From Burkholderia sp. IMCC1007 (GTDB lineage Bacteria > Pseudomonadota > Gammaproteobacteria > Burkholderiales > Burkholderiaceae), in assembly GCF_027257875.1 (NCBI RefSeq), contig NZ_JAPVQY010000007.1, positions 124,001-188,000 of the forward strand: a stretch of 64,000 nucleotides of DNA, given 5' to 3'. The translations under genes were made by a program, and so were the position numbers. The first letter of the stretch is position 1, and each line of letters opens with the position of its first letter. This document shows positions 1-64,000 of the stretch, piece by piece. The notes under the pieces were generated by a model. It worked only from the letters and a program-made list of their open reading frames with translations, was not told the origin of the DNA and searched no databases.

Positions 1-728
1 GACGCGCCGGCGAGCGACATCACCTTCTTGCCGGTCTCGACGCCGCCGGTGAACGACACCTTCGCGATGTCCGGGTGGCCGGTGAGCAGCGCGCCGACCG
101 AGCCGTCGCCCTGCACGACGTTGAACACGCCGGCCGGCACGCCGGCTTCCGTATAGATTTCCGCGAGCTTCAGCGCGGTGAGCGGCGTGACTTCGCTCGG
201 CTTGAACACCATCGCGTTGCCGGCCGCGAGCGCGGGCGCCGTCTTCCAGCACGCGATCTGGATCGGGTAGTTCCATGCGCCGATGCCCGCGCACACGCCG
301 AGCGGCTCGCGGCGCGTGTACACGAACGACTCGGCGCGCAGCGGCACCTGCAGCCCTTCGATCGCGGTCGCGAGGCCCGCGTAGTACTCGATCACGTCCG
401 CGCCGGTGACGATGTCGACCGCGAGCGTCTCGCCGATCGGCTTGCCGGTGTCGCGCGTCTCGATCGCCGCGAGTTCGTCGTTGCGTTCGCGCAGCAGATC
501 GACCGCGCGGCGCAGGATGCGCGAGCGCTGCATCGCGGTCATCGCGGCCCATTCGCGCTGGCCTTCCTGGGCGGACGCGACCGCGCGGTCGACGTCGGCC
601 GCGCTCGCCTGCTGCACCTGCGCGAGCAGCTCGCCGGTGGCGGGATCGAAGGTGTCGAAAGTCTTGCCGCTAGTGGCGTCGACGTAACCGCCGCCGATGT
701 AGAGGCGCTGCAAACCGTATACGGACAT
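1..728 (-). CDS. betB: Betaine aldehyde dehydrogenase BetB (partial, cut by left window edge)
   Basis: This is the NAD(P)-dependent aldehyde dehydrogenase that oxidises betaine aldehyde to glycine betaine in the cytoplasm. About 242 N-terminal residues are visible, starting [13 protein letters not shown], against roughly 489 in the whole family member. The Rossmann region is present, with IGAWNYPIQ near residue 150 and the SFTGG cofactor-binding motif close to the edge. The catalytic Glu and Cys lie outside the window. It starts 32 bases after betI on the same strand, which is the usual betI-betB-betA order, so cotranscription and BetI control are expected. The family call is firm. The substrate is inferred mainly from the betI neighbour. 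Confidence 0.93.
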
Positions 729-760
729 GAGGATCTCCTTGAGGGCGACTGCGTCGCGCG

Positions 761-1345
761 TCAGTCGGACGCGAGCAGCAGGTCGATGTAATCGTGGGCG
801 AGCTTCAACGCGGCTCGGGTGTCGATCGGGCCGCCGGCGAGCGCGCCGCGCAGCCACAGGCCGTCGATCAGCGCGGCGAGGCCGCTGGCGGCTTCGCGCG
901 CTTTCGTGCGCGGCAACGCCTTCGCGAATTCGGCGCACAGATTCGAATGCAGGCGCCGCGTGTTCACGTGCTGCAGGCGCTTGAGCATCGGGTCGTGCAT
1001 GCTCTGCGACCAGAACGCGAGCCATGTTTTCATCACGGGCGCGCTGACCTGCGTGTCGTCGAAGTTCGCGGCGACGACCGCGCGCAGCCGGGACCGCGGA
1101 TCCTTGCGTGCGGCGACGCGGCGGCGCGTGGTGGCCGACCACAGATCGCGCAGCACGTGCCGCATCGTGGCTTCGAGCAGGCCGTCCTTGTCGCCGAAGT
1201 AATGGCTGACGATGCCCGTCGAGATGTTCGCGCGCTGCGCGACCGATGCGAGCGTCGTGCCGGGCAGGCCGGCTTCGTCGATCGAGCGCAGCGTCGCGTC
1301 GATCAGCTGTGCGCGACGAATCTCCCGCATTCCGACTTTCGGCAT
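761..1345 (-). CDS. betI: TetR-family choline-responsive repressor BetI
   Basis: A 194-residue TetR-type repressor of the choline-to-betaine pathway. Choline relieves repression in characterised relatives. The N-terminal helix-turn-helix spans about residues 10-58 ([13 protein letters not shown], then [19 protein letters not shown]), and the rest is the ligand-binding and dimer domain (LWLRGALAG near residue 160). The length matches the BetI family. An AGGGAG ribosome site lies 7 bases before the ATG. A symmetric operator sits about 50 bases upstream, and betB follows in the same direction. The identification is strong from sequence and context together. Confidence 0.95.
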
Positions 1346-1397
1346 CGCGACTCCCTTCGCCCGGACGGGCCGTTCCTGGAAGTCGAGAGCTTAGCGG

Positions 1398-1427
1398 TTT
1401 TTTATTGACCGTTCAATCAATAAAAAA
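1398..1427. promoter_or_regulatory. BetI-type operator, upstream of betI
   Basis: A perfect 11-base inverted repeat has arms TTTTTTATTGA (1398-1408) and TCAATAAAAAA (1417-1427), with eight bases between them. A second small dyad, TTGA-CCGT-TCAA (1405-1416), is nested inside. It lies 53 bases upstream of the betI start, in an AT-rich island. Known BetI operators are AT-rich dyads containing TTGA and TCAA halves, so autoregulation of betIBA is the natural reading. No promoter hexamers were assigned. Confidence 0.75.
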
Positions 1428-2065
1428 ATAGGGGTCCGACGGCGAATCGTCGCGCTACGGATGCGGACGAGGCTGCCTGACACAGTTGTGCAGGTGCAGG
1501 AAAACCGTTTGAAAGATGGTTAAATAAATTGAAATTTGTTTAAAGCGATTTTCGGAAAAGCGGTGTAATCGTCGCTAAAGTTTATGGATTCGATTTATTA
1601 CGCGTCGAAAGAATGTCGAGGTATGTGAGATTCAGTGGGATACGAAAATTCACGCCTCCGATGGCAGTCCGGCTAATTTCTGAAAAATCGTTTCAATCGA
1701 GCGATTTAAATTATGTATGTTGTTGAATTCAAACGATGTATTTGTCTGGTCGGCCTGTCGGAAAGGATTTGCGCAAACGATTGCGATCGCTTTTCGGTTG
1801 ATCTCGCATACCATAAAAAACACCAAAAAGATTTGAATCGCTCGTATTTCCCCCTGAAGTAGAGGGGTTCGTTGGGACGACTTGAGTAAGCAATATTGCC
1901 CGTATTAGTATGGCGCCGCACTACAAGGAATGAATCGGCGATGCGCGCATTGACCGCGCTGCGTCGGCCATGCGCGCGCTCGACGATCGCACACGGCCGG
2001 CGCCACCCATTGCGCACCTGCAGCATGCCGCGACGCCGAGACGCCGCATCCACCGGAGAACGACG
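1428..2065. other. Long AT-rich intergenic region between betI and the rhamnolipid operon
   Basis: About 640 bases carry no credible gene. Bases 1500-1900 are clearly more AT-rich than the surroundings, as expected for a complex promoter. The rhamnolipid promoter must lie here, but I cannot assign -10/-35 elements. A loose CCTG-N11-CAGG dyad at 1476-1494 resembles a lux box but has the wrong spacing. Long open frames crossing this stretch on the minus strand are shadows of rhlA. Confidence 0.6.
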
Positions 2066-2965
2066 ATGCCGACCGAAAAACACGTGGTCCCGCTGCCGAA
2101 TGGTCTGAAGGTCTACGTCGAACGGAATGTATTCGATCCGTCCTTCGACACGGCGATGCTCGTCAACGGCGCGCTCGCGACCACCGCGTCGTTCGGGCAG
2201 ACGGTCCAGTATCTCGGCGAGCGCATGAACACGATCTGCTTCGATCTGCCGTATGCGGGGCAGTCGCGCCAGCACAATCCCGGCTGCTTCATCCTGACGA
2301 AGGACGACGAAGCCGCGATCCTCCAGCATCTGGTCGAGCGCTTCGCGCCCGCGTTCCTCGTGTCGGTGTCGTGGGGCGGCGTCGCATCGCTGTTCGCGCT
2401 CGCGCGCGGCTGCCCGAGCGTGCGGCGCGCAGCGATCTGCTCGTTCTCGCCGTTCCTGAACGACGCGATGGTCGATTACGTGACGCGTGCACGCGACCAC
2501 ATCGCGGCCGGCGAGAACCTGAAGGCCGCGCAGCTGCTGAACGATACGGTCGGTCGCTACCTGCCGCGCATCATGAAGCTGTACAACTACCGGTATCTGA
2601 CGCGCCTGCCGCGCGACGAGCAGGACCAGGTCGCGTTCCACGTCGACCAGATCCTGTCGCTGCAGCCCGAGCGCTACTTCAGCGAATTCTCGAACATCGG
2701 CTGCGAGCTGCTGTTCGTGAACGGCGAACGCGACGAGTACACGACGCCGGCCGACGTCCGCCAGCTTGCCGCGCACGTGCCGCGTGCGCGCTTCACGACC
2801 ATTCCCGACGCCGGCCACTTCCTCGACATCGAAGGCCGCACGCAGCGCGAGACCACGCGTGCGGCGCTGCTCGACTTCTTCTGCGATGCGTCGCCAGCCG
2901 CCGCAGGCATCGCGCTCGGCGCCGCGCGCGCATGCGTGTCCGCACCGATGCCGGCGATGTCGTGA
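2066..2965 (+). CDS. rhlA: RhlA, 3-(3-hydroxyalkanoyloxy)alkanoate synthase
   Basis: RhlA couples two beta-hydroxyacyl units to form the HAA lipid of rhamnolipids. The predicted protein has 299 residues. It has an alpha/beta-hydrolase fold with the nucleophile in VSVSWGG (Ser102), the acid in NGERDEYT (Asp223) and the base in AGHFLD (His251). These positions coincide with the known Pseudomonas RhlA triad numbers. LFDLPYAGQSRQHNP-like sequence near residue 60 (here FDLPYAGQSRQHNP) is also diagnostic. The ATG at 2066 has GGAGA 6 bases upstream, and the in-frame ATG at 1970 lacks a site. It is the first gene of a seven-gene operon. Confidence 0.95.
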   Translation: MPTEKHVVPLPNGLKVYVERNVFDPSFDTAMLVNGALATTASFGQTVQYLGERMNTICFDLPYAGQSRQHNPGCFILTKDDEAAILQHLVERFAPAFLVSVSWGGVASLFALARGCPSVRRAAICSFSPFLNDAMVDYVTRARDHIAAGENLKAAQLLNDTVGRYLPRIMKLYNYRYLTRLPRDEQDQVAFHVDQILSLQPERYFSEFSNIGCELLFVNGERDEYTTPADVRQLAAHVPRARFTTIPDAGHFLDIEGRTQRETTRAALLDFFCDASPAAAGIALGAARACVSAPMPAMS

Positions 2966-3032
2966 CGCAGCACGTCGCGTATCGGGCACTCCGGGCGCAT
3001 CCGAATTCTCATCCATACGAGGCAGGCCAGCC

Positions 3033-3602
3033 GTGAATATCGTTCAGAGCATCGCCATCGTCGTTCCGTGGGCCGCGTGGCTCGCGTACTGGATCGCCAC
3101 GTCGCAGGGCGTCAAGGCGACCGTGCGCAAGGAGGCGTCGCGCTCGCGCACGCTGCAGTCGATTCCGCTGATCGTCGGCGGCGCGCTGATCATCCTGCCC
3201 GATCCGTCGTGGCAGGCGCTCGTGCCCGACTGGCAGCGCTTCGGGCTGCAGGCGCAGTGCGGGCTCGCGGTGCTGGTCGCGGGGCTGCTGTTCTCGGTGT
3301 GGGCGCGGCTGCACCTCGGCACCAACTGGAGCGTGTCGGTCACGCTGAAGGAAGACCACGAACTCGTGCGCACGGGGCCGTATGCGCTCGTGCGCCACCC
3401 GATCTACACCGGCTGCCTGATCGCGCTGGTCGGCGCCGCGCTGATCGGCGGCGAATGGCGCGGCGCGATCGGCGTGCTGCTCGTGTTCGCGTCGCTCGCG
3501 TACAAGGTGCGCGTCGAGGAGAGCTGGCTGACCGGGTATTTCGGGCCGGCGTATGCGCAGTACCGCCGCGAGGTCGCGGCGCTGATCCCCGGTTTCTACT
3601 GA
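3033..3602 (+). CDS. Isoprenylcysteine carboxyl methyltransferase-like membrane protein in the rhl operon
   Basis: This 189-residue integral membrane protein belongs to the ICMT/phospholipid methyltransferase superfamily, which transfers methyl from S-adenosylmethionine to membrane-embedded acceptors, often carboxylates. The signature RTGPYALVRHPIYTG lies near residue 113, followed by a hydrophobic helix, an EESWL segment and the typical C-terminal FGPAYAQYRREV. Four or five membrane helices are apparent. The start is a GTG at 3033 with GAGG about 10 bases upstream. It lies 67 bases after rhlA and 17 before rhlB, so it is part of the operon. Bacteria have no prenylated CaaX proteins, so the substrate is different. 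The free carboxylate of HAA or rhamnolipid is a plausible acceptor, but this is inference. Confidence 0.85.
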   Translation: MNIVQSIAIVVPWAAWLAYWIATSQGVKATVRKEASRSRTLQSIPLIVGGALIILPDPSWQALVPDWQRFGLQAQCGLAVLVAGLLFSVWARLHLGTNWSVSVTLKEDHELVRTGPYALVRHPIYTGCLIALVGAALIGGEWRGAIGVLLVFASLAYKVRVEESWLTGYFGPAYAQYRREVAALIPGFY

Positions 3603-3619
3603 CACCCGCGAGGCGCGCG

Positions 3620-4903
3620 ATGGCGAAGATGATCGTGACCGCGATCGGCTCGGCGGGCGACGTGCATCCGTTGCTCGGCGTCGCGCGCACGCTCGCCGCG
3701 CGCGGTCACGACGTCGTGTTCTGCACGCATGCGCCGTTCGAGGCGGCCGTGCGCCGCTGCGGGTTCGCGTTCGTGCCGGTCGGCACCGCGGCGGAATACG
3801 ACGCGGCGATGGCGAACCCCGCGCTGTGGGATCCGCGCACGTCGTTCCGCACGCTGTGGCAGGTGATCGCGCCGACGCTGCGCCCGCATTACGACGCGCT
3901 GCGCGCGCTGACCGATGCCGACACGGTGCTGGTCGGCACGCTGTGGGCGTTCTCCGCGCGCTTCATGCAGGAACTGCACGGCACGCCGTACGTGTCGGTG
4001 CAGGTGTCGCCGTCGACGCTGCTGTCCGCGCATGCGCCGCCGACTCACCCGCGCCTGACGATTCCCGCGCGCTGGCCGTTGCCGGTGAAATCGGCGCTGA
4101 TGACGCTGATCGAGCGGCAGGTGCTCGACCGCGTGTGCGGCCCGGCGCTCGACGCGGTGCGCCGCGAACTCGGGCTCGCGCCCGCGCGGCGCGTGCTCGG
4201 CCGCTGGCTGCATTCGACCGACGGCGTGCTGTGCTTGTTTCCCCGGTGGTTCGCGCCGCCGCAGCCCGACTGGCCGTCGAACCATCTGCAAAGCGGTTTT
4301 CCGTTGTTCAACGATATTGCGACCTCCGATGATGATGTGGCACTCGATGCGTTTCTCGCGGCCGGCGAAGCCCCGGTCGTGTTTACGGCCGGGTCGACGC
4401 TCGTCGATCACGCGGCCTATGCGCGCGCGGTGGCGGACGCGCTGCGCGCGACCGGCGCGCGCGGGATCCTGCTGACGCCGCACGATGCGGTGCAGGACGG
4501 CCACCGGCTGCTCGTGCGCCGCTTCGTGCCGATGCGCACGCTGCTGCCGCGTTGCCGCGCGCTCGTGCATCACGGCGGGATCGGCACCGCGGCGCTCGCG
4601 TGCGAAGCCGGCATCGTGCAGGTCGTCACGCCGTTCGCGCACGATCAGTTCGACAACGCGCAACGCGTCGTCGCGAACGGCTGCGGCGTGCGCATCGACG
4701 GCCCGCTCGACGGCGCACGGCTCGGTGCGGCGCTCGCGCGCGTGCTCGACGAACCCGCGTTCGCGGTGCATGCCGAGCGTACGCGCGCGCTGCTCGCGGC
4801 CGCGCCGGACGGCTGCGACGCGGCCGCCGCTTTCATCGAACGCTTCGTGCCGAAGCGCGGGCGGGTGGCCACGCGGGCCGATGTCGCGGTGGCCGGCGCA
4901 TGA
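3620..4903 (+). CDS. rhlB: RhlB, rhamnosyltransferase 1 (mono-rhamnolipid formation)
   Basis: RhlB transfers rhamnose from dTDP-L-rhamnose to HAA, giving mono-rhamnolipid at the inner membrane. The 427-residue length matches Pseudomonas RhlB. It is a GT1/UGT-like GT-B protein. The N-terminal motif GSAGDVHPLLGVARTLAARG binds the acceptor side. The C-terminal nucleotide-sugar motif contains HHGGIGTAALACEAG and then PFAHDQFDNAQRV (about residues 313-350). The ATG is 17 bases after the methyltransferase stop, and the stop overlaps the exporter start by ATGA, showing translational coupling. Identity is secure given rhlA and rhlC in the same operon. Confidence 0.93.
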   Translation: MAKMIVTAIGSAGDVHPLLGVARTLAARGHDVVFCTHAPFEAAVRRCGFAFVPVGTAAEYDAAMANPALWDPRTSFRTLWQVIAPTLRPHYDALRALTDADTVLVGTLWAFSARFMQELHGTPYVSVQVSPSTLLSAHAPPTHPRLTIPARWPLPVKSALMTLIERQVLDRVCGPALDAVRRELGLAPARRVLGRWLHSTDGVLCLFPRWFAPPQPDWPSNHLQSGFPLFNDIATSDDDVALDAFLAAGEAPVVFTAGSTLVDHAAYARAVADALRATGARGILLTPHDAVQDGHRLLVRRFVPMRTLLPRCRALVHHGGIGTAALACEAGIVQVVTPFAHDQFDNAQRVVANGCGVRIDGPLDGARLGAALARVLDEPAFAVHAERTRALLAAAPDGCDAAAAFIERFVPKRGRVATRADVAVAGA

Positions 4904-6495
4904 GCGCCGCGTCGCCGCTTCACGACGGGCCCGTCACGCCGTCCGCGTTCGACGCGCCGGCGCCGGCGCCCGCCGCGCAGCCGGTGCGCGGCATCCGGCT
5001 CGCGCTGCTGACGTTCGCGCTGTCGCTCGCGACCTTCATCGAGGTGCTCGACTCGACCGTGACCAACGTCGCGGTGCCGGCGATCTCCGGCAGTCTCGGC
5101 GTATCGAACAGCCAGGGCACGTGGGTGATCAGCTCGTATTCGGTCGCGGCCGCGATTGCGGTGCCGCTCACCGGCTGGCTCGCGCGCCGCGTCGGCGAAC
5201 TGCGGCTGTTCGTCGGCGCGGTGCTGCTGTTTACGCTGACGTCGTTGCTGTGCGGGCTCGCGCGCGACCTGCACGTGCTCGTGATCTGCCGCGCGCTGCA
5301 GGGGCTGTGTTCGGGGCCGATGGTGCCGCTGTCGCAGACGATCCTGCTGCGCACATTTCCGCCGGACAAGCGCACCGTCGCGCTCGCGCTGTGGGCGATG
5401 ACGGTGCTGCTCGCACCGATCTTCGGGCCGGTGGTCGGCGGCTGGATCGTCGACAACTTCTCGTGGCCGTGGATCTTCCTGATCAATTTGCCGATCGGGC
5501 TGTTCTCGTTCGCGGTGTGCACCGCGATGCTGCGCCCCGACGCGCAGCGCGGCGCGGCCGGCCCGATCGACGTGCCGGGCATCGTGCTGCTCGTGATCGG
5601 CGTCGGCTCGCTGCAGGCGATGCTCGATCTCGGCCACGACCGCGGCTGGTTCGATTCGCCGCTGATCGTCACGCTCGCGGTCGTCGCGGCGCTCGCGATC
5701 GTGTCGCTGCTGATCTGGGAAGCGGGCGAAGCGCATCCGGTGGTCGACCTGAGCCTGTTTCGCGACCGCACGTTCTCGTTCTGCGTGCTGATCATCTCGC
5801 TCGGGATGATGAGCTTCTCGGTGGTCGGCGTCGTTTTCCCGCTGTGGATGCAGGCGGTGATGGGCTACAACGCGTTTCATGCGGGGCTCGCGACCGCATC
5901 GCTCGGCGTGCTCGCGCTCGTTTTCTCGATCCTCGTCGGGCTGCATGCGCACCGCTTCGACGCGCGCGTGCTCGCGACGTTCGGCTTCCTGGTATTCGCG
6001 GCCGTGCTCGCCTGGGATGCGCATTTCACGCTGAAGATGACGTTCGCGCAGATCGCCGCGCCGGGGTTGATCCAGGGGATCGGGCTGCCGTGCTTCTTCA
6101 TTCCGCTGACCGCGGCGACGCTGTCGCGCATCCCGGACGACCGGCTCGCCGCCGCGTCGAGCCTGTCGAATTTCCTGCGCACGCTGTCGGCCGCGTTCGG
6201 CACCGCGATGAGCGTGACGCTGTGGGACAACCGCGCGACCTATCACTACGACGTCGTGTCGCAATCGGTCACGCACGCATCGGCGAATACGCAGCGTTTC
6301 GTGCACACGCTGAACGCGATGGGCGTGGACGGCGTGCGCGAGCTGACGACGCTGCATCAGGTCGTGATGCAGCAGGCCTACATGATGGCGACGGGCGACA
6401 TGTTCTGGATGGCGAGCATGACCTGTCTCGTGCTCGCCGCGATGATGTGGCTCACGCGGCCCAGACGCGGCGCGGCCGCTTCGTTCGGACATTGA
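4900..6495 (+). CDS. DHA2-family (EmrB-like) MFS exporter of the rhamnolipid operon
   Basis: A 531-residue inner-membrane drug/proton antiporter of the 14-helix DHA2 type. Visible family motifs are EVLDSTVTNVAVPAISGSL in helix 1 (motif D1), GWLARRVGELRLF (motif A) and APIFGPVVGGWIVDNFSW (motif C, helix 5). A periplasmic stretch before the last helix (about residues 445-500) is typical of EmrB. Its start overlaps the rhlB stop by four bases. With the EmrA-like adaptor and NodT-like outer-membrane protein encoded downstream, it forms a complete three-part efflux system. Export of rhamnolipid is inferred from the operon position. Confidence 0.9.
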   Translation: MSAASPLHDGPVTPSAFDAPAPAPAAQPVRGIRLALLTFALSLATFIEVLDSTVTNVAVPAISGSLGVSNSQGTWVISSYSVAAAIAVPLTGWLARRVGELRLFVGAVLLFTLTSLLCGLARDLHVLVICRALQGLCSGPMVPLSQTILLRTFPPDKRTVALALWAMTVLLAPIFGPVVGGWIVDNFSWPWIFLINLPIGLFSFAVCTAMLRPDAQRGAAGPIDVPGIVLLVIGVGSLQAMLDLGHDRGWFDSPLIVTLAVVAALAIVSLLIWEAGEAHPVVDLSLFRDRTFSFCVLIISLGMMSFSVVGVVFPLWMQAVMGYNAFHAGLATASLGVLALVFSILVGLHAHRFDARVLATFGFLVFAAVLAWDAHFTLKMTFAQIAAPGLIQGIGLPCFFIPLTAATLSRIPDDRLAAASSLSNFLRTLSAAFGTAMSVTLWDNRATYHYDVVSQSVTHASANTQRFVHTLNAMGVDGVRELTTLHQVVMQQAYMMATGDMFWMASMTCLVLAAMMWLTRPRRGAAASFGH

Positions 6496-6505
6496 GGAAA
6501 CCCGC

Positions 6506-7444
6506 ATGACGACACTCGGCGCACTCGTGATCCTGTATCACCCGACCGACGCACAACTCGCGGCGCTCGGCGCATGGCGGCATGCGTGCGACACGCTGCT
6601 CGTCGTCGACAACACGCCGACGCCCGATGCGCGGGCCCGTGAACTGTGCGCGCGCAAAGGCATCGCGCTGCTGCATCACGGCAATCGCGGCGGTATCGCC
6701 GGCGCGTACAACGTGGGGCTCGCCGCGCTGTTTCGCGAGAACGTCGACGCGGTCGCGCTGTTCGACCAGGATTCGTCGGTGCCGGCCGCGTATTTCCCGA
6801 CGATGGGTGACATCTGCGCGGGGCTTGCCGGGCGCGCGTTCCTCGCCGGCCCGCGCATCTTCGACGAGAACGCGCGCAGCTTCCTGCCCGAACTCGCGAC
6901 GAACGGCATCGGCTTGCGCCGGCTGCGCATCGAGCCGGGCATGCCGCTGCAGCGCTGCGCGTTCCTGATCTCGTCCGGCTGCGTGGTGTCGCGTGCCGCG
7001 TTCGACACACTCGGCCGCTTCGACGAGACGCTCTTCATCGATCACGTCGACACCGAGTACAGCTTCCGCGCGCTCGCGCACAACGTGCCGCTCTATGTGG
7101 TGCCGTCGCTGGTGTTGTCGCATCGAATCGGCGCGAAACAGCGCCATGCGTTCGGCCCTTTCGAAATGACGTCGATGAATCACGCGTGGCAACGGCGCTA
7201 CTACAGCGCGCGCAATGCGGTGCAGCTCGCGATGCAGTACGGGTTGCGCTTTCCGGTGGCGATCGTGCCGAACCTGCTGACCGTGTGGCAGATCGTGCAG
7301 ATCGCGCTCGTCGAGCACGACAAGCGCGACAAGCTCGCCGGCATCCTGTTGGGCATCGCGGACGGCTTGTTCGGCCGGCTCGGCCCGCTCGAGCGCACGC
7401 GGCCGCGGCTGGCCGCGCGTGCGCAGCGCATCCAGCAGGGGTGA
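6506..7444 (+). CDS. rhlC: RhlC, rhamnosyltransferase 2 (di-rhamnolipid formation)
   Basis: RhlC adds the second rhamnose, turning mono- into di-rhamnolipid. The 312-residue protein is a GT2/GT-A glycosyltransferase. The N-terminal strand is LGALVILYHPTDAQL, the nucleotide/metal motif is ALFDQDSSVPAAYF (about residues 88-101), and a conserved ETLFIDHVDTEYSFRA segment follows near residue 175. An AGGA site precedes the ATG by about 7 bases, and the exporter stop is only 10 bases upstream. Related rhamnosyltransferases act on O-antigen, but context with rhlA and rhlB makes RhlC the best call. Confidence 0.92.
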   Translation: MTTLGALVILYHPTDAQLAALGAWRHACDTLLVVDNTPTPDARARELCARKGIALLHHGNRGGIAGAYNVGLAALFRENVDAVALFDQDSSVPAAYFPTMGDICAGLAGRAFLAGPRIFDENARSFLPELATNGIGLRRLRIEPGMPLQRCAFLISSGCVVSRAAFDTLGRFDETLFIDHVDTEYSFRALAHNVPLYVVPSLVLSHRIGAKQRHAFGPFEMTSMNHAWQRRYYSARNAVQLAMQYGLRFPVAIVPNLLTVWQIVQIALVEHDKRDKLAGILLGIADGLFGRLGPLERTRPRLAARAQRIQQG

Positions 7445-7452
7445 CGCGCGCG

Positions 7453-9275
<1,823 letters not shown>

Positions 9276-9276
<1 letters not shown>

Positions 9277-10466
9277 TGCACCACGACAACCTTCATACCG
9301 CCGCACCGCCGGCCGCTCTGAACGACCCGGCAGTCGACGCGCGCCGCGCGACCCGTCGCAAGCGCTTCACGCTGTTCTTCGCGGCGGTGCTGCTGGCCGC
9401 GCTCGTCTGGATCGCGTTCTGGCTGTTGCGCGACCGCTATTACGAAGACACCGACGACGCGTACGTTGCCGGCAGCATCGTGCAGGTCGCCGCGCAGACG
9501 CCCGGCACCGTGACCGACGTGCTAGTCGGCGATACGCAGGCCGTGCGCGCCGGGCAGCCGCTCGTGCGGCTCGACGATACGGAAGCCTCCGTCGCGTTCG
9601 CGCAGGCGAAGGCGCAGCTCGTGCAGGCCGTGCGGCAGGTCGCGAACGCGAAGATCTCGAACACGATGTACGTCGAGGCCGTGAACGCGCGCCAGGCCGA
9701 CCTGTCGCTCGCGCAGCGCGCGCTCGCCGCGCGCTCGGGCGCATCGGTCGAGATCGTCGCGCCGGAGGAGCTGGCGCGCGCCCGCGCGGCGGTCGCCGGC
9801 GCTCAGGCGAATCTCGCGGCCGCTCGGGCGCAGCTCGAAGCCGCGCGCGCGCTCGGCAGCAAGCTGCCCGTCGACGAAAGCCCGGCCGTCGTGCAGGCGG
9901 CCGCGCAATTCAAGCTCGCGTACCGGAACCTGAAGCGCACGACGATCGTCGCGCCGGTCGACGGCACGATCGGCCAGCGTTCGGTGCAGGTCGGCCAGCA
10001 GGTCGGCCCTGGCGTGCCGCTGATGTCCGTCGTGCAGTTGAATCAGTTGTGGGTCGAGGCGAACTTCAAGGAAGGGCAGATCCGGCACATGCGCGTCGGC
10101 CAGCCGGTCGACGTGGTGTCCGACCTGTACGGGTCCCGCGTCGTCTATCGCGGCCGCGTACAGGGCTTCTCGGCCGGTACCGGCAGTGCCTTTTCGATGC
10201 TGCCGTCGCAGAACGCGGCCGGCAACTGGATCAAGGTCGTGCAGCGCGTGCCGGTCGTGATCGCGCTCGATCCGCGCGACCTGGCCGCGCATCCGTTGCG
10301 CGTCGGGCTGTCGATGCGCGCAACGGTCGACACGCGCAACCGCGACGGGCACGCGCTCGACAGCGAGCCGCCGACGCCGGCCGTCGGCACGCGCGTGCAT
10401 GACGGCGTCGCGCGCGATGCGGACGCGGCGGCCGCTGCGATCGTACGCGAGAATCAGGGCGGGTAA
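9276..10466 (+). CDS. EmrA/HlyD-family membrane fusion protein of the rhamnolipid operon
   Basis: A 396-residue periplasmic adaptor anchored by one N-terminal helix (about residues 31-50, FFAAVLLAALVWIAFWLL). The hallmark DTDDAYVAGSIVQVAAQTPG follows at about residue 58, then the lipoyl half-motifs, a long Ala-rich coiled coil (about 100-200), the second lipoyl half (TTIVAPVDGTIGQRSVQVGQ) and a beta-barrel region ending near residue 350. The start codon overlaps the NodT stop (TGATG), so it is translationally coupled. It would bridge the DHA2 pump and the NodT channel. It is the last gene of the operon. Confidence 0.9.
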
Positions 10467-10582
10467 CGCGTGCCGGCCCGCGGCGCGGGCCGAGCGCGAC
10501 GATCGGCCGGGCTGGGCGGCCGCGCGTTCCGCCTGGTGGCATTTCGTCTGCTTACCGCCCCCGACTTTCGTCTTTCCGCCAT

Positions 10583-10625
10583 CGATGTCGGCGTCGATCA
10601 AACGCATGTCGCGTTTGAGACATCG
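10583..10625. promoter_or_regulatory. Nested inverted repeats upstream of fdhA
   Basis: An inner perfect dyad TCAAACGC-ATGTC-GCGTTTGA (10598-10618) is framed by outer arms CGATGTC (10583-10589) and GACATCG (10619-10625). It lies about 100 bases before the fdhA start and 115 bases after the rhl operon. It could be an operator for fdhA or a transcript hairpin. No regulator is known from this sequence alone. Confidence 0.5.
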
Positions 10626-10721
10626 GCGCCCCTGCCTCCGGGACTACTCTCGAACAGCACGTTGCGTGCGCGCCGCATCGGCGCGCAGCCGCGCCATCCA
10701 ACGAGACATGGAGACAATACG

Positions 10722-11918
10722 ATGAGCAGCAATCGAGGTGTCGTCTATCTTGGGCCGGGCCAGGTCGAAGTCCAGAAAATCGATTATCCGAAGATGGTCG
10801 ACCCGAGCGGCCGTGCGATCGGCCACGGCGTGATCCTGAAAGTGGTCAGCACGAACATCTGCGGCTCCGACCAGCACATGGTGCGCGGCCGTACGACCGC
10901 ACCGGTCGGCCTCGTGCTCGGTCACGAGATCACGGGCGAAGTGGTGGAAGTGGGCCGCGACGTCGAGACGCTGAAGCTCGGCGATCTCGTGTCGGTACCG
11001 TTCAACGTCGCGTGCGGCCGCTGCGCGATGTGCAAGGACACGCATACGGGCGTGTGCCTGAACGTGAACCCGTCGCGTGCCGGCGGCGCGTACGGCTACG
11101 TCGACATGGGCGGCTGGATCGGCGGCCAGGCCGAGTACGTGCTCGTGCCGTACGCCGATTTCAACCTGCTGAAATTCCCGGACCGCGACCAGGCGATGGC
11201 GAAGATCCGCGACCTGACCTGCCTGTCCGACATTCTGCCGACCGGTTATCACGGCGCGGTGAGCGCGGGCGTGAAGCCCGGCTCGACGGTCTACATCGCG
11301 GGCGCGGGCCCGGTCGGGATGGCGGCGGCCGCGTCGGCGCGCCTGCTCGGCGCGGCGGTGACGATCGTCGGCGACATGAACGCGGAACGCCTCGCGCATG
11401 CACGTGCGATGGGCTTCGAGACGGTCGACCTGTCGAAGGACGCGTCGCTCGGCGAGCAGATCGAGCAGATCCTCGGCGTGCCGGAGATTGACTGCGCGGT
11501 CGACTGCGTCGGCTTCGAGGCGCACGGCCACGGTTCGTCGGGCCACTCGGAGGAAGCGCCCGCGACGGTGCTGAACTCGCTGATGGAAATCACGCGCCCG
11601 GCCGGCGCGATCGGCATCCCGGGCCTGTACGTGACGGACGATCCGGGCGCGAAGGACAAGGCGGCGCAGCACGGCAGCCTGAGCATCCGCTTCGGCCTCG
11701 GCTGGGCGAAGTCGCATTCGTTCTTCACGGGTCAGACGCCGGTGCTGAAGTACAACCGCAACCTGATGCAGGCCATCCTGTTCGACCGTCTGCCGATCGC
11801 GAAGATCGTCAACGTCGAAGTGATCTCGCTCGATCAGGCGCCGGAAGGCTACAAGAAGTTCGACGGCGGCGCGCCGCGCAAATTCGTGATCGATCCGCAC
11901 GGTTTGCTGGCAGCCTGA
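10722..11918 (+). CDS. fdhA: Glutathione-independent formaldehyde dehydrogenase
   Basis: A 398-residue zinc-dependent medium-chain dehydrogenase that oxidises formaldehyde to formate with NAD and no added glutathione. Catalytic zinc ligands lie in NICGSDQHM (Cys46) and GHEITGE (His/Glu near 67), and the structural zinc cluster is in CGRCAMCKDTHTGVC (about 97-111). The Rossmann motif is YIAGAGPVGMAA near residue 190. The Pseudomonas putida-type insert GWIGGQAEYVLVPYADFNLLKFP is represented. GGAG lies 8 bases before the ATG. Betaine and dimethylglycine demethylation release formaldehyde, so its place near those genes makes sense. Confidence 0.95.
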   Translation: MSSNRGVVYLGPGQVEVQKIDYPKMVDPSGRAIGHGVILKVVSTNICGSDQHMVRGRTTAPVGLVLGHEITGEVVEVGRDVETLKLGDLVSVPFNVACGRCAMCKDTHTGVCLNVNPSRAGGAYGYVDMGGWIGGQAEYVLVPYADFNLLKFPDRDQAMAKIRDLTCLSDILPTGYHGAVSAGVKPGSTVYIAGAGPVGMAAAASARLLGAAVTIVGDMNAERLAHARAMGFETVDLSKDASLGEQIEQILGVPEIDCAVDCVGFEAHGHGSSGHSEEAPATVLNSLMEITRPAGAIGIPGLYVTDDPGAKDKAAQHGSLSIRFGLGWAKSHSFFTGQTPVLKYNRNLMQAILFDRLPIAKIVNVEVISLDQAPEGYKKFDGGAPRKFVIDPHGLLAA

Positions 11919-11940
11919 CGCACGAACAGCGCAATGAAGC

Positions 11941-11972
11941 GGGCGGCGCCGGAGACGGCGCCGCCCGTTTTT
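11941..11972 (+). terminator. Rho-independent terminator after fdhA
   Basis: A perfect 10-base stem GGGCGGCGCC / GGCGCCGCCC with a six-base loop (GGAGAC) is followed by G and five Ts. It lies 22 bases after the fdhA stop and separates it from the LysR gene. Confidence 0.9.
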
Positions 11973-12099
11973 GCTGTGCGGCAACGCGAGTCGCCGCCGC
12001 CGCTGCGCGTGCCGATCGCGATCGCAGCGGCCCGGCGTTTGCTGCGATAATCATCGCCCGATCCCCACCCTCTATCGCCGTCCGGCGGCGACCACACGG

Positions 12100-13014
12100 A
12101 TGGCCAAGTCACTTCCTCTCGCCGCGCTGCACACGTTCGTCGAAGTGGCCCGATGCGGCAGCATGAGGCAGGCGGCCGACCTGCTGTGCCTTTCGCCGGG
12201 CGCGGTCAGCCAGCACGTCCGCAATCTCGAGGACCGGCTCGCGGTGCGCCTGTTCGAGCGCACCGGCCGCGAACTCGAGCTGACCGGCACGGGCCGCGCG
12301 CTGTTCGACCAGCTCGCCGGCGGGTTCAACGAGATCGAAGCCGCGTGGGCGAACGTTCATGGCGCGAACCGACGCGTCGTGCGGCTCGCCGTGACGACCA
12401 CCGCGTCGTTCGCGAACACGTGGCTCGTGCAGCGCCTCGGCTCGTTCAACGCCGAATATCCCGAAATCGAAATCACCGTCGAGACCCGCGCGCAGCTGGT
12501 CGACCTGCGGCGCGACTACGTCGACGTCGCGATCCGCCACGGGCTGGGCCGTTATCCGGGGCACGCGGCGTTTCGCATCTGGACGCCCGAGATGTGGCCG
12601 GTCTGCAGCCCGCAACTGCTCGACGCCGCCCGCCCGATCCACACGCCGGCCGATTGCCTCGCGTATCCGCTGCTGCAGGATGCCGATCGCGCCGACTGGG
12701 CGCTGTGGCTGCGCACACAGGGGATCGAGGATGCGCGTACGCAGCGCGGCGCGAGCTTCAGCGAGGACGCGTTACTCATCAAGGCGGCCGTCGCCGGGCA
12801 GGGCATCGCGCTGGTCCGCGACATCTATGCACGCGACGAAGTCGCGGCGGGGCGGCTGGTGCGCGTGCTGGCGCAGCCGTGGCCGACCGAATTGTCCTAT
12901 TACGTCGTATGCAGCGAAGCGCGTCAGCACGAGTGGAAGATCGCCGCGTTCCGCGAGTGGCTCGCGCGCGAAATGGGCGAGCCCGACGACGACTCGCGCG
13001 ACCTATTGGCGTGA
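12100..13014 (+). CDS. LysR-family transcriptional regulator (GcvA-like)
   Basis: A 304-residue LysR regulator. The N-terminal winged helix-turn-helix covers about residues 5-64 (LAALHTFVEVARCGSMRQAA, then LSPGAVSQHVRNLEDRL). The effector domain follows, with the GcvA-subgroup feature WALWLRTQGI near residue 205 and a late GASFSEDALLIKAAVAGQG. The ATG follows a weak ribosome site. Its 3' end overlaps the 3' end of the convergent EamA transporter gene by 12 bases. The target is unknown. The transporter is not divergently arranged, so a direct link is only a possibility. Confidence 0.85.
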   Translation: MAKSLPLAALHTFVEVARCGSMRQAADLLCLSPGAVSQHVRNLEDRLAVRLFERTGRELELTGTGRALFDQLAGGFNEIEAAWANVHGANRRVVRLAVTTTASFANTWLVQRLGSFNAEYPEIEITVETRAQLVDLRRDYVDVAIRHGLGRYPGHAAFRIWTPEMWPVCSPQLLDAARPIHTPADCLAYPLLQDADRADWALWLRTQGIEDARTQRGASFSEDALLIKAAVAGQGIALVRDIYARDEVAAGRLVRVLAQPWPTELSYYVVCSEARQHEWKIAAFREWLAREMGEPDDDSRDLLA

Positions 13015-13890
13015 CCGGCGCACGACGCCTGCCGCGAACCCCTTGATCTTGCCGGTCGCGAGCGCGGTGCCGAGCAGGATGATCGCGCACCCGACGATCG
13101 TCTGCACGGTAATCGTCTCGTGCAGGAAGATCGCGCCCCATACCACGCCGAAGATCGGGATCAGGAACGTGACCGACGCCGCGTATTGCGCGCCGGCGCT
13201 GCGGATCAGCCCGAAATACAGCAGGTACGCGACGGCCGTGCAGATCGCGCCGAGCAGCACCACGGCGATCCATGCCGATGCGGGAACCGGCGCGTGCGGC
13301 CACATCGGCACCGCCAGCGGCACGAGCACGATCGCCGCGAACAGCTGGCTGCCGAACGCCGACACGAACGGCCGCACGTTCGCCAGTTTGCGCTTCGAGT
13401 AATGCGCGGCGAATCCGTACGACAGCGTCGCGAGCATCGCGGCCGCGATCGCGCGCGGGGCGCCGGGCGTGCCGGCGCCGATCGCGGAGCCGGCCAGCAC
13501 GACGACCCCGGCGAAGCCGACCGCGAGGCCGACTGCCTGCGGCTTCGTCAGCGGCGCGCGCAGCCACACGTACGCGACGAGCGCGGTCCACAACGGTGTC
13601 GTGGCGTTCAGGATCGAATCGGTGCCGGCGGACACGAACAGCGCCGCATAGGTCAGCAGGCAGAACGGCAGCGCCGAGTTGGCGATGCCGACGACGAACA
13701 GCGGCGCGGCATGCGTGCGGAATTCGCGTCGTGCATCCGCGCTGCGCAACACCGGCAGCAACAGCACGGCGGCGATCGCCACCCGCAGCGCGATCAGCGG
13801 CACGGCGCCGAACGACGGCGCACCCATGCGCATGAACAGAAACGACGCGCCCCAGATGGCTGCCAGGGTCACGAGCTGTAGTGCATTCAT
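13003..13890 (-). CDS. EamA/DMT-superfamily transporter
   Basis: A 295-residue ten-helix drug/metabolite transporter with two EamA repeats. The first begins at residue 1 (LQLVTLAAIWGASFLFMRMG, a classic first helix) and ends near 137. The second runs from about 150 and contains ICTAVAYLLYFGLIR and IFGVVWGAIFLHE, both typical. GGAG precedes the ATG by about 9 bases, and a strong 12-base-arm hairpin lies directly upstream of that site. Substrate cannot be deduced. Amino-acid or metabolite export is common in the family. Confidence 0.88.
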   Translation of the reverse strand: MNALQLVTLAAIWGASFLFMRMGAPSFGAVPLIALRVAIAAVLLLPVLRSADARREFRTHAAPLFVVGIANSALPFCLLTYAALFVSAGTDSILNATTPLWTALVAYVWLRAPLTKPQAVGLAVGFAGVVVLAGSAIGAGTPGAPRAIAAAMLATLSYGFAAHYSKRKLANVRPFVSAFGSQLFAAIVLVPLAVPMWPHAPVPASAWIAVVLLGAICTAVAYLLYFGLIRSAGAQYAASVTFLIPIFGVVWGAIFLHETITVQTIVGCAIILLGTALATGKIKGFAAGVVRRSRQ

Positions 13891-13900
13891 CGACGAACTC

Positions 13901-13930
13901 CGTTCAATGGGTCGGATAACCCATTGAACG
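13901..13930 (-). promoter_or_regulatory. Perfect 12-base inverted repeat before the EamA gene
   Basis: The arm CGTTCAATGGGT (13901-13912) is matched exactly by its complement at 13919-13930, with six bases between. Read on the minus strand, the dyad ends just before GGAG and 10 bases before the ATG. It is therefore either an operator at the transcription start or a leader hairpin touching the ribosome site. Both readings are inference. The symmetry itself is direct observation. Confidence 0.7.
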
Positions 13931-14019
13931 TCACGCGTGCGTCGCGATGCAAACCCGGTTTCGTGACGGCCGGTTTAGAAAAACGAATCGGCGCGGATGG
14001 GCACCGCGTGCTGTGTGGC

Positions 14020-14820
14020 TCAGTGTCCGTGATAGAGCATCGCCATTTGCGTCTCGCTCGCCGCCGCTCGCCGCCCATGACGCGTATGCGCGCTCACGCG
14101 GCGGATCGGATGCGTGCGCCGTACGGGGTTGGTGCCGCCTTTCCACTCGGCGACGCGAATGCCGGCCGCGCGTGCGCCGCCGGCGCGTGTACCGCCAGCG
14201 TGTGCGCCGCCCGGCGGGCGAGCCGCAGGCGCGTTGTGCGCGAGCATCGTTGGCGCGTGCCTGCCCGCGTCGGAGCGGTGCGACGGGGTGGCGGCGACCT
14301 GTGCGTCGTCGTCCGGATGCGCTGCATAAACGGGCGAAACGGGCGAAACGGGTGCGGCCACGACCGGCAACGTGGGCACGTCCGGGGCCTGCACGCTTGC
14401 GTCGACCGTCGTCGGGACCGGTGCGGCCGGGCCGCGACAGACGGGATCCGCCTTGCACATCTGGTCGAACGTCACGTAGCCGCCCACCATCAGCACGACG
14501 GTCAGGATGCTCAGCAGCGGCGCGCTCGACGCGCGCGGCCGCTTGAATGCCGCGCTGCGAACCGCCGCGGCGACGCGCGACGACCACGTCGGGACAGGCC
14601 GCCCGGCGTGCGCGGCGTGCGCGTCGTCGGTCCGCTCGCGCAGCGGATCGAACGGCCATCCGCTTTCGCCGCACACGGGGCAACGTTCGCGGGCACGGAA
14701 CGCCATGAAGCCGCAGTGTCGGCAGCGCTGGCTAACGGCATCGCGTGGCTCGGCACGCAGGTTCAGCGCGCCGCGTACGGTGTCGCGGGCGCGGACTTTC
14801 CGGTTGGGCAGGACTTGCAT
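14020..14820 (-). CDS. Zinc-ribbon, single-pass membrane protein with basic low-complexity tail
   Basis: I do not recognise a named family. The 266-residue product has an N-terminal zinc ribbon with paired cysteines (CRHC at about residue 33 and CPVC at about 47). One hydrophobic helix follows (LLSILTVVLMVGGYVTF, near 100-117), then a short region with two cysteines, a Pro/Ala/Val-rich linker and an Arg/Ala/Gly-rich tail. The ATG at 14820 is chosen because GAGG lies about 10 bases upstream. Longer in-frame starts have no site and would run into the neighbouring gene. The layout suggests an inner-membrane protein with the zinc finger in the cytoplasm. Coding potential is good at the 5' end and less sure for the tail. 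Confidence 0.65.
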   Translation of the reverse strand: MQVLPNRKVRARDTVRGALNLRAEPRDAVSQRCRHCGFMAFRARERCPVCGESGWPFDPLRERTDDAHAAHAGRPVPTWSSRVAAAVRSAAFKRPRASSAPLLSILTVVLMVGGYVTFDQMCKADPVCRGPAAPVPTTVDASVQAPDVPTLPVVAAPVSPVSPVYAAHPDDDAQVAATPSHRSDAGRHAPTMLAHNAPAARPPGGAHAGGTRAGGARAAGIRVAEWKGGTNPVRRTHPIRRVSAHTRHGRRAAASETQMAMLYHGH

Positions 14821-14828
14821 GATCGTTG

Positions 14829-16247
14829 CTACCTCGTTCGTTGCCGTTGCGCGAGCGTCCCGATGGTCTGCATCGCGTTCTCGACGGCGGGAGTCCACGG
14901 CCGGCCGTAGTTCAGCCGGACATAACGCCGAAACGCGCCCGTCGACGAAAAAATCGGGCCGGGCGCGAGGCTGACGCCGTTGTCCATCGCATCACCGAAC
15001 AGCCGCAGCGCGTCAACGCGCGGCGGCAGTTCGATCCACAAGAAATAGCCGCCGCTTGGCGCGAACACTTCGGTGCCGGGCGGGAAGTACGCGCGCACCG
15101 CCGCCAGCATCTGCGCCTGGTGCGCGGCGAGATTGCGCCGCAGCCGGCGCAGGAAGCGGTCGTACCCGCCGCTGCGCAGGTAGCTGGAGAGGGCCAGCTG
15201 CGCGGGCACGTCGGCAGCGGGCGCGGCCGCGTTCTTCACCGCGTGCACCTGCCTTGCATAGCGGCCTGCCGCGACCCAGCCGACCCGGAACCCAGGCGCG
15301 AGGCACTTCGAGAACGATCCGCAATGGAGCACGCGCCCGCTGTCGTCGTACAGCTTCGCGGGGCGTGTGGGCGTCGGGCCGAAATGCAGTTCGCCGAACA
15401 CGTCGTCCTCGATCAGCGGCACGTCGTGCGACGCGAGCAGGTCGATCAACGCGCGCTTGCGCTCGTCGGACAGCGTCGCGCCGGTCGGGTTGTGAAACGA
15501 CGTCATGAACCAGCACGCGCGCACCGGATGCATGGCGAGCGCGTCGGCGAGCGCATCGAGATCGAGACCGGTGCGCGGATCGACCGGGATTTCGACGGCC
15601 TTCAGATGCAGCCGCTGCACGGCCTGCAGCACTGCGGGGAAGGCCGGGCGTTCGATCGCGATGATGTCGCCGGGGCGCGTGAGCGCCTGCGCGCACAGCG
15701 TCAGCGCTTCGGACGCGCCGGTCGTGATGACGATTTCTTCCATCGGCAGCGACCCGCCCGCGTTCAGGTAGCGGCGCGCGATCTGGCGTCGCAGTGCTTC
15801 ATGGCCGGGCGGCAATCCGGCCAGCAGTTTCGCGCGGTCCATGCCGCGGGCCGCCGCCGCCACATACCGCCACAGGCTGCTCATCGGAAACAGCGTATAG
15901 CTGGCGAATGCGGAGCCGAGCGGCACGATGTCGTCGCACTTGAGCGAGTCGACCAGCCGGAACAGCGCTTCTTCCTTGACGGTCTCCGCTACGGCCGGCT
16001 TGCGCGGCACGTCGTCGGCCGACCGCACGCGGTCGTCATGGACATTCGCAACGAAATAGCCGGAACGCGCGCGCGCAGTGATCAGGCCCTCGCTTTCGAG
16101 CGTGTAGTACGCGCGAAACACGGTGGAAGGACTTACTCGGTAAGCGCGGCATGCCGAACGCACGGTCGGGATGCGTGCTCCGGCGGCGAGGTCGCCGCGC
16201 CGGATCGCATCGGCAATCGTCTGTGCGAGCTCCGCGTATCGCTTCAT
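14829..16247 (-). CDS. MocR-type regulator (GntR helix-turn-helix fused to aminotransferase domain)
   Basis: A 472-residue MocR/PdxR-family regulator. An N-terminal GntR winged helix (about residues 1-70: YAELAQTIADAIRRGDLAAG, then YRVSPSTVFRAYYTLESEGLI) is joined to a fold-type-I aminotransferase domain. The latter has ITTGASEALTLCAQAL, the FHNPTGATLS segment, and the pyridoxal-phosphate lysine in CGSFSKCLAPGFRVGW. A GGAGG site lies 7 bases before the ATG. Upstream is the divergent secreted-protein gene, and MocR regulators often control a divergent neighbour. The region between holds a dyad and a direct repeat. The effector and target remain unknown. Confidence 0.9.
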   Translation of the reverse strand: MKRYAELAQTIADAIRRGDLAAGARIPTVRSACRAYRVSPSTVFRAYYTLESEGLITARARSGYFVANVHDDRVRSADDVPRKPAVAETVKEEALFRLVDSLKCDDIVPLGSAFASYTLFPMSSLWRYVAAAARGMDRAKLLAGLPPGHEALRRQIARRYLNAGGSLPMEEIVITTGASEALTLCAQALTRPGDIIAIERPAFPAVLQAVQRLHLKAVEIPVDPRTGLDLDALADALAMHPVRACWFMTSFHNPTGATLSDERKRALIDLLASHDVPLIEDDVFGELHFGPTPTRPAKLYDDSGRVLHCGSFSKCLAPGFRVGWVAAGRYARQVHAVKNAAAPAADVPAQLALSSYLRSGGYDRFLRRLRRNLAAHQAQMLAAVRAYFPPGTEVFAPSGGYFLWIELPPRVDALRLFGDAMDNGVSLAPGPIFSSTGAFRRYVRLNYGRPWTPAVENAMQTIGTLAQRQRTR

Positions 16248-16356
16248 GCCTGCCCTCCGGCCGACCGCGGCCGTCGCTGAAAAAAGATTAGCACGGCCCG
16301 CGCCGCGTTCAATCCCACCCCCCATCGCTGATACGCCTGTCGCTGATCCGCAAATT

Positions 16357-16372
16357 CTCAGACCATTCTGAG
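16357..16372. promoter_or_regulatory. CTCAGA-CCAT-TCTGAG dyad in the MocR divergent region
   Basis: Perfect six-base arms surround four bases, followed by a pyrimidine-rich run (TCTTTTCTTC). The position, 110 bases upstream of the MocR start, suits an operator for either divergent gene. The function is not proven. Confidence 0.4.
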
Positions 16373-16405
16373 TCTTTTCTTCAGACAACCGAACGGGCAT
16401 GCTGC

Positions 16406-16469
16406 GCAAGTTTCGTTCCCGACGTGTTCGCACGTTCATTGCCGACGCTCGGGCAAGTTTCATTCCCGA
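16406..16469. repeat. Direct repeat GCAAGTTTCRTTCCCGA in the MocR divergent region
   Basis: Copies at 16406-16422 and 16453-16469 match at 16 of 17 bases (G or A at one position) with a 47-base period. MocR regulators are known to use direct repeats, so this is a candidate binding site upstream of the secreted-protein gene. Confidence 0.55.
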
Positions 16470-16578
16470 TGCCTGATCGATACGGAATTCCATGCAATCC
16501 GAAGCCGGATCAGTGACACCGCGCAGCGTGTGCGGGCCTTGTCTGCGGCGTCTTCACCTTTATCCGGAAGCAACCAGC

Positions 16579-17991
16579 GTGAAATCGAAGTTTTTGGCCG
16601 CGAGCCTCGTGGCCGGCGTTACCCTCCCCCTGTTCAGCGGCACCGCAGCGGCAGCCTGCATCAGCAATCCCCCGACTCAGTCGAACGCGTCATTCCCCGC
16701 GGCACTCACCGGCAAACTCGTCTATCACAGCTACGTCAAGTACGGTGACGGCACGAGCCAGTTGTTCCTGTACGATTTTTCCGCCCGTACGCTCACGCAA
16801 CTGAGCAAGAGCGCGTGGGGCATCACCGATCCGATGAACGGCGTGTTCAGCCCCGACGGCAAGTGGCTGGCGTTCATGGGTATCAGCAACGGCGCATGGA
16901 ACCTGTTCATGCTGCAGCTCGGTGCCGGCACGCCGCCCGTCAACCTGACGCACAGCACGGGCGCGACGCGCAACGAGGATCCGAAGTTCAGCACCGACGG
17001 CAAGACGCTCGTGTTCAAGCAGAACGGCGACGTGAAGCAGGGCACGCTGTCGTACACGAGCGCGGGCCCGGTATTCACGTCGGTCGTGAGCCTGACCAAC
17101 GCGCCGGCCGGCGCGGAGTACTCGATGCCGTTCCTCGCGCCGGACGCGAGCGCCGTGTATTACGCGACCGGCACCGGCGCGAACATGGGGCTGATGAAGC
17201 GCACGATCGCGACCGGCCAGACCGCCACGTTCGATCATCCGGCCGGGTTGCAGACCTACTATCCGATCGTGCGCGGCGACGGCATGGTGTTCTACGCGCG
17301 CTGGAAGGACACGGGCGGTGCCGATCAGATCTATGCGAAGACCGCGGATCCCGCATCGACGCCGAACGCGCTGCCGATCAACGACTGCGTCAGCAACAAC
17401 TCGGATCCGGCACCGGTGAGCGGTACGAACTACGTGTTCTTCTCGTCGACGACGGCGGGCGGCTACCAGCTCTACGTCGGCGACGTGACGACCGGCCAGC
17501 GCTGGAGCCTGTCGCAGTTCGGCGTGAACGCGGATGCGACCAAGGCGAAGCTCGGCTCGAGCTACTACGGCGGGCCGGCTGCTGCACAGCCGACGCTGCT
17601 GTCGCAGGGGCGTCCGGCTAGCGCATCGGCGAGCTACAACACATCGTTGACGGCGGACAAGGCGTTCGACGGCAACACGACGAGCACGCGTTGGGATTCG
17701 CCTGAAGGTACCGGCGTCGATCCGCAGTGGATCTCCGTCGATCTCGGTGCGGTGAAGAAGATCAGCAGCGTCGATCTCTACTGGGATGCGGGCGCGCTCG
17801 TCTACCAGATCCAGACGTCGAACGACAACGCGAACTGGACCACCGTCTACTCGACGAACAACGGCGTGTCGTACGGTCACGTGACGCTGCCGAACCTGAA
17901 TGCGCAGGGGCGCTACGTGCGGATGCTCGGCACGAAGCGCGCGACGCAGTGGGGGTATTCGCTCGACGAAATGCAGGTGTGGGGATCGTAA
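16579..17991 (+). CDS. Secreted TolB-like beta-propeller protein with C-terminal discoidin (F5/8 type C) domain
   Basis: A predicted 470-residue exported protein. With the GTG at 16579 (GGAAG 9 bases upstream) it begins with a clean signal peptide, VKSKFLAASLVAGVTLPLF, cleaved after GTAAAA. Residues about 45-330 carry WD/PD40-type blades (FSPDGKWLAFM, FSTDGKTLVFK, FLAPDASAVYYA). Residues about 340-470 form an F5/8 type C/CBM32-like domain (ASYNTSLTADKAFDGNTTSTRW, here quoted in part: TADKAFDGNTTSTRWDSPEG, then WISVDLG and YVRMLGTKRATQWGYSLDEM). Such domains bind carbohydrate. No catalytic domain is visible. It may bind polysaccharide outside the cell. Confidence 0.8.
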   Translation: MKSKFLAASLVAGVTLPLFSGTAAAACISNPPTQSNASFPAALTGKLVYHSYVKYGDGTSQLFLYDFSARTLTQLSKSAWGITDPMNGVFSPDGKWLAFMGISNGAWNLFMLQLGAGTPPVNLTHSTGATRNEDPKFSTDGKTLVFKQNGDVKQGTLSYTSAGPVFTSVVSLTNAPAGAEYSMPFLAPDASAVYYATGTGANMGLMKRTIATGQTATFDHPAGLQTYYPIVRGDGMVFYARWKDTGGADQIYAKTADPASTPNALPINDCVSNNSDPAPVSGTNYVFFSSTTAGGYQLYVGDVTTGQRWSLSQFGVNADATKAKLGSSYYGGPAAAQPTLLSQGRPASASASYNTSLTADKAFDGNTTSTRWDSPEGTGVDPQWISVDLGAVKKISSVDLYWDAGALVYQIQTSNDNANWTTVYSTNNGVSYGHVTLPNLNAQGRYVRMLGTKRATQWGYSLDEMQVWGS

Positions 17992-18076
17992 GAGGCGCTT
18001 TTCACGATCTGTGCATGGTGTCGGCTTCGGTGACGAGGCCGACGCAGGCGACGATGCGGGAAGGGAGAGGGCAGGA

Positions 18077-18097
18077 CGGCCCGTTTTGTGCGGGCCG
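18077..18097. terminator. Hairpin between convergent genes (possible terminator)
   Basis: Arms CGGCCCG and CGGGCCG flank a T-rich seven-base loop. It lies 86 bases after the propeller-protein stop and before the convergent small OmpA-like gene. There is no T run after the stem, so it is not a canonical terminator. Confidence 0.35.
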
Positions 18098-18116
18098 GTC
18101 TGTGCACGATGGACTG

Positions 18117-18656
18117 TCAGTGCTTCCTGGGTATCGGGTTCAGGTTCGGGCAGCAGTGATCGGGGCAACCCGGGCCGAACGTGATCTCGACCCGCCTCCC
18201 TGTATCGTCGAACTCACTCGCGGGAAACGGCAGCTCGTAGATTCGAGCGATGATGGAATTCCGTTCGCCTCGAATCGAAAATTGATCCAACGCAGCCTTG
18301 ACGTTTGCGGCACGTCTTTCAGCAAGCGCTTTCGGATCTTTCTCTGCCGGTTCTGCCAATCCGACAACCGACACTACATCGACAATGGAAAAGCGGTTGC
18401 GCATGCCGGTCGACCACACTGACAGCTTCGCCAGCTCGGCGACGGACAGGTCGCTTGAATCCTTGTCGAATCGAACGTCAAAGTCCCAGCCGGGCAAGTT
18501 CGACGGACCGTCACAGGCCCATGCGGTATGTGCGCAACTCAACGTGACTGCGATCGCAGTCAGGAATTTAGTCAATGTCAACGACGTGTCCCGCAATGCT
18601 GTCGGCACCCGGAAAAGAGTACTCGCATACGCAGATGCTCCATTCCCAGTCGTCAC
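18117..18656 (-). CDS. Small periplasmic OmpA-like domain protein
   Basis: The protein is up to 179 residues. The GTG at 18656 overlaps the TGA of the upstream frame, but the first 25 residues do not look like a leader. A TTG at 18581 would start directly at a signal peptide (LTLTKFLTAIAVTLSCAHTAWA, here in two parts: LTLTKFLTAI and AVTLSCAHTAWA). The mature part has the OmpA-C-like pattern FDVRFDKDSSDLSVAELAKL, a central strand VVSVVGLAE and helix LAERRAANVKAALDQF. It lacks the full peptidoglycan-binding consensus. It ends with a Cys-rich tail. It is a paralogue of the broken gene just upstream. Base composition is lower in GC than neighbours, suggesting transfer. The start is uncertain. Confidence 0.6.
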   Translation of the reverse strand: MTTGNGASAYASTLFRVPTALRDTSLTLTKFLTAIAVTLSCAHTAWACDGPSNLPGWDFDVRFDKDSSDLSVAELAKLSVWSTGMRNRFSIVDVVSVVGLAEPAEKDPKALAERRAANVKAALDQFSIRGERNSIIARIYELPFPASEFDDTGRRVEITFGPGCPDHCCPNLNPIPRKH

Positions 18657-19145
18657 TCGATGGCTTTACTTCGCGGCGTCACGCGCGGGTCATCACACAT
18701 CCAAGCGCAGCTGCCCTTGCATAGTGGTGTCAATTCCACAACCATTTGATGAACGTCGATAGTGCCGTCCGGCTGCTTTACGACCATTTCATCTGTAAAG
18801 GTCTTCTTGTCGATCAAGGTGTTTTCGGCGCGGATGCCAAGCTGCTGTAAATACGATTTCGCATTTTCGGCGCGTTCGTCTTTCAAATTGTCAACGTTTG
18901 CTTCATTGATATAGGCACCGGCAATTAAGATTGCTTGAATTGTCACATCAGGCCATTTTTTTTGCTTCAATAACGCTGCTTGCTATTGCTATTCTGTCTG
19001 AGTTTGAAAACTCGGTCGTGTTGAATGGAAATTGTACCTGTACTTCTTCGCCTATCGTACATGCAGTCGCCGCGCCGGGAAGAATTGCTATCAGCCCGAA
19101 AAGGCAAACCATAAAACCGGATTTGAGTGAAATTCTGCGCGTCAT
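18653..19145 (-). pseudogene. Small OmpA-like periplasmic protein split at an 8-A tract (frameshifted or phase-variable)
   Basis: Two overlapping frames are pieces of one protein. The first (19145 to 18948, 65 residues) has a signal peptide (FMVCLFGLIAILPGAATA) and an OmpA-like first strand (VQFPFNTTEFSNSDR), then stops soon after EAKK. The second (18970 to 18653) continues with KWPDVTIQAILIAGAYINEA and helix LKDERAENAKSYLQQLGI. The joint is a run of eight As (T run at 18956-18963). Removing one base would give a continuous protein of about 163 residues, paralogous to the next gene. It could be a true loss, a slippage-switched gene, or a sequencing slip. Confidence 0.7.
18956..18963. repeat. 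Homopolymer tract of eight T/A at the frame break
   Basis: Eight consecutive Ts on the plus strand lie exactly where the reading frame of the OmpA-like protein shifts. In a GC-rich genome such a run is rare and is a likely slippage site. Confidence 0.85.
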
Positions 19146-19756
19146 TTAATTATCTTGTCAAAGGTCGAGATGTATGCGCTGATGACGAGTGAAGAAAAAT
19201 ACGGACAATCGGCTCGCTCTTTTTCTGTCATAGGCTCGGAAAACCTCATGTGTGGACGAGCTATGAACGGTCGCCGGAAAGGATCGGCGTGTCTATCGGA
19301 CGAGTATGATTTTTAGTTTGGATTCCGACGAAAGACGAGATGCCTGACGATCAGCAATGTCGCGGAGAGGGGGGATCACTTGATCTCGGATCGCGCTGCA
19401 CTTTGCGCATGAGGCGCGACGACCCAACGTACGCATGCAAATGCAAGGTCACATGGTTGCGCATATCGCCGCGCCGGGCGACAGCGGACGACATCGCATG
19501 ATGGACGCGGAATTTCCGCTATAGGTAATTGCAGGATGCGGACAGGCAGCACTGTTCGCCGCAACGCCCCAGATCTCCGGCGAACGTGACGGAAGCGCAC
19601 GGGCAAACGGTGATTGGCCGCCACAGCGGCACTGTCGTCAGATGAAGTGGCTCGAGAGCACGAGCCGGACGCTAACGCTTCTGCATGGCGCATGCGACCA
19701 CGCGTGCAGCAGGTTCAAGGCCGCGTGATTTTTAACCGCGCCGCACCACCCACCCG
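19146..19756. other. Gene-free region between the low-GC patch and gbdR
   Basis: About 610 bases with no gene I can support. The first 250 bases are AT-rich and could hold the promoter of the OmpA-like pair. An open frame at 19376-19693 on the minus strand has an arginine/alanine-rich composition typical of shadow frames and is not called. Confidence 0.55.
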
Positions 19757-20782
19757 TCACGCATGAATCACCCGCGCAGGAAACCCCGCCCCCGCGCCCG
19801 CCGCACTCGGCGCGAGCGGGGCGACCTGCTTGCGGCGTTCGCGCGTCGGCGCAACGCCGAACGCATCGCGGTAGCTCTTGCTGAAGTGGCACGCCGACTG
19901 GAACCCGCACGCCATCGTGATATGCATGATCGACATGTCGGTCTGCAGCAGCAACTCGCGCGCGCGGCGCAGCCGCAGCGTCAGGTAATAGTGCGTGGGC
20001 GTCATCCCGAGATGCTCGCGGAACAGTCGCTGCAACTGACGCTGCGACATGTTCGCCAGCCGCGCGAGCTCTTCGCGCGACAGCGGCTCCTCGATGTTGT
20101 TCTCCATCAGCGAGATCACTTCGAACAACGACTTGTTCGCCGAGCCCAGACGCGCGACGAGCGGCATCCGTTGTTGCGCGCTCGTGTCGCGCACGTGTTC
20201 GACGATGAACTGCTCGGCGATCTGCGTGACGCGCGCGGTGCCCACGCGCGCGGCGATCAGGTTCAGCATCATGTCGAGCGGCGCGACGCCGCCCGTGCAC
20301 GTGATGCGGTCGCGATCGACCACGAACAGTTCCTTCAGGAAGCGCGTGTCCGGAAACTCTTCCTTCAGCGCCGACATGTTTTCCCAGTGGATCGCGCACG
20401 CATAGCCCGCGAGCAGCCCCGACTTCGCCAGCGCATAGGTGCCCGTGCACAGGCTGCCGAGCGGCATGCCCTGGCGCGCAAAACGGCGCAGGGTCGACAG
20501 GTGGGCAGGTGTCGTCGCGCGCTGCACGTCGACACCGCCGCAGACGAAGACGATATCCGGTTGCCCGACGCAGTCGGCCGGCCCCGTGTCGACCGTAAGA
20601 CCGTTGCTCGCCGTCACCGGGCCGCCGTCCGGGCTGATCACGGACCAGCGGTAGAGCGGCTGTCCGCTCAGGTAGTTCGCCATCCGAAGCACCTCGATCG
20701 CATTGGTGAACGCGATCATCGTGAAATTCGGTAAAGGCATGAACGCGAAGTGGGACAGCGACGCTGTGCGGTCGGGCGACAT
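19757..20782 (-). CDS. gbdR: GbdR, glycine betaine/dimethylglycine-responsive AraC-family activator with GATase-like domain
   Basis: A 341-residue activator. The N-terminal DJ-1/PfpI (GATase-1-like) sensor covers about residues 10-190 (FAFMPLPNFTMIAFTNAIEV, then PLGSLCTGTYALAKSGLL and TCTGGVAPLDMMLNLI). The C-terminal AraC double helix-turn-helix covers about 225-320 (SREELARLANMSQRQLQRLF, then MACGFQSACHFSKSYRDAFG). In Pseudomonas GbdR senses betaine and dimethylglycine and switches on gbc, dgc and sox genes. Here it is divergent from the glyA-dgc-gbc run, which strongly supports the same role. The intergenic region contains CCATACG direct repeats suited to an AraC-type activator. Confidence 0.92.
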   Translation of the reverse strand: MSPDRTASLSHFAFMPLPNFTMIAFTNAIEVLRMANYLSGQPLYRWSVISPDGGPVTASNGLTVDTGPADCVGQPDIVFVCGGVDVQRATTPAHLSTLRRFARQGMPLGSLCTGTYALAKSGLLAGYACAIHWENMSALKEEFPDTRFLKELFVVDRDRITCTGGVAPLDMMLNLIAARVGTARVTQIAEQFIVEHVRDTSAQQRMPLVARLGSANKSLFEVISLMENNIEEPLSREELARLANMSQRQLQRLFREHLGMTPTHYYLTLRLRRARELLLQTDMSIMHITMACGFQSACHFSKSYRDAFGVAPTRERRKQVAPLAPSAAGAGAGFPARVIHA

Positions 20783-21226
20783 GGGGGCGTTCCTTGAATC
20801 TCTAATAGCTTTCGGCCCGACGCACGGATCGGGCTGCCGTATTGTGTGAGCGAGCGCAACAAGCGTGCCATACGGCTAAACCCTAGCTCCATACGTTGTA
20901 TGGGCATCAGGTCGATGTTGCACTGCACCGTAAATGGGCCGCGCTGCACCCCGGGCGCGCGCCGCAGCACCGACGAAGTGCCTGTCCATAGGTGAACCGC
21001 GAGGGCCGGTTCGGTTGGTCATCCGAAAAAGCACGAGCGGTCACTTGTACAAAACGGACGTGCATGGCGGAAAAGGCAAAGAACGCGTCTAAATTCATCA
21101 ATCCGTCGAAAATCCGAACGACAAGAATAGAGCCGTCGGCAGCCTTGCTCTGGACTCGGTGGAAACCCAGGTACGGCGGGCCTCGAGCTTCGGTTTTCCG
21201 CCCTTCATTCTTGTCACGGACGCACT
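20783..21226. other. gbdR-glyA divergent regulatory region
   Basis: About 440 bases without a gene. It contains repeated CCATACG half-sites (20868-20874 and 20889-20895) and a CCATAC-GTT-GTATGG dyad, described separately. The glyA leader, from about 20985, shows no recognisable riboswitch. The Shine-Dalgarno signal before glyA is weak. Confidence 0.6.
20868..20903. promoter_or_regulatory. Candidate GbdR site: CCATACG direct repeats and dyad
   Basis: CCATACG occurs at 20868-20874 and 20889-20895, 21 bases apart or two helical turns, the spacing AraC-type proteins favour. The second copy is also the left arm of a perfect dyad CCATAC-GTT-GTATGG (20889-20903). The site is about 85 bases from the gbdR start and 325 from glyA. 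Assignment to GbdR is inference from position. Confidence 0.5.
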
Positions 21227-22501
21227 ATGTCGAACCCCCAGCCTTTCTTCTCGCAGCCCCTTGCCGAGCGCGATGCGCCGGTGCGCAGCGCCATCCTGAA
21301 GGAGCTCGAGCGCCAGCAGTCGCAAGTCGAGCTGATCGCGTCGGAAAACATCGTGTCGCGCGCGGTGCTGGAAGCCCAGGGTTCGGTGCTGACCAACAAG
21401 TATGCGGAAGGCTATCCGGGCAAGCGTTACTACGGCGGCTGCGAATTCGCGGACGAAGTCGAGGCGCTGGCGATCGAGCGCGTGAAGCAGATCTTCAACG
21501 CCGGCTACGCGAACGTGCAGCCGCACTCGGGCGCGCAGGCGAACGGCTCGGTAATGCTCGCGCTGGCCAAGCCGGGCGACACGGTGCTCGGCATGTCGCT
21601 GGACGCCGGCGGCCACCTGACGCACGGCGCGAAGCCGGCGCTGTCGGGCAAGTGGTTCAACGCGGTCCAGTACGGCGTGAACCGCGACACGCTGCGCATC
21701 GACTACGACCAGGTCGAAGCGCTGGCCCACGAGCACAAGCCGAACCTGATCATCGCCGGCTTCTCGGCGTACCCGCGCGCACTGGACTTCGCGCGCTTCC
21801 GTGCGATCGCCGACAGCGTCGGCGCGAAGCTGATGGTCGACATGGCGCACATCGCGGGCGTGATCGCCGCGGGCCGCCATGCGAACCCGGTCGAGCACGC
21901 GCACGTCGTCACATCTACCACGCACAAGACGCTGCGCGGCCCGCGCGGCGGCTTCGTGCTGACCAACGACGAAGAGATCGCGAAGAAGATCAACTCGGCG
22001 GTGTTCCCCGGCCTGCAGGGCGGCCCGCTGATGCACGTGATCGCCGGCAAGGCCGTCGCGTTCGGCGAAGTGCTGCATGCGGACTTCAAGGCCTACATCG
22101 ACAACGTGCTCGCGAACGCACAGGCGCTCGGCGAAGTGCTGAAGGCGGGCGGCGTGGATCTCGTCACCGGCGGCACCGACAACCACCTGCTGCTGGTCGA
22201 CCTGCGCCCGAAGGGCCTGAAGGGCGCGCCGGTCGAACAGGCGCTGGAGCGTGCGGGCATCACCTGCAACAAGAACGGCATCCCGTTCGACACCGAGAAG
22301 CCGACGGTCACGTCGGGCATTCGCCTCGGCACGCCGGCCGGCACGACGCGCGGCTTCGGCGTCGCGGAGTTCCGCGAAATCGGCCGCCTGATTCTCGAAG
22401 TGTTCGACGCGCTGCGCGCGAACCCGGAAGGCGACCCTGCGACCGAACAACGCGTGCGCCGCGAGATTTTCGCGCTTTGCGAGCGCTTCCCGATTTACTG
22501 A
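21227..22501 (+). CDS. glyA: Serine hydroxymethyltransferase
   Basis: A 424-residue pyridoxal-phosphate enzyme that interconverts glycine plus methylene-tetrahydrofolate with serine plus tetrahydrofolate. The lysine that binds the cofactor is in [15 protein letters not shown] (Lys234). Other signatures are [20 protein letters not shown] and [18 protein letters not shown]. The length is normal. As first gene of the betaine catabolic run, it would be the catabolic paralogue (glyA1 type) that removes glycine and the one-carbon unit formed at the end of the pathway. A housekeeping copy probably lies elsewhere. The ribosome site is weak (GGA 6 bases before the ATG). Confidence 0.96.
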
Positions 22502-22544
22502 TCGACGACCCCCACAAAAGCAGAGACTGGAGCGAGAGGCAGAT

Positions 22545-23516
<972 letters not shown>

Positions 23517-23652
23517 GCGCGCGCCGAGCCGAACCGCCACAGCATTCAACACTAGAAAAATCGGGACGTGCCAGCGCTTGCCGCGCGGGCACGCGGACGA
23601 TGTCGCGCCTGCGCATGAGCCGCGCGGCCACTTTCCTCACGGAGTCACAACG

Positions 23653-24186
23653 ATGCAACCGCAACTGCCGATCAACGTCGATCCCGATACCGGCGTCTGG
23701 ACCACCGACGCGCTGCCGATGCTGTACGTGCCGCGTCACTTCTTCACGAACAACCACGTCGCGGTCGAGGAAGCGCTCGGCGCCGAAGCGTATGCGGAGA
23801 TCCTCTACAAGGCCGGCTACAAGTCCGCGTACCACTGGTGCGACAAGGAAGCAAAGCAGCACGGCCTGACCGGCATGGCCGTGTTCGAGCACTACCTGAA
23901 GCGCCTGTCGCAACGCGGCTGGGGCCTGTTCTCGATCATCGAAGCCGATCCGGCCAGCGCGCACGCACGGATCGAACTGCGCCACTCGTCGTTCGTGCTC
24001 CAGCAGCCGGGCAAGGAAGGCAAGCTCTGCTACATGTTCGCGGGCTGGTTCGCCGGCGCGATGGACTGGGTCAACGACACGACGCCGGAAGGCAAGGGCG
24101 CGCCGCGCTCGCAGTCGAAGGAAGTGCAGTGCGCGGCCGAGCACCACGATCACTGCGTCTTCGAAGTGTCGCCGATCGCGCACTGA
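23653..24186 (+). CDS. V4R-domain (4-vinyl reductase-like) protein of the betaine operon
   Basis: A 177-residue soluble protein similar to the small conserved gene that lies between the dipeptidase and dgcA in Pseudomonas. It has a V4R-like fold: YVPRHFFTNNHVAVEEALG, GYKSAYHWCDKEAKQHGL, FEHYLKRLSQRGWGLFSI and a C-terminal half with VQCAAEHHDHCVFEV. V4R domains bind small hydrophobic ligands or metal. The Cys/His-rich end could hold a metal. GGAG lies 8 bases before the ATG at 23653. A gap of 136 bases separates it from the dipeptidase gene. The function is unknown. Confidence 0.75.
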   Translation: MQPQLPINVDPDTGVWTTDALPMLYVPRHFFTNNHVAVEEALGAEAYAEILYKAGYKSAYHWCDKEAKQHGLTGMAVFEHYLKRLSQRGWGLFSIIEADPASAHARIELRHSSFVLQQPGKEGKLCYMFAGWFAGAMDWVNDTTPEGKGAPRSQSKEVQCAAEHHDHCVFEVSPIAH

Positions 24187-24260
24187 TGCACTGACGTCAC
24201 GACACTGCAATACAACAACACCCGCAACACGAGATATTCGAACGCCAGAGGTCGCCTGCG

Positions 24261-26324
24261 ATGCGTTATCCCCACCTGTTCAAACCCATGCAGCTGAACC
24301 AGTTGACGCTGCGCAACCGGATCGTCAGCACCGCGCACGCCGAGGTGTATGCCGAGCCGGGCGGCCTGCCGGGCGACCGCTATATCCGGTACTACGAAGA
24401 GAAGGCGAAGGGTGGCGTCGGCCTGGCGATCTGCGGCGGCTCGAGCCCCGTGTCGATCGACAGCCCGCAGGGCTGGTGGAAGTCGGTGAACCTGTCGAAC
24501 GACAAGATCATCGATCCGCTCACGCGCCTGGCCGATGCGATGCACAAGCACGGCGCGAAGATCATGATCCAGGCGACGCACATGGGCCGCCGCTCGTCGT
24601 TCCACGGCGAGCACTGGCCGCACCTGATGTCGCCGTCGGGCGTGCGCGAGCCGGTGCACCGCGGTAACGCGAAGATCATCGAGATCGAGGAAATCCGCCG
24701 CATCATCGGCGACTTCGCGGCGGCTGCGAAGCGCGTGAAGGCGGCCGGTATGGACGGCATCGAAATCTCCGCCGCGCACCAGCACCTGATCGATCAGTTC
24801 TGGAGCAAGCGTTCGAACCACCGCACCGACGAATGGGGCGGCAGCCTCGAGAACCGTCTGCGCTTCGGCATCGAGGTGCTGACGGCCGTGCGCGAGGCGG
24901 TGGGCAAGGACTTCTGCGTCGGCCTGCGCATGTGCGGCGACGAATTCCATGAAGACGGCCTCGACCACGAAGCGCTGAAGGAAATCGCGCAGGCGATGTC
25001 GGAAACGGGCCTGATCGACTACCTGAGCGTGGTCGGCTCGGGCGGCGACACGCACAACACGATCGCCAACTGCATGCCGCCGATGGCACTGCCGCCGGAG
25101 CCGTTTGTGCACCTCGCGGCCGGCATCAAGTCGGTGGTGAAGATTCCGGTCATGCACGCGCAGAGCATTCGCGACGCGGGCCAGGCCGAGCGCCTGCTCG
25201 CGAACGGCATGATCGACCTGGTCGGCATGACGCGCGCGCAGATCGCCGATCCGCACATGGTGATCAAGATCCGCGACGGCCGCGAAGACGAAATCAAGCA
25301 GTGCGTCGGCGCGAACTACTGCATCGACCGCCAGTACAACGGCCTCGACGTGCTGTGCATCCAGAACGCGGCGACGTCGCGCGAAGCGACGATGCCGCAC
25401 ATCATCGAGAAGTCGCGCGGTCCGAAGCGCAAGGTCGTGGTGGTCGGCGCGGGCCCGGCAGGGCTCGAGGCCGCACGCGTCGCGAAGCTGCGCGGCCACG
25501 ACGTCGTGCTGTTCGAGAAGAATGCGGAAGTGGGCGGCCAGGTGATGATCGCCGCGAAGGCGCCGCAGCGCGAACAGATGTCGGGGATCATCCGCTGGTT
25601 CGACATGGAAACCAAGCGCCTGGGCGTCGATCGCCGCCTCGGCGTGGCCGCCGACGAGAAGATGATCATGGCCGAGAAGCCGGACATCGTCGTGCTCGCC
25701 ACCGGCGGGTCGAGCTTCACGTGGCAGGTGCCGGCATGGGGCGTGGCCGAAGGGTTGGCCGTCAGCTCGTGGGACATCCTGACCGGCAAGGTCGAGCCGA
25801 AGCAGAACGTGCTGCTGTTCGACGGCGTGAGCACGCATGCGGGCGCGGGCGTGGCCGACTTCATGGCGAGCCGCGGCTCGAAGGTCGAGGTGGTGACGCC
25901 CGACGTGAAGGTGGCCGACGATTGCGGCGGCACGACGTTCCCGATCTTCTACCGCCGCCTGTACGCGCTCGGCGTGATCCCGACGCCGAACTATATGCTC
26001 GATCGCGTGTACGAAGAGGACGGCAAGAAGATCGCCGTGCTGCGCAACGAATACACCGAGGAGCTGGAAGAACGTGCGGTCGACCAGGTCGTGATCGAGA
26101 ACGGTTCGTCGCCGAACGACGAGCTGTACTGGAAGCTCAAGCCTGAATCGGTGAACCGCGGCCAGATCGATCCGCACACGCTGTTCGCGGCGGAGCCGCA
26201 GCCGTGCCTGTCGGAAGAACTCGGCAACGGCCGCTACCTGCTGTTCCGTGTCGGCGACTGCATCTCGATGCACAACGTCCACGGTGCGATCTACGACTCG
26301 CTGCGTCTCGTGAAGGATTTCTAA
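24261..26324 (+). CDS. dgcA: Dimethylglycine demethylase subunit DgcA
   Basis: A 687-residue flavoprotein that converts dimethylglycine to sarcosine and formaldehyde, working with DgcB and an electron-transfer flavoprotein. Residues 1 to about 340 form an old-yellow-enzyme FMN barrel (FKPMQLNQLTLRNRIVSTAH, then GMDGIEISAAHQHLIDQFWS). Residues about 390-680 carry FAD/NAD folds (VVVVGAGPAGLEAARVAKLR). Between them is a trimethylamine-dehydrogenase-like iron-sulfur segment, CVGANYCIDRQYNGLDVLC (Cys348, Cys354, Cys366), in which one cysteine of the usual four is Ala351. It lies 2 bases before dgcB. Confidence 0.93.
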   Translation: MRYPHLFKPMQLNQLTLRNRIVSTAHAEVYAEPGGLPGDRYIRYYEEKAKGGVGLAICGGSSPVSIDSPQGWWKSVNLSNDKIIDPLTRLADAMHKHGAKIMIQATHMGRRSSFHGEHWPHLMSPSGVREPVHRGNAKIIEIEEIRRIIGDFAAAAKRVKAAGMDGIEISAAHQHLIDQFWSKRSNHRTDEWGGSLENRLRFGIEVLTAVREAVGKDFCVGLRMCGDEFHEDGLDHEALKEIAQAMSETGLIDYLSVVGSGGDTHNTIANCMPPMALPPEPFVHLAAGIKSVVKIPVMHAQSIRDAGQAERLLANGMIDLVGMTRAQIADPHMVIKIRDGREDEIKQCVGANYCIDRQYNGLDVLCIQNAATSREATMPHIIEKSRGPKRKVVVVGAGPAGLEAARVAKLRGHDVVLFEKNAEVGGQVMIAAKAPQREQMSGIIRWFDMETKRLGVDRRLGVAADEKMIMAEKPDIVVLATGGSSFTWQVPAWGVAEGLAVSSWDILTGKVEPKQNVLLFDGVSTHAGAGVADFMASRGSKVEVVTPDVKVADDCGGTTFPIFYRRLYALGVIPTPNYMLDRVYEEDGKKIAVLRNEYTEELEERAVDQVVIENGSSPNDELYWKLKPESVNRGQIDPHTLFAAEPQPCLSEELGNGRYLLFRVGDCISMHNVHGAIYDSLRLVKDF

Positions 26325-26326
26325 AC

Positions 26327-28252
26327 ATGAATCCGGCTTTCCTCATTACCGCACTGCTGTGGCTGTCGGTGGCGGGGCTCGCGTTCGCGGTCGCGAAGCG
26401 CTCGTCCTACTGGCGTCTCGGGCGCGCCACCGCGCCCGGCTCGTTCGGCGTCGCGAACCTGTTCGCGATTCCGAAACGCTACTTCGTCGACCTGCACCAC
26501 GTCGTGGCTCGCGATCCGTACATCGCGAAGACCCACGTCGCGACGGCGGGCGGCGCGATCGCCGCGCTTGCGCTGGTGTTCGTCAACTACGGCCTCGCGA
26601 TCTACTCGCCGTGGCTCGACAAGCTGATCTTCCTCGCGGCGCTCGCGATGCTCGTCGGCGTGGTGTTCGTGTGGCGCCGCCGCGCGGCGAAGGACGTGCC
26701 CGCACGCCTGTCGCGCGGCCCGTGGAATGCGCTGCCGTGGCTGCTCGGTTCGTTCGCGCTCGGCCTCGTGCTGTTCATGGTGGTGCCGACGCGTGCGATG
26801 TCGGGCGGGTTCGCGGTGCTCTGCGCGCTGCTGATCGGCGCCGGCGCATTCACGATGACCGTCGGTGCCGCGAAGGGCGGCCCGATGAAGCATGCGATCG
26901 CCGGCCTGCTGCACCTCGCGTTCCACCCGCGCCAGGAGCGCTTCGCGGCCACCCGCGACGCGTTCACCGGTAACGGCACGGCCACGCCGCCGACCGCGCT
27001 GAAGCTGCCGGACATCGCGCACGAGGAGTACGGCGTCGCGAAGCCCGTCGAATTCCGCTGGAACCAGCTGCTGAGCTTCGACGCATGCGTGCAGTGCGGC
27101 AAGTGCGAAGCCGCGTGCCCCGCGTTCGCGTCGGGCCAGCCGCTGAACCCGAAGAAACTGATCCAGGATCTCGTCGTCGGGATGGCGGGCGGCACCGATG
27201 CCGCGTACGCCGGCAGCCCGACGCCGGGCCTCGCGGTCGGCCAGCATCGCGGCGAGCCGAACGGCCCGATCGTGTCCGGCCTGATCGAGGAGCAGACGTT
27301 GTGGTCGTGCACGACCTGCCGCGCGTGCGTGCAGGAGTGCCCGATGCTGATCGAGCACGTCGACGCGATCGTCGACATGCGCCGCAACCGCACGCTGGTG
27401 CACGGCACGGTGCCGGGCAAGGGCCAGGAAGTGCTCGCGAACCTGCGCGAGACCGGCACGATGGGCGGCTACGACACGGCCGCACGCTACGACTGGTCGG
27501 TCGACCTGAACGCGCCCGTCGCGCAACCCGGCAAGCCGGTCGACGTGCTGTTCGTCGCGGGCGAAGGCGCGTTCGACATGCGCTACCAGCGCACGCTGCG
27601 TGCGTTCGTCAAGGTGCTGAACAAGGCCGGCGTCGACTACGCGGTGCTCGGCTCGACCGAGACCGATACCGGCGACGTGGCCCGCCGCCTCGGCGACGAA
27701 GCGACGTTCCAGCAGATGGCGAAGCGCCTGATCGGCACGCTCGGCACGCTGTCGTACAAGCAGATCGTGACGGCCGACCCGCACGTGATGCACAGCCTGC
27801 GCAACGAATACCGCGCGCTCGGGCTGCGCGTGACGGTCAAGCATCACACGACGTACATGGCGGAGCTGGCCGACAGCGGCAAGATCGCGCCGAAGGCCGT
27901 CGAAGCGCTGCGCGAGAAGCGCACCACGTATCACGACCCGTGCTACCTCGGCCGCTACAACGGCGAAACGGAATCGCCGCGCAAGCTGCTGAAGACGATC
28001 GGCATCCAGGTCGTCGAGATGGAGCGCAACGGCATGCGCGGCCGCTGCTGCGGCGGTGGCGGCGGTGCGCCGCTGACCGACATCCCGGGCAAGCAGCGGA
28101 TTCCCGACATCCGTATCGCCGACGCGCGCGAGATCGGCGCGGACGTGGTCGCGGTCGGTTGCCCGAACTGCACGGCGATGCTCGAAGGCGTCGTGGGCCC
28201 GCGCCCCGACGTGCTCGACGTGGCCGAACTCGTTGCCGCTTCGCTGGAGTGA
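26327..28252 (+). CDS. dgcB: DgcB, membrane iron-sulfur electron-transfer subunit of dimethylglycine catabolism
   Basis: A 641-residue protein with about five N-terminal membrane helices (residues 1-190) and a cytoplasmic HdrD/GlpC-like part. Two [4Fe-4S] motifs are complete: CVQCGKCEAACP (Cys254-Cys264) and CTTCRACVQECP (Cys328-Cys338). Two CCG-type motifs follow (HDPCYLGRYN and RGRCCGGGGGAP, then CPNCTAML). It likely passes electrons from DgcA or the ETF toward quinone. The ATG lies 2 bases after the dgcA stop and etfA follows after 4 bases, so all belong to one transcript. Confidence 0.92.
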   Translation: MNPAFLITALLWLSVAGLAFAVAKRSSYWRLGRATAPGSFGVANLFAIPKRYFVDLHHVVARDPYIAKTHVATAGGAIAALALVFVNYGLAIYSPWLDKLIFLAALAMLVGVVFVWRRRAAKDVPARLSRGPWNALPWLLGSFALGLVLFMVVPTRAMSGGFAVLCALLIGAGAFTMTVGAAKGGPMKHAIAGLLHLAFHPRQERFAATRDAFTGNGTATPPTALKLPDIAHEEYGVAKPVEFRWNQLLSFDACVQCGKCEAACPAFASGQPLNPKKLIQDLVVGMAGGTDAAYAGSPTPGLAVGQHRGEPNGPIVSGLIEEQTLWSCTTCRACVQECPMLIEHVDAIVDMRRNRTLVHGTVPGKGQEVLANLRETGTMGGYDTAARYDWSVDLNAPVAQPGKPVDVLFVAGEGAFDMRYQRTLRAFVKVLNKAGVDYAVLGSTETDTGDVARRLGDEATFQQMAKRLIGTLGTLSYKQIVTADPHVMHSLRNEYRALGLRVTVKHHTTYMAELADSGKIAPKAVEALREKRTTYHDPCYLGRYNGETESPRKLLKTIGIQVVEMERNGMRGRCCGGGGGAPLTDIPGKQRIPDIRIADAREIGADVVAVGCPNCTAMLEGVVGPRPDVLDVAELVAASLE

Positions 28253-28256
28253 ATCG

Positions 28257-29426
28257 ATGAACACGATCAAACGAATCGATCCGCGCCGGCCGTTCATCAT
28301 CACGGCCGAGGGCCTGAAGCGCATCACGCTCGGCGAGGAAGGCAGCGCCGATGCGAACGCCGCGCAGTGGTCCGCGCACGGTCACGGCGCGGCGGCGGCG
28401 AAGCCGCGCCGCGCGGTGCAGGACCCGAAGCACGTGATGCTGGTGGTGGCGCACACCGAGCGCGGCGCGCTCGACGATCACACGCGGCAGGCGATCGCCG
28501 CCGCCGCGGTGCTGGCCGACGCGCAGACGGAAGTCGCGCTGCTGGCGTTCGGCGAACTGAAGGACGACGCCGCGGAACTCGGCGTCGACAAGCTGATCGA
28601 GCTGGCCGACTTCGACCGTCGCGCGTTCGCGCCTGAAAGCGAATTGCAAGCGTTGCTGGCATGCGCGGCGGCGCTCGCGCCGAAGCACGTGTTCGTGCCC
28701 GACAACGCGACCGGCGACGGCGACCTCGGCCGGCGTTATGCGGCAGCGGCCGGCGCGAGCGTCGCGACCCATGTGGTCGAGATCGACGCGAAGCATGTCG
28801 GCGCGTATGCGCAAGCCGGGCGGGCGTTCGCGACGCGCGGGCTGCCCGACGTGATCCTGCTCGCGCAGAACGCGGTCGAAGCGAAACTGCCGTTCGTCGG
28901 CGCGGGCGAGCGCCTGGCCGCCGACTTCATCCGCCCGGCCGGCGACGCGGCGCAGACGTACCGCGATCTCGGCCTCGAGGAAATCGATGCGGCGCAGGTC
29001 GCGCTCGAGGAAGCCGACTTCATCGTGTCGGCCGGCAACGGCGTGTCCGACATCGGGGCGTTCGAGCGGCTGGCCGGTGCGTTCGGCGCGGCGATCGGCG
29101 CGAGCCGCGTCGCCGTCGACAACGGTCATTTCACGCGCGACAAGCAGGTGGGCGCGACCGGCAAGACGGTCGAGGCGAGCGTGTACATCGCGTTCGGCAT
29201 CTCCGGCGCGGTGCAGCATCTGCAGGGGATCAAGGACTGCCGCCACGTGATCGCCGTGAACCTCGATGGCAGCGCGCCGATCGCGAAGCGCGCGAACCTG
29301 ACGGTAGTGGGCGACGCGCAGGCAACCATCGCCGCGCTGATCGAACAGGTGCAGGCCGCGCGCGCGTCGCGCGGACAATCGCCGGCCGCGGTCGGCAGCC
29401 GTGAAACGGAAGGAGTCGCAGCATGA
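28257..29426 (+). CDS. etfA: Electron-transfer flavoprotein alpha subunit of the betaine operon
   Basis: A 389-residue ETF alpha subunit, longer than housekeeping EtfA because of an N-terminal extension of about 55 residues rich in Arg/Ala/His. The C-terminal FAD domain is clear: FIVSAGNGVSDIGAFERLAG, VAVDNGHFTRDKQVGATGKT, then YIAFGISGAVQHLQGIKDCR. It presumably accepts electrons from dimethylglycine demethylation. GGAG lies 7 bases upstream of the ATG. Its stop overlaps the etfB start (ATGA), indicating coupled translation and an equal ratio of subunits. Confidence 0.93.
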   Translation: MNTIKRIDPRRPFIITAEGLKRITLGEEGSADANAAQWSAHGHGAAAAKPRRAVQDPKHVMLVVAHTERGALDDHTRQAIAAAAVLADAQTEVALLAFGELKDDAAELGVDKLIELADFDRRAFAPESELQALLACAAALAPKHVFVPDNATGDGDLGRRYAAAAGASVATHVVEIDAKHVGAYAQAGRAFATRGLPDVILLAQNAVEAKLPFVGAGERLAADFIRPAGDAAQTYRDLGLEEIDAAQVALEEADFIVSAGNGVSDIGAFERLAGAFGAAIGASRVAVDNGHFTRDKQVGATGKTVEASVYIAFGISGAVQHLQGIKDCRHVIAVNLDGSAPIAKRANLTVVGDAQATIAALIEQVQAARASRGQSPAAVGSRETEGVAA

Positions 29427-30208
29427 ACGCCCCCCGCCAGTTGCAACGCATCGCGGTGCTCGTGTCCGTGGGCCGGCACCCCGTCAGCGGCACCGCGCGC
29501 TACAGCCGCAACGACGCGGCCGCGCTCGAAGTGGGCCGCCAGCTCGCGGAGAAGCATCAAGCGAAGCTCGACGTGATCCATGCGGGCGACCCCGCGAATG
29601 AAGCGCTCGCTGAATACCTCGCACTCGGCGCACGGCAGGTCGAAGTGCTGGCCTGCCGCGACAGCGACGATGTCGCGCATGCGCTCGCCGCGCGCGTCGA
29701 AGGCTATGACCTGGTACTGACCGGCACCCGCGCCGAGGGCGCGTACGACACCGGGATGCTGCCGTATCGCGTCGCCGCGGCGCTCGGCTATCCGCTCGTC
29801 GGCTCGGCCGTCGACGTGACGGTCGAAGGCGGCCGCGCGACCGTGCGGCAATTCCTGCCGAAAGGGCTGCGGCGGCGCGTCGACGCGGCGCTGCCGGCCG
29901 TCGTCGCGGTGCATCCGCTCGCCAACGCGCAGCCGCGCTATGCGTACGCGCGGCTGCGGGCCGGCGCGATCCGCCCGGCGCTCACGGCGACCGGCGCGGA
30001 TGCCGACGCCGCGGCATGGCGGGTCGGTCCGATCGAGCGTAAACCCGTAAAGCTCGTGGCTGCCGAGAAGCGCTCCGGGCATGCGCGGATGCTGTCCGCG
30101 ACGACGACCGAAAGCCGCGGCGGCAACGTCGTAAATGAAGGGAGTTCAGTCGAAAAAGCACAAGTGATCCTCGCGTATTTGCGCGAGCATCAACTCATCG
30201 ACTACTGA
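29423..30208 (+). CDS. etfB: Electron-transfer flavoprotein beta subunit of the betaine operon
   Basis: A 261-residue ETF beta subunit. Visible features are IAVLVSVGRHPVSGTARYSR at the N-terminus, the AMP-binding-type segment DLVLTGTRAEGAYDTGMLPY near residue 93 and PLVGSAVDVTVEGGRATVRQ. The C-terminus (VEKAQVILAYLREHQLIDY) is the segment that usually docks onto partner dehydrogenases. It forms a heterodimer with EtfA and overlaps its gene by four bases. It belongs to the special ETF branch linked to betaine/carnitine genes rather than the fatty-acid ETF, judged by context. Confidence 0.9.
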   Translation: MNAPRQLQRIAVLVSVGRHPVSGTARYSRNDAAALEVGRQLAEKHQAKLDVIHAGDPANEALAEYLALGARQVEVLACRDSDDVAHALAARVEGYDLVLTGTRAEGAYDTGMLPYRVAAALGYPLVGSAVDVTVEGGRATVRQFLPKGLRRRVDAALPAVVAVHPLANAQPRYAYARLRAGAIRPALTATGADADAAAWRVGPIERKPVKLVAAEKRSGHARMLSATTTESRGGNVVNEGSSVEKAQVILAYLREHQLIDY

Positions 30209-30260
30209 TTTTGATGCCTGTCGGCAACAACACTGGGACGCAAGGAATCCGGAGCAAACG

Positions 30261-31502
30261 ATGAAAGTATCGGCAGACATTCGCGCACTGATCGAACGCC
30301 GCAAGGAAGGCTACAGCCTCGAGGCGCCGTTCTACACGAGCGAGGAGATCTTCGCCCTCGACATGGAGGCGATTTTCCGGCAGCACTGGATCCAGGTAGC
30401 GGTCGAACCGGACATTCCCGAGCCGGGCGACTACGTGACCGTGGAACTGGGCAGCGACTCGATCCTGATCGTGCGCGACGACGACATGGAAATCCGCGGG
30501 TTCCACAACGTATGCCGTCACCGCGGCGCGCGCTTGTGCAACGAGGACAAAGGCTCGGTCGGCAACATCGTGTGCCCGTACCACAGCTGGACCTACAACC
30601 TGACGGGTCAGCTGATGTTCGCCGAGCACATGGGCGAGAAGTTCGACCGCTGCAAGCACAGCCTGAAGTCGGTGCACGTGCAGAACCTGGCGGGCCTGAT
30701 CTTCGTGTGCCTCGCCGACGAGCCGCCCGCCGACTTCGCGCAATTGCGCGCCGAGATGGAGCCGTACCTGCTGCCGCACGATCTGCCGAATACGAAGATC
30801 GCCGCACAGATCGACATCATCGAGGAAGGCAACTGGAAGCTCACGATGGAGAACAACCGCGAGTGCTATCACTGCGTCGCGAACCATCCGGAGCTGACGA
30901 TCTCGCTGTACGAATACGGCTTCGGCTACCAGCGTTCCGACGCGAACGCCGAGGGCATGGACGCATTCGCGGAAACCTGCGTGCGTCGCGGCAAGGAGTG
31001 GGCCGAGATGGGCCTGCCGTCCGCCGAAATCGAAAAGCTGGACGACGTGACGGGTTTCCGCACGCAGCGCCTGCCGCTCGACCGTCACGGCGAATCGCAG
31101 ACGCTCGATGCGAAGGTCGCGTCGAAGAAGCTGCTCGGCAAGTTCGACCAGGCCGACCTCGGTGGCCTGTCGTTCTGGACGCAGCCGAACTCGTGGCACC
31201 ACTTCATGAGCGATCACATCGTGACGTTCTCGGTGATTCCGCTGTCGGCCGGCAAGACGCTCGTGCGTACCAAGTGGCTCGTGCACAAGGACGCGAAGGA
31301 AGGCATCGACTACGACGTGAAGAACCTCACGGCCGTGTGGAACGCAACCAACGACCAGGATCGCGCGCTCGTCGAATTCTCGCAGCGCGGCGCGACCAGC
31401 AGCGCCTACGAGCCGGGCCCGTATTCGCCGTTCACGGAAGGTCTCGTCGAAAAATTCTCGGCCTGGTATATCGGCCGGCTCGCCGAAAAAACCGGCGCGT
31501 AG
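30261..31502 (+). CDS. gbcA: Glycine betaine monooxygenase, Rieske oxygenase subunit GbcA
   Basis: A 413-residue oxygenase that demethylates glycine betaine to dimethylglycine and formaldehyde with electrons from GbcB. The Rieske [2Fe-2S] cluster is CRHRGARLC...CPYHSW (Cys85, His87, Cys105, His108). The mononuclear iron ligands are in MENNRECYHCVANHPEL (histidines near residues 209-214), with a later Asp expected near residue 360. The length is typical for the choline monooxygenase/betaine group. GGAG lies 7 bases before the ATG. It starts 52 bases after etfB and is followed 29 bases later by its reductase. Confidence 0.95.
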   Translation: MKVSADIRALIERRKEGYSLEAPFYTSEEIFALDMEAIFRQHWIQVAVEPDIPEPGDYVTVELGSDSILIVRDDDMEIRGFHNVCRHRGARLCNEDKGSVGNIVCPYHSWTYNLTGQLMFAEHMGEKFDRCKHSLKSVHVQNLAGLIFVCLADEPPADFAQLRAEMEPYLLPHDLPNTKIAAQIDIIEEGNWKLTMENNRECYHCVANHPELTISLYEYGFGYQRSDANAEGMDAFAETCVRRGKEWAEMGLPSAEIEKLDDVTGFRTQRLPLDRHGESQTLDAKVASKKLLGKFDQADLGGLSFWTQPNSWHHFMSDHIVTFSVIPLSAGKTLVRTKWLVHKDAKEGIDYDVKNLTAVWNATNDQDRALVEFSQRGATSSAYEPGPYSPFTEGLVEKFSAWYIGRLAEKTGA

Positions 31503-31531
31503 TACTCAGCAGCGGACAAGCGGAGCAAGAC

Positions 31532-32680
31532 ATGATGCGAGATGCGGCCAATTTCGAGCCGGCAGAAAGCCGGGTGACGCACCCGGCTTTCTGGAGTGCC
31601 CTTCCCGAGCGCTGGACGAGCGACGTCGAGGAAACGCTGGTGTGCTGCCACGTGCGGCAGGAAACCCACGACGTGAAGAGTTTCTTCTTCCGTTCGCCGC
31701 AAGGTCGTACGTTCTCGTTCGAGCCCGGGCAATTCATCACGCTCGAGCTCGACATCGACGGCGAGACGATCAACCGGTGCTACACGATCTCGTCGTCGCC
31801 GGCGCGGCCGCACACGATCTCGATCACGGTCAAGCGCGTGCCGGGCGGCAAGGTGTCGAACTGGCTGCACGACAACCTGCAGCCGGGCGCGTCGGTTCGC
31901 GTGCTCGGCCCGGCCGGCGAATTCACGTGTGCGCGGCATCCGGCGCGCAAGTACCTGTTCCTGTCGGCAGGCTCGGGCGTCACGCCGCTGATGTCGATGA
32001 GCCGCGCGCACCATGATCTCGCGGAAGATCGCGACATCCTGTTCGTGCACAGCGCGCGCACGCCGGACGACATCATCTTCGCGCGCGAGCTCGACCTGAT
32101 CGCATCGAACCATACGAACTTCCGCACGTCATTCGTCGTCGAGCGCGTCGGTGCGCGCACCAACTGGCCGGGCGTCACGGGCTTCCTGACGCTGCCGCTG
32201 CTCAAGCTGATCGCACCGGACTTCATGGAGCGCGAGATTTTCACGTGCGGCCCCGCGCCGTACATGAAGGCCGTGCGCGACCTGCTCGACGAAGCCGGTT
32301 TCGACCGCAAGCAGTATCACGAGGAGAGCTTCTCGTTCGAAACGCTCGCGCAGACCGCGAGCGACGAAGTGCTCGCCGAACTCGTGCCGGCGGCCGATGG
32401 CGTCGACGCTGCGACCAAGCAATACACGGTCAGCTTCGCGAAGAGCAATCGCGAGATCTCGTGCGGCTCGGAGCAGCACGTGCTCGACGCGGCACGCCAG
32501 TCGGGCGTGCGGCTTCCCGCTTCGTGCACGCAGGGCATGTGCGGCACCTGCAAGGTGAAGCTCGTGTCGGGGCAGGTGGAGATGAAGCACAACGGCGGTA
32601 TCCGCCAGCGCGAGATCGATCAGGGGATGGTGCTGCTGTGCTGCAGCAAGCCGCTGTCCGATCTCGTCGTCGACAAGTAA
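31532..32680 (+). CDS. gbcB: Glycine betaine monooxygenase reductase subunit GbcB
   Basis: A 382-residue ferredoxin-NAD(P) reductase fused to a C-terminal plant-type [2Fe-2S] ferredoxin. The flavin motif is RCYTISSSPARPHTISITVK, the pyridine-nucleotide motif is YLFLSAGSGVTPLMSMSRAH, and a late EIFTCGPAPYMKAVRDLL follows. The ferredoxin cysteines are in CTQGMCGTC and a final CC near residue 371. It supplies electrons to GbcA. Two adjacent ATGs (31532, 31535) are possible, and GGAG lies 6 bases before the first. It is the last enzyme gene of the run. Confidence 0.94.
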   Translation: MMRDAANFEPAESRVTHPAFWSALPERWTSDVEETLVCCHVRQETHDVKSFFFRSPQGRTFSFEPGQFITLELDIDGETINRCYTISSSPARPHTISITVKRVPGGKVSNWLHDNLQPGASVRVLGPAGEFTCARHPARKYLFLSAGSGVTPLMSMSRAHHDLAEDRDILFVHSARTPDDIIFARELDLIASNHTNFRTSFVVERVGARTNWPGVTGFLTLPLLKLIAPDFMEREIFTCGPAPYMKAVRDLLDEAGFDRKQYHEESFSFETLAQTASDEVLAELVPAADGVDAATKQYTVSFAKSNREISCGSEQHVLDAARQSGVRLPASCTQGMCGTCKVKLVSGQVEMKHNGGIRQREIDQGMVLLCCSKPLSDLVVDK

Positions 32681-32703
32681 AAAAAGACGCGCCATCGGTC
32701 GGC

Positions 32704-32722
32704 CCGGAGGCGTCGCCTCCGG
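32704..32722. repeat. Near-perfect palindrome between gbcB and the binding-protein gene
   Basis: CCGGAGGCG and CGCCTCCGG flank a single T, forming a nine-base-arm palindrome 23 bases after the gbcB stop. No T run follows. It could attenuate transcription, stabilise the upstream message, or be a protein site. Confidence 0.55.
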
Positions 32723-32816
32723 ACAAGCATCCGTCGTAAACCGACCGGATCGCCGAATTGTGGTTGAAGAACCTAGAGAGACACCGCGCGGTGAGCGCAT
32801 ATCAAGGAGATCGACC

Positions 32817-33680
32817 ATGAAACTGTTCGGAAAACTGTTGTATACCGGCGCACTGTCGGCAATGGTGGCGTTGAGCGCATCGGCACTCGCCGACACGAAA
32901 CCGACGTTGAAGATCGGCTACGTCGAAGGCTGGGACGACAGCGTCGCCACGTCGAACGTCGCCGCGCGCGTGATCGAGAAGAAGCTCGGCTACGAGGTGA
33001 AGCTCGTGCCGGTCGCGGCCGGCATCATGTGGCAGGGCGTGGCACGCGGCGACCTCGATGCGACGCTGTCCGCATGGCTGCCGGTCACGCACGGCTCGTA
33101 CTGGGGCGAATACAAGTCGAAGGTCGTCGATCTTGGCGCGAACTTTCCTGACGCGAAGATCGGCCTGATCGTTCCCGACTACGTGAAGGCGAAGAGCATC
33201 GACGATCTGAACGCGGAGAAGAGCGACTTCGGTGGCCGCATCGTCGGCATCGATGCGGGCGCGGGCGTGATGCGCAAGACCGACGAAGCGATCAAGAACT
33301 ACGGCCTGAACTACACGCTGATGCCGAGCTCGGGCGGTGCGATGACGGCCGAACTGTCGCGCTCGGTCGGCGCGAGCAAGCCGGTGATCGTGACGGGCTG
33401 GGCGCCGCACTGGATGTTCGCGAAGTGGAAGCTGCGCTTCCTCGAGGATCCGAAGAAGGTGTACGGCGGCGCCGAGCATGTCGACAGCGTCGTGAATCCG
33501 GGCCTCGAAACCAAGGCGAAGCCGGTCGTCGCATTCCTGAAGAAATTCCAGTGGAAGCCGGGTGAAATCGACAGCGTGATGCTGGCGATCCAGAACGGCT
33601 CGAAGCCGGAAGCCGCCGCCGATGCATGGATTGCAGCGCATGCGGACCGCGTGAATTCGTGGACTGAAGGCGCTCAATAA
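32817..33680 (+). CDS. Glycine betaine/choline-type ABC substrate-binding protein (orphan)
   Basis: A 287-residue periplasmic OpuAC-family binding protein. The signal peptide is LLYTGALSAMVALSASALA, cleaved before DTKPTL. The mature part begins KIGYVEGWDDSVATSNVAA and contains the betaine-binding aromatic segments LSAWLPVTHGSYWGEY and VTGWAPHWMFAKWKLRFL. AAGGAGA lies 6 bases before the ATG at 32817. No permease or ATPase gene is adjacent. In Pseudomonas, lone binding proteins of this type (for choline, betaine or carnitine) share one core transporter, so that arrangement is likely. The exact ligand is uncertain. Confidence 0.88.
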   Translation: MKLFGKLLYTGALSAMVALSASALADTKPTLKIGYVEGWDDSVATSNVAARVIEKKLGYEVKLVPVAAGIMWQGVARGDLDATLSAWLPVTHGSYWGEYKSKVVDLGANFPDAKIGLIVPDYVKAKSIDDLNAEKSDFGGRIVGIDAGAGVMRKTDEAIKNYGLNYTLMPSSGGAMTAELSRSVGASKPVIVTGWAPHWMFAKWKLRFLEDPKKVYGGAEHVDSVVNPGLETKAKPVVAFLKKFQWKPGEIDSVMLAIQNGSKPEAAADAWIAAHADRVNSWTEGAQ

Positions 33681-33858
33681 GCATCGCGACATACGTCGCA
33701 CGAAACATCATAAAAATACGCCGGGAGTGACACGCAGGAATCCGAAATAATCAGGATGTAATGCGGCCATATCCCGGCTTTCTTTTACTGATTCTGCAAA
33801 AAAGCGCGTAAGTTGTTACACTACGCCACTTGTGCGGAGTCATCTCAGGAGGAATTGG

Positions 33859-35514
33859 ATGAGTCAGGCAGGACTGCGTGCGAATCGCACCAGTGATGTT
33901 GGAACAACCATCTCACATGATTCGACGGGCCATACGCTGCATCGTGGCCTGACTTGGAAGGATGCATTCTGGGTGACGAGCGGCGTGCCGGCTGGCGTGC
34001 TGTTCACGATCGGCGGCGTATGCGCGACGGTCGGCCAACCCGCGTGGGCGATCTGGATCGCCGCGATCACGATGGGGCTGATCCAGAGCGCGACTTATGC
34101 GGAAATATCGGGGCTATTTCCCCATAAATCGGGCGGCGCGTCGGTGTATGGCGCAATTGGCTGGGTGCGTTACAGCAAGCTGATTGCCCCGGTTTCCGTG
34201 TGGTGCAACTGGCTCGCGTGGTCGCCGATGCTTGCGCTCGGTTGCGGCCTCGCGGCGAGCTATGCGCTCACGAGTCTCTTTCCCGCCAATGCGGCGGTGC
34301 TGCACTGGCAGTTCAAGATCGCGGATCTCGGTTTCATCAAGCCGGGTCTGTCTCTGCGAATCAACGCGACATTCATCATCGCGACGATTCTGCTTCTCAT
34401 CACGTTCAAGCTTCAGCACAGCGGTGCGTCGAAGGCTGCACGCACGCAGCGCATTCTCGGCATTGCGTCGCTCACGCCGTTGCTGATCGTCGGCATCGTG
34501 CCGTTCATCACCGGCGACGTGCCGATGTCGAACCTGCTTCCGCTGCTGCCGCTCGGTCACGACGCGCACGGCAATCTCACGACCGCGACGTTCGGCTCGT
34601 GGAACGGGCAGGGCGTCACGATGGCGCTCGGCGCGATGTTCATGGCCGGCTGGGCGTCGTACGGTTTCGAGACGGCCGTCTGCTACACGCGCGAATTCCG
34701 CGATCCGCGCCGCGACACCGCGAAGGCGATCTTCTGGTCGGGCGCGCTGTGTCTCGTCGTGATGACGCTCGTGCCGATGGCGTTCCAGGGCGCGCTCGGC
34801 ACGCAGGCGATGCTCGATCCGGCGATCGGCGACGGCACCGGCGTCGCGGCCGCGATGGCGAAGATCGTCGGCGGCGGCGCGTGGGTCGCGAATGCGGTCG
34901 TCGTGATGCTGATGCTGTCGATCCTGCTGATCGTGATGACGTCGATGATGGGCTCGTCGCGCACGCTGTACCAGGCATCGGTCGACGGCTGGCTGCCGAA
35001 GTACCTGTCGCACGTGAACGAGCACGGCTCGCCCACGCGCGCGATGTGGACCGACCTCGGCTTCAACCTCGTGTTGCTGATGATGTCGGACTACATGACG
35101 GTGCTGTCGATCTCGAACGTCTGCTACATGTTGTTCGTATTCCTGAACCTTCAGTCCGGCTGGATCCACCGGATGGATCGCGGCAACTGGGATCGGCCGT
35201 TCCGCTGCCCGACGTGGCTGCTCGTCGCCGGCTCGATCTGCGGCTATGCGAACCTCGTCTACGTCGGCGCGGGTGCGAACCTGCAGGGCGAAGGCACGCT
35301 GCGCAACGGGCTGATCGCGATGCTGCTGATCGTGCCGGTGTTCCTGTTCCGCCACTACTGGCAGGATCGCGGCCGTTTCCCCGCGCAGATGCAGCGCGAC
35401 ATGGAACTCGAAGTGCCGAAGCGCGCGATGTGGCTGAGTTTGATGCCGTATGCGGCGCTGGTTGGCGCGGCGCTCACGATCTGGTTGTCGTATTACTTCG
35501 CGTGGGTGAAGTAA
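33859..35514 (+). CDS. APC-superfamily amino acid/amine permease
   Basis: A 551-residue inner-membrane permease with about 12 predicted helices. Typical APC segments are FWVTSGVPAGVLFTIGGVCA in helix 1, AEISGLFPHKSGGASVYGA after helix 2, MFMAGWASYGFETAVCYTRE in the middle and SRTLYQASVDGWLPKYLSHV. AGGAGG lies 6 bases before the ATG at 33859, and a strong terminator follows the gene. It stands alone, 178 bases after the betaine-type binding protein. A role in uptake of an amine or amino acid linked to the pathway is possible but not shown by sequence. Confidence 0.87.
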   Translation: MSQAGLRANRTSDVGTTISHDSTGHTLHRGLTWKDAFWVTSGVPAGVLFTIGGVCATVGQPAWAIWIAAITMGLIQSATYAEISGLFPHKSGGASVYGAIGWVRYSKLIAPVSVWCNWLAWSPMLALGCGLAASYALTSLFPANAAVLHWQFKIADLGFIKPGLSLRINATFIIATILLLITFKLQHSGASKAARTQRILGIASLTPLLIVGIVPFITGDVPMSNLLPLLPLGHDAHGNLTTATFGSWNGQGVTMALGAMFMAGWASYGFETAVCYTREFRDPRRDTAKAIFWSGALCLVVMTLVPMAFQGALGTQAMLDPAIGDGTGVAAAMAKIVGGGAWVANAVVVMLMLSILLIVMTSMMGSSRTLYQASVDGWLPKYLSHVNEHGSPTRAMWTDLGFNLVLLMMSDYMTVLSISNVCYMLFVFLNLQSGWIHRMDRGNWDRPFRCPTWLLVAGSICGYANLVYVGAGANLQGEGTLRNGLIAMLLIVPVFLFRHYWQDRGRFPAQMQRDMELEVPKRAMWLSLMPYAALVGAALTIWLSYYFAWVK

Positions 35515-35584
35515 GCGCGTGACGCTTCGCGCGGCGAACCCGGACACCGCACCCGGGCCGTCGCGCGACGCGACGAACTGCATG

Positions 35585-35622
35585 AAAAAAAACCGACCGG
35601 CTGATTGCCGGTCGGTTTTTTT
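35585..35622. terminator. Bidirectional terminator between the permease and purU
   Basis: The stem ACCGACCGGC / GCCGGTCGGT has a five-base loop (TGATT). It is preceded by an A run and followed by T residues, so it works in both directions. It lies between two convergent genes. Confidence 0.92.
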
Positions 35623-35648
35623 GTGGGCGGCTGGCCGAACCGACGCGC

Positions 35649-36536
35649 TTACGGAAACACCACCGTCCGATCGCCGTTCAGGAACACCCGCCGCTCGATG
35701 AACGCCTTCACCGCCCGTGCGAGCGTGATCGATTCGACGTCACGCCCGACCGCGAGCAGTTGCTCCGGCCGCAGCGCGTGATCGACCCGCTCGACCACCT
35801 GCTCGATGATCGGGCCTTCGTCGAGATCGTCGGTCACGAAGTGCGCGGTCGCGCCGATCAGCTTCACGCCGCGCGCATGCGCCTGGTGATACGGCTTCGC
35901 GCCCTTGAAGCCCGGCAGGAACGAGTGATGGATATTGATCGCGCGGTTCGCGAGCTTCGCGCTCGTTTCCTGCGACAGCACCTGCATGTAGCGCGCGAGG
36001 ATCACGAGTTCGGCGCCGCTCGACTCGAAGAAGTCGAGCCACTGCGCTTCCTGCTGCGCCTTGGTGTCGGCCGTGATCGGGAAGTGCCGGAACGGCAGCC
36101 CGTGCTGCGTCGCCAGTGGTTCGAAGTCCGGATGGTTCGACACGATGCCGACGATGTCCATCTTCAGCTCGCCCATCCGCCAGCGGAACAGCAGATCCGC
36201 GAGGCAGTGCTCGAGCTTCGACACCATGATCAGCACCTTCGGGCGCGCGTTCACGTCGTGGATCGCCCATTGCGCAGCGCCTTCGGCGTCGCCGCCGAGC
36301 GTGGCCGCGATCGGCCCGAACTCCTGGCGCAGCGCGTCGATCTGCAGCGTCTCATCCGTCGGATGAAACACGCAGCGCACGAAGAAGTGATTGCTGAGAT
36401 CGTCGTCGAACACGTTCAGCGCATCGACGTAGCAGCGATGGCGTTCGAGAAAGCCGACGACGGCGGCGACCTGGCCGGCCGCGCTCGGGCACGACAGCGT
36501 CAGGACGAATTGATCGGGGCGTGAGTCGGCGGTCAT
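35649..36536 (-). CDS. purU: Formyltetrahydrofolate deformylase PurU
   Basis: A 295-residue enzyme that hydrolyses 10-formyl-tetrahydrofolate to formate and tetrahydrofolate. An N-terminal ACT domain (about residues 8-85, FVLTLSCPSAAGQVAAVVGF) precedes the formyltransferase domain. Catalytic features are IVSNHPDF and the pair INIHHSFLPGFKGAKPYHQA and GATAHFVTDDLDEGPII, holding the conserved Asn-His-Asp triad. It likely balances the folate one-carbon pool while methyl groups from betaine are oxidised, matching purU copies found near sox/fdhA genes in Pseudomonas. It converges on the permease across a shared terminator. Confidence 0.95.
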   Translation of the reverse strand: MTADSRPDQFVLTLSCPSAAGQVAAVVGFLERHRCYVDALNVFDDDLSNHFFVRCVFHPTDETLQIDALRQEFGPIAATLGGDAEGAAQWAIHDVNARPKVLIMVSKLEHCLADLLFRWRMGELKMDIVGIVSNHPDFEPLATQHGLPFRHFPITADTKAQQEAQWLDFFESSGAELVILARYMQVLSQETSAKLANRAINIHHSFLPGFKGAKPYHQAHARGVKLIGATAHFVTDDLDEGPIIEQVVERVDHALRPEQLLAVGRDVESITLARAVKAFIERRVFLNGDRTVVFP

Positions 36537-36740
36537 GAGAATCCTCGGGTGTCATGGGGCGCGAGCCCGCGCGGGGCGCAGCGGGGCGCCGCGCGACGCG
36601 GGTAGCGGGAGACTCAAGTAAATCAGGACGATTTTTGCGCGGATAGAACCAACGCGCCGTGTGGCTGGTATCGGTACGCCAGCAGGGGCGCACGGCGCGC
36701 CGCGGGTGATGCGGCGGTGTTCACGCCGCCGGGCGGCCCG

Positions 36741-37646
36741 TCACGCCGGCGCGCACGCGTCGAGGAGCCAGCGGCGGAACACGTGGGTGGCGTCCGGCTC
36801 GGGCCGCTGCGGCGGCCGCACCAGGAAGTAGCCGCGCGACGTCACGACCGGCGCGTCGACGAGCTTCACCAGTTGCCCGGACGCGACGAGCTCGTCGACG
36901 AGCGGCGACCAGCCGAGCGCGACGCCCTCGCCGAGCAGCGCCGCATGGATCACCAGCGCATAGCTGTTGAACGTCACGCCGCGCGCGGCGGCCAGCGTAT
37001 CGACGCCGTGCGCGTCGAACCAGCCGGCCCACGACAGCCAGCGCTCGGGGCGCGTCGGCTGCACGTGCAGCAGCGGCAGCGCATGCAGGTGGTCGGGCCG
37101 CGCGACATGCGGATGCGCGGCGCGAAACGCCGGCGAGCAGACGGGCGTGACCGATTCCGGAAAGAGCCGCGCGGCCGTGCACGACGGCCAGTGGCCGTCG
37201 CCGAACAGGATCGCGATGTCGGCATGGTCGCGCTGCGCGTCGTAATCCTGCGACGTGACGACCCGCACGTCGACGTCCGGCATCACGTGCTTCAGGCCGG
37301 CCAGGCGCGGCATCAGCCAGTAGGTGGCGAACCCGAAATCCGTGACGATCGTGAGCGCGCCGTGCTCGCGGCGCGCGCGCAGCGTCGCGGTCGCGCCGCG
37401 CAGCGTGTCGAGGCTCTGCCGCACCGCTTCGTACAGGCACTGGCCGTCGGTCGTCAGCGTGACGCCGCGCGGGCTGCGCTCGAACAGAGGCACGCCGAGC
37501 TCCGCCTCCAGCTGGAACACCTGCTGGCTCACGGCCGGCTGCGTCGAGCCCAGCTCGCGCGCGGCGGCCGTGAAGCTCGCGAGACGGGCGGCCGATTCGA
37601 ACGCGCGCAGCGCCTGCATCGACGGTAACGCTTCGGATCTCGACAT
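36741..37646 (-). CDS. LysR-family regulator divergent to betC (choline sulfate use)
   Basis: A 301-residue LysR regulator of the GcvA-like group. The DNA-binding domain covers about residues 8-67 (MQALRAFESAARLASFTAAA, then STQPAVSQQVFQLEAELGVP). The effector domain includes TIVTDFGFATYWLMPRLAGL and late GVALGWSPLVDELVASGQLV. The ATG at 37646 has GAGAGA about 6 bases upstream. Longer in-frame starts lack a site. It is divergent from betC, the standard arrangement for choline-sulfatase regulators, and a LysR-type dyad lies eight bases upstream of its start codon. Confidence 0.88.
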   Translation of the reverse strand: MSRSEALPSMQALRAFESAARLASFTAAARELGSTQPAVSQQVFQLEAELGVPLFERSPRGVTLTTDGQCLYEAVRQSLDTLRGATATLRARREHGALTIVTDFGFATYWLMPRLAGLKHVMPDVDVRVVTSQDYDAQRDHADIAILFGDGHWPSCTAARLFPESVTPVCSPAFRAAHPHVARPDHLHALPLLHVQPTRPERWLSWAGWFDAHGVDTLAAARGVTFNSYALVIHAALLGEGVALGWSPLVDELVASGQLVKLVDAPVVTSRGYFLVRPPQRPEPDATHVFRRWLLDACAPA

Positions 37647-37654
37647 AAGTCTCT

Positions 37655-37670
37655 CTAATGGCCCCATAAG
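37655..37670. promoter_or_regulatory. LysR-type dyad between the regulator gene and betC
   Basis: CTAATGGCCCCATAAG is an imperfect dyad with arms CTnATGG and CCATnAG, and contains the LysR signature T-N11-A. It lies just upstream of the regulator start and about 200 bases before betC. Autoregulation and betC control are inferred. Confidence 0.45.
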
Positions 37671-37871
37671 GGGAGGATATCTTCCCGCGCGAATTCGGGC
37701 GGGCGATAGTGCTTCGGACGGCGCGCCAGCGCTGCGCCAGGCCTTCCGCGATTCTGCCAGTCGCGGCAGGCGCGCGCGGCACTTTCTGCAGGCCGTGTCC
37801 GTCATGTCGACTGCATCGCTGCTCATGCTGCGCGACATTCCGTTCGAACACCGATTTCTCCACGACCGCCG

Positions 37872-39407
37872 ATGACGAACCCGACTCCCAACATCCTGAT
37901 CCTGATGGCCGACCAGCTCACGCCGTTCGCGTTGCCGGCCTACGGCAACCGCGTCGCGCGCACGCCGACGCTCGACCGGCTGGCCGCGCAAGGCGTGGTG
38001 TTCGACGCCGCATATTGCGCGAGCCCGCTATGCGCGCCGTCGCGCTTCTCGCTTTTGACCGGCAAGCTGCCGTCGGGTATCGGCGCCTACGATAACGCCG
38101 CCGAATTGCCGGCGCAAACGCTGACGTTCGCGCACTACCTGCGCGCGGGCGGCTACCGGACGATGCTGTCCGGCAAGATGCACTTCTGCGGCCCCGACCA
38201 GCTGCACGGCTTCGAGGAGCGGCTCACGACCGACATCTATCCGGCCGACTTCGGCTGGGTGCCGGACTGGGATCGGCCCACCGAGCGGCCGAGCTGGTAT
38301 CACAACATGAGCTCGGTGCTCGACGCCGGCCCGTGCGTGCGCACGAACCAGCTCGACTTCGACGACGAAGTCACGTTCGCGGCCAAGCAGAAGCTGTATG
38401 ACGTCGCGCGCGAGCGGGCGGCCGGGCACGACGAGCGGCCGTTCTGCATGGTCGTGTCGCTGACGCATCCGCACGATCCATATGCGATCACGCGCGAATA
38501 CTGGGATCTGTACAGCGACGACGAAATCGACATGCCGGCCGTGCGGCTCGATGCCGCCGAAAGCGACCCGCATTCGCAGCGGCTGCGCTTCGTCTGCGAA
38601 AACGACCGCACCCCGCCGACCGACGCGCAGATCCGTGCCGCGCGCCATGCGTACTACGGCGCGACGTCCTACGTCGATGCGCAGTTCGGCAGCGTGCTGG
38701 GCGCGCTCGAGCAATGCGGGTTCGCCGACGACACGATCGTGATCGTCACGTCGGACCACGGCGACATGCTCGGCGAGCGCGGGCTCTGGTACAAGATGAC
38801 GTTCTTCGAAGGCGGCTGCCGCGTGCCGCTGATCGTCCACGCGCCGAACCGCTTCGACGCGGCGCGCGTGCGCGGGCCCGTGTCGCACGTCGACCTGCTG
38901 CCGACGCTCGTCGATCTGGCCGGCGCCGCACCGGCCGGCGGCTGGCCCGATGCAGTGGACGGCGCGAGCCTCGTGCCGCATCTGCATGGCAAGCCCGCGC
39001 ACGACGTCGCGCTCGGCGAATACCTCGCGGAAGGGGCGGTCGCACCCGTCGTGATGATCCGCCGCGGCGACTGGAAGTACGTGCATTGCCCGGCCGATCC
39101 CGACCAGCTCTACAACCTCGCTCACGATCCGCGCGAGCGCACCAACCTGGCCGGGACGCCCGAAGCCGCCGACCTGCTCGCCGCATTCCGTTCCGAGGCC
39201 GCGCAGCGCTGGAACCTGCGCGAGCTCGATGCGCAGGTGCGCGCCAGCCAGCGGCGGCGCCGTTTCCATTACGCCGCGACGACGCAGGGCCGCATCCAGG
39301 CGTGGGACTGGCAGCCGTTCACCGATGCGACCCAGCGCTACATGCGCAATCACATCGAACTCGACACGCTCGAAGCGATGGCGCGCTTTCCGCGCGTCGG
39401 GCGCTGA
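37872..39407 (+). CDS. betC: Choline-sulfatase
   Basis: A 511-residue sulfatase that releases choline and sulfate from choline-O-sulfate. The type-I sulfatase signature CAPSR (Cys54) supplies the formylglycine. Metal ligands are MADQ at residues 12-15 (Asp14) and TSDHGDMLGERGLWYK near residue 300. The C-terminus (RRRFHYAATTQGRIQAWDWQ) is typical of choline sulfatases. The product choline feeds the betaine pathway encoded around it. It is followed 45 bases later by the choline-binding protein gene, so the two probably form an operon under the divergent LysR regulator. Confidence 0.95.
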   Translation: MTNPTPNILILMADQLTPFALPAYGNRVARTPTLDRLAAQGVVFDAAYCASPLCAPSRFSLLTGKLPSGIGAYDNAAELPAQTLTFAHYLRAGGYRTMLSGKMHFCGPDQLHGFEERLTTDIYPADFGWVPDWDRPTERPSWYHNMSSVLDAGPCVRTNQLDFDDEVTFAAKQKLYDVARERAAGHDERPFCMVVSLTHPHDPYAITREYWDLYSDDEIDMPAVRLDAAESDPHSQRLRFVCENDRTPPTDAQIRAARHAYYGATSYVDAQFGSVLGALEQCGFADDTIVIVTSDHGDMLGERGLWYKMTFFEGGCRVPLIVHAPNRFDAARVRGPVSHVDLLPTLVDLAGAAPAGGWPDAVDGASLVPHLHGKPAHDVALGEYLAEGAVAPVVMIRRGDWKYVHCPADPDQLYNLAHDPRERTNLAGTPEAADLLAAFRSEAAQRWNLRELDAQVRASQRRRRFHYAATTQGRIQAWDWQPFTDATQRYMRNHIELDTLEAMARFPRVGR

Positions 39408-39452
39408 ACGTACCGCATCGCGGACATTGACGAACGACGGAGGAAGCGAATC

Positions 39453-40421
39453 ATGAAACGACAGTGCAATGCAGCAATCCGAAGCATCGGCGCGGTATTC
39501 GCCGCAGCGGCCTGCGTGATGGCGACACAGCCGGCGCACGCCGCCGACCCGCAGACATGCCGCGACGTGAAGATGGCGGCGCCCGGCTGGACCGACATCG
39601 ACGCGACCAACGCGATGGCCGGCGTCGTGCTGAAGGCGCTCGGCTACCGGCAGGACGTCGCGAACCTGTCGGTGCCGATCACGTACCAGGGGTTGAAGAA
39701 AGGGCAGGTCGACGTGTTCCTCGGCAACTGGATGCCCGCGCAGGCGCCGCTCGTGAAGCCGTTCGTCGACGAGAAATCGATCGACGTGCTGCACGCGAAC
39801 CTGAGCGGCGCGAAGTTCACGCTTGCGGTGCCCGACTACGTCGCGGCCGCCGGCGTGCACACGTTCGCCGATCTCGCGCGCTACGCGGACCGCTTCGGCG
39901 ACAAGATCTACGGGATCGAGCCCGGCGCGCCCGCGAACCAGAACATCAAGCGGATGCTGGCCGACCATGCGCTCGGTTCGGCGAACTGGTCGCTGGTCGA
40001 ATCGAGCGAGACGGGGATGCTCACGCAGGTCGAGCGCGCCGTGCGCGACAAGCGCTGGATCGTGTTTCTCGCGTGGGAGCCGCATCTGATGAACACGAAG
40101 TTCCACCTGACCTACCTGTCGGGTGGCGACGCGTACTTCGGGCCGAACTACGGCGGCGCGACCGTCAACACCGTGACGCGTTCGGGCTTTGCCGGCCAGT
40201 GCGCGAACCTCGCGCGGCTGTTCCGGCAGATGACGTTCTCCGTCGACGTCGAGAACAAGATGATCGCCGACATGCTCGAGAACAAGTCGTCGCCTTCCGT
40301 CGCGGCGCAGCGTGCGCTGAAGGCCGACCCCACGCTCGTCGAGGGCTGGCTCGACGGCGTGACCACCGCGTCCGGCACACCCGCGCTGCCGGCCGTGCGC
40401 GCGGCGCTCGACGGCCACTGA
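39453..40421 (+). CDS. choX: Choline ABC transporter substrate-binding protein ChoX
   Basis: A 322-residue periplasmic binding protein. The signal peptide ends QPAHA before ADPQTC. The mature chain shows the choline/betaine pattern: VKMAAPGWTDIDATNAMAGV, DVFLGNWMPAQAPLVKPFVD and VFLAWEPHLMNTKFHLTYLS. Two cysteines (CRDV and GFAGQC) may form the disulfide known in ChoX. GGAGG lies 8 bases before the ATG. It follows betC closely. No choV or choW is adjacent, so the membrane parts must lie elsewhere. Confidence 0.9.
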   Translation: MKRQCNAAIRSIGAVFAAAACVMATQPAHAADPQTCRDVKMAAPGWTDIDATNAMAGVVLKALGYRQDVANLSVPITYQGLKKGQVDVFLGNWMPAQAPLVKPFVDEKSIDVLHANLSGAKFTLAVPDYVAAAGVHTFADLARYADRFGDKIYGIEPGAPANQNIKRMLADHALGSANWSLVESSETGMLTQVERAVRDKRWIVFLAWEPHLMNTKFHLTYLSGGDAYFGPNYGGATVNTVTRSGFAGQCANLARLFRQMTFSVDVENKMIADMLENKSSPSVAAQRALKADPTLVEGWLDGVTTASGTPALPAVRAALDGH

Positions 40422-40429
40422 GCTCGTCC

Positions 40430-40458
40430 GGGCGGCCGGCTTTTTTGCCCGGCTGCCC
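40430..40458 (+). terminator. Hairpin after choX with a T-rich loop (possible terminator)
   Basis: A ten-pair stem (GGGCGGCCGG with CCGGCTGCCC, one G-T pair) encloses a loop holding six Ts, 8 bases after the choX stop. The Ts are in the loop, not after the stem, so termination is less certain. Confidence 0.4.
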
Positions 40459-40678
40459 GTCTCCGTGTTTTCCCGAGCAGTCGCATCGAGACCATTTGGT
40501 GTCGCCTTCAGACGGGTGACCCGAAATATGGGTTTGTATTTTTCGCCAATGGCTGCGTTATTGCAAAAACAGAAATGCCGAAGCCATCGGACGTACTGCA
40601 TTCGAATCAGCCGGCGTATTGCGGCGCGCGCCAGGCCACGGTTCTTTCCATTGAACGGTTCAGGGAGGGTGGGCGAGA

Positions 40679-41818
40679 ATGAAGCAAAAGAAAGTTGCCG
40701 TAGCTGCCGCGCTGGTTTGCGCGGCCTGTATTCCCGCCATCGGCCACGCGCAGAGCAGCGTGACGCTGTACGGGATTCTCGACGCGGGCATCACGTACGT
40801 GAACAATACGGGCGGTTCGCACGTGGTCAAGTTCGACGACGGCGTCGCGTACGGGAACCGCTTCGGCCTGAAGGGCACGGAAGATCTCGGCGGCGGACTG
40901 AAGGCCGTCTTCGCGCTCGAGAGCGGTTTCCACCTCGGCAACGGGCAGCTCGGCTTCGGCGGTGCGGAGTTCGGGCGTCAGGCTTACGTCGGTCTGCAGA
41001 ACAACTGGGGCACGCTGTCGTTCGGCAACCAGCTCGACATCACCAACGAGCTCGTGTCGATCTACAACATCTCCGCATGGGGCAGCGGCTATGCGATCCA
41101 CCAGGGCGACTTCGACCGCTTCAACGGCGACCGCCTCCCGAACTCGGTGAAATTCCTGTCGAACGACCTGAGCGGCTTCAAGTTCGGCGCGATGTACTCG
41201 TTCGGCAACGTCGCCGGCAACTTCCACCGCAACAGCGCATGGAGCGCGGGCGCGAGCTTCACGCAGGGCGACTTCTCGGTCGGCGCCGCGTACACGCGCC
41301 TGAACAACCCGAATGGCATCTATGCGTTCGACCCGTACGCGATGATCGGCACGCATACGTTCCTCGGCCAGCAGACCGTCACCGTCGATCCGGCGACCGG
41401 CGCGCGCACCGACCTGTTCTCGAACACGGCGATGGACGTCGACAGCCAGGGGACGTTCGGCATCGGCACGAGCTACACGATCGGCAAGCTGTCGCTCGAC
41501 GCGAACTTCTCGTACACGACGATCAAGGGCTTCGGCCAGTCGTCGCACATGCAGGTGTATGAAGGCGGTGGCCTGTACCAGTTCACGCCGGCGCTGAGCT
41601 TCATCGCGGGCTATCAGCACACGCGCTTCGAAGGCCACCACTGGAACCAGGGCACGGCCGGCCTGCATTACCTGCTGTCGAAGCGCACCGACGTGTATAT
41701 CTCGGGCGATTACCTGCGCGCGTCGCAGGGCGTCGATGCGGTCATCGGTTATAGCTTCACGCCGTCGACGACGCAGACGCAAGCCGACGTGCGGATCGGC
41801 ATGCGGCATTCGTTCTGA
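40679..41818 (+). CDS. General outer-membrane porin (Burkholderia/Neisseria type)
   Basis: A 379-residue 16-strand trimeric porin. The signal peptide (KVAVAAALVCAACIPAIGHA) is followed by the hallmark QSSVTLYGILDAGITYVNN. Other family segments are RFGLKGTEDLGGGLKAVFAL, EFGRQAYVGLQNNWGTLSFG and the C-terminal VRIGMRHSF with terminal Phe needed for outer-membrane assembly. GGGAGGG lies 9 bases before the ATG and a strong terminator follows. It lies 257 bases after choX, so it could supply the outer-membrane path for choline compounds, but such porins are broad and numerous in this genus. Confidence 0.95.
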   Translation: MKQKKVAVAAALVCAACIPAIGHAQSSVTLYGILDAGITYVNNTGGSHVVKFDDGVAYGNRFGLKGTEDLGGGLKAVFALESGFHLGNGQLGFGGAEFGRQAYVGLQNNWGTLSFGNQLDITNELVSIYNISAWGSGYAIHQGDFDRFNGDRLPNSVKFLSNDLSGFKFGAMYSFGNVAGNFHRNSAWSAGASFTQGDFSVGAAYTRLNNPNGIYAFDPYAMIGTHTFLGQQTVTVDPATGARTDLFSNTAMDVDSQGTFGIGTSYTIGKLSLDANFSYTTIKGFGQSSHMQVYEGGGLYQFTPALSFIAGYQHTRFEGHHWNQGTAGLHYLLSKRTDVYISGDYLRASQGVDAVIGYSFTPSTTQTQADVRIGMRHSF

Positions 41819-41868
41819 ACGGGGTGGTGCGGTAGATATTTCGATGTCTTCAGCGAGGTCTCTCTTTG

Positions 41869-41896
41869 GCGCGAACTGCGGTTCGCGCTTTTTTTT
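41869..41896 (+). terminator. Rho-independent terminator after the porin
   Basis: The stem GCGCGAAC / GTTCGCGC with a four-base loop (TGCG) is followed by eight Ts, 50 bases after the porin stop. Confidence 0.93.
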
Positions 41897-42200
41897 GTTG
41901 TTTGTGGAATTGTGCGGGACAGCGGGGAGGAATGCCGGCGGTCGGAAGTCCTCACGACAATTCCCGGTCGAGGGGCCGTTCACGGTTGTAGCGAGCACCG
42001 CCCCTAGTCAACTACAGCAGAGCGCGCGTCGGGCTGCATTCGGCCATTATCAGCCATTCACAACCGGCACCCAGGTCAGTCACCGATGGGAATGCATCAT
42101 GTCAACCGAGTAGAAGCACCGCGTCAGACTGTTTATCCAGCGTTTCTGGCAGCCGACCAGTGCGTGCATGACCTGCATGCCGGGGAGCAGGGGAAATGTC

Positions 42201-42442
42201 ATGAGCCTCGCGCGCTGGACTATTGCATTTCATACAGGACTGCTTGCTAGACTCTCGCCGTACTGCTGACTTTCACGCCTTTGGCGAAACTCTACGCGCA
42301 TCGATACGGCAATGCGCTGATCGTTGGCGTCCTGACAACGTTGGGCGACGCGTACTCACACACGAGTCACTACCGCATCCCCTATGTCGAGCACATCGTG
42401 ACGGATGCAATTTCAGGTCTCTTGACGCTTGCGATCTCGTAG
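42201..42442 (+). pseudogene. Possible remnant of a small membrane protein gene (frameshifted)
   Basis: An ATG at 42201 opens MSLARWTIAFHTGLLARL and stops at 42267. A second frame, open from 42251 to the TAG at 42440, reads like a real membrane protein end: FTPLAKLYAHRYGNALIVGV, then LTTLGDAYSHTSHY and IVTDAISGLLTLAIS. A single indel near 42248 would join them into a product of about 80 residues with two or three helices. No ribosome site is obvious. I do not know the family, and this is a weak call. Confidence 0.35.
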
Positions 42443-42494
42443 ATCTTGACCTGTGTGTGGCGCGATCCGTCTTAGCAGCAAACGAAGAAACGGA

Positions 42495-42542
42495 CGCGGC
42501 CAGTCCACTGCATCCGGGTCCTGAAATTAAAAACTGGCCGCG
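42495..42542. repeat. Ten-base inverted repeat upstream of the LuxR-type gene
   Basis: CGCGGCCAGT (42495-42504) and ACTGGCCGCG (42533-42542) are perfect complements separated by 28 bases that include an AT-rich stretch. It lies about 220 bases before the LuxR-type start and could be a hairpin or a paired operator. Confidence 0.5.
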
Positions 42543-42762
42543 CGAGCGGCTGCGTCCGCAGTTTGCCTACTTGACACCGTCCCGTTAATTGGCTCGGGCG
42601 AAAAATCCATTACGGACACGGTGTTCGCGTTTACGCACCTCCGGATCAACGTGGCTTTACAGGGTTATTACGATTCGCTATCGTCCTTACCTAGTAAATC
42701 TACGAGCCTCGACCCAAGAGCCGCCCGACAGGCTCCGGTCGCTAATCCGTTGGGGAGCGGAC

Positions 42763-43878
42763 ATGCTAAGAGACCATCTGATTGGAGACCTCTACGAGGC
42801 CGCCATCCGGCAAGATGATTTCCTGGAAGTCCTGCAGCGCACTACAGAGGCGATCGGCGCGACGTGGTTCCATATGTTCAGTTGGGATTCGGAGAACAAC
42901 CGCCCCGGGCTCTCGGTGTATTCACCAGGGATCGACTGGGACCCGATCATCACGCTCTACGAGCAATACTATGGTGCGCTGGACCCGAGACGGAGCTTGG
43001 TGGAGCGAGCGCCCGCCGGCACGCTCGTCGCCTGCCAGGATCACATCAGCGAGCGTGACGTAGCGCAAAGCGAGTTCTACCAGGACTACCAGATCCCGAC
43101 CGCAGGGCTGCGCTATCTTCTGGGAGCCCGCCTTACCCGACCAGGCAGCAGCGACACCCTCCTGGGCCTGCTGCGCGCCGCCGGGCGGACTCCGTACTCG
43201 GACGAAGACCGGGAGACTGCCGCCAGCCTGATCCCACACCTGCACCGAACGATCAATCTTTGGCAGGATGCCAACGCACTGCACCGGGACGCCGCGCTGG
43301 GGACTGAACTCATGGAGCAACTGGGCCTTGCCGTCTTCGCGCTCGACAAGGATGGGCGCCTCGTGTTTTCCAATCAGGCTGGGGAGGCGATGCTGAAAGC
43401 CGGCACTGCGCTCAGGCTCAGGTACGGTCGACTGGCAGCGCCACACGCTCCGGAGAATGACGCACTGCTCGCGGCGATCCTTCGGGTTGCGCGATCCAGA
43501 CACGGGGAAAGCCTGGCGCTGCGAAACGCCACCGGAGCCAGTCACGACCTGTTCATGAGTATTGCCGCCATTCCGGGGCAATCGCTGACCACTTTCGGCT
43601 CCGCATCGGTCCTGATTTCGGCAAGGATGCGTGGAAACGGGCCGCCTGTCACCGCCAAGCAGTTGCAGCAGGCTTTTGGTTTGACGCCAGCGGAAGCGGC
43701 CGTGGCGGAGGCGCTGATCGAAGGCACGCCGCCGGAGGATTATGCGGACACCAAAGGGGTCTCACCCAACACGGTCAGATACCAGGTGCGGGCCATTCTT
43801 GCAAAGACCGACGCTCGATCGCAGGTCAAAGCCGTGAGCACGATGTTATCGGTACTCTCACAACACAAGGTCAATTGA
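42763..43878 (+). CDS. LuxR-type (helix-turn-helix) transcriptional regulator with N-terminal sensor region
   Basis: A 371-residue regulator. The C-terminal LuxR/FixJ-type helix-turn-helix covers about residues 310-370 (FGLTPAEAAVAEALIEGTPP, then KGVSPNTVRYQVRAILAKTD). The N-terminal part (LYEAAIRQDDFLEVLQRTTE) and a PAS-like middle (LGLAVFALDKDGRLVFSNQA) suggest small-ligand sensing. It is not a classic acyl-homoserine-lactone receptor, because it is too long and lacks that domain. The ATG at 42763 has GGGAG about 6 bases upstream, and the longer in-frame extension is unlikely. It stands alone, followed by a lipoprotein gene that it might control. Base composition is lower in GC than the surroundings. 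Confidence 0.82.
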   Translation: MLRDHLIGDLYEAAIRQDDFLEVLQRTTEAIGATWFHMFSWDSENNRPGLSVYSPGIDWDPIITLYEQYYGALDPRRSLVERAPAGTLVACQDHISERDVAQSEFYQDYQIPTAGLRYLLGARLTRPGSSDTLLGLLRAAGRTPYSDEDRETAASLIPHLHRTINLWQDANALHRDAALGTELMEQLGLAVFALDKDGRLVFSNQAGEAMLKAGTALRLRYGRLAAPHAPENDALLAAILRVARSRHGESLALRNATGASHDLFMSIAAIPGQSLTTFGSASVLISARMRGNGPPVTAKQLQQAFGLTPAEAAVAEALIEGTPPEDYADTKGVSPNTVRYQVRAILAKTDARSQVKAVSTMLSVLSQHKVN

Positions 43879-44243
43879 CTGGCGCGGGCACAGCGGCGCT
43901 CCGATGACCGAGCCTGTTGCTGCATGGTATTTCAAAGCAGACAGGGTTGTTCGCAGCAACCGCGTTGCCGAACGCATCGCCGATACCGGGCTTGTCGGAA
44001 AAACGGATCGGTCGTTGAAGCTCGCTCGCGTGGGCGGCCGCTCTATGGCAGGTGTGTTCGATACCGTGAAACGGTCTGTTGTTTCACTATCAATATTGAT
44101 GATGCGGACATTCTGGCTCCACTCGCATACTTTCCCCGGCTGCACAGGTTGTTTGCTGCGCATGCCGAAACCAAAAACAGCGGACGGGAAGGCGCTACGG
44201 GTCGTTCAGATCCGGGCGCGGGATACCTTAAGGAGCCAGAAAA
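43879..44243. other. Spacer between the LuxR-type gene and the lipoprotein gene
   Basis: About 365 bases. Small open frames here have no family likeness. I see no terminator after the regulator. The promoter of the lipoprotein gene presumably lies in the second half, where AT content rises around 44080-44110. Confidence 0.5.
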
Positions 44244-45860
44244 ATGAAAGCAGAACTGCTTGCCGTGGCTGTCGCTGCGGCTACCTTGACGGCTTGTGGC
44301 GGTGGCGAGAACAGTGGGGCGGCTACGACTACCTCGACGACGAAGATCAGCGGCACCGCGGCGACGGGTGCGGCACTGGCGGGAGCCACCGTTCAAGCCA
44401 AATGCGCGACGGGGGCGGGTACGGCCACGACTGCCGCGGATGGCACTTTCACTGTTGATATTCCGAACGCCGTGCGCCCGTGCGTGCTGAGCGTCCAGGC
44501 TCCGAACGGGACGGTGATGCACTCGGTCGTGGATGCGGGCTCCGGCACAGCTGCGGTTGCGAATATCACGCCTCTGACCGAGCTCGTTACGGCGGCCATC
44601 GCAGGCGGTAGCACTACTGATTTTTTCAATACTTTCGACACGACCGCGCAAGGCAAGCTGACCTCCGATGGCGTCACCAGCGCGGTCTCGGCAGTCAGCC
44701 TCACGCTTAGCGGCATTGTCGATCTGGGTGCGGCGAACCCCATTTCGGACACGCTTGTCGCAGCAACCGGCAGCACTGCCGGCAACGCCATGGACCAGGC
44801 CATCGACAAACTCGGTGCCGCGATGGCCGCGTCCGGCACGACCCTGGAAGATCTATCCACGGCAGTCGCGGCGAATCCCGGCGGCAATTCGACCGGCCCG
44901 ATTCAAACTATCCTGCAACCTTCGGCGGCGTCCTGCGCCAGCTTTCGTAGCGGCAAGTACTTCAGTATCAATACGGCCGACAACTCGATCGAGTCGGTGA
45001 CAGTGGACGCCGCAAAGCTCAACGTGACCTATCAGCGCGATGGCGCGGTCGATACGCTTACGGCTGATTCCAGTCAGGCGTGCCGCTTCCTCAATTCGGA
45101 TAGTCAGTACGGCTATGACATGGTCGTCGGCAAGGGCGGGATCGCGCTCTTGCGCGACGTGCGTGGCGCCTCCACGTACGCAAGGTTCCTGGTACCGGCG
45201 CAAAAGATCTCCACGGACCAAAAGGCGGGAAATTGGGTGGGTCTTACCTACGCGACCAATGCCAACAGCGCCGGCAATCTGGTACCGAGTCGCGTCAACA
45301 TGACGCTCGGCGCCGACGGCAAGGTCACGGCCGGCAGCCGCTGCTATGCCGGCATCCCTTGCTACGTCTGGACGGACGCTGATTTCCCGGTCTTCACCGA
45401 AGGGGCGGACGGTCTGGCAAGCACGCCTTCCAACGGTGGCACCGGGTATGCGATCACTTTTGTCGGCACCGATGGCCACGTCTCCATGTTCTGGACGCGT
45501 CCTGGTGGCTTCACGGTTGCTACCAAGGCCTATACCATGACGCTGCCGACCGTCGGCACGACGAATGCATATTGGGACTTGACGATGAATCGGAGCGGCG
45601 CAATGGGTGCCTTCGAGGCTTACAGCAATAGGATCGACTCTGTCGACACCACCGCGAACTCCTATACCCGGACGCGTATCGAGGATGGGCGCGTGGATAC
45701 CTGGACCATCAACGATCCCGTCGTTGGCCTGCGGCATCGGGCCGCTGCCACGAACGTCAACGAATCGATCGGCCTGAGAATCGCCGCTGCGGGACTTTCC
45801 GCATCGATCAGCGCCGATGCCGCGCAAAACTTCTACAACCTGAGTATGGACCGTCCCTAA
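44244..45860 (+). CDS. Large surface or periplasmic lipoprotein with carboxypeptidase-regulatory-like N-domain
   Basis: A 538-residue predicted lipoprotein. The signal peptide ends in the lipobox LTAC (Cys18) followed by GGGENSG. Residues about 30-95 look like a beta-sandwich of the carboxypeptidase-regulatory type (ISGTAATGAALAGATVQAKC, then TTAADGTFTVDIPNAVRPCV). A helical Ala/Thr-rich section follows (about 100-220), then a large beta-rich C-terminal region with YWDLTMNRSGAMGAFEAYSN. I cannot name the C-terminal domain. AGGAG lies 8 bases before the ATG, and two terminator-like hairpins follow. It is adjacent to the LuxR-type gene within the lower-GC patch. Confidence 0.78.
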   Translation: MKAELLAVAVAAATLTACGGGENSGAATTTSTTKISGTAATGAALAGATVQAKCATGAGTATTAADGTFTVDIPNAVRPCVLSVQAPNGTVMHSVVDAGSGTAAVANITPLTELVTAAIAGGSTTDFFNTFDTTAQGKLTSDGVTSAVSAVSLTLSGIVDLGAANPISDTLVAATGSTAGNAMDQAIDKLGAAMAASGTTLEDLSTAVAANPGGNSTGPIQTILQPSAASCASFRSGKYFSINTADNSIESVTVDAAKLNVTYQRDGAVDTLTADSSQACRFLNSDSQYGYDMVVGKGGIALLRDVRGASTYARFLVPAQKISTDQKAGNWVGLTYATNANSAGNLVPSRVNMTLGADGKVTAGSRCYAGIPCYVWTDADFPVFTEGADGLASTPSNGGTGYAITFVGTDGHVSMFWTRPGGFTVATKAYTMTLPTVGTTNAYWDLTMNRSGAMGAFEAYSNRIDSVDTTANSYTRTRIEDGRVDTWTINDPVVGLRHRAAATNVNESIGLRIAAAGLSASISADAAQNFYNLSMDRP

Positions 45861-45868
45861 GCTGTCGA

Positions 45869-45888
45869 GCCTCTCGCCGAGAGGCTTT
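45869..45888 (+). terminator. First of two tandem hairpins after the lipoprotein gene
   Basis: Arms GCCTCTC and GAGAGGC enclose three bases and are followed by three Ts, 8 bases after the stop codon. A weak terminator backed up by a stronger one 20 bases on. Confidence 0.6.
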
Positions 45889-45908
45889 CCCCTCGGCCTG
45901 GCTTTGGG

Positions 45909-45935
45909 CCCCTCGCCTCGTGCGAGGGGTTTTTT
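45909..45935 (+). terminator. Rho-independent terminator after the lipoprotein gene
   Basis: The stem CCCCTCGC / GCGAGGGG with a five-base loop (CTCGT) is followed by six Ts. Confidence 0.92.
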
Positions 45936-46407
45936 GCGAGATTCGCATCGAATCCGGCCGGCTACGGAATTCACCTTCGGCAAATTGTTGATCGGACCGA
46001 CACTTGCTCGGAGTCCTACAGGACAGCCCGTCGAGGAGTCGCCGTCTAGCCGGACGGGGCGTTGTGACCATCTGCCCGGCAAATCCGTGCAATCCGATGC
46101 AGCGGCAGGGTCGGCCGATCACCTGGCCGAGCGAATGTGAAGGCGGATGACCGTTGGACTCGGATAGCCGCCATCGAGTTGCGGAAGACTCGAACGGCGC
46201 AGAAGGGTCGGCAAGAGACATCCCCAATAATCCACGAAGAACCGTTTTTTCCCGCAACGCCGTGCGATGACCTGCGTCCACGCCTGAAGCGGGCTCTCGT
46301 CCTCCGCACCGGCCGCCTGCCGGCCTTCCGCCCTTGGCGATATCATCCCGCTTTGGCCGCATCGCGCGATCATCGATCACCGGCCACCCTTCGATAACGC
46401 CTTCCCG
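45936..46407. other. Gene-free stretch before the MFS exporter
   Basis: About 470 bases with no supported gene. Several short open frames on both strands lack family likeness or a ribosome site. The MFS gene promoter is expected in the last 150 bases. Confidence 0.5.
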
Positions 46408-47658
46408 ATGACCACCCCAATACCCGAATCCAGCTCCCCATCGCAGTTACCCGCCAACCTGTTCCGCCACGCACCCTTCCAGCGTTTCTGGGGTACGCGC
46501 GTGATGTCGTCGCTGGCATTCCAGATCCTCTCGATCGCGATCGGCTGGTACGTGTATACGCTCACCCACAGCGCATTCGCGCTCGGCCTCGTCGGCCTCG
46601 CGCAGTTCGTGCCGATGTTCGCGCTGACGCTCGTCGTCGGGCAGGTGGCCGACCGCTACGACCGGCGCCGTATCGCGACGATCTGCCAGAGCGTCGAGGC
46701 GGTGGCCGCCGGCGTGTTCCTGCTCGGCGCGGCGAAAGGGTGGCTGGCGGCACCGGGTGTCTATGCGCTCGCGGCGATCGTCGGCACCGCGCGCGCGTTC
46801 GAATCGCCGTCGGTGTCGTCGCTGCTGCCGGCCGTCGTGCCGCGCAGCGACCTGCCGCGCGCGACCGCGTTGTCGACGTCCGCGAACCAGGCCGCGCAGA
46901 TTCTCGGGCCCGCGTTTGGCGGGTTGCTGTACGGCCTCGGCGCGCCGGTTGCATTCGGCACGAGCGTCGTCGCGTTCGCGATCGCGGCGATGCTGAGCGG
47001 CACGATCCCGCTGCGTAGCGCGCCGCCCGCGCGCGAGCCTGTCACGCTGCGCTCGGTGTTCTCGGGCATCGCGTTCATCCGCCGCGAGCCGGCGATCCTC
47101 GGCGCGCTGTCGCTCGACCTGTTCGCGGTGCTGTTCGGCGGCGCGACCGCGCTGCTGCCGATCTACGCACGCGACATCCTGCAGGTAGGGCCGTGGGGGC
47201 TCGGCGCATTGCGCGCGGCGCCCGCGGTCGGCGCGCTCGCGGGCACGCTGTGGCTCACGCGCTTTCCGTTGAAGGGGCGGCCCGGCCGCGCGATGTTCGG
47301 CGGCGTGGTCGCGTTCGGCATCGCGACGATCGTGTTCGGGCTGTCGCGGCATTTCGTGCTGTCGCTCGTCGCGCTGGCGGCGCTCGGCGCATCGGACGTG
47401 GTGAGCGTCGTCGTGCGCCTGTCGCTCGTGCAGCTGAGAACGCCGGACGACATGCTCGGGCGCGTGAGCGCGGTCAACTCGCTGTTCATCGGCACGTCGA
47501 ACCAGCTCGGCGAATTCGAATCGGGCGTGACGGCCGCGTGGTGGGGCGCGCCGGCCGCGATCGTCGTCGGCGGCGCGGCGACGATCGCCGTCGCGCTCAC
47601 GTGGATGCGGCTCTTTCCTCAGTTGACCAACATGAAGTCGCTCGAACGCGACGCTTGA
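46408..47658 (+). CDS. MFS transporter (EntS/MFS_3-like exporter)
   Basis: A 416-residue, 12-helix major-facilitator protein of the EntS-like exporter group. The N-terminus (FRHAPFQRFWGTRVMSSLAF) and motif A (GQVADRYDRRRIATIC) are typical. Others are SNQAAQILGPAFGGLLYGLG in helix 5 and DDMLGRVSAVNSLFIGTSNQ in the C-half. Relatives export siderophores or drugs, and the substrate here is unknown. No clear ribosome site precedes the ATG at 46408. The nearest gene on the same strand is a lipoprotein gene ending 550 bases upstream, so it appears to be a single-gene unit. Confidence 0.87.
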   Translation: MTTPIPESSSPSQLPANLFRHAPFQRFWGTRVMSSLAFQILSIAIGWYVYTLTHSAFALGLVGLAQFVPMFALTLVVGQVADRYDRRRIATICQSVEAVAAGVFLLGAAKGWLAAPGVYALAAIVGTARAFESPSVSSLLPAVVPRSDLPRATALSTSANQAAQILGPAFGGLLYGLGAPVAFGTSVVAFAIAAMLSGTIPLRSAPPAREPVTLRSVFSGIAFIRREPAILGALSLDLFAVLFGGATALLPIYARDILQVGPWGLGALRAAPAVGALAGTLWLTRFPLKGRPGRAMFGGVVAFGIATIVFGLSRHFVLSLVALAALGASDVVSVVVRLSLVQLRTPDDMLGRVSAVNSLFIGTSNQLGEFESGVTAAWWGAPAAIVVGGAATIAVALTWMRLFPQLTNMKSLERDA

Positions 47659-47685
47659 AGGGCGTCATGCGTCATCTGCCGTGCG

Positions 47686-48048
47686 TCACGCGTCCGGCGT
47701 CACGCGCACGGCCGTGCCGTAGCAGATGACTTCGGTCACGCCCGCCCCGATCTCGGTCGAGTCGTAGCGCATCGCGACGATCGCGTTCGCGCCGAGCTTG
47801 CGCGCATCGGCGAGCATCTTGTCGAAGGCTTGCTGGCGCGCCTTCTCGCACAGCGACGTATACAACGTGATGTTGCCACCGAACAGCGTTTGCAGCCCCG
47901 CGCCGAACGAGCCGACGATCGAACGCGAACGCACGATGATGCCCTGCGCGACGCCGAGCGAGCGGACGGTCGCATGGCCGGGCAGGTCGAATGCGGTCGT
48001 GACGCGCTCGGGCGAGAGCTCGTCGACGGAGCGGGAGAAATCCTTCAT
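47686..48048 (-). CDS. YbjQ/UPF0145-family protein
   Basis: A 120-residue small protein of the YbjQ (DUF74, putative heavy-metal-binding) family. The core has [20 protein letters not shown] and a conserved helix [20 protein letters not shown], then [20 protein letters not shown]. These proteins form pentameric rings in known structures, and their function is unsettled. It is a little longer than the usual 105-110 residues because of the N-terminus ([19 protein letters not shown]). The gene is alone, convergent with the MFS exporter. Confidence 0.9.
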
Positions 48049-48105
48049 GGCGGTTCACCGTGTTGCGGAAGTGAGCGAACGGCGATTCTAGCCGGAACGG
48101 CACAC

Positions 48106-48129
48106 GCGCCCGCACGGGCACGCGGGCGC
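48106..48129. repeat. GC-rich hairpin between the YbjQ-like and AraC genes
   Basis: GCGCCCGC and GCGGGCGC are perfect arms around eight bases. It lies between the 3' end of the AraC gene and the 5' end of the YbjQ-like gene. With no T run, it is a weak terminator candidate. Confidence 0.35.
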
Positions 48130-48200
48130 GGTCGGTTTCCGGGAAGGAGGCTCGATCGCCGCAGTATGGCGCGCCGGCTTGCACGCCAAATCGGCGACAT

Positions 48201-49145
48201 TCAGCGCGTCGGCCGGCGGTCGCTGCGCGGGCTCACGCCGAACCGCGAACGGTACGTGCGCGAGAAATGCGACGGCGATTCGAACCCGCACGCGACGCAC
48301 ACGGACGTGATGCTCATGTCGGTCTGCTGCAGCAGCTCGCGCGCGCGATCGAGACGCAGGTTCAGGTAGAAGCGCGTCGGCGTGTCGTTCAGCGTCGCGC
48401 TGAACAGCCGTTCGAGCTGGCGCCGCGTGATCGACACGTCCTGCGCGAGCGCATCGGAGCCGAGCGGATTCTCCATGTGCCGCTGCATCGTGCCGATCAC
48501 CTGGATCAGCTTGCGGTTGTGCACGCCGTAGCGCGCGGCGATCTCGAGCCGCTGGCTGTCCGAGCGCTGCCGGATGCGGCTCACGACGAACTGCTCGGAA
48601 ATCGCCGCAGCGAGCTCGGCGCCGTGCCGCCGGCCGATCAGGTCGAGCATCATGTCGATCGACGCGGTGCCGCCCGCGCACGTGATGCGCCGGTCGTCGA
48701 TCTCGAACAGTTCCTGCGTCGCGTTGAGCCGCGGGTAGCGTTCGCGGAACGCGGCGAGTGCTTCCCAGTGCAGCGTGAGCGTTTGCGACGGCTCGAACAG
48801 CCCGGCTTCCGCGAGCACGAAGCTGCCGGTGTCGATGCCGCCGAGCGTCGCGCCGTGCCGGTTCTGGCGGCGCAGCCAGTCGGCGAGCGCGCGGTCGTAG
48901 CACACGAGCGGATCGAAGCCGGCGACGACGAACACGGTCTCGACCTGCGCGACGTCCGCGCATGCGGCTTCGGCCGCGACCGGGATCCCGTTGCTCGCGG
49001 CCACGGGCGCGCCGTCCGCGCTGATGACGTGCCAGCGGTACAGCTCGCTGCGAAAGCGGTTCGCGACGCGCAACGGCTCGACCGCGGACATGAAGCCGAG
49101 CGCGGAGAAGCCGGGCAGCAACAGGAAGTGGAAATCCTCTGGCAT
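48201..49145 (-). CDS. AraC-family regulator with GATase-1-like N-domain (CdhR/GbdR-like)
   Basis: A 314-residue relative of GbdR, CdhR and ArgR-type regulators. The DJ-1/PfpI-like sensor spans about residues 5-180 (FHFLLLPGFSALGFMSAVEP, TLGGIDTGSFVLAEAGLFEP, TCAGGTASIDMMLDLIGRRH). The AraC helix-turn-helix spans about 210-305 (QDVSITRRQLERLFSATLND, VACGFESPSHFSRTYRSRFG). The usual Cys of the sensor motif (GSLCTG in GbdR) is GGIDTG here. The ligand is unknown, and amines or amino-acid derivatives are usual for the group. The next gene upstream is another AraC regulator for the amine dehydrogenase, so a link to amine use is possible. Confidence 0.87.
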   Translation of the reverse strand: MPEDFHFLLLPGFSALGFMSAVEPLRVANRFRSELYRWHVISADGAPVAASNGIPVAAEAACADVAQVETVFVVAGFDPLVCYDRALADWLRRQNRHGATLGGIDTGSFVLAEAGLFEPSQTLTLHWEALAAFRERYPRLNATQELFEIDDRRITCAGGTASIDMMLDLIGRRHGAELAAAISEQFVVSRIRQRSDSQRLEIAARYGVHNRKLIQVIGTMQRHMENPLGSDALAQDVSITRRQLERLFSATLNDTPTRFYLNLRLDRARELLQQTDMSITSVCVACGFESPSHFSRTYRSRFGVSPRSDRRPTR

Positions 49146-49302
49146 CGGAGCGTGGGGGTGGAATCGGGGTAGTTGTCGCGTGCCGCGCGATGCGGCTCGG
49201 CGCGGCACGCGGTCCGGCACGCGGTCCGGCAGGCGCACACACCGCGCCCGGCTCGCGCGAGCCGAACGTTCAACACCGGATTATCGCGGGTTTTGCCGAC
49301 GC

Positions 49303-50259
49303 TCAGCGCGTTTTCGAGCGACGCGCCGACCGGCGTGCGGTGGTCGAAGGCAGTTCGCCGAACTGCGCCTTGTACGCGTTCGCGAAATGCCCGAGGTGGA
49401 TGAAGCCCCAGCGCGCGGCCGCTTCGCTGATCGGCAGATCGGCTTGCCGCGTGTCGAGCAGCAGGCGGCGCACCTGCGACAGGCGCAGCGAGCGCGTGTA
49501 GTTCAGCGGGCTCGTCTGCGCGACCGACTGAAAGCTGTTCTGCATCGTGCGCCGGCTCACGCGCAGTTGCGTGCACAGGCTGAGGATGTCGACGGGCGCT
49601 TCCGGGTGCTCGATCACGTAGTCGTGCACGCGGCGCACGATGTCGGCGTGGCACGCGTGCGTGAGGCGGTTGGACGGCTCGGGCATCCGGTACGTGAGGA
49701 GATCGACGAGCACGTTCGCGACGGCGCCGCGCAGGTCGCACTGCGCACGCGCGGCATCGAACGTATCGGGCCCCGTCAGCACGCGTTCGAGCAGCGTCGC
49801 GAGCTGCACGCTCGCGCGTTCGCGCGCGGCGACCGGCACGTCGACGACACCGCGCCGCAGCGCGCGTTCGTCCACCCGCACGTCGGCCGCGTCCTCGATC
49901 TGCTGCATCAGCTCGGGGTCGACGACCACGCCCATCAGCGACATGTCGTCGGGAGAATGGAGTTCGAACGGCGAGCCGCCGCGCGCCATCACGACCGTGC
50001 CGCGGTCGATGCGCGCATCGCCGAACGCGAAGGTGCCGGAGCCGGTGAGCGGCATCCCGAACACCGTATGGCCGGACGGCAATTGTCCACGCTGGATGGT
50101 GCGCACGTTCGCCGCTTCCTGGAACAGTTGCACGCCGTCGAGTTCGACGTGCTTGACCGCGCTGCGATACGAGCCAGCGCCGATCTGGTCGTAACGTTGA
50201 TCCCAGCCGCGCAACGCCTCGGCATGCCGGTCTGCGTCGTCGAACATCTGGTGAAACAC
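49303..50259 (-). CDS. AraC-family regulator divergent to the aromatic amine dehydrogenase cluster
   Basis: A protein of about 318 residues. The C-terminal AraC helix-turn-helix spans roughly residues 215-315 (LCTQLRVSRRTMQNSFQSVA, then EAAARWGFIHLGHFANAYKA). The N-terminal part has a cupin-like look (MPLTGSGTFAFGDARIDRGT, then GSPFELHSPDDMSLMGVVVD), like EutR- and amine-responsive regulators. The start is uncertain: GTG at 50259 has GGAGG about 10 bases upstream, while GTG at 50265 and ATG at 50247 are alternatives. It is transcribed away from aauB, so control of that cluster is the obvious inference. Confidence 0.82.
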   Translation of the reverse strand: MFHQMFDDADRHAEALRGWDQRYDQIGAGSYRSAVKHVELDGVQLFQEAANVRTIQRGQLPSGHTVFGMPLTGSGTFAFGDARIDRGTVVMARGGSPFELHSPDDMSLMGVVVDPELMQQIEDAADVRVDERALRRGVVDVPVAARERASVQLATLLERVLTGPDTFDAARAQCDLRGAVANVLVDLLTYRMPEPSNRLTHACHADIVRRVHDYVIEHPEAPVDILSLCTQLRVSRRTMQNSFQSVAQTSPLNYTRSLRLSQVRRLLLDTRQADLPISEAAARWGFIHLGHFANAYKAQFGELPSTTARRSARRSKTR

Positions 50260-50303
50260 GAGCACGGCGCCTCCGGCGATCGTTCGGACGGCGCAAGAAT
50301 AAA

Positions 50304-50319
50304 CCGACCACACGGTCGG
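50304..50319. promoter_or_regulatory. CCGACC-ACAC-GGTCGG dyad in the AraC-aauB divergent region
   Basis: Perfect six-base arms surround four bases, 45 bases upstream of the regulator start and 187 before aauB. It is a candidate operator. The rest of the 246-base gap shows no other symmetric element. Confidence 0.4.
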
Positions 50320-50505
50320 CGCAATACGGACGAGCGCTATTCGGCAGGGGTTTTTCAGGGGCCGGAAGGGGAGCGTTTCCCGTGGCTTTCAGGCGCTTTT
50401 CCAATATCCCGAATCGGCACGCACGCGTTGCCGGTCCTGGTGCTGAGCGGATTTATTGTCGAACTACAGTCGCCCCACATAACGTGATTCCCAACTGGAG
50501 GCGAC

Positions 50506-51663
50506 ATGAGGACAAGGCGACGAACCGCGGCATGCGCGGCGACGCTAGCGTGCGCGGCGGCGTGGGCCGGCAGCGCGTACGCGACGGAAAAGCCCGAGGA
50601 ACTGGTCGTACAGAAGATGCCGCCGTGGCATCCGCACGAGGTGTACGTCGTCGATATCGCGATGCCCAACATGACCGACGGGCGCATCTACGTGTACGAC
50701 GCCGACGCGAAAAAGCTGCTCGGCCAGATCGACGGCGGCTTCGCGCCCGGCCTCGCGATCTCGCCCGACCACAAGACGAGCTTCATCGCGACGACGTATT
50801 TCTCGCGCGGCTCGCACGGCACGCGCACCGACGTCGTCGAGATGACGGACAACACGACGCTCGATCACACGGGCGAGATCGTGATTCCGGCGAAGCACGG
50901 GCAGCACGTGCCGTCGCCGTACAACACCGCGTTCAGCGCCGACGGCAAGCGGCTGTATGTGGCGAACATCACGCCGGCCGCGTCGGTGACGGTAATCGAT
51001 GCGGTATCGAAGAAGGTGCTGTCGGAAATCGATACCGCGGCGTGCGTGCTCGCATATCCGTCGGGCAACGACCGCTTCACCGCGCTGTGCGAAAGCGGCA
51101 AGGCGCTGACCATCACGCTCGACGCGAACGGCAAGGAAGTGAAGCGCACGATGTCGGATGCGTTCATCGACGTCGACCAGGATCCGGCCTTCGTGAACGC
51201 GTCGCGCTACGACGGCGGCTATCTGTTCACGACGTATCACGGCAACGTGCGCAGCGCGACTTTCAGCGGTGACAAGGCGACGTTCGGCAAGTCGTGGTCG
51301 CTCCTGACGGGCGCGGAGCGCGCCGAAGGCTGGCGCCCCGGCGGCATGCAGCAGACGGCCGTGCAGGCGAAGCAGCACCGCTACTACGTGCTGATGCACA
51401 AGGGCAGCGACGGCTCGCACAAGGATCCCGGCACGCAGGTGTGGGTGTACGACCTGAAGACGAAGCAGCGCGTCGCGCGCTGGGATCTCGCGCAGCAGAA
51501 GGTCGATCCGCTCGTATCGATCCAGGTCAGCGACGACGACAAGCCGTTGTTCTACGGATTGACCGGCACGTCGGATCTCGTCGTGATGGACGCGCGCACC
51601 GGCAAGCTGCAGCACGTCGAGAAGCAGATCGGCAGTACGTCTACGCTGCTCGTGAACCCGTGA
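50506..51663 (+). CDS. aauB: Aromatic amine dehydrogenase large (heavy) subunit
   Basis: A 385-residue periplasmic seven-bladed propeller, the heavy subunit of a tryptophan tryptophylquinone amine dehydrogenase that turns aromatic primary amines into aldehydes. The signal peptide ends AGSAYA before TEKPEE. Family segments include HEVYVVDIAMPNMTDGRIYV, IDGGFAPGLAISPDHKTSFI and AYPSGNDRFTALCESGKALT. A GGAGG site lies 5 bases before the ATG. The order heavy subunit-E-D-light subunit is that of the aau (and mau) clusters. The light subunit sequence favours aromatic amine over methylamine dehydrogenase. Confidence 0.92.
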   Translation: MRTRRRTAACAATLACAAAWAGSAYATEKPEELVVQKMPPWHPHEVYVVDIAMPNMTDGRIYVYDADAKKLLGQIDGGFAPGLAISPDHKTSFIATTYFSRGSHGTRTDVVEMTDNTTLDHTGEIVIPAKHGQHVPSPYNTAFSADGKRLYVANITPAASVTVIDAVSKKVLSEIDTAACVLAYPSGNDRFTALCESGKALTITLDANGKEVKRTMSDAFIDVDQDPAFVNASRYDGGYLFTTYHGNVRSATFSGDKATFGKSWSLLTGAERAEGWRPGGMQQTAVQAKQHRYYVLMHKGSDGSHKDPGTQVWVYDLKTKQRVARWDLAQQKVDPLVSIQVSDDDKPLFYGLTGTSDLVVMDARTGKLQHVEKQIGSTSTLLVNP

Positions 51664-51670
51664 GGCCGCG

Positions 51671-52225
51671 ATGACGCTCGATCCCGTACTCGCCACCAGC
51701 GCGCAGGCCGGCGCGGCCGTCGTCGTGCTGCTCGGCGCCTTCGCGAAGATGCGCCGGCCCGCTGCATTCCGGCACGCGCTCGCCGGCTATCGACTGCTGC
51801 CCGATGCGCTCACCGCGCCGGCGGCATTCACGATTCCGCTCGCGGAAGCGCTGTGCGCGGCCGCGCTGCTGTTTCCCGACACGCGCACGGCCGGTGCGCT
51901 CGGCTTGATCGCGTTGCTGCTCGTGTTCGCTGCCGGCATGACGATCAACATCGTGCGCGGCCATACCGACATCGATTGCGGTTGCTCCGGCTTCGCGTCA
52001 GCACGCGCGGATGCGCCACGCGGCATCGGCTGGCTGCACGTCGCGCGCGTGCTGCTGCTCGTCGCGCTGGCCGCGACCGCGCTCGTCGATCCGGGCGGCC
52101 GTGCCGTCGTGTGGTTCGACTACCTGACGCTGTTTTCTTGCGTATTGCTGATCGTTTGCGCGCTGCTCACCGTCGACGTGCTGCTCGCGAACGTACCGCG
52201 CCTTTCCCACCTGAGGAATTCATGA
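51671..52225 (+). CDS. aauE: MauE-type membrane protein for amine dehydrogenase maturation
   Basis: A 184-residue membrane protein with about four helices, DoxX/MauE-like. Typical pieces are AVVVLLGAFAKMRRPAAFRH, LALVFAAGMTINIVRG-type helix (here LLLVFAAGMTINIVRGHTDI) and the cysteine pair DCGCSGF near residue 100. MauE-type proteins are needed, with MauD, for export and disulfide formation of the light subunit. The cysteine pair suggests redox shuttling across the inner membrane. It starts 7 bases after aauB and its stop overlaps the next start. Confidence 0.88.
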   Translation: MTLDPVLATSAQAGAAVVVLLGAFAKMRRPAAFRHALAGYRLLPDALTAPAAFTIPLAEALCAAALLFPDTRTAGALGLIALLLVFAAGMTINIVRGHTDIDCGCSGFASARADAPRGIGWLHVARVLLLVALAATALVDPGGRAVVWFDYLTLFSCVLLIVCALLTVDVLLANVPRLSHLRNS

Positions 52226-52866
52226 TGCAAACCGCTCTCACCGTTTCCACCGCCTTGCTGTGGGTTGCCGTGCTCGCGCTCGGCGCGATCTGTCTCGCGC
52301 TCGTTCGGCAGATCGGCATCCTGTACGAACGCATCATGCCCGCCGGCGCGCTGATGATCGACAAGGGGCCGGCAGTCGGCGCGATCGCGCCGATGTTCGA
52401 GCTGACCGACATTCGCGGCGCGCAGGTGAAGGTCGGCGGCATCGATGCGTCGGGCAAGGCGACGCTGCTGTTCTTCCTGTCGCCGACGTGCCCGGTCTGC
52501 AAGAAGCTGCTGCCGCTGTTGCCGTCGCTGCAGGCAAGCGAATCGACGCCGGTGAACATCGTGCTCGCGAGCGACGGCGATCTCGACGAACACACGCGCT
52601 TTGCGCAGAAGCACAACCTCGCGCGCTTCCCGTACGTGCTGTCGCAGGAGCTCGGTCTCGCGTACCAGATCGGCAAGCTGCCGTACGCGGTGCTGCTCGA
52701 CGAAGCCGGCACCGTGCGCGCGAAGGGCCTCGTCAATACCCGCGAGCATCTCGAGAGCCTGTTCGAAGCGAAGGAGCGTGGCGTCGCGTCGCTGCAGCAG
52801 TTCGTGCACGGCGATCACGACCACGGCGGCCACGAAACGCACGCGAAGCACGCGCAGCACGCGTGA
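52222..52866 (+). CDS. aauD: MauD-type thiol-disulfide oxidoreductase for amine dehydrogenase maturation
   Basis: A 214-residue membrane-anchored thioredoxin-fold protein. One N-terminal helix (LLWVAVLALGAICLALV) is followed by a conserved YERIMPAGALMIDKGP and the redox motif SPTCPVCKKLLP near residues 91-102. The C-terminus is His-rich (HGDHDHGGHETHAKHAQHA), which may bind metal. The light subunit has many disulfides, and MauD is thought to act as their isomerase. The ATG at 52222 overlaps the aauE stop. A second ATG at 52225 has better spacing from GAGG. It lies 39 bases before the light-subunit gene. Confidence 0.9.
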   Translation: MMQTALTVSTALLWVAVLALGAICLALVRQIGILYERIMPAGALMIDKGPAVGAIAPMFELTDIRGAQVKVGGIDASGKATLLFFLSPTCPVCKKLLPLLPSLQASESTPVNIVLASDGDLDEHTRFAQKHNLARFPYVLSQELGLAYQIGKLPYAVLLDEAGTVRAKGLVNTREHLESLFEAKERGVASLQQFVHGDHDHGGHETHAKHAQHA

Positions 52867-52905
52867 GCGGTCGACTCTCTTTCAACGTCAATGGAGAACA
52901 ACGAC

Positions 52906-53451
52906 ATGGGCCTGTTTGATTCATGGTTCGAACGGTCGGCGCGCGGCGTCGCGCAGCACAGTTCGCGGCGCAGCGCGATGGCGAAGCTCGGCAAGGTGCT
53001 GGTGGGATCGGCGATACTGCCGCTCCTGCCCGTCGATCGCACCGCGTATGCGGCCGACGCGGCGTCCGGCGCATCGGCGGCATCCGGCGCCGCCGCGTCG
53101 GGCGCGAGCGACGATCCGACGAGCTGCGATTACTGGAAGTACTGCGCGATCGACGGCTGGCTGTGCAGCTGCTGCGGCGGCACGTCGAGCAGTTGCCCGC
53201 CGGGCACGACACCGTCGCCGATCACGTGGATCGGTACCTGCCGAAATCCGCACGACGGTTCGGACTACATCGTGTCGTACAACGATTGCTGCGGCAAGAC
53301 GTCCTGCGGCAAATGCTTCTGCAATCGCAACGAGCGCGAGAAGCCGCTGTACAAGCTGTCGTTGAACAACGACATCAACTGGTGCATGGCGAACGGCAAT
53401 TCGAATTACCACTGTTCGGTTTCGGTCCTGCTGGGGGCGGCAAAGCAATGA
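52906..53451 (+). CDS. aauA: Aromatic amine dehydrogenase small (light) subunit with TTQ tryptophans
   Basis: A 181-residue precursor that carries the tryptophan tryptophylquinone cofactor. The long leader has a twin-arginine-like SRRSAMAKLGKVLVGSAILP. Cofactor tryptophans correspond to Trp108 (PITWIGTC) and Trp159 (NDINWC), 51 residues apart as in methylamine dehydrogenase (57 and 108). Asp83 and Asp127 match the conserved acids. Fourteen cysteines are present, including the extra pair in CSCCGG and SCGKCFC that I recall from aromatic amine dehydrogenase and not from the methylamine enzyme. The ATG at 52906 is preferred (GGAGA 8 bases upstream) over 52891. Its stop overlaps the next gene. 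Confidence 0.94.
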   Translation: MGLFDSWFERSARGVAQHSSRRSAMAKLGKVLVGSAILPLLPVDRTAYAADAASGASAASGAAASGASDDPTSCDYWKYCAIDGWLCSCCGGTSSSCPPGTTPSPITWIGTCRNPHDGSDYIVSYNDCCGKTSCGKCFCNRNEREKPLYKLSLNNDINWCMANGNSNYHCSVSVLLGAAKQ

Positions 53452-53951
53452 AAGTGAAGCAAGCTGGAAAGATCGTGGTCGCATGCATGGCGGCGGCCGG
53501 CGCGTTGTTGGTGCTGCCGGGCGTGGCCGCTGCGCAGCAGGCCGTCCATTACCCCGCGGGCAAGAGCCTGTTCGACGCGCAGTGCGCGGTGTGTCATCAG
53601 GTGGGCGGCAAGGGGCAGGACGGCCTTGCGCCGCCGCTGACCGAGTATCCGGGCAAGTACGCAACGGCCGACGCGGGCCGTGCGCAACTCGTCGCGACGC
53701 TGTTGCACGGGATGTTCGGCGAAATCAAGGTGCACGACAAGCGCTACAACTTCAAGATGCCGTCGTTCGCAAGTGCGAGCGATGACGACATCGCGAACGT
53801 GCTCAACTACGTCGTGTTCGATCTGAACGACAAGCATGGCGACGCGAAGCCGTTCACCGCGGCCGATATCCGCGCGGCGCGTGCGAAGGAGATGGACGGT
53901 ACGGCCGTTCACGCGCAACGCGCGGTCGTGACGAAGGGGCTGGGGTTGTGA
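53448..53951 (+). CDS. Periplasmic monohaem cytochrome c of the aau cluster (first)
   Basis: A 167-residue secreted cytochrome c. The signal peptide is GKIVVACMAAAGALLVLPGV ending AAA before QQAVH. The haem site is CAVCH (about residue 46), and a candidate Met ligand is in FKMPSFA about 60 residues later, the usual class-I spacing. A likely role is to take electrons from the amine dehydrogenase or a blue copper protein. It overlaps aauA by ATGA and the second cytochrome by GTGA, so expression is coupled. Monohaem cytochrome genes also follow aauA in the described Alcaligenes cluster. Confidence 0.9.
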   Translation: MKVKQAGKIVVACMAAAGALLVLPGVAAAQQAVHYPAGKSLFDAQCAVCHQVGGKGQDGLAPPLTEYPGKYATADAGRAQLVATLLHGMFGEIKVHDKRYNFKMPSFASASDDDIANVLNYVVFDLNDKHGDAKPFTAADIRAARAKEMDGTAVHAQRAVVTKGLGL

Positions 53952-54472
53952 ATGCCGGTCGCGTTCGACGCCGTGGCGTGCGTGCGGCCGCGTGGTGGAT
54001 CGGCTCGTTCAACTCGCGCTGCCTGTCGTCGATGCTCGTCGTAGCCGCCGCATGCGCGATTGCCGTTCCCGCGCATGCCGACGGCGTGACCGACGCGACG
54101 CTCGCGCGGCAGCACTGGGTGCTCAACTGCATGGGCTGCCACACGGCGACGGGCGGTGGCATTCCCGGCAAGGTGCCGCCGCTCGCGAATTCGCTCGGTT
54201 ACTTCACGCATCTGCCGGCCGGGCGCGAGTACGTGATGCGCCTGCCCGGCGCGTCGAACTCGGCGCTGTCGGATCAGGATCTCGCCGACGTGCTCAACTG
54301 GGTGCTCACGACGATGAACCGCGATGCGCTGCCGCGCGATTTCAAGCCTTATACGGCGGCCGAGATCGCCGCGCATCGGCGGCCGGCGTTTTCCGATGTC
54401 GCGACCGTGCGTGCCGGCCTGGTCCGCGCGCTGCATGAGCGCGGGATCGACGGTGTGTCGGAGCGGTATTGA
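53948..54472 (+). CDS. Periplasmic monohaem cytochrome c of the aau cluster (second)
   Basis: A 174-residue cytochrome c. After an Arg-rich start the hydrophobic leader is SSMLVVAAACAIAVPAHA. The haem motif is CMGCH (near residue 62), followed by GGGIPGKVPPLANSLGYFTH. A possible Met axial ligand is in EYVMRLPGASNS. The start is GTG at 53948, which overlaps the stop of the preceding cytochrome. This is the last gene of the cluster. No haem-peroxidase-like MauG gene is present nearby, and with one haem motif this protein cannot be MauG. Confidence 0.87.
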   Translation: MNAGRVRRRGVRAAAWWIGSFNSRCLSSMLVVAAACAIAVPAHADGVTDATLARQHWVLNCMGCHTATGGGIPGKVPPLANSLGYFTHLPAGREYVMRLPGASNSALSDQDLADVLNWVLTTMNRDALPRDFKPYTAAEIAAHRRPAFSDVATVRAGLVRALHERGIDGVSERY

Positions 54473-54705
54473 TCGAGGGTTGCAACGCAGCGTCGGAACG
54501 AAGCGTGACCGATTTCGAAGAGCGTGACGGCGCGGTGTTCCCGCGTGGTCACGCACGAATGAGCACGACGCCGAAGATCAAGCAGGTCGCGCCGGCGATG
54601 CGGAACGCGCTGAACTGATGTTGCATCACCGATGCCGACGCCCGCATGCGCGATGGTTATATCGCGCCATCGATGTCAGCCCTTCGATGTCATCCTCGTG
54701 CCGAT

Positions 54706-56232
54706 TCAGTGCGGCGGCGACAGGCGTTTGAAGCGCTTCCAGCGCTTCTTCAATGGCTGATGATCGGCTGCGACGCGCGCTGCCAGAAAGCCGCGAGCAA
54801 AACTCGCGCCCGGCGCGGTGTCGGGTGCCGTACGAGGCAGGGTCTTCAGAAACCGCTCCGCGACAACGGCGTCGTTGCGCCACCCGAGATCGTCCTGAAG
54901 CGCGGTCAGCGCGTCGACATACGATCGGACCGCGCGCTTGCTGCACAGCGACGCAAAAAATTCCGTCGCGTATCGGACCTTCTTCGCCGCGATGCGGGCA
55001 CGGTGACGACGGTGATCGTCCAGATCGGCCAGCCGCTTGCCGCGTTTGATCAGCTTGCGGTGCCGGCGGCGCAGGACATCCTCGGCAAACGGTTTCGCGG
55101 GCCGCATGATCGCGTCGCGCTGTTCATCCGACATCTCGTCTCGCCAACCCTTTCGGTTCAACCATGAGGCAAGCTGCAACGCGAGCCGCGTGTAGCGCAC
55201 CGACTCGACCGCGGCCGCCGCGCGCTGCCGGTTGTCGACGGCAATGTGCTCGCACGCGTCGCGGACCGCACGGATCTCGTCCGGCGAGCCGTTCGTGCCG
55301 GCATGGTCGAGCGTCGTTCCCGCAAGCACCTCCCAGTCACGCGCCGCGCCGAGTTCGGACGCAATCCAGCGCAGCTCGTCGTCAAGGCCGGCAAACGCGG
55401 GAATCGCCTTCTCGAACAGGTCGAGCGCCGAACGCAAGCGACGCAGCCCGACACGCATCTGATGGACACTCGACGGATCATCGCCGGACTGGACGCCGCG
55501 CTCGTTGGCGTGCACCTGGTCGAGGCAATTGCGCGCGATCGCGCAGAAGGCGGATTCGATCGAATCGCGTTTCGTCAATTGCACCCGTTGCGCCTTGACG
55601 GCCTGGCGGTGTTCGTCGACGAGCAAGCCGTAGCCGAGATCGGCCTTGCTGTCGCGATCGATGCGCAATGGCGCCATCTCCAGCAGTTCCAGTGCGATGC
55701 CGTACAGGCTTTCAGGTCGACCGTGTTTCAGCTCCAGTTCGACGGCGGCGATCGGGAGCGATTTCGATCCCGCGTCGATCGTCCCCTTGTCGAGCGCAAC
55801 CTCGATTTCATCGCCGGACGGCAAGTGCAGCGGTATAACCGTACGCGTGATCCGCGTGACGAACACGGGCTGGAGCCGCGATGCCGTCGCGTCGTCGCGA
55901 ATCAGCCTGCCCAAATCGTCATCCGCGGGAATCTCGGCCTGCAGCAGCGTCAGATCGGGGACGTCGCCGTCGACGGACATCTCGAACTCATCCCTGTCGA
56001 ACAGGCCGGCCTGTGTCGATCCTTCCCGCTTCAACGTCTGGATCCTGTCGTTGCCGACCGCGCGTACTCGCAGCGAAGCCGCGCAGCGGTGAAATGCATG
56101 CGCAGCCGTATCGAAGTATGTGCTCGTTAGCAGTTGACGTGCCTGTGCGCCGTCGGCGTGCGCGAGCAATGGTGCGCGACGAATCTTGTCCAGATCCCTG
56201 CCGGAAACCCGTAGCTTCAACTCTCGTTCCAT
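54706..56232 (-). CDS. CYTH-CHAD domain protein (inorganic triphosphatase-like)
   Basis: A 508-residue two-domain protein. The N-terminal CYTH domain starts with the signature ERELKLRV (residues 2-9), continues with TYFDTAAHAFHRCAASLRVR and IAAVELELKHGRPESL, and fits a triphosphate tunnel phosphatase (YgiF-like). The C-terminal CHAD helical domain (about 215-505) has SVHQMRVGLRRLRSALDLFE and the mirrored HRARIAAKKVRYATEFFASL, whose histidines and basic residues bind polyphosphate. GGAGG lies 5 bases before the ATG at 56232. It lies next to a sulfate permease-like gene on the same strand with a 181-base gap. A link to polyphosphate is inferred from known CHAD proteins. Confidence 0.9.
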   Translation of the reverse strand: MERELKLRVSGRDLDKIRRAPLLAHADGAQARQLLTSTYFDTAAHAFHRCAASLRVRAVGNDRIQTLKREGSTQAGLFDRDEFEMSVDGDVPDLTLLQAEIPADDDLGRLIRDDATASRLQPVFVTRITRTVIPLHLPSGDEIEVALDKGTIDAGSKSLPIAAVELELKHGRPESLYGIALELLEMAPLRIDRDSKADLGYGLLVDEHRQAVKAQRVQLTKRDSIESAFCAIARNCLDQVHANERGVQSGDDPSSVHQMRVGLRRLRSALDLFEKAIPAFAGLDDELRWIASELGAARDWEVLAGTTLDHAGTNGSPDEIRAVRDACEHIAVDNRQRAAAAVESVRYTRLALQLASWLNRKGWRDEMSDEQRDAIMRPAKPFAEDVLRRRHRKLIKRGKRLADLDDHRRHRARIAAKKVRYATEFFASLCSKRAVRSYVDALTALQDDLGWRNDAVVAERFLKTLPRTAPDTAPGASFARGFLAARVAADHQPLKKRWKRFKRLSPPH

Positions 56233-56413
56233 ACCGCCTCCGATGTCGCGCATGACTATCAGACTACACCGGATCGACGAGGTTGCCGACGCCGGCCGAG
56301 TCACGCGTGCGCGTCGATCGCATGCGCGCACCGGGCGCGACTTCGTGCGCCGAATCGTCCCCTTTCCGTTGCACGCGCACACGCACGCGCTCGCCGGCGA
56401 TGGCGATGCGTTC

Positions 56414-58192
56414 TCACCCCGGGGCTTCGTCTTCCCAGTCGTGCCACTCGATCCGATGCGTTTTCAGATACCCGCTTACCGCCTCGCCGATCGTCGGAAA
56501 GAAGTTGTCGTCGCCGAACATGCTCAACATCCCGTAATGCTTGAGGCTATCCTTCACGGGGCCTTTCAGTTCCGCGAAGATCAGCCTGACCTGCCGCGCC
56601 GCCAGCTCGCCGTGCAGCCGTTCGAGTACATCGGCGGCCGTGAGATCGATATCGGTCACGGGCTCCGCTGCGATGACGATCCAGCGCGCCGGCTCGGGCG
56701 ACTCGTCGACGGCACGCAGCACGCGCTCGCGAAAGATCTCACCATTGGCGAAAAAGAGCGGGGCATCCCAGCGCAGCAGCACGAGCCCGGGCACGCGCCG
56801 CGCTTCCGGATGGCGCGACACGTCGTGATAGCCCTTCCTGCCGTCGACCCGTCCGAGGACGGCGTCGTAAGGCCGCCACGCGCGCCACAGAAACGCCAGC
56901 ACGGTGAGCAGAAGCGCGAGTGCAATGCCGTTCACGACACCGAGGCCCGCGACGCCGGCGAAGCACGCCACCGCCAGCACGAACTCGATTTTGCGCAGCC
57001 GATAAAGCCGTACGATGCCGCGCACCTCGATCATGTTGATGCATGCCGCAATCACGACGGCGGCCAGTGCGGATTGCGGCGTGTGCGACAGCGCGTGCGG
57101 CGCGAACAGGAGCAGCGCGGCAACGACGGCGGCAGCCACCACACCCGTCGCCTGCGTCTTCGCGCCCGCCGCCTCCGCGACGGGCGTGCGGGAACTGCTC
57201 GCGCTCACCGCGAACCCTTGCACCAGGCCGGCGGCGAGGTTCGACAGCCCGAGCGCGATGCATTCCTGGTTCCGGTCCACGCGCGTGTCGTTGCGCAATT
57301 CGTAGGTACGGGACAGCACGCTGATGTCCGTGAACGAAACGAGCGCGATCGCCGCTGCGCTGCCCGCGAGATGCAGCCAGTCGGCGACGCTCACTTGCGG
57401 GATGCGCGGCACGGGCAGCCCTTGCGGAACTGCGCCGACAGTCGCGACGCCGGCGCGCCGGGACAGATCGAACCACATCACCGCCACCGTCGCGGCCGCC
57501 ACGGCGAGCAGCACGCCCGGCACCTTGGGCCAGAGTCGCTTGCAGACGAGTATCAGCACGAGTGCGGCGAGGCCGAGTGCGAGCGACGTCGCATTGACCT
57601 TCGACGCCGCGATGCCTTCGACGACGTCGCGCACCTGCTCGACGAACGATTCGCCCTTGCCCTTGTACCCAAGCAGCTTGGGCAACTGTCCGATGCTGAT
57701 CGTCAGCATGATGCCGTTCAGAAAACCGTACCGGATGGGCAGCGACAGAAGCTCGGTGACGAATCCGAGCCTGAGCGCGCCGACCGCGATGCAGATCGCG
57801 CCCGACAGCACCGCGAGCGCGCCGGCCAGGGCCAGTGCTTGCGCGGCGTTGCCGTGCGCGACCGGCACGATGCTGGCGGCGATCAACGCGACCAGCGCGG
57901 AGTCGGGGCCGAGCACGAGGATGCGGCTCGGGCCGAACAGCGCATACGCCAGCATCGCGGCGAACGATGCATAGAGCCCGTTGACGGCGGGCAGGCCGGC
58001 CGCTTCGGAGTACGCCATGCCGGCGGGCACGAGGACGGCACTGAGCGCGACGCCGGCGAGCAGATCGTGCGGCAGCCACGGCAATCGATAGCCACGCACG
58101 ACGGCGAGTCCGTTGATCCACCGCAGCGGGCCGGCGGCGGGCTGGCGGGGCGGTTGGGCCGTGTGCCGGCGGGCACGGCTTTTGATGTTCAT
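56414..58192 (-). CDS. SulP-family anion transporter with STAS domain
   Basis: A 592-residue inner-membrane transporter. The membrane part (residues about 35-450) has the SulP signature start LPHDLLAGVALSAVLVPAGM-like sequence (here WLPHDLLAGVALSAVLVPAG), AYSEAAGLPAVNGLYASFAA and SFTDISVLSRTYELRNDTRV. The cytoplasmic STAS domain is at about 460-585 (LRWDAPLFFANGEIFRERVL, VTDIDLTAADVLERLHGELA). Relatives carry sulfate, bicarbonate or dicarboxylates. No carbonic anhydrase or sulfur gene is adjacent to decide. The ribosome site is weak. Confidence 0.92.
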   Translation of the reverse strand: MNIKSRARRHTAQPPRQPAAGPLRWINGLAVVRGYRLPWLPHDLLAGVALSAVLVPAGMAYSEAAGLPAVNGLYASFAAMLAYALFGPSRILVLGPDSALVALIAASIVPVAHGNAAQALALAGALAVLSGAICIAVGALRLGFVTELLSLPIRYGFLNGIMLTISIGQLPKLLGYKGKGESFVEQVRDVVEGIAASKVNATSLALGLAALVLILVCKRLWPKVPGVLLAVAAATVAVMWFDLSRRAGVATVGAVPQGLPVPRIPQVSVADWLHLAGSAAAIALVSFTDISVLSRTYELRNDTRVDRNQECIALGLSNLAAGLVQGFAVSASSSRTPVAEAAGAKTQATGVVAAAVVAALLLFAPHALSHTPQSALAAVVIAACINMIEVRGIVRLYRLRKIEFVLAVACFAGVAGLGVVNGIALALLLTVLAFLWRAWRPYDAVLGRVDGRKGYHDVSRHPEARRVPGLVLLRWDAPLFFANGEIFRERVLRAVDESPEPARWIVIAAEPVTDIDLTAADVLERLHGELAARQVRLIFAELKGPVKDSLKHYGMLSMFGDDNFFPTIGEAVSGYLKTHRIEWHDWEDEAPG

Positions 58193-58390
58193 CGCAGGGC
58201 ATCAAGAAATCCGGGCGAATCGTTCGCCACGTCCGCCCGTGCCGTTCAGATTACGTTCGCATGTCGTCGGAGCGCAAGCGCGGTTTCACGATGTTGCGTT
58301 TCGACGCGCCGGCCTCGAACCCGCGGGCGCGCCGGGCGCCGACGCGATCGTTCAGGACCGCCTCCGCGCCCGGCATGCGTCGCGCTGCGT

Positions 58391-59155
58391 TCAGATCTGC
58401 TGCTGGCCGCCGTCGACGAACAGTTCGATCCCGTTCACGAAGCTCGCGTCGTCCGACGCGAGGAACAGCGCCGCCCCTGCGATCTCCTCCGGCTCGCCGA
58501 GGCGCCCCATCGGGATCAGCGAAGCCAGGTAATCGGCGAGACCTTGCCGTTGCGCATCGTCCTGACCGGCGAGGTCGAGCAGGCCCGGCGTGCGGGTCGC
58601 GCCCGGGCTGATGGTGTTCACGCGGATGCGGCGTTCCTTCAGATCGAGAATCCAGCTGCGTGCAAACGCGCGCACCGCCGCCTTCGAAGCCGAATACACG
58701 CTGAATGCCGCGGTGCCCGCGCTGCCGGCCGTCGAGCCGGCGAGGATCACCGATGCGCCGTCGGCGAGCAGCGGCAGCGCCTTTTGCACCGTGAACAGCA
58801 CGGCTTTCACGTTGCGGTTGAAGGTGTCGTCGAAGTGCGCTTCCGTGATGCTGCCGAACGGCAGCATCGACCCGCCGCCGGCGTTCGCGAACAGCACGTC
58901 GAGGCGCCCCTGTTCTTCGTTGATCTGCGCATACAGCGCGTCGAGTTCGTCAAGCTTCGTGGAGTCGACGCGCACGCCCGTCGCGTTGCCGCCCGCTGCG
59001 CGGATCGCGTCGACCGCGGCAGCGAGTTCGGCCTGACGGCGGCCGGTGATGTACACGTGTGCGCCCTCGGCGGCGAAGCGCTGTGCGGTGGCGAGGCCGA
59101 TGCCGCTGGTTGCGCCGGTGACGAGTGCGATCTTGTTGTCGAGCTTGCGTGCCAT
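58391..59155 (-). CDS. Short-chain dehydrogenase/reductase
   Basis: A 254-residue classical SDR. The cofactor motif is [15 protein letters not shown] (residues 14-28), NAGG is near 90, and the catalytic Ser-Tyr-Lys set is in [20 protein letters not shown] (Tyr then SASK). The C-terminal [13 protein letters not shown] is typical. AAGGAG lies 7 bases before the ATG. An Arg after the first strand (TGRR) suggests NADP use. It is divergent from a LysR gene with a dyad between them, a very common regulator-target pair. The substrate is unknown. Confidence 0.93.
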
Positions 59156-59253
59156 GGTGTTGCTCCTTTGGTTCGGTACGTGGATGACGGTGTTCGGTGT
59201 CGCGTGCTGCGATGTAAGGAGAATATCGACGCAGCCTTCTTTTCGAAATAGAA

Positions 59254-59267
59254 TTGATCGCAATCAA
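59254..59267. promoter_or_regulatory. TTGAT-CGCA-ATCAA LysR-type site between SDR and LysR genes
   Basis: Perfect five-base arms surround four bases and include the LysR signature T-N11-A. It lies 30 bases before the LysR start and about 100 before the SDR start, fitting control of both genes. Confidence 0.55.
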
Positions 59268-59296
59268 ACGTTGCAAAAATGAAAAGATGAGGGGAA

Positions 59297-60214
59297 ATGG
59301 CCAAGCTGCCTGACTTCGAAGGGCTCGCGATGTTCGCGAAGGTTGCCGAGGAGGGCTCGTTCGCGGCCGCGGCGCGCACGATGGGCGTGTCCGTGGCGAC
59401 GGTTTCGCGCGGCGTCGCGCGCCTGGAAGACCGCCTCGGCGGCAGGCTGTTCAACCGGACTTCGCGGCAACTCGCGCTCACCGAATTCGGCAGGACGATC
59501 TGTGAAAAGGCCGGCGAGGTGTACCGCCACGCTGAAGAAGCCGAAAACACCGCGCGCGAGATGGCCGTGCAACCGCGCGGGCTCGTGCGCGTCGCCGTGC
59601 CGATGTCGTTCGGGTTGCGTTGGGTCGCACCGCTGCTGCCGGGTTTCTTTCATGCGTATCCGGAGGTGTCGATCGACCTGCATCTGTCGGATACTTCCGT
59701 CGACCTGATCGCGGACGGTTTCGATGCGGCATTGCGGATCGCCGCGTTGCCGGATTCATCGCTGGTCGCGCGGCGGTTGTGCGCGGTCACGCAATACGTG
59801 GTGGCGTCGCCGGACTATCTGAAGCGCGAAGGGCGGCCCGCGCATCCGCGCGAGCTGGCGGAGCGGCCGTGCCTGTCGTACGCGTTTCGTGCGCATAGCG
59901 ATGTGTGGCGCTTCACGAACGACGCGGGCGACGAGGAGCCCGTCATGCCGAACGGTCCGCTGCGCGTGACGAATGCCGATGCGTTGCTGCCGACGCTGCT
60001 CGCGGGGCTGGCGATCGCCGAACTGCCCGAGTTCATCGCCGGCGAATACCTCGCCGATGGCCGTCTTGAAACGATCCTGACCGACTGGTCGCTGACGAAC
60101 GGCGGCCTCTATTTCGTCACGCCGTCCGCGCGCGCACGTCCGGCGAAGGTGGCTGCACTGTCCGACTACTTCGCCGAACACCTGTCCGATCCGTCGTGGC
60201 GATGGCCGAAGTGA
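59297..60214 (+). CDS. LysR-family regulator divergent to the SDR gene
   Basis: A 305-residue LysR regulator. The helix-turn-helix spans about residues 5-63 (FEGLAMFAKVAEEGSFAAAA, then VSVATVSRGVARLEDRLGGR). The effector half has RVAVPMSFGLRWVAPLLPGF, LIADGFDAALRIAALPDSSL and LPTLLAGLAIAELPEFIAGE, typical of the DmlR/PgrR-like group. GAGG lies 5-6 bases before the ATG. The divergent SDR gene is the likely target. Confidence 0.92.
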   Translation: MAKLPDFEGLAMFAKVAEEGSFAAAARTMGVSVATVSRGVARLEDRLGGRLFNRTSRQLALTEFGRTICEKAGEVYRHAEEAENTAREMAVQPRGLVRVAVPMSFGLRWVAPLLPGFFHAYPEVSIDLHLSDTSVDLIADGFDAALRIAALPDSSLVARRLCAVTQYVVASPDYLKREGRPAHPRELAERPCLSYAFRAHSDVWRFTNDAGDEEPVMPNGPLRVTNADALLPTLLAGLAIAELPEFIAGEYLADGRLETILTDWSLTNGGLYFVTPSARARPAKVAALSDYFAEHLSDPSWRWPK

Positions 60215-60404
60215 CCGGTCGGCCGCGAGTCCGCCATCGGTTCGCCGGGCAGATGTGTCGTTCCGAACGTGTTGCACATCGGCTTCCCGTGCAAGGGCGC
60301 GGCTTGTGCGGTCATGCGCATGCCGCGCACCGCGCATCTCAGGTCGATTTCGTGGGCGTCGATCATCGTCGAAGCAGCCCACGGATCTGCCGCGACGGCG
60401 CGCT

Positions 60405-61100
60405 CTATTTGGTCCCGCAATCGTCCGCCGCGCGGAACGCGGCCCGCACCTCGCTCACCGTCTGGTCAGGCGCCTGCAGATGCGGAAAGTGGCCGAGCCC
60501 CGACAGGATCGAGATCTTCATACCGTTACGGTTCGCGTACTCGATGCCCATTTCCTTCTTGATGTAGATATCCTTCTCGCCCCACACGACCTTCACGGGG
60601 ACTTTCAGCTGCGCCATATTGGCTTCGAAGTAATCCTGGTCTCGCGTGAAACGCGCGTAGTAGTGGAAGAATGCATCCGCCGCCGTCACGTCGCCGTCCC
60701 ACCCTTGCGCCATATCATCCGTGAATTTGCTCAATGGCTTCAGTGGGCCGATCGGCAGTAGCGAGAACGTCATCAGGTGCGCCTGTCCCAACGGCAATGC
60801 GTCCAGCATTTCATGGGCCTCGCCGACGTCGGTCACGTTCAGGATGAACGCCACCCCGGCGCGGTCTTGCAGCGAATACCACTGCTCGATCTTGCCCTCG
60901 AGATACAGCTGGGCCGTCTCGCGCGCTTCGATCGGAAGAATGGTTTGGACGCGTTGCATGTCCGTACCCGGCGGAAAGGTGCCAATCGCCAGTATCTTCG
61001 TGGTGGGCGTGGTTGGCATCGGTGCTGAATGGGCCATGGAGACTCCTGCGGTAGCGAGCAGCAAGAAGGCTGTCGTCAATTCAAGAAGAGGGCGTGTCAT
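60405..61100 (-). CDS. Hybrid exported protein: muconolactone-isomerase/YciI-like domain joined to a partial alpha/beta-hydrolase
   Basis: A 231-residue protein of mixed ancestry. Residues 1-23 look like a signal peptide (LELTTAFLLLATAGVSMAHS). Residues about 33-115 resemble a dimeric alpha-beta-barrel of the muconolactone isomerase type (KILAIGTFPPGTDMQRVQTI, then HEMLDALPLGQAHLMTFSLL). Residues about 120-231 match the lid and C-terminal end of alpha/beta-hydrolases, with acid and base in VVWGEKDIYI and GLGHFPHLQAP, but the nucleophile elbow is missing. The hydrolase part cannot be a normal enzyme. ATG at 61103 is an alternative. It overlaps the NTF2-like gene by about 20 bases and is last in a three-gene operon. 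Confidence 0.72.
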   Translation of the reverse strand: MTRPLLELTTAFLLLATAGVSMAHSAPMPTTPTTKILAIGTFPPGTDMQRVQTILPIEARETAQLYLEGKIEQWYSLQDRAGVAFILNVTDVGEAHEMLDALPLGQAHLMTFSLLPIGPLKPLSKFTDDMAQGWDGDVTAADAFFHYYARFTRDQDYFEANMAQLKVPVKVVWGEKDIYIKKEMGIEYANRNGMKISILSGLGHFPHLQAPDQTVSEVRAAFRAADDCGTK

Positions 61101-61557
61101 CATGCGACGCCGGGCGGGCCGGTGGCACGGATGCCGTGTGCAGCGCGGCGGCTTCCGATTCCGACAGATAGAAAGCGCGGAAGCGCTCATCGACGCGCTC
61201 GCGCATCGATGCCGAGAACAGCAGCGCTGCATCGAGCGGACGGTGATTGATGACGACGGGATCCGTCTGGCCCTGATCATTCATGTGAGCGACGACGACG
61301 GTCTCGATCGGCACGCCCCGGATGCTTGACCGATAGGATTCCAGATAAAGATGGCTTCCGACCATGCCCTTGTACGCATGCTGCTGGAATTCGTAGAGCG
61401 AGACCGCATGCTTGATCACGGAGAGAATGTCGGCTCGCCCGTCGATCGGGCGCTTCAGCACGGTGGCTTCCAGCGTCGCGTTGTCGGCGAGGGTCGCGAG
61501 CCACAGCGGCGGAGCGTCAGCGGGCGTCATCGCGAGGGCCGTGTCATTGAATTTCAT
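61081..61557 (-). CDS. NTF2/SnoaL-like protein
   Basis: A 158-residue protein of the NTF2/SnoaL-like fold, whose members are small cone-shaped enzymes or binding proteins. Segments include LATLADNATLEATVLKRPID, GRADILSVIKHAVSLYEFQQ and VIETVVVAHMND-like strand (here PIETVVVAHMNDQGQTDPVV), with late SMRERVDERFRAFYLSE. No leader peptide is seen. AAGGAG lies 8 bases before the ATG. It starts 5 bases after the tautomerase gene and overlaps the start of the hybrid gene. The reaction is unknown. Confidence 0.8.
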   Translation of the reverse strand: MKFNDTALAMTPADAPPLWLATLADNATLEATVLKRPIDGRADILSVIKHAVSLYEFQQHAYKGMVGSHLYLESYRSSIRGVPIETVVVAHMNDQGQTDPVVINHRPLDAALLFSASMRERVDERFRAFYLSESEAAALHTASVPPARPASHDDTPSS

Positions 61558-61562
61558 GCTGG

Positions 61563-62090
61563 TTACTCCTTGCCCGCATTCGCTGCATCGAGCGCGGCTG
61601 CCAGCGCAATGCGCGCTTTCTGCCGGCGCCGCCGCGCAAGACGCTCGACGCCGGCGCCACGCTCGGCTTCGCCCGCGAGCAGCGCGTGGATATCGGGCAG
61701 CGTCCAGATCGCGCCGCGGGTGCCCCACGCGCCGTCCGGTATTTCGGTCGGGAAAACCCACACGCGCGGCGCGACATCGTCGAACGGGCGGTTTTCCGCG
61801 CGCGCCACGGCATCCGTGACGTTTCTGACGAGCGAGCGGCGCGATTCGTCGGTGTATTGTCCTTCGGGCACCGAAGGAATGATCCGGTAGCGCACCGTAT
61901 CGGCACGCTCGCCGCCGATGTAGATCGCGGCCGGTCGGTGCAGGTGAACCACGGTGACGCGCTGAACCAGCGGGTTCGCGGGATCGTACCCTTCCGCCCG
62001 GATCAGGATGTCGGTCAGCTCCCTGACGAGGCGCGCCTCACCGTCGGGTGTCAATGCGTGTTCGGGCCACATGGCGTCGATCATCGGCAT
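61563..62090 (-). CDS. Tautomerase-superfamily protein
   Basis: A 175-residue protein with catalytic-type Pro2 (MPMIDAMWPEHALTPDGEAR). It appears to hold two tandem 4-oxalocrotonate-tautomerase-like units, the second around DESRRSLVRNVTDAVARAEN and VAPRVWVFPTEIPDGAWGTR. This double build is that of MSAD/cis-CaaD-like tautomerases, which act on unsaturated acids. The C-terminal 35 residues are an Arg/Ala-rich helix. AGGAG lies 7 bases before the ATG. It is the first gene of a three-gene operon divergent from a GATase-AraC regulator. Confidence 0.82.
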   Translation of the reverse strand: MPMIDAMWPEHALTPDGEARLVRELTDILIRAEGYDPANPLVQRVTVVHLHRPAAIYIGGERADTVRYRIIPSVPEGQYTDESRRSLVRNVTDAVARAENRPFDDVAPRVWVFPTEIPDGAWGTRGAIWTLPDIHALLAGEAERGAGVERLARRRRQKARIALAAALDAANAGKE

Positions 62091-62194
62091 GGCGTACTCC
62101 TGTTTTCAGTTGATTGGATGTCGCCATCGTCGCGGTTTACTCGCACGCCAGAAAGTGGCAGCATCGCCACTATTCGAGGAAATTCGGACATGCC

Positions 62195-63232
62195 ATGGCA
62201 ATCATCCGCATCTGGGTCTACGACGGCATTCTCGCGTCCGGCGTCGCGGGCCCGGTGGACGTATTCAGTGCCGCGAACCAGTTCCATGCGCGCAGGGCGG
62301 CGCCGGGCACGCCATCCGCGCCGATGTTCGTATGGCGCGTGGAGTCGCTTGACGGGCTGCCCGTCAAGGCGGCGTCAGGTCAGATCATTCCTGTCGACGG
62401 CAAGATCGACCCGCGCAAACGCGCGGATGCGGTGCTGCTGACGGCGCCGTTCTTTTCGCAGATCGACGCGTTCATCGGACGTCGCGAGCAGTTGAATGAA
62501 CTGACTTCCGCGCTCAGACGCCAACGCAAGGCAGGCGCGATGCTCGCCGCCTATTGCACAGCCAACTATCTGCTTGCCGAGGCAGGCCTGCTGGATGGCC
62601 GCGCTGCGACGACGCACTGGGCCAGAGCGGCGGATTTCGCGCGCCGCTATCCGCGTGTGGAGGTCCGCGCGAGCGAACTGCTGCTCGCGCAAGACGGAAT
62701 CATCTCGGGCGGCTCCGTGACGTCCTATCTGAATCTCGCCGTGCACCTCGTCGAGGCATGCGCCGGTGAAGCGCTTGCGACGATGACCGCAAAGGCGCTA
62801 TTGATCGACATGAACCGGACCTCGCAGGCGTCCTTTGCCACGCTTGTCGACGAACACGGCCATACCGATACGCTCGTCGCGCCCGCCCAGCAGCGGATGG
62901 AAGCGACCTTGCAGCAAGGATTCCGGCTCGGCGATCTGGCGGCATCGCTGGCCGTCAGCGAACGCACGCTCAATCGTCGGTTCAAGGAAGCCGTCGGGCT
63001 CGCGCCGTTGACGTATCTGCAGAATCTGAGGGTCGAGGTGGCGAAGCGTCTGCTGGAAACGCGGCCGATCGGGCTCGAAGACGTGAGTCAGCGCGTGGGG
63101 TATGGCGATGTGAGCACGTTCCGGCAGTTGTTCAAGCGCAAGACGGGGCTGTCGCCGAGCGAATATCAGCTGCAGTTTGCGCGTGCGGCGGCGAAGCGCA
63201 CCGAAGCCGAGCCAGGCGATCGACGTGGTTGA
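62195..63232 (+). CDS. AraC-family regulator with DJ-1/PfpI-like domain, divergent to the tautomerase operon
   Basis: A 345-residue FtrA-like regulator. The N-terminal DJ-1/PfpI domain spans about residues 3-185 (IRIWVYDGILASGVAGPVDV, MLAAYCTANYLLAEAGLLDG, IISGGSVTSYLNLAVHLVEA) and keeps the Cys of the nucleophile-like elbow. The AraC helix-turn-helix spans about 225-330 (LAASLAVSERTLNRRFKEAV, VSQRVGYGDVSTFRQLFKRK). The ATG at 62195 has only a distant GAGGA, so the start is moderately sure. The 104-base gap to the tautomerase gene must hold both promoters. Confidence 0.88.
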   Translation: MAIIRIWVYDGILASGVAGPVDVFSAANQFHARRAAPGTPSAPMFVWRVESLDGLPVKAASGQIIPVDGKIDPRKRADAVLLTAPFFSQIDAFIGRREQLNELTSALRRQRKAGAMLAAYCTANYLLAEAGLLDGRAATTHWARAADFARRYPRVEVRASELLLAQDGIISGGSVTSYLNLAVHLVEACAGEALATMTAKALLIDMNRTSQASFATLVDEHGHTDTLVAPAQQRMEATLQQGFRLGDLAASLAVSERTLNRRFKEAVGLAPLTYLQNLRVEVAKRLLETRPIGLEDVSQRVGYGDVSTFRQLFKRKTGLSPSEYQLQFARAAAKRTEAEPGDRRG

Positions 63233-63320
63233 CGCATCGCGGCTGCCCGCAAATTGTCAGTTATCAGAGGCCTCACTGTCGACTCGAGCGACGGACTCCG
63301 CCCCGAGACGAAGCCACTGT

Positions 63321-64000
63321 TCAGGCCGGAATCGCCATCAGCGCGGGCAGCTTCGACACGTCGGGTTGTTCGTCGAGATCCCACAGCCAGTCCGTGACGC
63401 GGCGCGTCTGTGCCGAGCTCCAGTAGCCGCGCACGCATTTGCCGAACTTGGTTTCGAAATCCGTGCGCGTCATCGGGTGACGCGGGAAGCCCGGCAGGTC
63501 GTCGATCTCCCTCGAGAAACGGCGGCCGTCGTCGGTCACGGCAGTCACGCGGTTCGGCGCGTATTGCGGGTAGCGCGCGGTCAACTCCGGCGCCTCGACG
63601 ACCGTGATCCGTTCGATCAACGCGCGCAGCTTCGGGTCGCGCAACGCCGCCGGCGTGTAGCTCACGGTCGTGATGTCGCCATCGATCATCGCGCGCGCGA
63701 CGATGTACGGCAGGCTGTGATCGGCGGTCTCGCTCGTCTCCGGCGCCCACTTCTGCCGGTCCTTGCCGGCGGTGACGTAACCGACGCGCGTCGTCGCGAC
63801 CTCGATGCTGCGGATGCGCGACACGTCGCCGATCTTCGCTGCGACGTCGATGGCCGCGGGGATGGCCGTCTGCGTGAGCCCCTGCGCCGGGTAGTACTTC
63901 ACGATGCAGTCGTTGATGCGAAAGCGCCCGCCGCGTCCGCCGAAGCCGGCGGGGTCGAGCGCGAATGTGCCCGACACCTGCCGGAAGAATCCGGCGTTGC
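63321..64000 (-). CDS. MmgE/PrpD-family protein (partial, cut by right window edge)
   Basis: About 225 C-terminal residues of an MmgE/PrpD protein (2-methylcitrate dehydratase or cis-aconitate decarboxylase-like). The frame is open to the edge, reading NAGFFRQVSGTFALDPAGFG at the left end of the protein fragment. Typical parts are CIVKYYPAQGLTQTAIPAAI, TSETADHSLPYIVARAMIDG and a C-terminal GFPRHPMTRTDFETKFGKCV. The whole family is near 450-500 residues. It converges on the AraC gene. It does not resemble the PrpD of the methylcitrate cycle closely enough for me to assign that role. Confidence 0.88.
   Translation of the reverse strand, partial: NAGFFRQVSGTFALDPAGFGGRGGRFRINDCIVKYYPAQGLTQTAIPAAIDVAAKIGDVSRIRSIEVATTRVGYVTAGKDRQKWAPETSETADHSLPYIVARAMIDGDITTVSYTPAALRDPKLRALIERITVVEAPELTARYPQYAPNRVTAVTDDGRRFSREIDDLPGFPRHPMTRTDFETKFGKCVRGYWSSAQTRRVTDWLWDLDEQPDVSKLPALMAIPA

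Follow-up and report, generated by a model that had tools for sequence, protein, structure and literature searches.

An rhlM orthologue in the rhamnolipid operon of Burkholderia sp. IMCC1007, probably encoding a rhamnolipid methyltransferase

Introduction

The closest described counterpart of the gene reported here is rhlM of Paraburkholderia kirstenboschensis F3 (locus tag RW095_02150), which belongs to the ICMT family and follows rhlA in the downstream direction (Liu et al., 2024; PMC11069360). According to the sections of that paper drawn on here, deletion of F3 rhlM abolished rhamnolipid methyl esters and complementation restored them, while D3-methionine labelled the esters and not the free acid, which makes methionine the methyl source. 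The F3 rhlM mutant continued to make rhamnosylated free acids, an rhlB mutant accumulated HAA with no methylated HAA detected, and di-rhamnolipid was named as the likely main acceptor. The same sections give H122 and E162 as the SAM contacts of RhlM, report rhlM from Burkholderia, Paraburkholderia and Caballeronia, and describe one Burkholderia subclade that lacks the gene, with a single exception. They also divide the ICMT family into many bacterial clusters.

Here we describe the rhamnolipid operon in a stretch of 64,000 nucleotides from Burkholderia sp. IMCC1007, hereafter the window. Its ICMT-family gene is most likely the orthologue of F3 rhlM, as judged from the operon, the family, the residue numbering and the survey in Liu et al. 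(2024), and we call it rhlM. By orthology, the encoded enzyme is predicted, with a probability of about 0.93, to methylate finished rhamnolipid in this strain at its free carboxylate, with SAM as the methyl donor. The gene and its function were published in 2024, and little is added here to that account.

The rhl operon and the RhlM protein

Genes of the window's rhl operon are listed in Table 1. The rhlA stop at 2965 is followed after 67 bases by rhlM, and 17 bases separate rhlM from the rhlB start at 3620, exactly the gaps given in the original prediction. The start of the MFS permease gene (4900) overlaps the end of rhlB (4903). For rhlA there was no RhlA-specific match in Pfam or NCBIfam, and the name is based on the operon and on the pathway of Liu et al. 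(PMC11069360). The best NCBIfam match of the adaptor was NF011715 EmrA (383.2 bits, under its cut-off of 563). Divergent from rhlA, at a distance of 720 bases, lies a gene for a BetI-type repressor (761-1345, minus strand; TIGR03384, over its cut-off), which we would guess belongs with choline genes and not with the rhl operon.

Table 1. Features of the rhl operon in the window (positions are those of the window).
Gene	Position	Strand	Product	Evidence and remarks
rhlA	2066..2965	+	HAA synthase (alpha/beta hydrolase fold), 299 aa	Pfam Abhydrolase_1, 3.5e-12; orthologue directly 5' of rhlM in 63/63 named loci
rhlM	3033..3602	+	ICMT-family integral-membrane carboxyl methyltransferase, 189 aa	GTG start; R121-H122-P123, E162
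rhlB	3620..4903	+	First rhamnosyltransferase (GT28/EryCIII-like), 427 aa	Pfam EryCIII-like_C, 1.9e-21; synteny
	4900..6495	+	DHA2/EmrB-type MFS efflux permease, 531 aa	NCBIfam TIGR00711, 470.7 bits, cut-off 230.2
rhlC-type	6506..7444	+	Second rhamnosyltransferase, 312 aa	NCBIfam TIGR01556, 214.7 bits, cut-off 200.55
	7453..9276	+	NodT-type outer-membrane efflux factor, 607 aa	NCBIfam TIGR01845, 301.5 bits, cut-off 210.05
	9276..10466	+	EmrA-like periplasmic adaptor, 396 aa	TIGR01730 RND_mfp, 99.7, cut-off 94.9; Pfam HlyD_3, 1.1e-15

Translation of the rhlM frame gave 189 codons with no internal stop, and GC contents of 0.67, 0.48 and 0.93 at the three codon positions, a pattern indicating a real gene in GC-rich DNA. 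The frame stays open upstream, into rhlA, so that the start codon is not fixed by any stop. Among the 63 named loci described below, the codon that corresponds to the rhlM start in the window is GTG in 47 and ATG in 15; the one locus with neither is that of Paraburkholderia phosphatilytica (L136), whose match begins at residue 2. A smaller set of nine relatives has ATG in three and GTG in six.

The window's RhlM exceeds the cut-offs of both Pfam ICMT (PF04140; 52.9 bits, cut-off 24) and Pfam PEMT (PF04191; 51.4 bits, cut-off 25), with about equal scores. It reaches 77.3 bits against the NCBIfam equivalog for protein-S-isoprenylcysteine O-methyltransferase (NF040696), far below the cut-off of 160, and should therefore not be called a protein ICMT. 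The structures matched by sequence are an ICMT-family methyltransferase of Methanosarcina acetivorans (4a2n; residues 69-186 of RhlM, E 3.9e-11) and the ICMT of Tribolium castaneum (5vg9; residues 74-186, E 7.7e-8). The eukaryotic ICMT differs from RhlM in its substrate, a prenylated protein.

An R-H-P motif occupies residues 121-123; its histidine, H122, and the glutamate E162 agree in number with the SAM contacts given by Liu et al. (PMC11069360). R121, H122, P123 and E162 are invariant in all 58 gap-free RhlM sequences (that of the window plus those of 57 named loci, the six shorter of the 63 being dropped) and in all 21 rows of an alignment that includes those six. Comparison of the window's rhlM with its 57 relatives gave a median dN/dS of 0.22 (maximum 0.34), which indicates that the gene is under purifying selection. 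The original prediction of an ICMT-like gene with an intact RHP-type motif is thus upheld by the PF04140 score, the motif and the uninterrupted reading frame. F3 RhlM, from Paraburkholderia and not Burkholderia, likewise belongs to the ICMT family, is encoded 3' of rhlA in an rhl cluster and shares the residue numbers H122 and E162 (PMC11069360, in the sections cited). We regard the window's RhlM as a typical orthologue of an enzyme already known.

Distribution of rhlM

Scanning 84,980 species genomes for two conserved peptide patterns, derived from aligned rhl-operon members, yielded 63 distinct named loci; patterns of this origin favour orthologues. These loci carry the labels Burkholderia, Paraburkholderia and Caballeronia, together with one Ferrovum MAG, and P. 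kirstenboschensis is not among them. The order rhlA-rhlM-rhlB is kept in all 63, an arrangement that is therefore not due to chance. The complete seven-gene order is present in 59, and the other four comprise three short loci at contig ends and the P. phosphatilytica locus. In that locus, rhlA-rhlM-rhlB-rhlC is present; within 12.6 kb, NodT and EmrA proteins were unmatched and the only MFS match was weak (26%) and on the opposite strand. How the ester is exported is a question for which this locus provides a natural test case.

Three further loci were of note. The RhlM of Burkholderia lata isolate R-18110 (L101) is identical to that of the window at 186 of 188 residues, with the same operon order. 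A title on a nonionic rhamnolipid from B. lata stands in the reference list of PMC11069360. The contig binned as Ferrovum (L131) holds all seven genes of an rhl operon, 43-65% identical to those of the window, through either transfer outside the Burkholderiaceae or a binning error. In G187 (L075/L077, with L116 at the same place), rhlA is seemingly disrupted into two overlapping pieces, one with an internal stop, while rhlM downstream is intact; this reflects either natural decay or a sequencing error.

The genus survey covered 65 genomes, with limits of E <= 1e-30 for RhlM and E <= 1e-40 for RhlA. RhlM matches were found in 51, of which the one in G211 shares 37% identity and sits in different surroundings; the remaining 50 genomes have RhlM at 75% identity or more. 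In each of these 50, RhlA and RhlM share a strand and a contig, their matches lying no more than about 120 bases apart by visual comparison of the coordinates. RhlA was found in 57 genomes, and none of the eight genomes without RhlA has RhlM. The co-occurrence that the original prediction proposed to look for is thus seen, with rhlM in 50 of 57 rhlA-bearing genomes and in 0 of 8 others. The seven genomes with rhlA alone (G083, G208, G209, G211, G218, G225 and G231) imply that rhamnolipid synthesis itself does not require rhlM. In their rhl operons, and in that of G052 from outside the genus, rhlA and rhlB are adjacent and in the same order as in the window, with 97-261 bases from the end of the rhlA match to rhlB and no RhlM match at E 1e-3 (8/8). 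One such operon was examined per genome, three of the seven genomes having two rhlA copies.

On an RhlA tree of 72 rows, the rhlM label needs three changes, and none of 500 shuffles gave a number as low. The rhlM-less rows are interspersed among rhlM-bearing ones, and the starred branches force at least two label changes. The tree was built by a quick method from rows mostly picked for carrying rhlM, with many forks open, long branches for L131, L136 and L157, and a root placed for drawing only. It suggests that rhlM has been gained or lost more than once, and loss is the simpler guess.

A family-wide search of 200 genomes gave a match in 102, and the loci of the best 30 matches were examined. 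Among these 30, RhlA and RhlB accompany all 22 matches with at least 60% identity, and the eight at 51% or less have neither RhlA nor RhlB within a 1.5 kb flank. Six stretches of viral contigs fit a pattern, and none of them encodes an RhlM relative. At the plasmid matches H8 and H15 (L142 and L143), the RhlA, RhlB, RhlC and pump proteins had no match at E 1e-4, and Pfam recovered no rhl gene among the 8 of 25 ORFs scanned.

Several distant relatives lie in other gene neighbourhoods. In G211, a 37% identical ICMT-family gene (L148:5811-6380) follows genes for a luciferase-like monooxygenase and an NRPS-like protein (AMP-binding, PP-binding, thioesterase), where another lipid or peptide acid is possibly methyl-capped. 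In G143, a 30% identical gene (L149:6054-6614) lies between those for a zinc-type alcohol dehydrogenase and a fatty-acid hydroxylase, with a PKS upstream; a fatty-acid hydroxylase neighbour is mentioned for Rhodanobacter in the cited sections of PMC11069360. ICMT genes 51% and 49% identical to that of the window occur in G072 (L144:5701-6273) and G048 (L145:5707-6279), where the other six operon proteins were unmatched in the stretches examined. That of G072 lies between mdoG (periplasmic glucan) and ltrA.

Methyl acceptor and alternative explanations

What is observed in the window and its relatives is the gene, its operon, its family, the conserved SAM-contact residues and the nesting of rhlM within rhlA-bearing genomes; that the enzyme has the same activity in this strain as in F3 we infer from these. 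In the proposed pathway, RhlA would produce the HAA lipid, to which RhlB would add the first rhamnose and RhlC the second, giving the di-rhamnolipid acid. RhlM, predicted to be a small inner-membrane enzyme, would then transfer the methyl group of S-adenosylmethionine to the carboxylate of the finished rhamnolipid, and the methyl-capped product would be a neutral ester. The downstream EmrAB/NodT-type pump probably exports this ester, a cargo suggested by the operon.

The finished rhamnolipid is placed as the acceptor because, in the sections cited, no methylated HAA was detected in the F3 rhlB mutant (PMC11069360). The reverse sequence, with RhlM methylating HAA prior to rhamnosylation and RhlB then acting on the methyl ester, has the gene order rhlA-rhlM-rhlB as its one argument; the build-up of unmethylated HAA in that mutant speaks against it, as does the continued formation of rhamnosylated free acids by the F3 rhlM mutant (PMC11069360), and we consider it highly improbable. 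Where the original prediction named the carboxyl of HAA or of rhamnolipid as the target, the rhamnolipid part agrees with the F3 knockout, complementation and labelling, and the HAA part is made unlikely by the rhlB mutant. It is harder still to credit that RhlM is a general ICMT-like enzyme for another lipidated or membrane substrate that stands in the operon by accident. The matches to both Pfam ICMT and PEMT would allow such a role, as would a family of many bacterial clusters (PMC11069360, in the sections cited) whose substrates are mostly not assigned, but the close relatives sit in an rhl operon in 63 of 63 named loci, three other ICMT matches occur elsewhere in the window's genome, the gene is conserved by selection, and the F3 orthologue has a mutant phenotype in rhamnolipid methylation (PMC11069360).

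Finally, rhlM may be intact and idle in this strain, the operon being silent or free-acid rhamnolipids predominating. A 2025 paper, in the part drawn on here, states that B. cenocepacia has rhlABC homologues yet no published rhamnolipid production, although the window comes from a strain named only as Burkholderia sp.; in addition, no sigma-70-like promoter was found in a scan of positions 1300-3700, a result that says little in this bacterial group. The median dN/dS against the 57 relatives implies long-term use, and we regard an idle gene as very unlikely. Methylation of the finished rhamnolipid is accordingly the reading that we prefer.

Implications for Burkholderia rhamnolipids

The original prediction had further proposed that the product is a neutral ester with altered surface activity and that operon content sets rhamnolipid chemistry; both proposals agree with the published function of rhlM, as given in the cited sections of PMC11069360. 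Those sections contain no effect on export, which the prediction had also suggested. A broader proposal has two parts, which we put forward together and tentatively, with the odds somewhat against the pair. One is that small bacterial ICMTs may cap the acid groups of several lipid natural products, an idea drawn from the distant relatives beside the NRPS-like gene and beside the PKS with the fatty-acid hydroxylase. The other is that, since most rhlA-bearing genomes of the genus have rhlM, Burkholderia cepacia-type species may make their rhamnolipids mainly as neutral methyl esters, which acid-based assays and free-acid mass lists would miss. Neutral esters missed in this way could be one explanation for the unreported rhamnolipids of B. 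cenocepacia. Rhamnolipid screens of these species should seek +14 Da neutral esters besides free acids. The findings fit the published view that the presence of one small gene sets the charge of the rhamnolipid (PMC11069360, in the sections cited).
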